A stretch of 36,593 bases of DNA from a virus. Numbering within the stretch: position 1 is the first letter of the stretch; each line of letters starts with the position of its first letter. Of the stretch, positions 1 to 36,593 are shown one piece after another. The notes beneath the pieces were generated by a model, which was given only the letters and a program-made list of their open reading frames with translations, did no database searches and had not been told where the DNA came from. The stretch is taken from the IMG/VR virus record IMGVR_UViG_3300049043_000096, positions 1-36,593 of that record. One strand, 5' to 3'. The translations under genes were made by a program, and so were the position numbers.

Positions 1-6
1 ATTGCT
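1..6 (+). other. Residual nanopore ligation adapter, left end
   Basis: ATTGCT equals the last six bases of the top strand of the Oxford Nanopore ligation adapter, including its 3' T overhang. It directly precedes the 12-base terminal repeat. It is not biological sequence. Confidence 0.85.
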
Positions 7-18
7 CTGGTTTACACC
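7..18. other. Left copy of the cohesive end (cos), CTGGTTTACACC
   Basis: These 12 bases sit directly inside the left adapter and are repeated exactly inside the right adapter at 36547-36558. End repair fills in 5' overhangs and removes 3' overhangs, so a 12-base duplication points to a 12-nt 5' cohesive end, the same length as in lambda. Terminase would cut here. A true 12-bp terminal redundancy is the less likely alternative. Confidence 0.8.
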
Positions 19-140
19 CGCAAGCTCCGGCCCCCCGTTAATAAGGACCCATCGACCCCCAGGGTGTACTACCTAACAACATAAGCCAAATTGATACACG
101 AAGTCAATCAATCGCAAAAAGATACCGCCTTGCGATTCGA
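19..140. other. Non-coding end region with inverted repeat
   Basis: This stretch lies between the last gene and cos. It holds an inverted repeat, AATCGCA at 110-116 and TGCGATT at 131-137 with a 14-base loop, just past the stop of the fibre gene. It could end late transcription, but there is no U-tract after the stem, so the terminator reading is weak. The C-rich run near 30-37 and the sequence beside cos may be terminase recognition sequence. Confidence 0.4.
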
Positions 141-1236
141 TCACTCCGATTCCGCCAGCACACACGAGCCCAATTCGACGGTTCCGGTCGCGTTTGATGC
201 AATCGTCACCTGAGCCACCGTTTCACCGTCTAGCGACACGGAATACGTCCAGCCCGGCAGCATGTTAGCAAACTGCGCCACACCGTTTGAATCACTGGTC
301 GCCGTTCGCGGCTGTCTTCAAATGCAAGATCCCGGTCGATCCGCTTTGCTTTTGCACCGCGCGAACCGTCACCACCTTGCCGGCAGTCGCGACACCTAGC
401 TCGTTAAACACGGTCCAATATCCTGTCACTTTATCCGGATCACTAGCCGTCAACGATAACGCCGTCATCGAATACGTCTCGGCCTCGTTTCCGTTGACCG
501 TCAAATCGGTTCCGAATCCTTCAAAGCCTGGTTTGGTAATCACCACAGACCAAACAAAATCATCAAGATAGAACGTCACAACTCCGCTTGAGTTGGTTGG
601 CAAAACATACGACTCAGCGCCTTGCGATACACGAATCAACGCACCTTGAATCGGTGTAGTTCCATCATTGACCGTGATCGTTACCGTTCGCGCTCCAGTT
701 CCTCCAGATCCGCCGACCGCCGCTGCGATTTCGGCCACCGCATCGGATGCCAAAGCCGAGGCCGTGAGTGTGTTAGGTGCCATCGATTGAACACTAGATC
801 GTATATTGCCGCCGTCTAGTGTCGTCGGAATCCTAGATTGGATGTCTACAGTTCGGGCCTCTACATCGGTCGAGGTCTTGATCGTGGTCCCGCTAAGGCC
901 AACGGTTGCATTTTGTGACGCAACCTTGCTCCAATCTAGTCCGGCATAGCCTGTTGTAGCACTTGCGGACGTTATCACGGTTTGGGATATCGCAGAACAG
1001 CCCGCCTTATAGATCCCAACGATAAAATACGCTGCGTTCGTTTCCGCCTGAGTCGGTGCGTAGGTCCATATTCCGCTAGTTGCGTCACAAGTAGGCGTTC
1101 CCAAAGCCGCCGCCCATGCACCGGTGCCGATCTTTACTCGCACTGAGGCGTCGGATGTTTGAATCGCCCCGTCCGATAGTTGGAGCAATTGGCCAAGGGA
1201 AATTTCGGGCGGGCTCGTTGCATTTCTTGGATACAC
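141..1236 (-). CDS. Tail fibre-like protein with C-terminal carboxypeptidase-regulatory-like domain
   Basis: The reading frame starts at a GTG that overlaps the stop of the upstream LamG gene (TAGTG). It begins YPRNATSPPEI, followed by segments ending TPTQAE and GYAGLDWSKV. I associate these modules with phage fibre or receptor-binding proteins. From about residue 185 a region starting ARTVTITVNDG resembles the beta-sandwich carboxypeptidase-regulatory fold, common in surface proteins. The main frame stops near 292, but another frame continues with a matching domain (SDSNGVAQF, LPGWTYSV) to a TGA at 141, so a one-base shift near 293 is likely and the protein is about 364 residues. As last gene of the late cluster beside a LamG protein, host recognition is the likely job. 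Exact function is inferred. Confidence 0.7.
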
Positions 1237-1974
1237 TAGATGACTCCTCCGCCAATGATCGGGGACGATTTAGCAAGCCATGCGGCACTGAATAACTCGG
1301 CACCAAAAAACACACTAGTTGCTTCTGGTTTTAGTCCGATTCCAGGCTCTAATGCCAAAAGTCTGACTTCAGGAATTGACAAGCTGCGATTGTAGATTCG
1401 CACATCGTTCAACTGCCCATCCCAAGAGTACATCGCAAGACCTGGGACCGTTGCGTATCTGCCCAGCTGTGTAAGCGTAAATGTTCCAGTTCGGCTCAAT
1501 GCCCCTGTTGTAGATTCGACTCCGTTGATAAACGCTCGCAAATTACCCGCCGCATCTCTGGTGCAAGCAAAGTGATACCACACGTTGTTCGAGAAACTGA
1601 ACCCCGCAAATGTGCTCGACCCTGCCGAAGTAGCTATAATCAGGTCTGTGGTTCGGATAAATCCGATGTAGCCTACGGTAGAACTTGAACCATGTAGAAT
1701 TCGGCCACCATCAGCGCCTGTTGTTCGGCGCCATAAACCAGCACGAGTACGTTATTTCTCCCGCCGTCGTGTAGTTAGTCGCGACCATATCGTCTACTGC
1801 GTCAAAATCTAACGCCCAGCCGTATCGAGTGCCGACCCAATCACTCCCGGCATCCATGCTCGTTAAAACGCCGTGGTCACCGTATCCGCTACGGTCAAGC
1901 AGCGTATAGCCACTTGGACCGAGTAAAGGACACCATGCACGAACAAGACCTTGTCTTAACGAAGGGTATCTCAT
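1236..1974 (-). CDS. LamG/concanavalin-like lectin domain protein (receptor binding candidate)
   Basis: The first part shows the classical LamG opening: a LLDRSGYGDHG motif, then YGWALDFD and a strand ending SCWFMAP. After a frame change near 1720 it continues through YHFACTRDAAG, AFINGVE and NDVRIYNRSLS, the usual second half of the LamG jelly roll. The joined protein is about 246 residues. LamG domains bind carbohydrate or protein ligands and are frequent in planctomycetes and in their phages' adhesion proteins. The start ATG overlaps the previous stop (ATGA) and its own stop overlaps the next start, so the genes are translationally coupled. A role in adsorption is inferred from position. 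Confidence 0.75.
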
Positions 1975-2473
1975 TGCAGTTCTGGATACACTCCATAGTA
2001 GGAAAGCTCATGATTTCCTGCGGTTGAGTTTAGCGCGCAACACCTGTATTGTGGGTGACAAATAAAACTACTCGGCTCGGTAGACACTGACCGAAAGCGC
2101 CTCGCAAAGAAACGCCTTCAAATGGATAAGCCCGATTACTTGTGTTGTTAATTTGCATGATTGCAACGGGCTTGCAAATAGATGCTTTGATTTCCGCGCT
2201 TGTGACAGTTTCAGCTGAGCTAGTTCCATCAAAAACATCGGGCCAGTTTGCCCCATCCCAGCCGATAGCCCAAACTTCAATTTGGCGTGCCGTGTTTGGC
2301 GATGTTCCAGTTGTTACGACACCACTGACGATGATGTCGGAAAAACCATCTGTGGTATTGTCGATAATTGATGACTCAATACCAGCCAGTAGCGAAGTGT
2401 CAGACGCAAGACTCGCAAGCGACGCAGTCAATACTGTTTTATTGCCGTATTTGGTTAGTATCGCCTTCGGCAT
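1971..2473 (-). CDS. Virion or tail-associated protein of unknown function
   Basis: The protein starts MPKAILTKYGNK, is about 165 residues and is rich in Thr, Ser and small hydrophobic residues, as in beta-structured phage tail proteins. One frame stops at 2030. Another continues with a plausible tail (STAGNHELSYYG) to a TGA at 1971 that overlaps the ATG of the LamG gene, so I place a one-base shift near 2030. The start overlaps the stop of the upstream gene. Function is not recognised; position within the host-recognition cluster suggests a structural or baseplate part. Confidence 0.65.
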
Positions 2474-2913
2474 TATTGCGCCTCTCGTCGTAAATTCTGG
2501 ATGATCCCGCGACCAACTTCACCAACGCCAACGTGCTTAGTCCACGCAATGGTTGCTTGAGACATAGCAAAAAGCTGGCTCGCAAGCATATCTGTCACAA
2601 GGCCGAATTGCACCAAGCCACCAATCATGGTTTGTACGCCGGGCAGGTTCATGTCAGTGTTCTGGATTCGCGAATCATCGACCCAATCTATGACGGACAA
2701 ACACAGCCCGGCCTTTTGCGGATCTGCGTCAAGTTGGCCTGCTTTTACCACTGGCCAATAGCCGTTAAGAATTGCGTGTTGCTTAATTTGCCAATTTGGT
2801 ACCAACTGGGACACAACGACCGTTTTTGAGTTGATGGCGTCCGCAGCTTCTTGATCGGTCAAAGAAGCGTATTCTGGTTTGGCAAGCTCGTCGGCGAGTG
2901 GCTGTAAATTCAT
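2473..2913 (-). CDS. Conserved phage hypothetical protein, tail-fibre region
   Basis: This 146-residue protein starts NLQPLADELAKPEY and then SLTDQEAADAINSKT. That opening (a short helix, PxYxxLTDxEAADxLN) recurs in many phage proteins encoded next to tail fibre genes; I know the pattern but not a proven function. The rest is mostly helical. It is the first gene after the repeat-bearing spacer 2914-3178 and probably begins the host-recognition transcript. Confidence 0.65.
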   Translation of the reverse strand: MNLQPLADELAKPEYASLTDQEAADAINSKTVVVSQLVPNWQIKQHAILNGYWPVVKAGQLDADPQKAGLCLSVIDWVDDSRIQNTDMNLPGVQTMIGGLVQFGLVTDMLASQLFAMSQATIAWTKHVGVGEVGRGIIQNLRREAQ

Positions 2914-2921
2914 ATCATTAC

Positions 2922-2990
2922 CCGTACCCTAGACGACGAAAAAACGATGATCTACCATTCGGCAACCACTAGACGGTGCATCTAGTGACT
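2922..2990 (-). repeat. Dispersed intergenic repeat, copy A
   Basis: On the minus strand the element reads from a perfect hairpin, CACTAGA/TCTAGTG (2967-2973 and 2981-2987, 7-base loop), through GAATGGTAGATCATCG, a T6 run, CGTCGTCTAGGGTACGGG, to 9 bases before the next ATG. A near copy lies at 3112-3181 and partial copies at 14718-14782 and 13972-14016. All sit between genes. Confidence 0.75.
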
Positions 2991-3000
2991 CATTTAAGTA

Positions 3001-3029
3001 ACTCTTATTTATTGAAAGTGTTAAGTCAA
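3001..3029 (-). promoter_or_regulatory. Possible sigma70-type promoter for the host-recognition genes
   Basis: The AT-rich spacer between the two repeat copies (2991-3111) holds TTGACT at 3024-3029, matching the -35 consensus in five of six bases. An AT-rich stretch at about 3001-3007 lies at the right distance, but the -10 match is poor. It would drive the cluster from 2913 down. A 35-codon open frame (3133-3026, start after GGGTAGATCGTC) overlaps it; I do not call it a gene. Confidence 0.35.
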
Positions 3030-3111
3030 TCACGGTAGTAGTCACTTTCCCATTCAAAAGAATTCTGACAGTGGTTCACTTCTCCAAAGAGCAGCCAGAA
3101 CGTCCAGTCGA

Positions 3112-3181
3112 GTACCCTAGACTGATAAAACATGACGATCTACCCTTTGGAAGCTACTGGACAGCCGCATCTAGTGGACTA
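3112..3181 (-). repeat. Dispersed intergenic repeat, copy B
   Basis: This is an imperfect direct copy of the element at 2922-2990. It shares CTAGATGC, GGGTAGATCGTCA, a T-rich centre and AGTCTAGGGTAC. It begins exactly at the stop codon of the upstream gene (3179-3181). Its hairpin is less perfect than in copy A. Confidence 0.75.
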
Positions 3182-3484
3182 CAACAATAAAAGACAAATT
3201 TCGATTTCGGCAGTGATTTCCGTATCAAATACAAAACGCACCTTTGCTAACGGTTTCATCGCTTCCGGATACAACACGACCACGGACCCCGCAGTAGGCG
3301 CGTTTACATCAACTATTTCACCCTCAGCCACAACCAGAACCACATCACCGCCAAATGAGCCCATGATATTGATTTGCCCTTGGTAATCACTTGGCACACG
3401 AACGGCCGCAACAAAACAGTTACGAGGCACATCGATGATATCACTTAGGCCATTTGTGACGGCCACCATTTTTGAGCTTTTCAT
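3179..3484 (-). CDS. Small beta-rich protein, probable virion component
   Basis: The start is the ATG at 3484, which overlaps the stop of the upstream gene (ATGA); an earlier in-frame start exists but lacks this coupling. The product of about 101 residues begins MKSSKMVAVTNGLSD and consists of alternating hydrophobic strands (VVLVVAEGEIVDV, SVVVLYPEAM), suggesting a small beta-barrel. No family is recognised. It follows a membrane protein and precedes the fibre genes. Confidence 0.6.
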   Translation of the reverse strand: MKSSKMVAVTNGLSDIIDVPRNCFVAAVRVPSDYQGQINIMGSFGGDVVLVVAEGEIVDVNAPTAGSVVVLYPEAMKPLAKVRFVFDTEITAEIEICLLLL

Positions 3485-3744
3485 TTTTGCAAATCCGTTC
3501 GGAATTGACACATTCTCGGAATCGATGCCTGCAGCAAGTTGATTTCCCGTTCACGAGCCGATCGCTCTTGTGCGGTCACATCTTTTAGCGTTTCAGTAAA
3601 ATGCTCGCTAATCGATTCCATTGATTTCGCGTGTTTATCCGCAAGATCCGGAATCGTTTTAGTCGTAGTGTGATAAAGATACCACACCAAAACCCCCGAC
3701 ACGCCAAGCGTAGATACCAATTGAATAATCAATTCGCTATTCAT
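3481..3744 (-). CDS. Small membrane protein, UviB/BhlA holin-like
   Basis: The product has 87 residues. An N-terminal hydrophobic helix (about residues 6-25, LVSTLGVSGVLVWYLY) is followed by a charged, coiled-coil-prone tail. One membrane segment at the N-terminus plus a charged helical tail is the layout of BhlA/UviB-type holins and of some inner-membrane spanins. It lies in a cluster of membrane and secreted proteins, which supports a lysis role. The assignment rests on topology and position only. Confidence 0.5.
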   Translation of the reverse strand: MNSELIIQLVSTLGVSGVLVWYLYHTTTKTIPDLADKHAKSMESISEHFTETLKDVTAQERSAREREINLLQASIPRMCQFRTDLQK

Positions 3745-3770
3745 AGCACGTTCTTTCTAGCCGCAGGACA

Positions 3771-4076
3771 TTATTGCCGCCGACGCTGAAACAATCCACC
3801 AAACGGCCGCCATTGCCGTACTCGATTTCGCACACGAGGCAATACGCCTCGCGGTTGTTCGTATTTTTGAGCGACAGGTGCGGATTGTGGGATAGGGCAC
3901 ACACCGCCCGGACAATCTTGCGTGAGGATCGATTTCTCATCCGACGAAGCAGCGACCGGATCGGGAATTGATACCGTGGCGCAATTGCCTTTGCAATCTT
4001 CTGCGGTTGCCGGCACCGAGGCCGCCCATGAAATTGCAATCAACAGCAAACCAACAAACAACACCAAACCACGCAT
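3771..4076 (-). CDS. Secreted small Cys-containing protein with basic C-terminus
   Basis: I chose the ATG at 4076, preceded by GGGAG, because it starts a clear signal peptide (MRGLVLFVGLLLIAISWA, cleavage likely after ATA or TAE). The mature part of about 80 residues has paired cysteines (DCKGNCAT and DCPGGVCPIP) and ends in an Arg-rich stretch (RVRNRVRQW, LFQRRRQ). I associate this design with small secreted proteins of planctomycetes and their phages. It may reach the periplasm as a lysis or exclusion factor; this is inference. Confidence 0.6.
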   Translation of the reverse strand: MRGLVLFVGLLLIAISWAASVPATAEDCKGNCATVSIPDPVAASSDEKSILTQDCPGGVCPIPQSAPVAQKYEQPRGVLPRVRNRVRQWRPFGGLFQRRRQ

Positions 4077-4089
4077 AATTATTCTCCCA

Positions 4090-4923
4090 TTAAACCGCCA
4101 AAGCCAAATCGCCACTTGCGTTTGAAATCGCATAGTGAGCGTGTCGTTCTACAGTAGACGCGAAGTGACCGTTCCAAGTCAACCACGCGTAACCGTCAAT
4201 GCCGTTGTTCAGTCCCCACGATCCGACCTCATTGAACTCGATTTCACCATCGGGATTAATGCGAACATCTTGCACACCGATCGCATGATTTCCGCGACCA
4301 GATGATCTGCCACGTACGCCGCGAGCATCTACCTTTCGATACGCACTACTGGCATGGACCACAGCCACAACAAAAAAGTTTGCAAGTAACGCCGATGCCA
4401 TTTCCAACGCCGAATCAATTCGGAAGCACTCCCACGCTTTGAACCGTTCCGCTGCTTTACGCGCCGATTCCGACATTTGCTTCCATAGGTAGCTTTCATG
4501 CTGTACCAGTTCCTCCGGTGCGGCTCCGACTTCCTCGATTTTCTGCCAGGTCAACTCCGTTGGAGATCCGCGATCGCGTCCGCCATTACACATCGAGTAG
4601 ATAAACTCACCCGATAGCATCTGAAACGGCAAACCGCTAGCAACACGACAACGCGACAGTGCACCCGCAGCCGCATAGCCCGCACACGATCCACGCCGCC
4701 CCTGGTTGCGAATCCATTGCTTGGCCGGGAATCGCTCAATTGCTGGCGTTCGCTCTTGGCTCGCGCATAGCCGCTTGATGGTCTCCAAATCGAGGATCTT
4801 GATTGCCGTCGCAACCGATGGATAAACCTCCGGTCGTTTCCTTGGCAGCCAAAGCCCAGTACGCAGGCCGTCAACAACGTCGTCTTGTTCGATATAGTCC
4901 GCAAGCGATACACGTCGAATCAT
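4090..4923 (-). CDS. Papain-like (C1-type) cysteine peptidase
   Basis: This intact protein of 277 residues carries the papain signature. The active-site Cys lies in NQGRRGSCAGYAAAGAL (about residues 73-89), the His in GNHAIGVQDV (about 220) and an Asn/Trp region at NEVGSWG. The oxyanion Gln is in NQG. C1-type peptidases cleave peptide bonds; in phages they may process proteins or cut peptide cross-bridges. No signal peptide is seen. A strong Shine-Dalgarno sequence (GGAGGTGA) precedes the ATG. It lies among membrane and secreted proteins, so it may be the lysis enzyme; no lysozyme, amidase or chitinase-like lysin was recognised elsewhere. Confidence 0.75.
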   Translation of the reverse strand: MIRRVSLADYIEQDDVVDGLRTGLWLPRKRPEVYPSVATAIKILDLETIKRLCASQERTPAIERFPAKQWIRNQGRRGSCAGYAAAGALSRCRVASGLPFQMLSGEFIYSMCNGGRDRGSPTELTWQKIEEVGAAPEELVQHESYLWKQMSESARKAAERFKAWECFRIDSALEMASALLANFFVVAVVHASSAYRKVDARGVRGRSSGRGNHAIGVQDVRINPDGEIEFNEVGSWGLNNGIDGYAWLTWNGHFASTVERHAHYAISNASGDLALAV

Positions 4924-4950
4924 AAGCCCATCACCTCCGCGATCATCGCG

Positions 4951-5548
4951 TTAGCTTGCTTGCTGGATTTCGGCAGGGTCTCGCGTTGCAAGTATCTCAT
5001 ACTGAGCCCCGCCAAGCGGCTTCACGAACAGCATCGATGGCGATTTCGCAACTTTTACCAGTTCCGCCGCTTCTGGCTGATCGTCATCCAGTACTCGCCA
5101 CTCAATGGATCGACTCGTCAAGCGAATCCGTAAACGCCTTATTTGCCAGCACTAGCGCGAAATCCATATCACGCTCGGACGCCTCCTCCAAAAAGATCAC
5201 CGCCGCATCCGGGTATTTCGTAACCTGGATCGATGGCAACCATTTCAAAAGGTCGACCGGCAAGCGGGGTAGAGCTGTACCGATCGACCCGAACGCAATC
5301 AGGCCAACACCGACTAAGGCGAGTAAAGCCGGAACCAGCCGATTGCGATTATTCATCGTAGAGCGCTTCCCAACTTCACGCAAAAGGCTTTTAGCTTTTT
5401 CGTTCTTGGTTTGAGCAATCAACCGCTTAATCGTGGAATGCTCATCCAGTTCGCCCGTAGCGATTACGGCCGAGCCGCCAAACGACCAGCCCGATAACCA
5501 CCACAAAAGAGCCAGGCAAACCAATACACCACCTGCAATGATCAGCAT
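4951..5548 (-). CDS. Two-helix membrane protein with soluble C-terminal domain
   Basis: The product starts MLIIAGGVLVCLALLWWLSG (first membrane helix). A charged segment follows, then a second helix (LVPALLALVGVGLIAFGSIG, about 70-90). One frame stops at 5102, but the neighbouring frame continues (WRVLDDDQPEAAELVKVAK, LGGAQYEILATRDP) to a TAA at 4951, so the protein is about 198 residues. The C-terminal alpha/beta pattern, with a PxAVIFLEEASER strand-helix, resembles thioredoxin-like folds without a CxxC motif. It sits in the lysis/membrane module. Function unknown. Confidence 0.6.
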
Positions 5549-5717
5549 AGGGAATCAGGCTCCATTGGCACATCATCGCCATCACCGAACGGATCATCGT
5601 CAAGGCCGTCATCATCGAGGGCATCAACGAAATCACAAGCCGCGACCGGTTCACTGTTTTTCGAGTTGTACCACTCAGAGAATCAGCTGCAGCGCCAATT
5701 GAATGATCAGCGACCAA
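5542..5717 (-). CDS. Small acidic protein, start uncertain (frameshifted)
   Basis: A frame ending in a TGA at 5542, overlapping the next start (ATGCTGA), encodes an acidic stretch: DFVDALDDDGLDDDPFGD, then VPMEPDSLC. No start codon is found in that frame. Another frame beginning TTG at 5717 joins it if one base is shifted near 5676, giving about 58 residues. It would overlap the end of the upstream membrane gene. It may be a short acidic protein of the lysis module or a C-terminal extension of its neighbour. Confidence 0.4.
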
Positions 5718-5872
5718 ACGATCGGAGAGAACCCAACGCGACCCTCAAATCGAGCCCGCAGCCGCGTCCGAGCCAATTCACGGGCCTTATCTTTATCGCC
5801 TTTGGCCTCGATCCAGCATTGCCGAGTTTCTTCGCGAACCTCAGCCCGCCATTTTTTTAACAATCCCGCCAC
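5675..5872 (-). CDS. Small C-terminally anchored membrane protein
   Basis: The 65-residue product starts at a GTG preceded by AAGGGGGTA. It has a charged amphipathic N-terminal part (EVREETRQCWIEAKGDKDKA) and a C-terminal hydrophobic helix (IVWSLIIQLALQLIL). A single C-terminal membrane anchor beside a holin-like gene suggests a role in lysis, but no family is recognised. Confidence 0.55.
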   Translation of the reverse strand: MAGLLKKWRAEVREETRQCWIEAKGDKDKARELARTRLRARFEGRVGFSPIVWSLIIQLALQLIL

Positions 5873-5919
5873 GCTCTACCCCCTTCAATTGAGACACAAA
5901 CCACCACAAACCGTCGCGA

Positions 5920-6135
5920 TCAGCTTTCCAGCTGCTTTTTGCGTTCAGCCAAATACTCGACAACCTTCCGCAGCACGTTCACACCGATTGCCGCTACAGC
6001 ACCCATATACGGCCCCCACGGGCCTAGTTTCGCGACCGTTTCGGCATCCGACATGACAATCGGCAATGACCCAATCAACGCGCCCAACGCAGCGATAAGA
6101 GCCCCAATGAGAATCGCACGTACTTTGTCTGGCAT
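5920..6135 (-). CDS. Holin-like membrane protein
   Basis: The 71-residue product has an N-terminal membrane helix (AILIGALIAALGALIGSLP), a short polar turn and a second moderately hydrophobic segment (WGPYMGAVAAIGVNVL). It ends in a charged tail (YLAERKKQLES). Two helices and a charged C-terminus are typical of class II holins, which make the inner-membrane lesion at lysis. The start follows CAGGGGTAGGTT. Confidence 0.55.
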   Translation of the reverse strand: MPDKVRAILIGALIAALGALIGSLPIVMSDAETVAKLGPWGPYMGAVAAIGVNVLRKVVEYLAERKKQLES

Positions 6136-6242
6136 AACCTACCCCTGAAACGAAAAAAGCGACGGCAATGAAACGGCCCCTCACCGTCTCATCGCCGCCG
6201 CCTATCGTTTTTCTACGAACGCCAGTCAGCCGTTGCAATGCT

Positions 6243-6590
6243 CTACGTTTTGAACGTGCTCAATTTTTCGGAGAGTTCCGCTATTTTCGGTAAAATGTTC
6301 TCGAAACGCTTCAGGATCATCGAATCGGCAGTCGCGGACAATTCCAACATCGTCGCCTCGGTCATCTCAATACATGCCGCAACTTTCCACAGTTTCACAT
6401 CGGCACGCAATAGACGCTCCAGGGCTTCATCTTCAACCGCTTCCGCCATCGCTATGATTTCGGTTACTGGCAAATGCTCGGTCGCATCTTCGCAAGCCGG
6501 ATCGAGTGCCGCTTGCCCCATCGCTTTGATTCGGCGGGCTGCCAGAATAGCGTGCATTGCTTTGTTTGCAGAGTCTTGCATATCGACCAT
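6243..6590 (-). CDS. Helical hypothetical protein
   Basis: I chose the ATG at 6590, which overlaps the upstream stop as TAATG. The product of about 115 residues starts MVDMQDSANKAMHAILAAR and is almost wholly alpha-helical and acidic (EIIAMAEAVEDEALERLL; IEMTEATMLELSATADSM). No family is recognised. Confidence 0.6.
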   Translation of the reverse strand: MVDMQDSANKAMHAILAARRIKAMGQAALDPACEDATEHLPVTEIIAMAEAVEDEALERLLRADVKLWKVAACIEMTEATMLELSATADSMILKRFENILPKIAELSEKLSTFKT

Positions 6591-6856
6591 TAGTCTAGTA
6601 CCTCGCAAAAATCGTACGGATAGGCATAAGAATCTTCATCACGCTTTGCCAGAAATTTTCCGTTGTCCGTCACAAGAAACCTTGACTCATACCATTCACT
6701 GTTTGCGTCATCCTTGACGCGACACAAAGACCCTTTATCCGCGTCGGTTGGAGCTACGCCATTTCTGGCGTGGTGGATATTCGTCGGTGTCGCCCCAATT
6801 AACAATACCAGTCGAGCCAGGGCTGCTGGTTCAAGCATAATAATCCGTTTCTCCAT
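6590..6856 (-). CDS. Hypothetical protein
   Basis: The 88-residue product starts MEKRIIMLEPAALARLVLL. A helix is followed by a beta-rich half (WYESRFLVTDNGKFL, YAYPYDFCEVLD). It is translationally coupled to the next gene by a TAATG overlap. No family is recognised; it may be a small regulator of host functions. Confidence 0.6.
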   Translation of the reverse strand: MEKRIIMLEPAALARLVLLIGATPTNIHHARNGVAPTDADKGSLCRVKDDANSEWYESRFLVTDNGKFLAKRDEDSYAYPYDFCEVLD

Positions 6857-6883
6857 TGCGGTAAATACCTGAACAGATTTGGA

Positions 6884-7142
6884 TTAAGTCATTTGCGATA
6901 GCTCAAACGCCTGCTTTGGCGTCAGTTCCGTTGGCGTCGTGGTGTCGAGCCAGTAAACAGCATGCCAATCGGTGAATGTTCCGTACAGCAAATATCAAAT
7001 GAATTATCATGCTTTCTGAATAGCCAAAATGCACTTTTTATGATTCCAGTGCTTTGCGCTCAGGCTGTCTTTGCTGCACCATCGATCCAAAATCCCGCAA
7101 ACTCACGCATCGGCTGCGATGTCGCAATCTTAACCGGCTCAT
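6884..7142 (-). CDS. Hypothetical protein, heavily frameshifted
   Basis: No single frame spans this segment, but three minus-strand pieces look like one protein: EPVKIATSQPMREFAG and FWIDGAA first, then LYGTFTDWHAVYWLDT, then TPKQAFELSQMT before a TAA at 6884. The ATG at 7142 overlaps the upstream stop (TTATGA). About 85 residues are expected after two or more single-base corrections. Function unknown. Confidence 0.4.
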
Positions 7143-7448
7143 AACCTGTCAGGCACGACTTTCAGCAGCATTCGAACGGCATTTGGCTTTTCGTCAAACC
7201 GCTCCAGCACGAACCACGGCACCATAAAGCCATCGCTCGCCCATTTGGTATTGAATGCCACACTGCCATCCGGCTGTCTACTCACAATGACTGGCGGTCT
7301 TGCTTCCGATCCATCTTGCCGCACGTAATGTGACCACGGACGCGTCAAATCCTCGCTCACCCTGCTTCCACGCTCGCGACAGACACTACATTGTCGCCTA
7401 GCCTTAAACGTGACAATACTTTGCAACTGCATCTTGTCTGTAACTCAT
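7139..7448 (-). CDS. Hypothetical protein with CxxC motif
   Basis: The likely start is the ATG at 7448 directly after AAAGGGGTAGTT, the ribosome-binding motif shared by several neighbours. That frame (MSYRQDAVAKYCHV) needs one shift to join the longer frame (RRQCSVCRERGSRVSEDL), which ends at 7139. The product is about 102 residues with one CxxC, a middle rich in basic residues and a C-terminal FVLERFDEKPNAVRM segment. No family is recognised. Confidence 0.5.
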
Positions 7449-7450
7449 AA

Positions 7451-7684
7451 CTACCCCTTTACCTTTCGCCACCAATCCAACGGAACACGATACGAAAAAA
7501 TCAGGAAGCAAAACCACAAGACACCCATCATGCCGATCTGCTTCGCCTCCAGACCGCTCGCCACGGTCAGGCCCCACATCACGTTAAACCAAATCCACGC
7601 GATCAGCTTACCCTCGGTCGCCCCTCGGCTTTCGCCGTCTATCTCGACCGCTTCGATTCCTTCCTGGCGGGCTTGGTTCATCAT
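7451..7684 (-). CDS. Small two-helix membrane protein
   Basis: The 77-residue product has two hydrophobic segments (about 25-43, LIAWIWFNVMWGLTVASGL, and 49-65, IGMMGVLWFCFLIFSY) and a basic C-terminus (WWRKVKG). The start overlaps the upstream gene's frame, consistent with coupling. Function unknown. Confidence 0.55.
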   Translation of the reverse strand: MMNQARQEGIEAVEIDGESRGATEGKLIAWIWFNVMWGLTVASGLEAKQIGMMGVLWFCFLIFSYRVPLDWWRKVKG

Positions 7685-7826
7685 CCTCGCGAGGTTGAAA
7701 TTCTCCGTTTTCTCGCATCCGGTGTAATTCGCTACCGCGCGAACCGCGAGCCGTCACCGCGATCAGAACCGTGTATTCTCCGTCCTGCTGGATCGTTACC
7801 CGCGTCACCGGCTGGTGCTGGATCAT
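7608..7826 (-). CDS. Small hypothetical protein, 3' end uncertain
   Basis: The ATG at 7826 follows GGAGGGCGGGCA, a strong ribosome-binding site. The first 33 residues (MIQHQPVTRVTIQQDGEY, TVLIAVTARG) look like a real beta hairpin. The open frame then overlaps the next gene by over 70 bases with low-complexity Arg-rich sequence. A one-base correction near 7690 would end it at a TGA overlapping the ATG at 7684, which I think is the true end. Confidence 0.45.
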   Translation of the reverse strand: MIQHQPVTRVTIQQDGEYTVLIAVTARGSRGSELHRMRENGEFQPREDDEPSPPGRNRSGRDRRRKPRGDRG

Positions 7827-8104
7827 TGCCCGCCCTCCAAACTTCCTCAGATACGCCTCTTTTAGTGATGTGTAAAATTTGCACACCGTAAACCATGCTC
7901 GCACGTGGTAAGCCATCAAGCGATGATGCAATCAATTGCAGCACATCGGGCTTTCGCGACTCAATTTCATCTAGCAATGTCGCAACTCGTATTTCGGCCA
8001 CAGTTCGGACCATCTCACGGCAAACGTAAATAGAGCCCGCGTTGGTCGTTATAAAGATCAGGTACACTTACCAGCCTCCAGCATTGCGTCATCTTTTTAC
8101 TCAT
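7732..8104 (-). CDS. Hypothetical protein, frameshifted
   Basis: The central part (CREMVRTVAEIRVATLLDEI, RKPDVLQLIASSLDGLPR) is a convincing helical protein. Its start may be a GTG at 8067 behind GGAGG. Alternatively it may be an ATG at 8104 (MSKKMTQCWRLVSVPDLY) if one base is shifted near 8050; the second begins directly after the upstream stop. The nominal end at 7732 overlaps the next gene by about 95 bases, so the real stop is probably near 7824 after another shift. Function unknown. Confidence 0.45.
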
Positions 8105-8107
8105 AAA

Positions 8108-8305
8108 TCAGTATCCCTCAAATCGCGTCACGCGATAAACAACTTCAGCTTTCGACTGCAAGAATACCTGCGACCCGCCGCGTCAGCAACTTGACACTTG
8201 CCTGAGCCATAGAGCTTAGCTGCTTCGATTAATCGCCTCGCTTGCCGCTTTACTGACGGTAGTGTCGGGTGCAAACAACAAGCCATCAAGCGACTGTCTT
8301 TTCAT
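8108..8305 (-). CDS. Small hypothetical protein, frameshifted
   Basis: Three minus-strand pieces join: MKRQSLDGLLFAPDTTVSK, then AAKLYGSGKCQVADAAG, then SQVFLQSKAEVVYRVTRFEG before a TGA at 8108. This predicts about 66 residues with two single-base shifts. The start overlaps the end of the DUF551-like gene. Function unknown. Confidence 0.4.
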
Positions 8306-8507
8306 TGCCACGTAACGAACGGGCTCTCCTCGTGTCGACATTCCAGCCTTCCAGCCACTCGTCACTGTCCTTAAGACGATCCCAACCGCAACAACCGATA
8401 CCCGGCTCGCCGTTTACCTCAAACCTCCGTATCACATCGCCCAATGTATCAATACTTGTTTCATCACCTTCAACCGGCATCCGCTCACTCGCCTTGACCC
8501 ATTGCAT
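8286..8507 (-). CDS. DUF551-like protein
   Basis: I chose the ATG at 8507 after AAAGGGGTAGTT. The product of about 73 residues opens MQWVKASERMPVEGDE, matching the W(I/V)xxSERLPxxG signature of DUF551, a small family found in phages. It ends in a WDRLKDSDEWLEGWN segment. The family's function is unknown. Confidence 0.65.
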   Translation of the reverse strand: MQWVKASERMPVEGDETSIDTLGDVIRRFEVNGEPGIGCCGWDRLKDSDEWLEGWNVDTRRARSLRGNEKTVA

Positions 8508-8509
8508 AA

Positions 8510-8734
8510 CTACCCCTTTCGCAGCCACTTGTTTAGATTTCGTTTCGCGTACTCCATGGACTCATCCGGCAAATACTTTAGCACGTCTTTTGCGACCTCT
8601 CTCTGTTCGGTCGCCGTTTGCGCTTTCATAATCACAATCGCCAATTGCGCCGCAAGATATTCCAGCTGCTGTTCGCGTCGCTTCTTGCGTGCGTCAATGT
8701 CAGCGATGATTTCAGCTTCAGTTTTTTCTTTCAT
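8510..8734 (-). CDS. Small charged helical protein
   Basis: The ATG at 8734 follows AAAGGGGTAATT. The 74-residue product is highly charged and helical (EKTEAEIIADIDARKKRREQ, then LEYLAAQLAIVIMKAQ), suggesting a coiled coil. The extension upstream of this start is in another gene's territory. Function unknown. Confidence 0.55.
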   Translation of the reverse strand: MKEKTEAEIIADIDARKKRREQQLEYLAAQLAIVIMKAQTATEQREVAKDVLKYLPDESMEYAKRNLNKWLRKG

Positions 8735-8736
8735 AA

Positions 8737-8889
8737 TTACCCCTTTGAAATAATGCCCCGAATACGCATCGGGCCACCGCGAGCGACTGCAACAAATCGC
8801 TCTGTGGTTTGGGCTCTTCATACCCGGCACTCACAGTTCACCGCCTTTCGTGGGAAGAAACCTACAAGCCCACGCGTCAGGTCACGCAT
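8737..8889 (-). CDS. Possible small gene, frameshifted
   Basis: An ATG at 8889 opens MRDLTRGLVGFFPRKAVNCE. A second frame continues YEEPKPQSDLLQSLAVA, and the segment closes near the TAA at 8737. If two single-base shifts are corrected it is about 50 residues. Little else supports it; the alternative is a 150-base spacer. Confidence 0.3.
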
Positions 8890-8899
8890 TATTCACGCT

Positions 8900-9154
8900 T
8901 CAATCTAACATAATTGACAATAGGCATTTCGGTACACTGCCTCCGTCAACAATAACATGATTGCTGTCCATGTACCCATCAGGCGTTAATATCTTCTGAA
9001 TCACACCGAACCTATCTCCCTGCCTGTATATATAGTCTCCACTATGAAAATAGACCTTTCGACCACCTCGCCACATCGGCTCCGGTTTTACACTTAACTT
9101 TACTTTGTAGCGCTGTTGCAGCTTTTCTCGATCTTTTGTTTGCATCATTTCCAT
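8900..9154 (-). CDS. Hypothetical beta-rich protein
   Basis: The product is up to 84 residues (start at 9154, or the nearby ATG codons at 9148 or 9145). It has a charged helix (KDREKLQQRYKVKLSV), then beta strands (RKVYFHSGDYIYRQGDRFG, NHVIVDGGSVPKCLLS). It overlaps the 3' end of the GIY-YIG frame by about 110 bases, so one of the two frames is probably truncated. No family is recognised. Confidence 0.5.
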   Translation of the reverse strand: MEMMQTKDREKLQQRYKVKLSVKPEPMWRGGRKVYFHSGDYIYRQGDRFGVIQKILTPDGYMDSNHVIVDGGSVPKCLLSIMLD

Positions 9155-9425
9155 TCAAATATGGACGAAGCGTCGCAATAAACCAGCACTCCAAAAACAT
9201 CAATTCCTCTTGTTCGCATTTTAACCAGCCAAGTGCGTCGCCTTCTCTAATCACTTTCTTTAGATGATCTTTATATCGACTTCTCAAATTGGTCATTTGC
9301 CCAACGTATTTGACATAGCGATTTACATCAAGAATAATGTAGACCGCCGCGAACGTCGGTACGTGCCGAGGCTCTTGGGTTGCTAACACCCAAAACGATG
9401 GCAAACTTGGATAGTTAGTATACAT
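9042..9425 (-). CDS. GIY-YIG domain protein
   Basis: The ATG at 9425 follows GAAGGGGTGAGTGCA. The domain shows the paired strands VYIILDVNRYVKYVGQ, corresponding to the GIY and YIG elements, then an Arg-containing helix (NLRSRYKDHLKK). A later acidic position (CEQEELMFLECWF) is followed by the C-terminal RPYLNG typical of this family. GIY-YIG enzymes nick or cut DNA; small phage versions may be homing nucleases or nucleotide-excision-like enzymes. After RPYLNG the frame overlaps another gene, so the true end may lie near 9145. It directly follows the helicase gene. Confidence 0.7.
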   Translation of the reverse strand: MYTNYPSLPSFWVLATQEPRHVPTFAAVYIILDVNRYVKYVGQMTNLRSRYKDHLKKVIREGDALGWLKCEQEELMFLECWFIATLRPYLNGNDANKRSRKAATALQSKVKCKTGADVARWSKGLFS

Positions 9426-9430
9426 TGCAC

Positions 9431-10700
9431 TCACCCCTTCCATTCTTCAAACTCTTGCACCGGTTCTGCAAACGATTGATACTGCCCGTCAAAAATCAAC
9501 TTAGCCCGAAACGGCGGTCCACCTTTTCGGTTCTTTCGTACAAATGATTTCCACATCTGCTGCTTCTTTAGTCTCGCGGTGCATCAACAGCGAAACGTCG
9601 ATATCCGGCAAAGTTTCTTTCGAGCCCGCATAGTGCGTGTCGTTCGGCTCATTTCCTTCCGCGTCCGCGTTCAACTGCGACAACAACAGAACGGGCACTT
9701 GCAGCTCGCGGGCCATCGTCTTTAGGTCAATCGTGCATTGCTTGATTCGTTCGTGCCTTGGTGCCCGGTGATCCGCCGGTTTGATCAATTGCAAGTTATC
9801 AACCACAACCAACCCTAGGCCCGTTTGTAATTTCATTAACCGCGATTTCGCCCGAATCGATTGCACCGACTCCGCGTGAGCCGTCGTAAACTTGATTCGC
9901 ATTTTTTTTAACTGATCCTCGCACCGCCGAGCGTGCTCTATTTCCCGCCGCGTCAAATCGCCTTTTGCAAACTTGTGGATCGGGATCTGTGCAACCCTCG
10001 CCAGCAATCGGTCGACCAACTCACCGCGCGACATTTCCAGCGACACAAACAACACTGGCGCCCGGCTTGCCATCCGATAGGCAAACTCGAGCGCGAGGGC
10101 TGTCTTTCCCATGTAGGTTCGGGCCGCGATCTGCCAAAGCTGGCCGGGATACATGCCGCCCGTCTTCGAGTCGATACACCGCAGGCCCGTCAGCACCGAT
10201 TCCGATTCGCCCGTTTCAAGCCGCTTTTCGTGGCCGGCAAGCACTTCCTCCACAACCTCATCGATCCCGACTATGGGCGATTCCGCACGCCCTGAGCGAA
10301 TCCGCATGACCTCCGACTCGATCCACGCGACCAGATCCGCAGGTTCCACCCGTGGATTGCCGCCGACCTCCGAAACCAGCCTAGCCCCTAAAACCTCCAA
10401 ATATTGCGCGTGACGCGTCCGCATTAGATCGTGACAATAATCCCGAACCGACAACGGAGAACCCGCCTTTGCCACCAAATTGGCGATTTGCGACGATTCG
10501 AGGCCGAGTCGCAACGCCAACGGAACCATTCGCCCGCTATTCGTCTGCGTTTTGGCTATGTCAATAAGTTTTGCTAATACTGGGTCACTGAAGAACGATT
10601 CATCCAGTTCGCAACCCAGAAGGGCCGAGGGGGCAATTATCGCCAAGCCAGCGAGGGCCATCTCCGCATGACGGCGTTCCGTCTCAAGTTGCTCGTGCAT
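9431..10700 (-). CDS. DnaB-like replicative helicase
   Basis: The start at 10700 (MHEQLETERRHAEM) overlaps the end of the initiator gene. An N-terminal helical domain (LGCELDESFFSDPVLAKLID) resembles DnaB-N. The RecA-like core has Walker A IAARTYMGKTALAL, the SLEMSRGELVDRLLAR motif, Walker B GLVVVDNLQLI and VPVLLLSQLN. The usual GxGKT Walker A reads TYMGKT, close to the DnaB RPSMGKT. One frame stops at 9501, but the next continues VRKNRKGGPPFRAKLIFDG, the canonical DnaB C-terminus, to a TGA at 9431. The protein is about 423 residues; it unwinds the replication fork and would be loaded by the adjacent initiator. Confidence 0.85.
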
Positions 10701-11578
10701 TTTCCTTCGCCTTTCGTGCTTCCATCGCCGCCCATCGTTCCGCATCTTCCTTCGCTACCTGCTGGCGGTGCAATTCGAGTTTTCGCTCGGTCTCGCGCCG
10801 TTCGGCCTCTTTGCGTTCCTCGTCGTGGAATCGAGTACAGCAAGACCTCATCAGGTGGGCATTGCTGCAAGCCCTGCCAGCCCTTGGCGATCGTCCGCCG
10901 CATCGAGGCTACCGCGAGATCCGGTCCCATGCGGGCAAGCGTGTCAACCAGTCCACGGGCCGCCGATTCGGTCATCGGCTTTTCGATTTCCTTCCGGTGT
11001 TGGCACCATGCCGCCCAAGTGGCCTTCACCAACGGGTAATTGATCTTCGACGGGAATTGAATTGTTGTTGCATCAAACTCCCAGATTCCCCCAAGGGGGG
11101 CTTAGGGGGTTTTGTATTTCTCTTCTTCTGTTCTCTTCTCTTCTGTGGTCCGATTTTTGTCCAAATCTTTCTGGATCATTTCCTGGACATTTTCTGGACG
11201 CGGCTCGTTCCTCTCGTTTTCGCTGTGCATCCTTCATTCTTGTTTTGGCTGAGGCGCTCAAATACTTAGAAAACTCGGGCATTTTCAACGCATTCGGTTC
11301 CACAGACAACCAGCCGACCGCTACCACCGCCTCGCTAAAACCTTCAATCCCGACCTCATCATCTAGTCAGGAAAGTGGTGTATCCGATCGACTCTTCCGT
11401 CATCTGTATGCCGATCAAAAAGCGACCACATACGGACTAACGCCCCGACAATCTCGGACGTTTTTCGGACACGCTCGGACTTTGTTCGGACACATTCTGG
11501 ACAAAGTTTGGACAAAATCTGGACAACTTGCGGACATCCAAATAAGTCAACACGGACGGGAATCCACTCACCAGCCAT
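10684..11578 (-). CDS. Replication initiator/helicase loader-like protein, frameshifted
   Basis: The ATG at 11578 opens MAGEWIPVRVDLFG and LVRMWSLFDRHTDDG, the opening I know from phage replication proteins with a winged-helix N-terminus. A second frame supplies AVVAVGWLSVEPNAL and FSKYLSASAKTRM. After a C6 run near 11093 a third frame gives PSKINYPLVKATWAAWCQHR and MRRTIAKGWQGL, the usual C-terminal partner domain. The end is a charged helix (EERKEAERRETERKLEL) to a TGA at 10684. About 298 residues are predicted after three or more shifts. It overlaps the DnaB-like gene and lies behind the RNA element at 11593-11731. Confidence 0.65.
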
Positions 11579-11592
11579 TGCCAAACACCTTC

Positions 11593-11689
11593 AAAAAGAC
11601 GCTCCCTACATCGCAGTTGATACCCGACTGCCCACGAGGGCGCAGAAAGCGACATAGGGAGCGGTGTGTTCTGTTTCGTCGGGTATCAA
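11593..11689 (-). ncRNA. Interleaved-stem RNA leader ending in an intrinsic terminator
   Basis: In minus-strand RNA order: stem S2 5' arm TTGATACCCGAC (11689-11678), S1 5' arm CGCTCCCTATGTCGC (11663-11649), S2 3' arm GTCGGGTATCAA (11628-11617), S1 3' arm GCGATGTAGGGAGCG (11614-11600), then TCTTTTT (11599-11593). S2 is 12 perfect pairs plus four more (GCAG/CTGC) after a bulge; S1 pairs 13 of 15. S1 plus the U-tract is a textbook rho-independent terminator. The two stems interleave and share bases 11613-11614, so they are probably alternatives (antiterminator versus terminator) or a pseudoknot. The initiator ATG lies 14 bases downstream. DNA origin function is also possible. Confidence 0.7.
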
Positions 11690-11701
11690 TCGACTGCACA
11701 A

Positions 11702-11731
11702 ATTTTAGCGGATCTTCGCGGGCCGCGTCAA
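11702..11731 (-). promoter_or_regulatory. Sigma70-type promoter of the replication genes
   Basis: TTGACG (11731-11726) and TAAAAT (11707-11702) each match the bacterial consensus in five of six bases with an 18-base spacer. The predicted start, near 11695, is just ahead of the first arm of the interleaved-stem RNA. The -35 overlaps the stop region of the upstream gene. Confidence 0.65.
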
Positions 11732-11976
11732 ACTTTCTCGCGGTCCCGCATCATCTTAAACGACCACTCAGCAAACCGACCGTATGCCATGTGGTCGCCG
11801 CGAGGGTCAAACGCATCCATCAAGGTTTGCCGTTGCTCTTTGGTTATCACACCCTCATTTTCAGCTCGGAACAATAGCCGCATGATTTGCAGCCACCATA
11901 GCTTGTGCGTCCATTGCACAATGCGAATACCAATGATGGTGTATAACATCACGACGATCGTCAGAACGTACCGCAT
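11728..11976 (-). CDS. Small membrane protein
   Basis: The ATG at 11976 overlaps the upstream stop. The 82-residue product begins with a hydrophobic helix (MRYVLTIVVMLYTIIGIRIV), followed by an amphipathic region (MRLLFRAENEGVITKEQRQT). No family is recognised. Confidence 0.55.
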   Translation of the reverse strand: MRYVLTIVVMLYTIIGIRIVQWTHKLWWLQIMRLLFRAENEGVITKEQRQTLMDAFDPRGDHMAYGRFAEWSFKMMRDREKV

Positions 11977-12257
11977 CAAATCACCTCGCCAATTGAATCA
12001 CTGTCCAACAACTTCACCATCGCCGCCGCTTCCTCTTCGCCGTGGATCAACCGCACGATTTCCATCGCGCCGCGAAAGCGGGCCGGATCTGCTTCCGACC
12101 ATCGAACCTTTTGCTCCGCGATCCCCGCCGGGAGCCCGTGCGACTTGCACAGCTCGACCGCCTCCGCTCGCGTGAGATCGTAATCGGTGAAGTTATCTAC
12201 CACTTCACTGAATCGAGCGTATTGCCCGTTCGGCTGCTTAATGATTCGCCACGCCAT
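11976..12257 (-). CDS. Conserved phage hypothetical protein
   Basis: The start at 12257 follows GGAGGG at a good distance. The 93-residue product begins MAWRIIKQPNGQYARFSEVV, then NFTDYDLTRAEAVELCKS. I have seen this W(R/K)IIxQPNGxYARFSxxVDxFTxYD pattern in small proteins of many phages; no function is known to me. It is coupled to the downstream membrane protein. Confidence 0.6.
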   Translation of the reverse strand: MAWRIIKQPNGQYARFSEVVDNFTDYDLTRAEAVELCKSHGLPAGIAEQKVRWSEADPARFRGAMEIVRLIHGEEEAAAMVKLLDSDSIGEVI

Positions 12258-12340
12258 TTCAATCCCTCCATTCAACGGCAACCAACACCCATACCGACGA
12301 TCAACCATACCACACACAACCAAGTCATTGCGTCCATACA

Positions 12341-12565
12341 TCACCCTCGCATTTCTGCTCGGTCAATCGCTTCCATTTCCGACCGCGAAATCGGCGCCTG
12401 GCAATCCTTTGCGGCACATCGAAACGTGTTGATCACCTTTTCACACCGATGCGTTATCCGGTGCCCCGCACACCGAGGGCACCGCCAGCAGTGGTATGCG
12501 ATCACAAATTCAAGCAGCTCGTTTTCATCAATCGTCGGTAATCCGTAAAAGTCTCTGCGAGCCAT
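12341..12565 (-). CDS. Small zinc-ribbon protein
   Basis: The 74-residue product has WRCPRCAGHRITHRC and FRCAAKDCQAP, two paired Cys sites suited to bind one zinc ion. A strong ribosome-binding site (GGAGGCGAT) precedes the ATG. It probably binds nucleic acid; the target is unknown. Confidence 0.6.
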   Translation of the reverse strand: MARRDFYGLPTIDENELLEFVIAYHCWRCPRCAGHRITHRCEKVINTFRCAAKDCQAPISRSEMEAIDRAEMRG

Positions 12566-12572
12566 ATCGCCT

Positions 12573-12612
12573 CCGTTCTAGGCTGAACCAGCCTGTAGAC
12601 TTACTCTCTAGT
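12573..12612 (-). promoter_or_regulatory. Leader with hairpin upstream of the zinc-ribbon gene
   Basis: On the minus strand CACTAGAGAG and GTCTA precede a hairpin AGGCTG/CAGCCT with a three-base loop (12580-12594). GGAGG and the ATG at 12565 follow. CACTAGA recalls the start of the dispersed repeat family, but the rest does not align, so I list it separately. It may terminate or regulate transcription. Confidence 0.35.
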
Positions 12613-13971
12613 GGTTGAACACGGTCGCTAATAATCTGCGCCGTGATCAATGCATCGCACGAAGCCTGCACGTTTGGTTTGCAGTTCAGTTCGATGGCTG
12701 GAACCCTTTCTTACAACGCTAACCATCAAACTGCTGGCATTCGTCGCAGTCGATCGCACCCTCTCAAAAACTCGCATTCGAATGCCTTGACGATTTCAGC
12801 ATTTCGTAAACTAACTCTTTTGCCTGTCGAAGTTTCATGCATGCTAGATACCGGTTACTTCAGTCGATCTACTGGTTCGCCGGCTCGTGGATTCAGTATC
12901 TACTACTCGTCGAGAAACCCGTCGCCATCTAAGTAACTTGTCGACCTGCGGAACGATGGCGTTTCCAACCAAAGAAGTCTGTCTTCGCCGTTGCGGCTGA
13001 ATCTCATAGCCACTCGACCCATTCTCTTCGTTTCATTTGAATGCGACACCAGTCGCCAAAGCCAACGTCGCAAAGTGTCGTACCGCTGTTGTATTTCTAG
13101 CATGTCCTGGGTGTTCGTTGCTGAGCATGTGCTGGACCTTTCTATTGCGTTGATCGCCCCGCCGCCAACCTGTGGTATCGACTTCTGTCGTTGTGAGTTC
13201 ACGCTCTGCCCGTCAATTCCGCAAAGAACTCGCAGCGCCGCCTGTCAAACGTCGAAGACAAGTGGGCAAATCTCCTCTACAGGCTTCCAGCCAACCAATC
13301 GAGCGTTTGGCGTTTGATGAACTAACCACAAAAACTCTAGTCGCTGAAATCGAACGGTTTACCATCGAAATCAATGTTCGACGTGTACGTCCCATTCAGC
13401 GTCTTGACCCGAGCAGTCACTACGTCCCGAGTGCCTTCATCCAGTCTCCGCAGTGCATGCTTGTGACCGTAATCCGCATTTGACGTAACGCTGGATCCAT
13501 TCGGCGACTCATTCTGCAACTGTCTTCCACAGGTCCAGGCCAAGTCTGTCACCGTATCACGGCCTTTACTCAATAGGTCGTCATGATTGCTCGTCGTAAT
13601 TCACGAAAATCGGGCGGAGTTGTAATCGGATGCTTGTCCAGGTTGAAAGCTTTGTTGGGGTAACCTCAAGGGCTCGCGAGAAGCCTGTCATGGTCATATT
13701 GAATGATTTCGCATGTACTTCCTTGCCATTTCATCGCCGACCTTTTCAATTCAAACATTCAAATCGCGCAGTCGACAAGGGACTTCATCAAATCCGGAAA
13801 GTCAAACCATGTATCTCTGCAACAACGTCCCGTCGAGATAAGAGACCTATCGCCGATTTAACTTTGAGGAATGTAAGAACGTAGCTGTACTACGAAATTC
13901 CCCATCGCAAAGCAGTATGGCCGCAAAAGGCTTTTGTTCGAAGTTCTTTCATATCCACTAGAATCTGTCGC
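12613..13971. other. 1.36-kb stretch with no convincing gene
   Basis: Open frames here are short on both strands and none shows a known family or a good ribosome-binding site. The least bad on the minus strand are a 66-residue piece ending at 12903 (QRYDTLRRWLWRLVSHSN), a 78-residue one at 13337-13573 (DTVTDLAWTCGRQLQ) and a short piece from 12838 (MKLRQAKELVYEMLKSS). If indels are frequent, these could be parts of one or two divergent genes. Otherwise it is a non-coding or decayed insert. Confidence 0.5.
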
Positions 13972-14016
13972 TATCATACCTCAACCCATAGATCGCTGTT
14001 TTTTGATGGTCTACCA
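13972..14016 (-). repeat. Dispersed intergenic repeat, copy D
   Basis: The minus strand reads GAATGGTAGACCATC, an A6 run, then AGCGATCTATGGG. It aligns position by position with copies A and B (GAATGGTAGATCATC, T6, CGTCGTCTAGGG), but with A6 in place of T6. It overlaps the stop codon of the Gly/Tyr-repeat gene. Confidence 0.5.
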
Positions 14017-14451
14017 TTCGCCATAGCCATAGCCATCGCCAGAGCCATAGCCATAGTCATCGCCATAGTCATCGCCATAGCCATAGCCATCGCCAGAGCC
14101 ATAGCCAGAGCCAGAGCCATAGCCAGAGCCAGAGCCATAGCCAGAGCCATAGCCATAGCCATAGCCATAGCCATAGCCATCGCCATAGCCATAGCCATCG
14201 CCATAGCCATCGCCATAGCCATAGCCATAGCCAGAGCCATAGCCATCGCCATAGCCATCGCCAGTTAGCTTTGCAGCTCGCAAGATATGCTCATTGCGAG
14301 GCAGGTCGCGGACGCTCATCGCGGTAGCTGTAAGATCTTTCTTTTTACACCACTCGACCACGCCATCAAAACATGACCCCGCCCGAACAACATCGTCTCG
14401 CGTGATCTGCGCAAGTGGACGACACCACTCCGGTATTACGCTGCTTTCCAT
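14011..14451 (-). CDS. Protein with Gly/Tyr repeat tail
   Basis: The 146-residue product has a unique first half (residues 1-64: ITRDDVVRAGSCFDGVVEWC, SVRDLPRNEHILRAAKL). The second half consists of about 27 triplets of the type GYG, GDG or GSG. I have seen such GDGYGDGYG tails in planctomycete and phage proteins next to DUF6948-like genes. The start overlaps the upstream stop by 16 bases. The repeat tail is likely flexible or self-associating; the number of units may vary between isolates. Function unknown. Confidence 0.65.
   Translation of the reverse strand: MESSVIPEWCRPLAQITRDDVVRAGSCFDGVVEWCKKKDLTATAMSVRDLPRNEHILRAAKLTGDGYGDGYGSGYGYGYGDGYGDGYGYGDGYGYGYGYGYGSGYGSGSGYGSGSGYGSGDGYGYGDDYGDDYGYGSGDGYGYGEW
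14012..14262. repeat. Hexanucleotide-type tandem repeat in coding sequence
   Basis: About 250 bases of degenerate six-base units (plus strand GCCATA, GCCATC, GCCAGA) encode the Gly/Tyr tail. All three minus frames stay largely open through it, so a Met/Ala-repeat frame is an artefact. Confidence 0.9.
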
Positions 14452-14708
14452 GCTTGCACCGCCTGCTCACTCACGCGGGATACTGACGTAACATCATGCA
14501 ATAGCACTGACTCTGCTTGAGTTCCGATCTTGCATTTGGCGTTGGGGCCAACGCTCGCAAGCCCAAGAAATCCACCGATCGACGAGTCCCAAAAAATGCA
14601 ATTTCTGCAATCGGCCAACTCGATCGATCTACCCGATAGCTTTTCTTCCTCGGCAAATCCAAAAAACACGCCGCGATGTAATGTGGTGACCAATACCGCT
14701 ACTTTCAT
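14436..14708 (-). CDS. DUF6948-like phage protein
   Basis: The ATG at 14708 (MKVAVLVTTLHRGVFFGFAE) is preferred over an earlier one at 14720. The rest (ADCRNCIFWDSSIGGFLGLA, SVLLHDVTSVSRVSEQAVQA) matches the pattern of a small protein common in phages: VLVTTxHRGVFFG, RNCxxW, GFLGLAxxGP, LxDVTxV. I believe it is the DUF6948 family, with moderate certainty about the name. Its function is unknown. It is preceded by repeat copy C. Confidence 0.65.
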   Translation of the reverse strand: MKVAVLVTTLHRGVFFGFAEEEKLSGRSIELADCRNCIFWDSSIGGFLGLASVGPNAKCKIGTQAESVLLHDVTSVSRVSEQAVQAWKAA

Positions 14709-14717
14709 TCCAAGCTC

Positions 14718-14782
14718 CATATACTAGACTTCAAAAAAATGTGATCTACTTACCACCAACCTGTGGATGACTCCATCCAGTG
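14718..14782 (-). repeat. Dispersed intergenic repeat, copy C
   Basis: Minus strand: CACTGGATG, a divergent middle, AGTAGATCACA, a T7 run and AAGTCTAGTATATGG. The GTAGATC-T-run-TCTAG core is shared with copies A and B. It fills the gap between the protease stop and the DUF6948-like start. Confidence 0.55.
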
Positions 14783-15385
14783 TTACGGCCCGATATCCAT
14801 CGGATCGTTTCCGATATTATCTCGTACCCATTTCACGAGCCCCTTGCGACTCGGTGAAATCAACCAACCGTCATTGCTGTACCCGGTAATCAGCCCGACG
14901 ATTCGGCCATCTTTATCGCATACAGGCCCGCCAGAATCGCCCGGAATACTCCGGCCCCTAATCTTACCGCCAGCCGCCGAACATCGCGTATAACCGAATC
15001 CTCGACCACCAAAACCGATGGCCCAAAGCTGCTCGCCCTCTTTAGGTGCATCTTCTCGCAGCTTCCTAGCCTTTTCAGTCAACTTATCGACTGCCCGCAA
15101 TAATGCCCGATCATGGTAAAAATCGATTGCGACGACTTTTGCTTTCACATCGCCACCCTTGGCCTTAATCGTCGCCGTCGATGATCTGACCACATGCGCG
15201 GCCGTCAATACGTGATACGCATCAACAGCCACACACGACCCCGACGACATAAGCCCCTCATCCTGCGAAAACGTGATCTGCAAAATTGCCGTGGTGTTGT
15301 GCGGCTCATAGACCTTTGACTGCCCACAAGCCACACCTGCCACCCAACACACCAACAGCATCGCCGCAATCGATTTCCTCGCCAT
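14783..15385 (-). CDS. Secreted trypsin-like serine protease
   Basis: The 200-residue intact product has an N-terminal signal peptide (MARKSIAAMLLVCWVAGVA) and a full S1 catalytic triad: His in VLTAAHVV (about 63), Asp in FYHDRALLRA (about 92) and Ser in IPGDSGGPVCDKDG (about 150). SSGSCVAVDAYHVLTAAH is the usual strand before the His. The family hydrolyses peptide bonds; the signal peptide predicts export from the host cytoplasm. The gene is tucked behind RecT in the early region, unusual for a virion or lysis protein. It might act on surface proteins, for instance in exclusion of other phages, but that is speculation. Confidence 0.85.
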   Translation of the reverse strand: MARKSIAAMLLVCWVAGVACGQSKVYEPHNTTAILQITFSQDEGLMSSGSCVAVDAYHVLTAAHVVRSSTATIKAKGGDVKAKVVAIDFYHDRALLRAVDKLTEKARKLREDAPKEGEQLWAIGFGGRGFGYTRCSAAGGKIRGRSIPGDSGGPVCDKDGRIVGLITGYSNDGWLISPSRKGLVKWVRDNIGNDPMDIGP

Positions 15386-15398
15386 CCTACCGGCTCCT

Positions 15399-16351
15399 CT
15401 ATAGCATCGTGCCGCTTTCCTCGACCAGCGGCTTTTGTCGTGTCGCTCGCTTACCTTGCGAACGATCTGTCACCGCATTCTCTGCGACCGCTTCGACCAT
15501 TGCAAACGGTTCCGCCTGCGGTTGCGATTCAATCCGAGCCGGTTCGGCAATCTGCGTAACTTGTGGTGACGCGACAACCATTCCAGGCTCTTGGCCTAAC
15601 GATTCCGCAACACTCAATACCGTCGCTTCCACATCGAGAACATCATCATCCTTCTCGATCTTGTCCCGATACTCACTCGACAACGGCACCCATTTCAGCC
15701 GGCGACGAAACGGAGTTTTCTTTCGCATTTCATCCGTATCCGTCACCCACGGCCCAGCATTGGGCGATGCCGATCTGGCGCGAATCGCTTGGATATCGTC
15801 CTCCGTCATTGCTTCGCACTTTATCGCACCGTCCTTCAGCTCGATCAAGCAAAACGCCCCGCGAACCTTCCCGCGTGACATCCGGCTTCTTTCGATCATC
15901 CCGCCAAGCCCACGGGACATGCTTTTTAACCTCGCCTAGCTCATACACGAAGATATCACCTTCATACACCACATCAGCATGAATGCGACGAACAAACCCG
16001 CCACGGAACATGAGATCAACATAGCCCTTGTAATCTATGTTCAAGGTGCATTCGTGATGGCCTTTTTTATTGTTCCATCTGGGCACTAAATGGGCGAGCC
16101 GCCCGTCAGGCTCTAGCCCAAGCTGAGCCGCTTCCAGGCATTTTGCAATCAATGAATCTTGATCGCAGTTTGCTAGGTTCGGAGTTCGCAGAAGCTGCGT
16201 CGAAATGATACGTGCAAAGCGTTCTGGCACTGATATGTTTCGGCAATGCCCGTGCAAGCTGATCCTTAAACGCCTTGCTATTCACAAGAGCTCGAATCTC
16301 AACCGTGCCCTCTTTGTTTTTTCGGTCTGTTTTTTGTTGCTGTTCGGCCAC
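15399..16351 (-). CDS. recT: RecT-family single-strand annealing protein
   Basis: A GTG at 16351 after AAAGGGGTATC starts AEQQQKTDRKNKEGTVEIR and LPKHISA. A second frame carries the RecT core: RTPNLANCDQDSLIAKCLEA, AQLGLEPDGRLAHLVPRWN, IDYKGYVDLMFRGG and VVYEGDIFVYE. A third gives GAFCLIELKDGA and GPWVTDTDEMRKKTPFRRRL, the usual C-terminal region. About 317 residues are predicted with two or more shifts. RecT anneals complementary single strands and works with the exonuclease encoded directly upstream, as in the RecE/RecT pair. Confidence 0.85.
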
Positions 16352-16430
16352 TTCACGATACCCCTTTGCACTTACCCAAAAAATCAACACTATTTGAATG
16401 CCCACGTCCGGAACACTTAGCGTCACAACT

Positions 16431-17256
16431 TCACGACTCGCCGAGTTCCGCAAAATCATTTCGCACCATTCGATCGGCAAGCGACTCCATCGCTTTATCA
16501 ATGAAGATTTGACCGAGCAAAACCGCTTCATCTGCGATCTTAAAGGCCTTTCACGCGATACGGTGCCTTTGTCTCGGCAACGAGCAGAAAGAATCGATTC
16601 ACCTGGTGCCCCGTCACAATCGACGCGCCGCGCGAATACCACGCCGATTGTACGTGATACCCAAACTTGAGCACCGACGCCGACCGCACAATGCCGTCAT
16701 CGCTCGACCTTTTCGTCGCGAAACATTTGGTAATGCTCGTTTTCAAACTCATCCATATCGGCTGTCGTTTTTAGGTCCGCAAGCCAATTGTTTGTCAGCA
16801 GGCAATCGCGGAAAGATATCCACGAGGGCCTTGCACGGCAGGTTCGTTATTCGAATCGGTCCAATACAGTTCTTTTTGCGTGACAAATCCTTTTTCGCAA
16901 AGCTGGAGCCAAAACGGATGCTGCTTCACTTTTTCAACAATAATGTGGGCACGCTCAAACTCGCTAGGCCGCATCAAAACCTTGCCTTCGTTTGCTTCCG
17001 CGAAACTATCCCACGCTTTACCGCGTTGCGCTCCGTTCGACGTTAGCACGCTATCCGGAATCTCAACAAACAGTTCGCCGACTTCGCTCGGTGTCAGCAG
17101 CATCGAATCAACTAACGATCCGAAATCCATCGCATCCGTCGCCTCAAATGTCATCGAGCCGTTTCGATACGCTTCAAACTTTCGAGGGCTTCGTGCCGCC
17201 TCTTTCAGCACGCTTTGACTGATTGCTTTTGTCTCACGATACGATTTTGGTTGCAT
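16431..17256 (-). CDS. PD-(D/E)XK exonuclease (RecE/DUF3799-like)
   Basis: The ATG at 17256 follows TGGGGTAAAAAAG. The N-terminal region has AISQSVLKEAARSPRKFEAY and ATDAMDFGSLVDSMLLTP, typical of the family. A second frame gives ADLKTTADMDEF with the catalytic D-x-K, and a third FGYHVQSAWYSRGASI and RFFLLVAETKAPYRV. The end is IADEAVLLGQIFIDKAM to a TGA at 16431. About 275 residues are predicted with at least three shifts. It would resect double-stranded DNA to make single strands for RecT, encoded next, in phage recombination. Confidence 0.75.
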
Positions 17257-17551
17257 CTTTTTTACCCCAGTTTTTCGCTGCACAAATCGAACATGGCTTG
17301 TGAATTACCTTAGTACCGCATCCGTCACAAAAATACGCTTCGACCGTCTTATGCCCGCCTCGCCTGTCGCGGGCCTTCTTACCCTGATACCACCGATACG
17401 AGCATTCCTCCGAGCAATAGACCCGCTTACATGGCTTTCCACACTGTCGGCAACTGTTTTTCTTGGCTACCTCTCGGCATTCGTTCGAGCAGAACCAAGT
17501 TGCCGAGCCCGTGTTTTTTCCACACCCTTTGCAACGTCTATTCGCTGGCAT
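17234..17551 (-). CDS. Cys-rich multi-zinc-finger protein
   Basis: The 105-residue product contains five CxxC-type pairs (CKGCGKN, CSNEC, CRQCGKPC, CSEEC, CDGCG and a final CSICAAK). These suit three treble-clef-like or MYM-like zinc sites. It is basic between the fingers. It probably binds nucleic acid or protein; the target is unknown. It lies between the CsrA-like and exonuclease genes. Confidence 0.65.
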   Translation of the reverse strand: MPANRRCKGCGKNTGSATWFCSNECREVAKKNSCRQCGKPCKRVYCSEECSYRWYQGKKARDRRGGHKTVEAYFCDGCGTKVIHKPCSICAAKNWGKKDATKIVS

Positions 17552-17554
17552 AAC

Positions 17555-17755
17555 TCACCGCTGTTTTTTTGTCTTATCTTTCGCGTCTTCGCGAGTAATA
17601 TCCACGTAATCCGGTGCCTGAATCAGCAATTTCGCCTTGCCGCAATTCATCCCGCAAAACAGCACATACACCTCGCCAATCCTTACCCACGTTTCAGGAA
17701 GAAGCTGAACAATCAAACGCCCTTCCGACTCTTTCTTCGCTGGCAGCCCTGCCAT
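17555..17755 (-). CDS. CsrA-like RNA-binding regulator
   Basis: This small protein of 66 residues aligns by eye with CsrA: an opening RLIVQLLPETWVRIGE like LILTRRxGExxxIG, then strands VYVLFCG and KAKLLIQAPDYVDITRED, resembling VRIGIxAPxxVxVxRxE. CsrA dimers bind GGA motifs in mRNA leaders to control translation and stability. The N-terminus is about 10 residues longer than usual and the loop before KAKLL is Cys-containing (CGMNCG). Phage copies could reprogram host translation or regulate phage genes. Confidence 0.65.
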   Translation of the reverse strand: MAGLPAKKESEGRLIVQLLPETWVRIGEVYVLFCGMNCGKAKLLIQAPDYVDITREDAKDKTKKQR

Positions 17756-17897
17756 ACATCACCCTCTTGCCCGTATGAGCAAATTCAATAACCCGTTTCG
17801 CTTCCATTCCGACAACGCGACTCACACTGCCGCGAGTCACTTTTTCAACCGAATCGCCGCGAACCGACATACACGCCGCCAAGCATTGCAATGACAA
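17694..17897 (-). CDS. Small hypothetical protein, frame uncertain
   Basis: The most likely product begins at an internal ATG near 17870 (MSVRGDSVEKVTRGSVSRVV, then EAKRVIEFAHTGKRVMY) and has about 45 residues. The nominal frame overlaps the CsrA-like gene by 62 bases; a one-base shift near 17765 would end it just before that ATG. It has basic character. Function unknown. Confidence 0.4.
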   Translation of the reverse strand: MSLQCLAACMSVRGDSVEKVTRGSVSRVVGMEAKRVIEFAHTGKRVMYGRAASEERVGRAFDCSASS

Positions 17898-18362
17898 TCA
17901 TGTTGACATCTCACATGGCTTCCGCCGCACTCGCAGCGACGACACATCATTGAGCACCGCAAAATGATCGTACACAGCCTGAAACTCGTTCCCGTAAACC
18001 AACCGCATCCCGGTTGCGTTCATTTCCCAAATCTTGTGACCAACTCGCAAGATACCGCTGACCATTCCAATGACCGATGAATCGCAAGCACCGCTTTGCC
18101 TTTGCGACTCGATACACCTTGTCATACGGCAGCCCCGTGACCTCTTGCACTTGTGCGTAGGTCATACCACGCAATAGACACTCAATAATCAAATGATCTT
18201 TAGCGCGTCGCTGTTCCAGCGGAACCTTACGACCTTCGCGAGCAATATTGCAAACGCGTTTGCACCGTCAGCCCAAAACGCTTTGCAATCTTTTTAAGCG
18301 ACTCTCCAGCCTCGCGGGCCTTGCGAATTTCGTCACGAATGTGGTCAGGCGTACGGTATCAT
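17898..18362 (-). CDS. Helix-turn-helix DNA-binding protein, frameshifted
   Basis: It starts at an ATG overlapping the upstream stop (ATGA at 18362). After an early shift the frame reads HIRDEIRKAREAGESLKKIA and KRFGLTVQT, a resolvase-type helix-turn-helix. A second frame supplies AKDHLIIECLLRGMTYAQVQ and EVTGLPYDKVYRVAKA, a second one. The C-terminal third frame (VSGILRVGHKIWEMN, GNEFQAVYDHFAVLND) is less familiar. About 154 residues are predicted with three shifts. Two tandem DNA-binding helices suggest a transcription regulator or the DNA-reading part of a homing-type enzyme. Confidence 0.5.
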
Positions 18363-18535
18363 GTGCCACCATCCATCACGGGATCAACCCGCACCCACTT
18401 GCCATTGACTAGCTGTTGAATCACACAAACTAGATCGAGCTGCAATTCAAGGTCTTCGGCAGTTTCCTGGGCCTCGCCAAAGCTGGTGATTTCACCCGAT
18501 AGCAAATTGCCCGACATGCTCGAAATTCGATACAT
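18359..18535 (-). CDS. Small hypothetical protein
   Basis: This 58-residue gene has a good ribosome-binding site (GGAG, 8 bases from the ATG) and couples to the next gene through ATGA. The product starts MYRISSMSGNLLSGEITSFG, has a helix (EAQETAEDLELQLDLV) and ends LVNGKWVRVDPVMDGGT. No family is recognised. Confidence 0.55.
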   Translation of the reverse strand: MYRISSMSGNLLSGEITSFGEAQETAEDLELQLDLVCVIQQLVNGKWVRVDPVMDGGT

Positions 18536-18583
18536 AGAAAAAACTCCGTTATTTAAAAGTGTTGCAGTCCGCCTAACCTACGG

Positions 18584-18598
18584 CTGTCCTCCACAGCG
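18584..18598 (-). promoter_or_regulatory. GGAGG-loop hairpin in the spacer 18536-18647
   Basis: Minus-strand RNA GCUGUGGAGGACAGC forms a five-pair stem (GCUGU/ACAGC) with loop GGAGG. A GGA in a small hairpin loop is the known CsrA-type binding site, and this phage encodes a CsrA-like protein. The rest of the spacer shows nothing else. Confidence 0.3.
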
Positions 18599-18647
18599 AC
18601 CGCAAGCCGGGCCATAACTAATTGACCCGACCCGCAACACAATGCAC

Positions 18648-18854
18648 TTAAACTAGGGCCTCTTCAATCTTTCCCATGAACGCGACAAATTCATCGCTTG
18701 GGATTCGCTTTGATAATTCTTCAGATGCAAACCCGAATGCAATAACCCCGGCATCATCTTGCTTTCCGGTGCCCAACGCCCAAACAATCGTTTTAAGCGT
18801 TTCGGTTTTTTGCTTAGCTACCGTTTGACGTAGCTTTTCTTCACTGGTCAACAT
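18648..18854 (-). CDS. Small helical hypothetical protein
   Basis: I chose the ATG at 18854 because it follows GGAGAG. A longer frame to 18995 would run through the repeated operator-like sequence and is unlikely. The 68-residue product starts MLTSEEKLRQTVAKQKTE and contains IVWALGTGKQDD and EFVAFMGKIEEALV. No family is recognised. Confidence 0.55.
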   Translation of the reverse strand: MLTSEEKLRQTVAKQKTETLKTIVWALGTGKQDDAGVIAFGFASEELSKRIPSDEFVAFMGKIEEALV

Positions 18855-18912
18855 TTTCAACTCTCCGTTAGTCGCTTGCGTGTCTCTCTCAACTACACAC
18901 AAAGAATATCGG

Positions 18913-18953
18913 CAAGTGTTACATTTTTCAATAGACCAAGTGTTACATTTTTC
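18913..18953. promoter_or_regulatory. Pair of direct repeats, operator candidates
   Basis: CAAGTGTTACATTTTTC occurs exactly at 18913-18929 and 18937-18953, 24 bases apart. A third, shorter copy (GTGTTACATTTTC) lies at 19185-19197 over the -35 region of the promoter at 19161. Their spacing around the MerR/excisionase-like gene suggests binding sites for its product. Confidence 0.5.
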
Positions 18954-19140
18954 GAGATTTCTTCGGCCGTCCCCTGCCGTTGCGAGTTTTCCCAATGTTT
19001 TTCACGGTTTTCGAGTCAAAAAAATCTTTTCGATTCTCGCGGGAAATAGGCGAAAGAAGCCCCCGCATGACGTAGACCCGCACCGATGACACCGCTACAC
19101 CTAGACATTTCGCGACCTTAACCGCATCCCATTTTGCCAT
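18943..19140 (-). CDS. MerR/excisionase-like DNA-binding protein
   Basis: The 65-residue product starts MAKWDAVKVAKCLGVAVSSV, a helix-turn-helix followed by a wing (YVMRGLLSP). This fits the MerR/Xis superfamily, which bends DNA or regulates promoters. It ends in an AT-hook-like NGRGRPKKSRK. The ATG follows AAAGGGGTC, and a TATAAT element lies 20 bases further up. It is the first gene of the early block and probably controls it. Confidence 0.65.
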   Translation of the reverse strand: MAKWDAVKVAKCLGVAVSSVRVYVMRGLLSPISRENRKDFFDSKTVKNIGKTRNGRGRPKKSRKM

Positions 19141-19160
19141 TGTTTGACCCCTTTGGCCGC

Positions 19161-19197
19161 ATTATAGGCAAGCCGGTCGACCGTGTGTTACATTTTC
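19161..19197 (-). promoter_or_regulatory. Early promoter with overlapping operator
   Basis: A perfect TATAAT lies at 19166-19161, 20 bases before the regulator's ATG. The -35 position (about 19184-19189) is poor in consensus but is covered by GAAAATGTAACAC, the third copy of the repeat seen at 18913 and 18937. A weak -35 covered by an operator points to regulation by activation or repression. Confidence 0.5.
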
Positions 19198-19637
19198 GCG
19201 GATTCCGCCTCGACTTGCCGGATCGCTTTATCAATCAGGGCCTCAGCCCATCCCGCGTAGGCCATTTTGCAAAGGAATTGCACATCGAGTAATGACGGTC
19301 TTAGAATCGCCACAGATGCCGCCGTGATCGCATCCGACCACGAATACCGCTTGGCATTCTCCGTTAGTTGTCCGACGATCCAAGCGTGATTTTCAGGCAC
19401 CCTGCAACCATCGACACCCCATCGATCCATCTTTAGCAACACCGTTCGACAGCTGCATCCGTTTTTCGGATCCACACCCAGCGAGTGCAGAATCTTTTCT
19501 AGTTCGGTTCCTGGTCCCGATTTGACCAAGCCACGTTCAACGAATCGAACCCCGCCGCCAGCCCTACAAACGCAACGAATCGTTTGCCCTTTGTCCGGAT
19601 AGCTTCGCTTGCATTTCGGACAAGTCCACTCGCTCAT
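19188..19637 (-). CDS. Zinc-ribbon protein at end of tail cluster
   Basis: The ATG at 19637 overlaps the upstream stop (ATGA). The 149-residue product has an N-terminal CPKCKRSYPDKGQTIRCVC zinc ribbon. A helical remainder follows (GTELEKILHSLGVDPKNGCS; WIVGQLTENAKRYSW). I associate this type, with a second GCxC and a DxWG motif, with genes near tails of planctomycete phages. Function unknown. Confidence 0.65.
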   Translation of the reverse strand: MSEWTCPKCKRSYPDKGQTIRCVCRAGGGVRFVERGLVKSGPGTELEKILHSLGVDPKNGCSCRTVLLKMDRWGVDGCRVPENHAWIVGQLTENAKRYSWSDAITAASVAILRPSLLDVQFLCKMAYAGWAEALIDKAIRQVEAESAKM

Positions 19638-20206
19638 ACGGGTGCAATCGACGCCTCCCAGTGATAGTATTTGATATCGCAATCAATATCATCGGTGGTT
19701 GGCTGGTCAATGGTAGTGCTGTCGGCGGTGCAGAGATTAACTTGAAAATCGTTTTCCTCACCGAACGATCCGCAGCTCACGCCGAAGCAACTTATGAAGT
19801 TGATATCCTCTACATCGGGACAGATGGACGTATCAAAAAGCGTTTCGATGTAGATACATAGGCACAAGAATCCATCACACGCCGGATCACCCGTTAGAAC
19901 GCTTAAATACAATCGAGCGTAAACGCAGTATTTTGTGCCCAACGCATCTGTAAGCGGGCCATTCAGTTGCGCCCATCGCCCTAATTCGACTTCCCCGCCA
20001 CCTTCCGGCCAATCCACGTAATACGTTCCGTTGATCGCATCAAAGCCCTCAAAATCTAAATAATCACACGGGCCGCCGATAAACCGCACGCCCTGAATCG
20101 TGATAATGTCATCGGCATTACTGACCACGATTTCAACTTGCGTCGATGCGCAGCCGCATGGTCCGGTTGGTTCACAGCATCCCGCACCTGGACATGGTCT
20201 AGGCAT
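19634..20206 (-). CDS. Cysteine-rich virion-associated protein
   Basis: I chose the ATG at 20206, two bases after the previous stop. The 190-residue product has 15 cysteines, five of them in the first 19 residues (CPGAGCCEPTGPCGC), then a beta-rich domain (VEIVVSNADDIITIQG; KYCVYARLYLSVL; FLCLCIYIETLFD). This suggests disulfide-linked beta sheets on the particle surface. Coupling to tail genes suggests a tail-tip or fibre part. No family is recognised. Confidence 0.65.
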   Translation of the reverse strand: MPRPCPGAGCCEPTGPCGCASTQVEIVVSNADDIITIQGVRFIGGPCDYLDFEGFDAINGTYYVDWPEGGGEVELGRWAQLNGPLTDALGTKYCVYARLYLSVLTGDPACDGFLCLCIYIETLFDTSICPDVEDINFISCFGVSCGSFGEENDFQVNLCTADSTTIDQPTTDDIDCDIKYYHWEASIAPV

Positions 20207-20207
20207 C

Positions 20208-20945
20208 TCAGCAGCTCCACGAAACAGCACGCCATACGCCGCGACCGCTTAGCGAAGCAATGCCGCGAGCCGATGCAGGCACAGATTCCGCAAATCGATT
20301 GTAAATCGTCTCATTAAATGAGCTGTCGGTAAGCTGGCCGAGGGTTCCGCTGTCAATCCAAATATCGCACGTCGCCGAGCCCATCGTCAATGGATCGGTA
20401 CCAGTGGTAGCCGCTATACCACCCACTGGCGCAACAAAGTCCACAATCGGCGGATAATCCACCCATTGTGCTAAAACGTGTGTGCCGTTGTAGCTCAGCT
20501 CTTCTTGCGTTCCGCAGTATCGCCACGGGCCGCACGGATTCTCAATCGCGTACCACTGGTTTGCTTCGGCTGATAGTCGCTTACCAAAATTTACGGTTCC
20601 AGCGTCAACGATCTTAACCAACGCCGTACCATTCTTAGTCGCAATCCCAAATTTGCCCTCGAGTACGGCCTCATTGCCGTTGATTAAATACGGGCCGGTT
20701 CTGCCGTATCGGTCGGCTGGCTTATCAACCTTCACAACCGACTCTTCCCCGTCCGTGATCTGCATCACCGCATGGGGCGGGATATCTTCGCCGCTGTCGT
20801 TGTAAAACTCAATCTGATCTTCTTCAGGCACAAACAACGGTATTCTCTGCCCGGTCGAAAGGAACCACGCCCAGAGACGCTCGAGGCGGTCCATGTGGCT
20901 TGCAGCCGATTCGACTGAGGGAAAAAAGCCGTATGTTCGTGACAT
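20208..20945 (-). CDS. Structural protein of unknown function (tail region)
   Basis: The intact 245-residue product starts MSRTYGFFPSVESAASHMDR, then RLWAWFLSTGQRIPLFVPEE. A beta-rich central domain follows (PPHAVMQITDGEE; YLINGNEAVLEGKFGIA; WYAIENPCGPWRYCG). PPHAVMQI followed by a ligand-like turn is common in phage baseplate or fibre proteins of this style. It lies in an unbroken coupled series with the tail genes. Confidence 0.6.
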   Translation of the reverse strand: MSRTYGFFPSVESAASHMDRLERLWAWFLSTGQRIPLFVPEEDQIEFYNDSGEDIPPHAVMQITDGEESVVKVDKPADRYGRTGPYLINGNEAVLEGKFGIATKNGTALVKIVDAGTVNFGKRLSAEANQWYAIENPCGPWRYCGTQEELSYNGTHVLAQWVDYPPIVDFVAPVGGIAATTGTDPLTMGSATCDIWIDSGTLGQLTDSSFNETIYNRFAESVPASARGIASLSGRGVWRAVSWSC

Positions 20946-20947
20946 GA

Positions 20948-21355
20948 TTATTTTTGAATCCGAGTTGGTTTTATATCAACCGATAGCGTGCTAGTGTCTT
21001 TTGCAACACCGAGAATCGTTACCCACTCTCCACTGCCAACGTCACCGATAGGACAAATCATACCCGCATTTTCACTTAGGCAATATGTTTCACCCTTGGT
21101 TAAGATGGCACCAACTTTTAGGTCACCAAAAAACAAAATGAAAACATCGACGCCATCCCCGGAACATGCGCAAAAGGTAATGCCTTGAATTTCGGCTGTT
21201 TGCTCACTGTTATTTGAGTCACCCTTATAAAACTTGCCGTTACTCTGTTGGTAAACCGGCTGAACGTGCGTCAGTGCTTCGCCTCCGGTTACTCGACGCA
21301 CCAAAGCATTACTGCCGCACCCAATGTTAGCCGCTGTAATTGTGATATCAGCCAT
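20948..21355 (-). CDS. Beta-rich structural protein
   Basis: The intact 135-residue product starts MADITITAANIGCGSNALV, then GEALTHVQPVYQQSNGKFY, GDSNNSEQTAEIQGI and a terminal VTILGVAKDTSTLSVDI. Such G(E/D)xLxxGxPVY...xxxxEIxGI strands recur in phage head or tail decoration proteins. Exact role unknown. Confidence 0.6.
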   Translation of the reverse strand: MADITITAANIGCGSNALVRRVTGGEALTHVQPVYQQSNGKFYKGDSNNSEQTAEIQGITFCACSGDGVDVFILFFGDLKVGAILTKGETYCLSENAGMICPIGDVGSGEWVTILGVAKDTSTLSVDIKPTRIQK

Positions 21356-21359
21356 CGCG

Positions 21360-22235
21360 TTACCTCAATAAACCAAGGGCCGCAAACGGAAGCGGCTGAA
21401 GTGTTTGAAACTCTAACCAAACCGCCGTAGTGGTCGTATCCGGCAGCATTTGACCATCCGCCGCAAGCAATGCGGGCCGCGTTACCGGCTTACCCTTAAC
21501 CCGACACTGCCCTTTAATCAACGCGCCACCATCGAACGGATTCGCAACCAGGCAATAATACCCCTCATGGCGCAATCGCTTGTACCATGTTTTCGCTGGC
21601 GATGACGCCCGCGTAATCACGCGACAATGAACGCGAGCCGTGACGCTAAAGTAAACGTCCGTTGTGTCACCTATATACACCGTCGAGGCGTTAATCGACT
21701 TCATTCGTGCTTGACCAGGTAGGTAGCCTAAAAACAAATCCGAATTGACAGACCTCAAGTAGGGATCGACCGATGCCGTGTTGAACGTCGAGAAGTTTCG
21801 TTGGATCACAATCAGCCGGTCAACAAATTCCTCGGTAACGTTTTCAAATCGCTCCCCAGCAATCGTCATGATCGGCTTGCCGTTGAAGTCCTCATCGATC
21901 TGCTCGGTACTTGGCGAGTCAAGGAAATCAATTTTCGGTCGAGAGTCGAAAGGGTTCGTTTCCTTTTCACCGATGATGCCCTCGTACTCCACAAACACCG
22001 CTGAGGATATTGGCGAAAGTTTTTGCATCCATCGACGCCGAGCCCGAACATGGGGCAATGCCCCATACGGATCGCCAAGCACTACACCGGGGGAGCGTTC
22101 AATTTCGGTATCATCCGTCCCGTTGTCGTGCAATACTTGCCACGCCCTACGCCGTTTTGTAGTGTAGCTACCGTCAGCAAGTTGCGTCTCGCGATCGGTG
22201 TTGTCCCACATCTCATTAACTTGAGTCACGGACAT
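21360..22235 (-). CDS. Minor tail protein of unknown family
   Basis: The intact 291-residue product follows the tape measure, the usual place of the distal tail protein. It starts MSVTQVNEMWDNTDRETQLA and contains YTTKRRRAWQVLHDNGTDD, HVRARRRWMQKLSPISS, VEYEGIIGE and a C-terminal AVWLEFQTLQPLPFAALG. No family match is claimed; a distal tail or baseplate hub role comes from synteny. Confidence 0.55.
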   Translation of the reverse strand: MSVTQVNEMWDNTDRETQLADGSYTTKRRRAWQVLHDNGTDDTEIERSPGVVLGDPYGALPHVRARRRWMQKLSPISSAVFVEYEGIIGEKETNPFDSRPKIDFLDSPSTEQIDEDFNGKPIMTIAGERFENVTEEFVDRLIVIQRNFSTFNTASVDPYLRSVNSDLFLGYLPGQARMKSINASTVYIGDTTDVYFSVTARVHCRVITRASSPAKTWYKRLRHEGYYCLVANPFDGGALIKGQCRVKGKPVTRPALLAADGQMLPDTTTTAVWLEFQTLQPLPFAALGLLR

Positions 22236-22237
22236 CG

Positions 22238-23599
22238 CTAGGGTGCCTTTCCATATATCAAAGGCCGCTTAGCAAGCTCATACCACGCATCGGCTAGCTT
22301 CTTGTCGGCTTCGTTGCGTTTCTCCTGCGTCGCCCGTAGTGCTTTTAGTTCATCAAGTAGCGATTTGTTCGGATCTGCTGCCCGCCCGCTGGTAAGCAAT
22401 CGCGATTCGACCGCACCGAGTGCCGGAACCTCACGGGCCTGATCCCGCTGCCGCTGTGCCTCTGCTTTTGCATCAAGTTGCTTTTGTAATCGCTGCTGTT
22501 CACGCGCAAGCCGCTTTGCATCATCTTTTTCCACACCCTCGGCAATCAAAGCGAGTTCTTGCCGCATCAGCGCCGCCGCATCTTTTCCGTCGGTCAATTC
22601 TTTACGCATCAACGCAAGAGCCTGCGTCTCGCGTTTGATCGCTTCCTCGGCTTTCAATCGTCGTTCCGTGATTTCAACAGATCGAGACAGCAATTCTATT
22701 TCGGTTTGGCCGTCAATGCTGGCAGCCTGCCGAGCCGCTTTGATTTGAAGCTGCTCATCCTTCGTGGCTTGCAACAATTCAAGATGCTCTTTCAGCGCCT
22801 TAACGGTCGATTCTTCGAGTTGCTCCTGTGGTTGGGCCTTTTGCGCCTCTTTCAAGTCCTGCTGAAAGCCCGCCATGTCTTCTAGGGCAATGGCCTGTTG
22901 CTCGTAAAGATCAAGTAGGGCCTGGGCATCGTCAACTGCTCGCTGTGCGTTTTCCGCTTCGCCCATCGCAGGCCACCACGATGCCGCGATTCGATCACGC
23001 TCCCGTTCTGCAGCTCGCAGGTTGTTCCGCACGCCCTGAATTTCGGTATTAAGCGTCTTCAGCCGCTCCTCGACCATTGGCGTTTCTTCGAGGGCCTCAA
23101 ACGCCATAAATTGCTGAAACTCACGCCCGATTCGAGCGAGGTTTTTTTGCGTCAATCGATCACTTTTTTGACCGGCAATTTCGAGCTGCTTGTTCCAGTA
23201 TTCCGTTTGAAAAACGATATCCCCGATCGCTTTTCCAATCGCAAACGCCGACGCTGCCACCGCCGCCATTACGGTCAAGGTTCCGCCAAGCCCCATTTTC
23301 AATCCATTGGCCGACATAGCCGCCTTTTCAAGCTGCTCGGCGATATCACCGATGCCGCCGCCAATGTCGCCAGCCCCTTGGATCTGCAACGCATTACCAA
23401 GATCGGCTATCGACTTGCCCGCAACCTTTCCGCTGCGTTCCAGACCCTCTAATGCGGCTTTACGATCGCCTACGTCTTGAACGGCCTTAGATGCCTTCGC
23501 CGCCGAGGTTCCCATTGCATCGAGTTTTGCGTTAGCCTTATCCAGCTTCGACGCATCCGAGTCATCCACATCGATGACGATTTTCGCTGATTCGCTCAT
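22238..23599 (-). CDS. Tape measure protein
   Basis: The ATG at 23599 overlaps the preceding stop (ATGA), so I reject the 39-residue upstream extension. The 453-residue product has a N-terminal region with IVIDVDDSDASKLDKANAKL. A hydrophobic segment (GLKMGLGGTLTVMAAVAASA, about 105-130) is followed by long charged coiled coils rich in Glu, Gln, Lys, Arg and Ala. That is the usual tape measure design, which sets tail length and helps DNA ejection. At about 1.5 angstroms per residue it predicts a tail near 70 nm, short for a siphovirus. Confidence 0.8.
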   Translation of the reverse strand: MSESAKIVIDVDDSDASKLDKANAKLDAMGTSAAKASKAVQDVGDRKAALEGLERSGKVAGKSIADLGNALQIQGAGDIGGGIGDIAEQLEKAAMSANGLKMGLGGTLTVMAAVAASAFAIGKAIGDIVFQTEYWNKQLEIAGQKSDRLTQKNLARIGREFQQFMAFEALEETPMVEERLKTLNTEIQGVRNNLRAAERERDRIAASWWPAMGEAENAQRAVDDAQALLDLYEQQAIALEDMAGFQQDLKEAQKAQPQEQLEESTVKALKEHLELLQATKDEQLQIKAARQAASIDGQTEIELLSRSVEITERRLKAEEAIKRETQALALMRKELTDGKDAAALMRQELALIAEGVEKDDAKRLAREQQRLQKQLDAKAEAQRQRDQAREVPALGAVESRLLTSGRAADPNKSLLDELKALRATQEKRNEADKKLADAWYELAKRPLIYGKAP

Positions 23600-24291
23600 C
23601 GTAGTCTCGCGCGTTGTGTCTCGTAATACTTTGCCGCCGCTATGAACCACGCCGCTTGATCTAGCACACCGCCCGCAATCGGTGGCAACCCATGATCTAA
23701 AAACAATTCGATACACGCAACCAGATCCACGATCGCTACCGTTTCCTCATGCGAGCATCGCGTCAACTGCACCTCGCCAGATCCGCCGCACGTTTCGCAA
23801 TCCTTTTCACCGATCGATCCTTCGCCATCACACTCCGGACACTCGAGCATCATCCGTTGCCCGTTCTTACCCTTGCACTGACACCCGCGACCGCATCCGC
23901 CGATCTTACCTGCGCGGATCATCGCCGCGAGTCTCAGTCTTTTTTTTGCTGCACCTCTGGTCGACCATTTGCGCAGGATCTTCAGAAGCAGCATTCTTGC
24001 ATCGATCACATCGACTACCCGGTCGAGATCATCAACACAAAACGGCACCGCTTCGCCCGTCATAATGTCGACCGCGTTCGACCATCCGACCATTGCCAGC
24101 CGAAACACGGCAAGCGTTTGGTCGTACAGTTCGTTCGTTGTCTTTTCATCCGATTTCCAGTCGTCATACGCAAGCATAGCCTGCTTTTGAACCCGCATCG
24201 AAAGATGTCGAAATTCAAAAGTAATCACACGCTCGCGCGTCTCGTGCTGAATCTTATACGTCTCGCCTGGCTCTACTACCCCTTCGCCCAT
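23596..24291 (-). CDS. Tail assembly protein with DnaJ-like zinc finger
   Basis: The 231-residue product lies between the tail tube and tape measure genes, the place of tail assembly chaperones. The first part (EPGETYKIQHETRERVITFE; HLSMRVQKQAMLAYDDWKSD; LAVFRLAMVGWSN) fits that group. Its middle (about 131-185) carries CGRGCQCKGKNG, CPECDGEGS, CETCGGSGE and a further CSHE. These are CxxCxGxG-type repeats like the DnaJ zinc-binding domain, which binds unfolded protein. No ribosomal slippage site is seen or needed. The fusion of zinc-finger and assembly chaperone is my inference. Confidence 0.65.
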   Translation of the reverse strand: MGEGVVEPGETYKIQHETRERVITFEFRHLSMRVQKQAMLAYDDWKSDEKTTNELYDQTLAVFRLAMVGWSNAVDIMTGEAVPFCVDDLDRVVDVIDARMLLLKILRKWSTRGAAKKRLRLAAMIRAGKIGGCGRGCQCKGKNGQRMMLECPECDGEGSIGEKDCETCGGSGEVQLTRCSHEETVAIVDLVACIELFLDHGLPPIAGGVLDQAAWFIAAAKYYETQRARLR

Positions 24292-24302
24292 TTGACCCTC
24301 TC

Positions 24303-25244
24303 TTATGTCGATGCCGTAAACGTGATAGACATTGCCTCATTCTCTGCCGACGCGTTCTTGTTGCAATGCCACAAGATATCGTCGCACAATAGACCCTCAC
24401 GCACAGCCTCGGCAATCGTCTGAATCGATGCCTTTGGTGCTGAGAATCCGATCGTCGACGTTCCATTGCCTAGGAACGTAATTGCAAGGGCCGCTTGCGT
24501 GTTATCTTTGCTTTGCAAGAATCGATCTTGAGTGGCAACCAACACCGATTCCGGATTCCCGCGAACGGTCGTCAATCGGTTGCTAATGTATCCATGCTTG
24601 TAACCACTTGCAGTCGCTGCCGAATAGGCCATCGAAACAGTATTGCCGCTAGCAATCACAAATTGCTCAGTCGATGCGATGGATACCGAATCCCACGTGC
24701 ATGTCGATGCCGTATTAAACCGCACCGCTTTCGCCGTTGGTGTCGTTGGGTTGATCAGGGCCGTATCAGTGATATCCCGCCAAATACCCGTAAACACCCA
24801 TTCAATGTAGCTCGGTCGCCCTGTCGGAAGATACCACGTCCAGTCACCAACGGCCCCTACGAGCTGGCGCAGCGTACCGTCGATATAGGCATTTAGCGTT
24901 AGGGTCTTAACCCCGTCCGCCGTTCCTGGCGGGCTCGTGAACGCCTTGAACGTGGTTGATGATTTCACCCAACCACACGCGGGCATCAGAACCTCAAACA
25001 TGCTCGGCAGCGTCGACGTTCCATCCCACACCAAATCTGTTTTGAATCCAACCTGCCCAATATGGCCGCTACTCACGGACCCTAGCGGCTCAAACGATAA
25101 TTGCGACGGCCGAACCACCTTCTGGATCTGCGGATTCATTACCACATCATAGGCATCGTAAACGGCATCGGTTCCGGACAGGCTTTCCGCCGTGCCCATC
25201 GTTCCTTCAACCTTGGCCGCAAAAACTGATCGTGCCTTTAGCAT
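24303..25244 (-). CDS. Major tail tube protein
   Basis: The intact 313-residue product starts MLKARSVFAAKVEGTMGTAE. It contains the tube-like features DVVMNPQIQKVVRPSQLSFE and FKTDLVWDGTSTLPSMFEVL, then a beta-rich domain and a C-terminal IGFSAPKASIQTIAEAVREG. The order of genes (completion proteins, this, assembly chaperone, tape measure) matches siphophage tails. A second beta domain after about residue 200 could be a surface-exposed part. Confidence 0.7.
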   Translation of the reverse strand: MLKARSVFAAKVEGTMGTAESLSGTDAVYDAYDVVMNPQIQKVVRPSQLSFEPLGSVSSGHIGQVGFKTDLVWDGTSTLPSMFEVLMPACGWVKSSTTFKAFTSPPGTADGVKTLTLNAYIDGTLRQLVGAVGDWTWYLPTGRPSYIEWVFTGIWRDITDTALINPTTPTAKAVRFNTASTCTWDSVSIASTEQFVIASGNTVSMAYSAATASGYKHGYISNRLTTVRGNPESVLVATQDRFLQSKDNTQAALAITFLGNGTSTIGFSAPKASIQTIAEAVREGLLCDDILWHCNKNASAENEAMSITFTAST

Positions 25245-25250
25245 CGTACC

Positions 25251-25743
25251 CTAGCTCCTCGATTGGAACGGATTATTTTCACTCACTCGGTACCACACCG
25301 TTACCGGCACCGTCACACCTGAATAATCACCACTTGCCGACCGAAACGGGTTCGCCTCGCCGAGATCCGCGTTGTACGCGTTTCCGTCAAACTGCCACCA
25401 TTGCGCCGGTCGCTATCAATTTTTTCATCACAGCCGCCGCATAAAGCGATTCGCTCGAATCGATCGAGTCCGCCGTTTCACCGCTGCGGAGTATCATTCG
25501 CATTTCAAACGTCAGCGTAAACGCGATCGCTGGCGGATTTCCAGGTCGGTCATGCTCTGGATTTCGCACATTGCCTGCTAGGTCAAGCAATATCAATCGA
25601 TGCTGCGGAGTCCATTCGGTACCTTTTTTATCAGGCCGAACAACACCCGCCGCATCGTAGTCATAACCGTTCGCCTCGGTAAATTCTCGCAAGCGCGTGA
25701 CAGCTTCATCGAGTATGTTGTTTTCGATCGTTGCCGTTGTCAT
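25251..25743 (-). CDS. Tail terminator/completion protein
   Basis: The protein starts MTTATIENNILDEAVTRLRE. One frame ends at 25387; the next continues WQFDGNAYNADLGEANPF and VPVTVWYRVSENNPF to a TAG at 25251. About 163 residues are predicted. The NRxP...xxxx and VxxxVWYR pattern and its place ahead of the tail tube fit a tail terminator, which caps the tube and joins the head. The start overlaps the previous stop. Confidence 0.55.
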
Positions 25744-26405
25744 GCGTCCGCCTTCGGTTGCTGTCCCCGTCTCTTACCCCACCAATACTTGATCCGTTTA
25801 ATTCTTCGAGCGATGTTTACCGCTAGCCGTTCCTCGGCCTTTGCCGTCAATTCCTGCACACCGCCACGCCTGCGAAGTATCTCAGGCACTTCTACGCCCT
25901 TTGGCTTAACTAGGGGCTTCCTTGCCTTCCCTGCACGCTTCCACACCGTGCGACCTAGCTTTTCCGTTCGGGGACCAAATCCGCCAGGCACAACCTCGCG
26001 AGCCGCCCCCTTTTCTTTCTTCACTGACGCTTCGTACCGCTTCACTCTCGCCCGCTTTTTGTTTTTCCTATCACCCTCACCACGCGATGCGTTTGACGGG
26101 ATCTTTTTATCTTTCGGATCAAACCAAACCAGCGGGATCGTAGCCGCTTTGATTTCGATCACGCCTTGCGTTTCACCACGCTTAGCCCAACTCAAACTGA
26201 TTCGACTTTCTACTACCTGCTTAGGTGTTTTCTGGCTTTGCTCCGGCTTCTTGATCGCCACAACCTTATTGATATGCCGCCAAGCAAATGTTCGCATCTC
26301 CTTGACCGTATCATTCAGACCCATGCGGGCCGCATCAACTAATTGCTCGCTGCTTGCGTCCGTATTGATCGGTGGTTTGGTTCGATCAAGCCGCACGCGA
26401 ATCAT
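25740..26405 (-). CDS. Prophage minor tail protein Z-like (tail completion)
   Basis: The intact 221-residue product is very basic. It has LVDAARMGLNDTVKEMRTFA, a central SWAKRGETQGVIEIKA and a VPGGFGPRTEKLGRTVWKRA segment resembling the PGAFIA...VFxR signature of minor tail protein Z (lambda gpZ-like) proteins. These join tail and head. A C-terminal Arg/Lys-rich helix (NIARRIKRIKYWWGKRR) may contact DNA. Confidence 0.6.
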   Translation of the reverse strand: MIRVRLDRTKPPINTDASSEQLVDAARMGLNDTVKEMRTFAWRHINKVVAIKKPEQSQKTPKQVVESRISLSWAKRGETQGVIEIKAATIPLVWFDPKDKKIPSNASRGEGDRKNKKRARVKRYEASVKKEKGAAREVVPGGFGPRTEKLGRTVWKRAGKARKPLVKPKGVEVPEILRRRGGVQELTAKAEERLAVNIARRIKRIKYWWGKRRGQQPKADA

Positions 26406-26414
26406 TTCAATGCC

Positions 26415-26758
26415 TCAATAAATCGCCAGTAGCAAACGCCCTACCTTATCGTTCAGCACCCTAGCAATGCCAACCTTTTTCCGTTCGCCGCCCTGCTTCC
26501 TCGCAATCCAAATAAAATCCAGTTCCGTATCCAGTTCACCGCGCGAAATGCCCGTAGTGCTATCATCTGCCACTGACACTTTCATCGAGATTTGCGGGTT
26601 ATCACCGAGCTCGTTCAAGATCCCAAGTTCATCGCGAGTTATGATCGCCGTTATTTCACGCATCACCCCGTCACGACGTTCATATAAAATCAATTCCCCG
26701 TGCTGGAAGGCCAACGCGGGAATGATGATGTTTTCACAATAGAGCGAAACCGCGACAT
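26415..26758 (-). CDS. Head-tail joining protein
   Basis: I place the start at an ATG at 26758 (MSRFRSIV) after the capsid stop; a single shift near 26733 joins it to the frame ENIIIPALAFQHGELILYER. The remainder (REITAIITRDELGILNEL; TTGISRGELDTELDFIWIAR; ARVLNDKVGRLLLAI) follows the DGVxRxIxAIVxR...xTGIxxxELDT pattern that I know from phage head-tail connector genes of this type. About 114 residues are predicted. Confidence 0.6.
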
Positions 26759-26773
26759 GACGCCCGCCAATGA

Positions 26774-27762
26774 TTAGAGGGTCAACACGTTCGACAGCAA
26801 GTGAGCCGCTTGAACAATCAAAGTCTTTTCGGCCACATCGTGGCGAACGCGAACAATATCACGACGTTTTGATTCGATCGCGATACGTTTCAACCGTTCC
26901 GCCGATGCTCGAACCATCGCCCACATAGTGGAACGTGCGTCCAACGCAAGGCTCTTTGATATCGTTTGGATTTTCAGCCACACGCAAAACGCTGGCGTAT
27001 TCGCTTGACCAAATATGAGCACCCGAAAACGATTGACCCTTGTTTGCCGTATTCTTGGTCGCACGCGACACAAACACATATTTCAGGCCGAACGCCTTCG
27101 CAAGCATTGCCTCAGTGAAGTCACCCTGAATAGCACTCACACCGGAACCAGCGGCCTGCAATGCGTCAACGACCTGAGCACACTGACGAACGTGCATGAA
27201 TTGCGTTTCGTTTAGCGTGATGGCGTTTGGCCATAGGCCGCAACCTTGCCAAACTTTAATCTTGGCGTTGTTCACATCGGTGATCGGATCAGCCGCAGCG
27301 TAGTCATCCCATTCGTCGGTAATCGCCGTGGTAAGCGATACGCGCCGGTATAGGTCGACGTATTGTAAGCTTGGCAGCAATTCGCATTTCTTGATTGACC
27401 AAAACTTGCCAATAGGCTCGCTCGGTCGAAATCACCTCGGCGTCAAACCAGTCGCCATAAATGCGGGCCTCCGCCTCATCGACTGGTTCCTCATAACCGT
27501 GCTCGATACAAGCGTAAGAGTCCGGCTCGAATTTCCAATTACCGCGAGCATAGCCACCGTCTGGCGCTCGAACAGTATCTTTAGCCTGCAACAATTCCTC
27601 AATCGGGATTCGCCCGAATTGATCGGCCTTGCTGCGAACGTCAATCGCTGGCATCACCTTGAGGCCAATGAACCCATCGCGTTCTGCGATGAGATTGGCT
27701 TCCATAAGCGAAGCCTTCAAATCGTTGCGAGTAATCGCAATTTGTGATGTCGGGCTTGTCAT
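26774..27762 (-). CDS. Major capsid protein
   Basis: The protein starts TSPTSQIAITRNDLKASLME. A first frame runs to near 27375 (AEARIYGDWFDAEVISTERA), a second through TTAITDEWDDYAAADPITDV, ITLNETQFMHVRQCAQVVDA and GLKYVFVSRATKNTANKGQS, and a third ends VRVRHDVAEKTLIVQAAHLL to a TAA at 26774. About 329 residues are predicted with two shifts. The central ADPITDVNNAKIKVWQ and the EKxxxxxAxxLLxN end are typical of HK97-fold capsid proteins of the P22/DUF5309-like kind. It lies behind a terminator-like hairpin. Confidence 0.75.
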
Positions 27763-27815
27763 GTCTTCACTTTCCTTGTTTCTCTGCCAGCGTTTTGAAC
27801 AAAATAAACTATTGT

Positions 27816-27857
27816 AAAATCGTCTCGCGCTTCAGTGGCCACATCCACGCGAAACGA
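27816..27857 (-). terminator. Intrinsic terminator or attenuator before the capsid gene
   Basis: Minus strand: TCGTTTCGCG (27857-27848), an 18-base loop holding the palindrome GTGGCCAC, CGCGAGACGA (27829-27820), then TTTT. The stem pairs 10 bases with one G-U. It lies between the DUF2190-like and capsid genes, an odd place for full termination. Confidence 0.6.
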
Positions 27858-27869
27858 GCAGAGAGCCTG

Positions 27870-28634
27870 TTATTCTTCGATCGTGTACAGTAACAGCACA
27901 TCAATTGAGGTTGCGGTTGCGAGATCGCTACCGGTCTTGCCGATAGTAATTGCCGTGTTCGCATCATTTGCCACGAACGATACGCCACCCGCAAGAATCG
28001 TCGAGTTGGTCGCACCTGCACGCAGCAAGGTGTTTTGGGTCAAGCCAGCAACCGCATTTGCAACCAGCTTGACGCTGGACGCGGATTGAGTCGCAAGAAT
28101 ATCAACAGTGGTTGCCGTTGCGGCACCACCACCGATGGCAATCATTGCTGCATCATGCAAGCGATACTTGTATCCAGGGATGGCCGCTAAAAGCGTTGCA
28201 CCCGCGTTGACGTTTGCCGTCGTGACGCGAGTTCGCAAAGCTCGCACCATAGTCTGATTGCTTTTGAGTCCAAGCGAACGAATCGGAAGCATTTCGATAA
28301 TGTCGTTATTCGCCGTTGCGGCTCCACCGACATTGATGCCTTCTAAAATCGTACCGCTTGACGCAACCTTGCCGGATGCCGCTGCATAGCAAAGGCCACC
28401 GAGAGCAATCGCCTCACTGACCTTCACTTCCACAGTTCCTTCGAGGTTGGCAAGTGACGGGGCGATTGGATCATCGGCTGCGAAAACATCGCGAGTCGTG
28501 TAGCCATGAGCTGCCTCGGCCACACCAGCCAAAGCATACTTTCCACTGGAATTGACCACCACGCGAAGGTACGAACCTAGCGCCGATGCCGCCTGCCCGC
28601 TTCGGCTTCGGCCTTCAAAGTACTGAGTTCCCAT
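27870..28634 (-). CDS. DUF2190-like capsid-associated protein with extra domain
   Basis: I chose the ATG at 28634. Its first 110 residues show the DUF2190 pattern: SGQAASALGSYLRVVVNSSG, YALAGVAEAAHGYTTRDVFA and VSEAIALGGLCYAAASGKVA. The family often lies beside capsid genes and is thought to decorate heads. The second part (about 130-254) is a beta-rich domain (GYKYRLHDAAMIAIGGGAAT; GVSFVANDANTAITIG; IDVLLLYTIEE) not found in the short family members. A stabilising or surface role is inferred. Confidence 0.6.
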   Translation of the reverse strand: MGTQYFEGRSRSGQAASALGSYLRVVVNSSGKYALAGVAEAAHGYTTRDVFAADDPIAPSLANLEGTVEVKVSEAIALGGLCYAAASGKVASSGTILEGINVGGAATANNDIIEMLPIRSLGLKSNQTMVRALRTRVTTANVNAGATLLAAIPGYKYRLHDAAMIAIGGGAATATTVDILATQSASSVKLVANAVAGLTQNTLLRAGATNSTILAGGVSFVANDANTAITIGKTGSDLATATSIDVLLLYTIEE

Positions 28635-28693
28635 TTTCAATTATCTCACTAAAAAACAGTGATTCACATCGACGCTAAAAATTCAACATCAAA

Positions 28694-28825
28694 AATCCAG
28701 GCAGGATTTGCACCTGCTATCGGAAGCGGCAACTTACATTTCAGTAAGCCATGGTGACCTTTCCACGTCGATTTACCGCAACCAGCTCTTTCGTCCTAGG
28801 TGTCGCTTGTCCACTCCGCTGGATT
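28694..28825 (-). ncRNA. Structured RNA of unknown class, tRNA-like closing stem
   Basis: The minus-strand RNA (132 nt) fills the gap between the protease and DUF2190-like genes. By eye: P1 AATCCAG/CTGGATT closes both ends; P2 ACC(T)AG/CTGGT; P3 GCGGTAA/TTGCCGC with two inner hairpins, CGTGG/CCATG and CTTAC/GTAAG; P4 GCAGG-TGCAAAT-CCTGC directly before the P1 3' arm. P1 plus P4 imitates an acceptor and T arm, with T54, C56 and A58 equivalents, but the rest is not tRNA-like and no CCA is encoded. P4's GGTGCAAATCC also recalls the cobalamin riboswitch core, but the other conserved boxes are missing. Function unknown. Confidence 0.5.
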
Positions 28826-28840
28826 GATATGTCGGATCGC

Positions 28841-29923
28841 TCAAACGATCTGACGTGTCTTTGTTTCGGCCAATACGCGTTCACGTAGGCCAGGGTATTG
28901 GCGATTCACACGACGGGTCGCCGTCACTTTATCGACCTTGGCAGCCGCAACCACTTCGGCAATTCGCTGGTTCCATTCTTGCTCTGCCGAAACCACTGGC
29001 GAGCCGGTTCCATTGGCTTCAATCTTCGGAACACTCGTTACTGGGGTTGGCTGTCGCGAACCTTGGCAATTCACCTTGTTCGGGTCTTGATTCATCGAGG
29101 CATCGACAACAACCGGTGCCGATTTCATCGAGGCGAGTTCGGCTTCGAGTGCCATCAACTTTTGCTTGAGCATTTCGTTTTCGGTAGCCAAGTCAGCGCC
29201 CATTGTCTGTACAGCGCCCTCCTCGGTCATGGTTTCATCTTCCATCATTGCCAAGATTTTGGCAGGGTTCGCCAAAGCGTACAGCTTGGGATACTTTGTC
29301 TTTAGCAATGTTGGGGTAATGCCCATTTTCTTTGGCTCCGCTTTTGGTAATTCAGTTGCGGTCAACATCGCAACCATTTTTGAATCGAGTCGAGACGTAA
29401 GAGCTAGGACTGTTGGCCGCACCAATGGCAAGACCTCATCGACAAGCCCGACCTGCTTCGCTTCTTCGCTTGTGAAGTAACGATCTCCACTTTCGAGCAT
29501 TTCTGCAACGGCTTCAATAGGCTTTTTCATTTTCTCCGCGTAGATTCGGAGAAGAGTTGATTTGAATGTGTCCAGCTGATCTGCCTGGGCACGCAAGTCG
29601 ATCCGATCGCATCATCTCTCCATCCGGCAGGATTCCGGGTTCGTGCAACATCAAATAGCCGTTGCGGGTGATCTTGCATTCATCGCACGGACGCCGCAAA
29701 TGCCGACGCCATCGAGAATGCGACACTCGAAACCACCGCGACGGTTTTTTGCGGGTAGGCCTCGATCATGTCGATCATCGCCATGCCTTGCAAAACGCTG
29801 CCGCCGTCCGAATCAATTATGATTTCGACCGGCTGCGTTTGGTCGCATTTTGCGAGAGCCGCCGCAAACGAATCTTTGGTGACGTCCTTGCCGATGATGC
29901 CCTTTGATTTCGATTCGATTCAT
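28841..29923 (-). CDS. ClpP-type prohead protease with scaffold-like C-terminus
   Basis: The start is the ATG at 29923 (MNRIEIKG). A frame from near 29895 carries ALAKCDQTQPVEIIID, SDGGSVLQGMAMIDMIEAYP and SSVAFSMASAFA, with the catalytic Ser in FSMAS. A second gives the His in GYLMLHEPGILPDG, and a third LDTFKSTLLRIYAEKMKKPI and VGLVDEVLPLVRP. These match Clp-fold (S14) head maturation proteases. From about 190 on, charged sequence (ENEMLKQKLMALEAELASMK) resembles a fused scaffold. About 360 residues with three shifts. It would cleave scaffold or capsid after prohead assembly. Confidence 0.8.
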
Positions 29924-29926
29924 GTT

Positions 29927-30127
29927 TTAACCGTCCTTTAGATCAGGATCGTCAATGCGACCATCACCCGCATCGCTCAACAATCGTTTAATGGTTTCCA
30001 CCGATAGGCCATAGGTCGAGAGCATTGTTTCGGTAAATACCTGCGAAGTCTTGCCCGAAATGAAATCGTTCAGCGCGTCCGTGATCGCCTTTTTGTTGTT
30101 TTGCAATTGCCGCCGTGATAACTGCAT
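29927..30127 (-). CDS. Small protein between portal and protease
   Basis: I chose the ATG at 30127, directly after the portal stop. The 66-residue product starts MQLSRRQLQNNKKAITDALN and contains GKTSQVFTETMLSTYGLSVE. It is helical, as many small proteins at this head-gene position. No family is recognised. Confidence 0.6.
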   Translation of the reverse strand: MQLSRRQLQNNKKAITDALNDFISGKTSQVFTETMLSTYGLSVETIKRLLSDAGDGRIDDPDLKDG

Positions 30128-30131
30128 ATAC

Positions 30132-31726
30132 TCAGCCGAACCCACTGGCGGCCGCTGGTGGAGCTGGCAAAGCTCCAGCACTATTCACGATCGCTTTTCC
30201 CGACGCGATCTGATTCAAAATCGTAGTCGGTATTCCGGTATCTTTGATCGGTACCGAAACGAGCTCTCGCCAGTGCAACGGCGGTTGATCGGGAAGCGTC
30301 GCCCGATTTCCTCGGCCGCTAGCATCGCCCGCACAATGGCGTACGTTCGATCCTCAATCGTTTCATCAACGATCGTTTCATAGTCTCGACCATTGCCGTT
30401 ATATTGCCGGCGAGGGCTGTTGAGCATTTCCTGCAGAACCAGGGCATTTGCTGCCGCATCATCCATTGGATTGATATACGGCCACGCTGGCGGGTCCCAC
30501 GAGTGCTTGAAATAGTTCTTACCAAGCCGCTTAGCCGCTCGTTCTAGGGCCGGATCATCCTGAGCGGCTACCCACGCCCGCCAGTTCCAGATCGGCTTAT
30601 GAAACTTGGTCGAGATCGCTTTTTGATTTGCGCGGAATCCCTTGCGGGCCTCATCCACCGCACCACGCCACCCGCTATAGTTCGTTTCCCGATCCGTCCA
30701 TGAATAGCACGCAAAGCGGGAGACCCAAGTTGATACCGATCAATTGCAACTGCGTTTTGTGCTGCATTTCATAGCCGCCGCCCGGAATATTCGGCGAGAA
30801 CGCCGTGAAGTCTTCACCGACCTCGCCCGTTACCTCCATACCTGGGCCGATGTTTTCGAGTATCCGGATGCCCGCCGAGGTTTGCTCTGTTTCGCTCTGG
30901 CCGTAGCCCGGTGTTGCCATCGGATTCGTCGCTTGCTGCGTCCGCTTGCGGAAGATCGTAAAGCAGCTCGCGACCTGTCGCTGTACCAGCAATGCAAATT
31001 CGATATCATCCCGAAAACTGGGCAATCGTGGTGATCGGTGTATATGCCGAGACTCCACGCGTCGCCCGCACCCGTTTCGGAACATAAACGTGCATCACCT
31101 GCCGCAATCCCTCACGCGAAAACACCGGCACTGGCACACTCTGCGAGGGTTGCATGTGCGGTTCGATCGCATCCGCCCGAATATGGAAGTGAGTTCGCTG
31201 GCGGCTTCCGTCCATCGTGATACCTAACACCGTCATCGGCATTCGCGTTCTCGGTCTGAACCTCGTGAGCCTCCCATAAGCTTAGTTTTCCGCTTGGGTT
31301 TGCTGTGGCTGTGATATCGCCATTGCGCAGTAGCGCTCGGGTTACAAACACTTCCATCTCATGGAACGTACTTTCACCGGATTCGTCGCATTGCTCTGGA
31401 TCTTCGGCCCAGTCCCAAAAGCGGTTCCAAAGCTCATCATCGACCGCTTTATCACCCGTCGCCGGGTTTGGCATGAATCCATCTTGAATGATGTTATTCA
31501 CCGCGAGGGTTGTTCCTGCGGAGATCGCTGCATCGTCCATATCGAGCTGCCGCGAAACCTCAATATCTCGATAGTACAAATACTCATTGCGATAATGCCA
31601 GTCAGCACTAGCACCGCGATAAGCAAGGCCATCACGCTTTCGGGTGTATCTGTTTTCCCTGGATCGGTCATATTCGGCCCGAAACCTATCAAACTTGGAA
31701 ACCATCGTATCTTTGCTTCGGCTCAT
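30132..31726 (-). CDS. Portal protein (lambda family)
   Basis: Five minus-strand pieces join: DRSRENRYTRKRDGLAYRGA and DIEVSRQLDMDDAAISAGTT; then GITMDGSRQRTHFHIRADAI; then DIEFALLVQRQVASCFTIF and GYEMQHKTQLQLIGINLGLP; then KGFRANQKAISTKFHKPIWN and DDPALERAAKRLGKNYFKHS; and LPDQPPLHWRELVSVPIKD to a TGA at 30132. The order of motifs matches the lambda gpB portal family. About 530 residues are predicted with four shifts. The portal forms the 12-fold ring for DNA entry and tail joining. The start overlaps the preceding stop. Confidence 0.8.
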
Positions 31727-32010
31727 CGGCGAAACCCTGTCCGTGTCGTTAAAAAGCGAACCTTGGAAGTGGTCGACGTGCTGCCGCCGATCGAGTTCAA
31801 ATAGGCCTGAGCATCCCGCATCTGGGACTCAATTTGAGCGATGTTCGTCGATGTTGAATGACCATCATCCGACGATGACGCCGGCATCATCACGATCAGT
31901 TTTGTGGCCGCCGTGACAAACGCTTCCGCCTTCGCCCGGCTTGGCCCTATCCGCCAATCGGCATTCACCTGGAGCGTTGCAACAAGCGTTTCGTAATCTT
32001 CAATTACCAT
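31723..32010 (-). CDS. Small head protein of unknown family
   Basis: The 95-residue product starts MVIEDYETLVATLQVNADWR and contains GPSRAKAEAFVTAATKLIVM and IAQIESQMRDAQAYLNSIG. Its size, position just before the portal and helical nature recall gpW-like joining proteins, but no clear similarity is visible. Its stop overlaps the portal start (ATGA). Confidence 0.6.
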   Translation of the reverse strand: MVIEDYETLVATLQVNADWRIGPSRAKAEAFVTAATKLIVMMPASSSDDGHSTSTNIAQIESQMRDAQAYLNSIGGSTSTTSKVRFLTTRTGFRR

Positions 32011-32401
32011 CCCTGCTACACTCCAAACTAACCTTGCTCAAAATCCACCGCACCGCGTCCGCCGTCGATAGCACCCGCCGCCCGCTCGGCATTTTCACGC
32101 CTGATTCACGAAGGGCACCCAACACCATCGCCAAATCTTTCGCCGTCCGAGGGTCTATTTTCGTTTCAATGTGCCGTTGGGCATAAAGATGAACGCCTCG
32201 GCAAATCGGCAGCGTGATCGTAATTTCCTCAATCTTCGCCGCTACTGCAACCACTTTCGCAGGCTCGACGGGCTTCGATGTGGTTCCTTCGGAAGATACT
32301 GCCACCGATTCGGTCGCAGGCTCTTGCATTTCGGTCGTTTGCTGTTGCTCATCCACAACGCCCATTAAGTCACCCATCGGATCACGCTTCGCTTTTCCCA
32401 T
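32000..32401 (-). CDS. Hypothetical protein between terminase and portal
   Basis: The intact 133-residue product has a Ser/Thr/Glu-rich first half and a conserved second half (ITLPICRGVHLYAQRHIETK; KDLAMVLGALRESGVKMP;  then TADAVRWILSKV). I associate this CRG...HxExxLxxxxAxxLxxLxxGL...G.xxxSxxDAVRWLL pattern with genes of planctomycete phages. Function unknown. Confidence 0.6.
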   Translation of the reverse strand: MGKAKRDPMGDLMGVVDEQQQTTEMQEPATESVAVSSEGTTSKPVEPAKVVAVAAKIEEITITLPICRGVHLYAQRHIETKIDPRTAKDLAMVLGALRESGVKMPSGRRVLSTADAVRWILSKVSLECSRDGN

Positions 32402-32403
32402 CG

Positions 32404-34403
32404 CTATCGCCTTATAAAGTTACCCGCCGAAAACTTTGGCCGTGATACATTCACCGCCGACTTTTGAACCGTAATTGGCCGAGGTGCCGGTTTGGCTGCT
32501 GCGGTTATTTCATCGCGAGACAATACCCGGATCTTAAACACCCCGCCGACCGTACACGCAAGCGCCGTTGCGTCGAGCCAATGGTTGTTCTTGCTTTTCA
32601 AAACCATCTGGTTCACATAGCCCGAACCGACCGGAACCCGCGTTAGTTCCTCCGCGATTATATGATGGCTGAATGCCGAATGCCTCTTGATGTCCTGGCC
32701 TGGATGATAAAGAGCCAGGCTTCCGACCGTTCGATCACCGTCGTCAGCGTATGGCGCGCACCGCGAACCGCGAGTGCGTCCACATCTTCCAATACTCGGT
32801 GTTCACATTGTAAAGCCACAATTCTTGCGACGCGTCATAGTGGGCATAACATTGATCGAACAACACCACGCCCTTTTTAGCCTGCGGCATCTTAAACCGC
32901 TTGTTGTCCCAACCCTTCGACGGAAACATCGGGAGGCCGTTCGCCCTAGCCTGCCTGCACGCCGCATAAACCGCATCGGTGAACGCTCCGGAGTCCGCAA
33001 GCGCTCCGTCAATCTTGTACGGCTTCAGATCATCCTCTATCCAATCCAGCAATAGGTTCTTGAGCATTACATCGAGGGCCGCTTTCGACTCAAGATCCTT
33101 TTCGTTCGTTGCATAGGTCGCTTTGCAGCCATAGTCAATGATCGTTCCGATACCCGGATTTCGGAACGCGATCACCACCCAATGCGATAACCGCTTGCCA
33201 ACGTCGATAGCCGCGACAATCCGCTCGGTGTTGTCCGGCAAAACTCCCTGCGTTTGCACCGCCAACCGCGACCGAACCAAGGCCGCCGATAGTGCTTCCG
33301 TCTCGACGATTTCTTCGGCCTCAGGCTCGTTTTGCTTTTCGGCCAGGAACGCAGCCATATCATTGGTAGCAATCCAATTGTAAGCCGCCTGAATCGCGTG
33401 ATGCACCTGCGGTTCTCCATCGACGATCTGCGGGTCAAATCCATCATCGTTCATCACCACGCCCGCGATCATCTTGTCGTAGTTTTCGAGGAAATACTTA
33501 GTCGCATCCTTTGCGATCTTATCCCCGTGCCGCTGTGCGTTCTGCCGTCGCGTAACATACTCTTGCCACATATCAAGCTCGGTCGGCCATTGCTCAATGA
33601 GCCCGAATCGCTTGCCGTCAAACGCTGGCTTGATAGCCGGATCGGTCACACGCCACGAATAGCAAATCCTGATTCTGAATTGTGGTGATTACCACCCGGC
33701 AAAACTTCTTCCCATGCCCTCCAAGGCCGCCTATGTCGCGATCCATCGTCATTTCGCGTAGTGCAACCTGTTCCGGGTTGCGGGCCGAGTCTCGCGTTTC
33801 TGGGTCATCGACAAGGGCCAGATCAGGCCGAGCCCCACGAATATTGATCCCGCGAAAAGCCGCATCGAGTCCGTGATAGGTCAGCTTCACGCCACCATAC
33901 GGGCTGCCAGGCACATAGGGCAACTGTAGCAGCTTGGTCGATTTCCAAATGATCTTGGTCAGTTTACCGTCGACGTGCTGACGCCTCGCCCGCTGCGGTG
34001 CCCCTTCTAGCTCGCGTACCGGGTGGCAAATCTCGGGAAGTCTTCATACAGCAAATCATTGCCTTCGAACTGGTTTTTCACGTCATCAAAGATGTTAAAC
34101 GCAAGACGAGGCCGTTGCACCGATAGCAATCGGGAATCGAACAATCTGGGCCAGAATCAAATAGACCAAAACGGCTTTCAGCAATTCCGTCTTGCCGATT
34201 CCGCGAGGGGCTGCCCATGCCTGGTCCGTTCCTTTTCTCGCGCTTTTGATCACCGTATCAACCAGTTTAATATGAAGCTTCGAGAAAGGCCGGAAAAATC
34301 GATCTGAGTAATAGGTCCGCATCATCTCAAACGGATCAGCCAAGCACCGCCGCCGCCGTTCTGGGTTTTTGCATTCCGGAATTGTGATCGCCGAACCAAG
34401 CAT
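32404..34403 (-). CDS. terL: Terminase large subunit
   Basis: A first frame (MLGSAITIPECKNPERRRRC; HIKLVDTVIKSARKGTDQAW) carries Walker A AAPRGIGKTELLKAV near residue 70. A second (LVDDPETRDSARNPEQVALR; IGGLGHGKKFCRVVITTIQN) holds Walker B and the following motif, and a third AAIDVGKRLSHWVVIAF with the nuclease Asp and IDGALADSGAFTDAVYAACR. The last piece (DIKRHSAFSHHIIAEELT; KNNHWLDATALACT) is the usual terminase end. About 665 residues with three shifts. Together with TerS it recognises cos, cuts DNA and pumps it into the prohead. Confidence 0.85.
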
Positions 34404-34433
34404 CCTTTTTCGTGCTTCCGGACCACATCACGC

Positions 34434-34814
34434 TCACGATGATCCATCACCGCCAGGGCCACCGCGAAAGCTAGCCAACTCCATCAAGGTCGCTTTCTGG
34501 TCCTCTGGCGGTAATTGCTGCAGCAACTCCATGATGTCCGAGTCGCTCAGCGATTCTAGCGATTCTATCCAGTCTTGCATCTTCTCGCCTATCGTGATGC
34601 TGTTCGGTACCCTGATTTCCAGTGCCGCGGCTTCTAGGTTCAGTTTATCAGCCGCCATTAACGCTTTCGCTGCGGATGTCCTTTCCCTTCGGCTCGATTC
34701 CGGATCAAGCGTTATACGCAACAAAACTTGAACGATCGCCTTCCGATGTTCATCCGTCAGCGGCCAATTGTTTTGTATCGCTTTGGCCATCATCCTTGTA
34801 TCGCGTATCCCCAT
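34434..34814 (-). CDS. Terminase small subunit candidate
   Basis: The 126-residue product starts MGIRDTRMMAKAIQNNWPLT, then AIVQVLLRITLDPESSRRER. Its helical N-terminus with a putative DNA-binding role, acidic C-terminus (LESLSDSDIMELLQQLPPED) and place just ahead of the large subunit fit TerS, which binds cos. The sequence alone does not prove it. The ATG follows GAGGGG. Confidence 0.65.
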   Translation of the reverse strand: MGIRDTRMMAKAIQNNWPLTDEHRKAIVQVLLRITLDPESSRRERTSAAKALMAADKLNLEAAALEIRVPNSITIGEKMQDWIESLESLSDSDIMELLQQLPPEDQKATLMELASFRGGPGGDGSS

Positions 34815-34815
34815 A

Positions 34816-35704
34816 ACCCCTCGACGCGTGTTCTCGCCTTAGAATGACCGGTACTGCATTTCTCCATTCAATCGCGTGGTGTATTCTCTGCGTGCCTCGT
34901 ATTCATCATAGACACTTTTGTGCAGCTCGGCGCAAACATAACCGTATAGAACGATTTGACATAGGTTCCATAGGCTTTATATGTCTCACTGATTCCACCA
35001 GGGTTCGATTGAGTCGGAAGCTGTAGCAGGCTACAAAGCGGGATGGTCATGAAAAGCCTACCGAACACGACCTAGGCTCGTATACGTGTTAACCGTTCCT
35101 CATTCATGCGACCTACAAACCATACGCGGTGATCTACCGAGCAGAAAATGAGTTCATACACTTTCGCTTCGGCGTTCGGGTCAATAGCTGATGGATTTTG
35201 GTGTCCTCCGATAAAATCACCTCCTTGAGCCATCGCAATGCAATCAGCCCCACTTTTCTCATAGTATTTCAAAAAAGCTGCAAATAGTGCATCTAGGCTT
35301 TTGCGAACCTTACGCTTTTTCTTCGGGTACTGCTCTGCCTCATTACTTCTAAATTGAAAACAAGTGTAGTCGTCATCAAGTTGAACAAACCACCTGATGC
35401 CGAGCCCCTCAGCCACATCATAGCTGGCATTCCGAGCGTCGCGTTATCGTTCTGCGTCATCGAAGTTATCACCCTCATCGGTCTGGTCTGCGGTCGCTTT
35501 TTATTGAAAACAACAACCTGACCCTGGGAAAGTTAGCTTCATACTCAGATATGGTCTTATCCTCATCATCGACCACCGAGCACAATGCGACCCGTGTAAC
35601 CGCAAGATCGCAACGTTCGAATGAGGTTCGCACATTATTAGGACCGGCCGTGCCGTCAGGATCAGCACCGCGAAATCGCTAGGCAGTCGGTTTGGGGTAT
35701 TCAT
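34816..35704 (-). CDS. TET-associated-type DNA glycosyltransferase (TAGT-like), frameshifted
   Basis: Pieces in order: RLPSDFAVLI, PNNVRTSF, SVVDDEDKTISEYEANFPRV; ARNASYDVAEGLGIRWFVQL with the GT-A-type DDDYT; MAQGGDFIGG; VWFVGRMNEE; TIPLCSLLQLPTQSNPGG and GTYVKSFYTVMFAPS; HHAIEWRNAVPVIL near the end. This order is that of TET-associated glycosyltransferases, which add sugars to 5-hydroxymethylcytosine in phage DNA. About 295 residues with four or more shifts; the exact stop is uncertain. The start overlaps the ParB-like stop. No TET/JBP dioxygenase was recognised, so the substrate is open. Confidence 0.75.
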
Positions 35705-36479
35705 CCCGATACAGCTCCGCGAGTTCCTTCGAGAAGATCCGTGTGCCCGTCCTCAATCGCCTTATCAAAATCTGACTGGTCACTACCGCGGATCTTTCTG
35801 ATCAACCGCTTCACCGCATCATCCGAGTGAGCATAGAAGTCAGCAATCAATTCGTAATCGAAAACATCATGCCGAGAGTTTTGCCTTCGTTAAAAAGGCT
35901 TTTACATCATCCGGAACATTCGACCGTTCGATTTCAGCAATCAATTCGATCGACTTTTCGCAGTCCACCAAATCCGAAATCGAGGGCTTTTTGTTTTTCG
36001 GCTCGTAAATCGGTGCCGATACCTTTCGGCTTGTACCTTGTTGTGGGCCCCGTCAGCCGTCACAATACCCGCATCTTTTGCAAGGCCATCCAGTAGACCA
36101 GCTAGGGCCAGCGGGCCCGTTTGTACTATGGGGTAACCGTCCTCTAGCCTTTTCATCATCCGTCTTGGCCATAGCCGACAATCGGATCATAGGTTAATAG
36201 GATCTTATTAGCTTCATCCTCGGTTACATCGAAGAACTGACAACCTGTATTTCAGCCTCTCCGGCAAGCAAGGCTCTTGCATGGCCGTCAATCAGCTCGA
36301 GCTGGTCCGTCATCTAACTTGCGTGCAAGCTCAACACCAGCAAAACCGACCTCATCGAATATAGCTCGAATCGCATCAAGTTGCTTCACCGGATGGTCGT
36401 TTTCCAGTTTTGCTGGATTCGGCCTCAGTTCATTTGCCTTCCGAAACTCTAAACGTTTCACTCGATTTTTGATTTGCAC
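35679..36479 (-). CDS. ParB-like nuclease-domain protein, frameshifted
   Basis: I chose the GTG at 36479 behind GGTAGGGGC. The first piece (VKRLEFRKANELRPNPAKLE; QLDAIRAIFDEVGF) and second (LELIDGHARALLAGEAEIQV) form the ParB/sulfiredoxin fold with its DGHxR motif; then VTEDEANKILLTYDPIVGYG. After ALAGLLDGLAKDAGI the third part (DCEKSIELIAEIERSNVPDD; YELIADFYAHSDDAVKRLI) matches the C-terminal module that such phage proteins share. The end is ELAELYRDEYPKPTA to a TAG at 35679. About 265 residues with four or more shifts. Phage ParB-like proteins often sit beside DNA-modifying enzymes, as here. Confidence 0.7.
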
Positions 36480-36546
36480 TGCCCCTACCCCCAGACCCCC
36501 AACCAAAATACCCCAATGCGCCGGACTAAGTGTTCAAATTTGTGGA
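36480..36546. other. Non-coding stretch between cos and first gene
   Basis: The stretch is C-rich on the plus strand (CCCCTACCCCCAGACCCCC). No gene or clear promoter was found. Together with bases 19-140 it would flank cos in the circular form. Confidence 0.5.
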
Positions 36547-36558
36547 CTGGTTTACACC
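36547..36558. other. Right copy of the cohesive end (cos)
   Basis: CTGGTTTACACC is repeated exactly from 7-18 and is followed by a single A, which fits dA-tailing, and then adapter. See the left copy. Confidence 0.8.
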
Positions 36559-36593
36559 AGCAATACGTAACTGAACGAAGTAGTATCCCAAAA
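36559..36593 (+). other. Nanopore ligation adapter, right end
   Basis: After the dA-tail base the sequence reads GCAATACGTAACTGAACG and then AAGT, matching the bottom strand of the Oxford Nanopore ligation adapter. The final dozen bases are low-quality read tail. It should be trimmed. Confidence 0.95.

Follow-up and report, generated by a model that had tools for sequence, protein, structure and literature searches.

The 36,593-nt stretch of viral DNA analyzed here (IMG/VR record IMGVR_UViG_3300049043_000096, positions 1 to 36,593; the window) carries, just ahead of its replication initiator gene, a structured RNA element that has no earlier name and whose structure is well supported by sequence comparison. 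The element appears to be new although its kind, a terminator-coupled leader or a small RNA, is known, and it probably decides the switching-on of the replication gene. The window's own copy, Ew, runs on the minus strand from 11731 to 11593, between a short gene (11979-11728) and the initiator gene; two further copies, E1 and E2, lie in a distantly related phage, L026. A sequence-only reading had described a promoter, two interleaved long stems (here S1 and S2), a TCTTTTT run and a distance of 14 nt to the initiator, and all of these are present on the minus strand. The features, in the direction of transcription, are the following.

11702-11731, minus strand: sigma-70-like promoter, TTGACG (11731-11726), 18 nt, TAAAAT (11707-11702), 10 of 12 consensus matches
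11593-11697, minus strand: predicted RNA of about 100 nt, starting at about 11697/11694 and ending at the U-run (11593); 87.5% identity across 112 nt to E1 (L026 3833-3942); fold z-score -3.98
11678-11694, minus strand: 5' hairpin H1, GTCG[ATTGATACC]CGAC, which holds most of the S1 5' arm and belongs to the minimum-energy S2 state
11678-11689, minus strand (11689-11678): S1 5' arm, TTGATACCCGAC, 12 of 12 pairs with the S1 3' arm
11664-11677, minus strand: linker L1, GAAACAGAACACAC, A/C-rich, 14 nt (13 nt in E1; about 16 nt, also A/C-rich, in E2)
11649-11663, minus strand (11663-11649): 5' arm of S2, the terminator stem, CGCTCCCTATGTCGC
11629-11648, minus strand: linker L2, containing P3; its length is 20 nt in Ew, E1 and E2
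11641-11630, minus strand: small hairpin P3, GCCC[TCGT]GGGC, 4 bp, a part that the sequence-only reading lacked
11617-11628, minus strand (11628-11617): S1 3' arm, GTCGGGTATCAA, inside the S2 loop
11600-11614, minus strand (11614-11600): S2 3' arm, GCGATGTAGGGAGCG, pairing with the S2 5' arm
11593-11599, minus strand: U-run TCTTTTT of the intrinsic terminator (TTTTTT in E1 and E2)
11576-11592, minus strand: Shine-Dalgarno-like GAAGGTG and initiator ATG (11578-11576), the ATG 14 nt past the U-run
10640-11578 (also 10640-11584), minus strand: replication initiator gene (phrog_2509 / O-like), in frames 11578-11363, 11327-11073 and 11101-10640
11433-11560: GGACA-type iterons with 11-bp phasing, inside the initiator gene (probable origin)
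9501-10745, minus strand: DnaB-like replicative helicase of the same module, downstream of the initiator gene (Pfam DnaB_C, E 2.3e-46)

S1 lengthens from 12 to 16 pairs through GCAG/CTGC around a 4-nt bulge, and S2 has 13 Watson-Crick pairs out of 15, or 15 out of 15 when two G-U pairs are counted, in agreement with the sizes of 12-16 bp and 13 of 15 bp given earlier. The stems do interleave, as had been claimed, but the bases that they were said to share are found only in the 4-bp GCAG/CTGC extension of S1; the two 3' arms themselves are separated by the nucleotides CT. By its sequence, S2 is predicted to act as an intrinsic (Rho-independent) terminator, with 15 pairs followed by the U-run in Ew and compensated stems followed by a U-run in E1 and E2. 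Its loop of 34 nt is unusually long, which is why a simple terminator scan missed it. The promoter, which had been called good, keeps its 10 matches to the consensus but taken alone is at chance level (one site found in a scan of the region, 1.1 expected).

A search with the pattern of the S1 arms gave three matches, of which one is a true relative, in the 19.9-kb record IMGVR_UViG_3300034073_001575 (L026); the matches in L003 and L004 are unrelated. Gene order along the whole L026 record follows that of part of the window, and the proteins in common are mostly 35-58% identical, compared with 87.5% for the RNA itself (E1). Conservation between E1 and Ew begins at GCAGTCGATT, just beyond the -10 box, and ends past the terminator. 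E1 matches Ew across all of S1, while two adjacent S2 pairs are altered on both sides with pairing kept. A promoter (TTGGCT-17-TATAAT) stands at the equivalent place before E1, and TATAAT before E2. E2, about 600 nt downstream of E1, was found by reading L026 and then confirmed by the structural scan described below. E1 and E2 have TATAATGCTGGNAGTCGAT in common, and the region after E2 resembles the one that follows the element in the window (AAGGTGTTTGNNNATGGCTG), with AAAGGTGTTTGCGGATGGCTG as the Shine-Dalgarno region after E2 versus GAAGGTGTTTGGCAATGGCTG after Ew.

E2 is strongly diverged in its paired parts. Its S1 arms are TGTGGAAGTCGG/CCGACTTCCACA and its S2 arms CGCCTCAACTAGTGC/GCGCTGGTTGGGGTG, with linkers of 16, 20 and 1 nt. 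MAFFT misaligned this copy, and pair changes were counted by script on a hand alignment. Ten of the 12 S1 pairs differ between E2 and Ew on both sides and all are paired; of the 14 S2 pairs, about half show changes in both arms among the three copies, and each is either a standard or a G-U pair. P3 reads GCGT[ACTC]ACGC in E2, with two of its four pairs changed on both sides. Since E2 changes paired bases on both sides yet keeps the pairing, we consider this strong evidence from sequence that S1 and S2 are both real, interleaved stems; compensated variation of the arms in related phages was the check that the sequence-only reading had set, and its outcome favours that reading. Two alternative structures, one of them a terminator and both compensated between Ew/E1 and E2, give the element the form of an attenuator.

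G-U pairs are limited to S2 (two in Ew, two in E1, four in E2), and S1 is strictly Watson-Crick in the three copies and in the L070 element described below. All three copies have a promoter upstream and a U-run and Shine-Dalgarno sequence downstream, and every known copy ends 10-15 nt before a start codon. Because of the S2 G-U pairs, which are of use only to the RNA of this strand, and these strand-bound signals, selection seems to act on the RNA of the minus strand rather than on origin DNA. The sequences themselves show two stems, strand-specific selection on RNA, the form of a terminator, a kept order of parts and a position before replication genes in related phages. This close family consists of three copies in two phages and is not tied to initiators alone, as E1 precedes an HNH gene (phrog_59 type) and E2 a second HNH gene and the initiator.

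The structure goes beyond chance expectation. None of 200 shuffles was as stable as the Ew RNA, and the pairing of S1 given S2 has a p of about 1/5000. Duplex energies with internal loops are a poor statistic, and contiguous-helix scores were used instead. The joint interleaved pattern scores 67.5 in Ew versus at most 59.5 in four dinucleotide-shuffled sets of 1.6 Mb each. Seven leaders were put through a linear fold model, which cannot handle a pseudoknot. In every one, S1 is complete in the predicted fold of the nascent chain that ends at the S1 3' arm, and the finished chain favours the state with H1 and the S2 terminator by 2.8 to 10.1 kcal/mol. Early S1 and a later S2 terminator in all seven therefore fit the needs of a co-transcriptional switch.

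We consider it fairly probable, from the sequence, that Ew regulates the replication operon as its cis-encoded leader and, in addition, gives rise to a short RNA. The promoter would start transcription about 100 nt ahead of the initiator gene, and S1 would form first, when its 5' arm meets the 3' arm as the RNA emerges. With S1 stable and lengthened by the GCAG/CUGC clamp, S2 would be hindered and the initiator gene would be reached by read-through transcription. Capture of the S1 5' arm in H1 or by another partner would instead let S2 form, and transcription would stop at the U-run, giving the RNA of about 100 nt. This terminated RNA contains both S1 arms and could pair with new transcripts and hold their S1 5' arm in trans; more transcription would then bring more termination, as in plasmid copy control. 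That the promoter is used and that termination occurs in cells is what we infer from these sequence signals, and the feedback in trans is, above all, put forward by analogy.

S1 and S2 have no overlapping arms. Hindrance of S2 by S1 would have to come from topology or from the S1 extension; otherwise the two stems coexist as a pseudoknot. Exclusion would rest on a steric argument, namely 12 bp with 0-2 nt between the two 3' arms. A pseudoknot is possible but stretched: by our estimate, it needs 13-16 nt of linker to bridge about 27 bp. S1 may even help termination in such a pseudoknot. We tentatively favour S1 as an antiterminator over S1 as a pseudoknot partner.

The uses proposed in the sequence-only reading were expression control of the replication genes, a short RNA, or origin DNA; a short RNA and/or a terminator/antiterminator leader is the best reading, and origin DNA is disfavoured. 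A free-standing small RNA is rather unlikely. In this reading, S1 and S2 would form a compact pseudoknot with a target elsewhere, either a host protein or an RNA of host or phage, and the next gene would be a mere neighbour with its own or read-through expression. The reading would agree with the element's own promoter and terminator, with the position of E1 before an HNH gene rather than an initiator, and with the near identity of Ew and E1 although the phage proteins diverged. However, the paired sequence of E2 is almost wholly new, which leaves AGTCGA and CTGCG as the only possible fixed target sequence conserved between it and Ew. The position of every known copy 10-15 nt before a start codon also speaks against it, and a second perfect S1 target was not found within the window.

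A constitutive pseudoknot terminator or transcript stabiliser, insulating the replication operon from upstream transcription without any switching, we regard as quite improbable. S2 with its U-run is a plausible strong terminator, and the genes upstream of Ew lie on the same strand, but a plain hairpin would be enough for this purpose. Moreover, compensatory changes preserve S1, whose pairs are all Watson-Crick in Ew, E1, E2 and L070, and the element has its own promoter inside the insulated stretch.

The initiator gene contains a probable origin. Within 11121-11560 there are 10 matches to the GGACA-type motif versus 0.7 expected, eight of them within 11455-11558 and mostly in 11-bp steps, and iterons inside the initiator gene are the layout of phage origins of the lambda O type. 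That the element itself is origin DNA with cruciform stems, or a primer RNA whose 3' end primes at the adjacent iterons, is nevertheless very doubtful. The phased iterons start about 40 nt past the U-run in the window, but the repeat block of the L026 initiator lies about 900 nt past E2; the G-U pairs of S2 would weaken any DNA cruciform, the promoter, U-run and Shine-Dalgarno sequence are bound to one strand, and E1 precedes an HNH gene. The repeats in the L026 initiator (5463-5525) are of a GGTAC type, in steps of about 23 nt. Mimicry of a host repeat, as an RNA anti-CRISPR or otherwise, can practically be dismissed, since the weak match of the CTTTCTGCGCCCTCGCGGGC part to CRISPR-DR21 (16.8 bits, E 1.6) is far under the gathering score (48), E2 does not retain this part, and a repeat array of that sequence was not found in the one bacterial genome matched.

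The N-terminal pieces of the initiator correspond to phrog_2509 and the C-terminal piece to the O-like phrog_678. More than one reading frame is needed to cover each of the initiator, portal and terminase genes (10640-11584, 30218-31828 and 32747-34043), and DnaB (9501-10745) seems shortened. This looks like assembly indel errors or decay, and single-base details of the contig need care because the frame breaks resemble assembly indels.

We scanned about 60 viral loci, which were chance-level pattern picks (1.67 million strand-bases), for two interleaved stems followed by a U-run. Ew, E1 and E2 scored 64.5-67.5 and a locus in L070, chosen without regard to genes, 64.5; the rest reached at most 54.5. 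Scores below about 60 in the strict scan carry little weight alone, since a non-element site in phage 11b reaches 58 (an interleaved terminator at L139 18213-18302, between genes 38 and 39 and away from the initiator). Another candidate of this form in the window (18657-18558, minus strand), before another gene, scored 42.5, at background level.

The L070 element stands directly after TTATCTTTG (also given as TATCTTTG), which we take to be a Bacteroidota-type promoter; promoters of this group have the form TAnnTTTG. Its U-run ends a few nt ahead of a DUF6291 gene, relatives of which are annotated as 'replication protein' in Flavobacterium phages. The contiguous pairing given composition has a p of 0.005, and L070 is likely a true further case. 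Following the DUF6291 gene family led to the Flavobacterium phages elemoA and 11b. In elemoA, TATCTTTG is followed by the hairpin GTTATTA[AGGTGAGAGC]TAATAAC and the terminator loop contains GGCTCTCA; in 11b, TATATTTG is followed by GTTATTA[TTCGGGCAGGTC]TAATAAC and the terminator loop contains GCCTGCCCG. The H1 stem (GTTATTA/TAATAAC) is identical in the two phages; what differs is the H1 loop, together with the stretch complementary to it in the terminator loop. H1-like 5' hairpins occur in E2 and L070 as well. Both Flavobacterium phages have a small ORF between leader and replication gene, and contiguous pairing given composition has a p of 0.008 in each. The 11b leader is the best promoter-linked candidate of its genome (48 vs 41), though an unlinked site scores higher. 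We regard these two leaders as plausible, similar but weaker cases.

In Cellulophaga phage phi13:2 the leader pairing has a p of 0.005, but this case is doubtful because a conserved small ORF overlaps the leader and makes coding a rival explanation. This unannotated ORF (MKNIDYVPLNYQMLVRGLWF...) overlaps the leader in phi13:2 (L136 1099-1200) and phi19:3 (L138); between the two, one T is lost and one gained, cancelling each other, and its stop overlaps the initiator start. The leader of phage ctnlZ23 showed suggestive pairing (p 0.22) and was dropped. For the Bacteroidota phages this leaves L070 as the single strong case and two or three weaker ones (p about 0.005-0.008 each), chosen from about a dozen loci. 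The element was absent at the Riemerella, Vibrio, Aeromonas, epsilon15-like and further loci checked, and most initiator loci checked, including epsilon15-type loci and 19 prophage loci, were without it.

These look-alikes hint at a wider class before phage replication genes. We further speculate, as an unlikely extension, that at least two unrelated phage groups carry a self-contained RNA switch before their initiators, in which the H1 loop is complementary to the terminator loop. Feedback in trans would come from the terminated RNA, and loops that change with their pairing preserved would define specificity groups. A second copy with the specificity of another phage (L026 E1 vs Ew) could then shut off replication of a competitor.

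Searches against known families and further records were mostly empty. Rfam 15 gave no match over the whole window; for the E1, E2 and L070 regions, with E values of up to 10 allowed, all matches were unrelated and below threshold. ARAGORN predicted no tRNA or tmRNA gene in the window or L026. Three further viral sequence scans, exact and near-exact, revealed no homologue beyond L026, nor did blastn of phage and plasmid records, whose matches were chance ones in coding DNA. A proteobacterial intergenic hairpin (L029, JAJZDX010000005.1, 2937-3025), single-copy in its genome, has 29 exact bases in common with the element, namely the S1 arms and the CTGCG that follows, and lies upstream of a ribosomal-protein/EF-G cluster. 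It is without S2, U-run and interleaving and was set aside as a copy; the resemblance is probably due to chance among many hairpins. A promoter-like site for an antisense RNA was not found on the plus strand in 10500-12500 by a consensus scan, which is a weak test. Tandem RNA repeats of a type III toxin-antitoxin system were not found either, and the downstream genes are the initiator and DnaB, or HNH.

Among described systems, IsrK of the Salmonella prophage Gifsy-1 is a working precedent for a short terminated RNA combined with a read-through mRNA (PMC4825925): a prophage promoter yields a short RNA whose 3' end is set by an intrinsic terminator, and the read-through isoform is the mRNA of the next genes. 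IsrK also has alternative structures, and its short form acts in trans on the long form; the likeness to Ew is one of locus layout only. In contrast to Ew, IsrK controls translation of orf45/anrP and not a replication initiator, and IsrK is not known to have an interleaved S1/S2 pair with the terminator loop. RNAIII/repR of plasmid pIP501 resembles the proposed Ew leader in the early termination within the leader of a rate-limiting replication initiator, decided by loop-loop RNA pairing, but inhibition there is due to a true antisense RNA made from its own opposite promoter, whereas the sole candidate inhibitor in Ew is the terminated leader (PMC4981023). The c4 RNA of P1/P7 is a phage RNA just upstream of the operon it controls, with loop specificity as a basis of immunity specificity; unlike Ew, it blocks translation of ant (PMC12197685). 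Type III antitoxin RNAs (ToxI, CptI) share the order of pseudoknotted RNA, terminator and gene, but Ew has neither tandem repeats nor a downstream gene of a toxin family. The P4 CI RNA, like c4, lies upstream of the operon it controls and has loop specificity as a basis of immunity; it is processed and uses seqA/seqB/seqC repeats, unlike the S1/S2 arrangement.

To our knowledge, few phage models have been worked out in detail as to how the making of the replication initiator is timed and limited, and most of these rely on protein repressors or antiterminators. The element described here is compact and testable, a small RNA leader with strong compensation that occurs twice in one phage with different sequences, and look-alikes stand before Bacteroidota phage replication genes. 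Action in trans, if true, would give an RNA basis for copy control or for competition between phages. The case also shows that scans based on architecture pick up phage RNAs overlooked by Rfam and by sequence searches.

In L026, E1 and the first HNH gene (3820-4450) are flanked by two copies of GTATAATGCTGGNAGTCGAT, as an insert would be. It looks as if a homing endonuclease brought the foreign leader E1 into L026, and E1 with the first HNH gene would then have been inserted ahead of the native leader E2. The best conserved protein of the group is a papain-like cysteine protease (C1 type; window 4093-4923, L026 10310-11143). Such a protease is common to three otherwise different phages, and the third, L028, has only the peptidase module in common.
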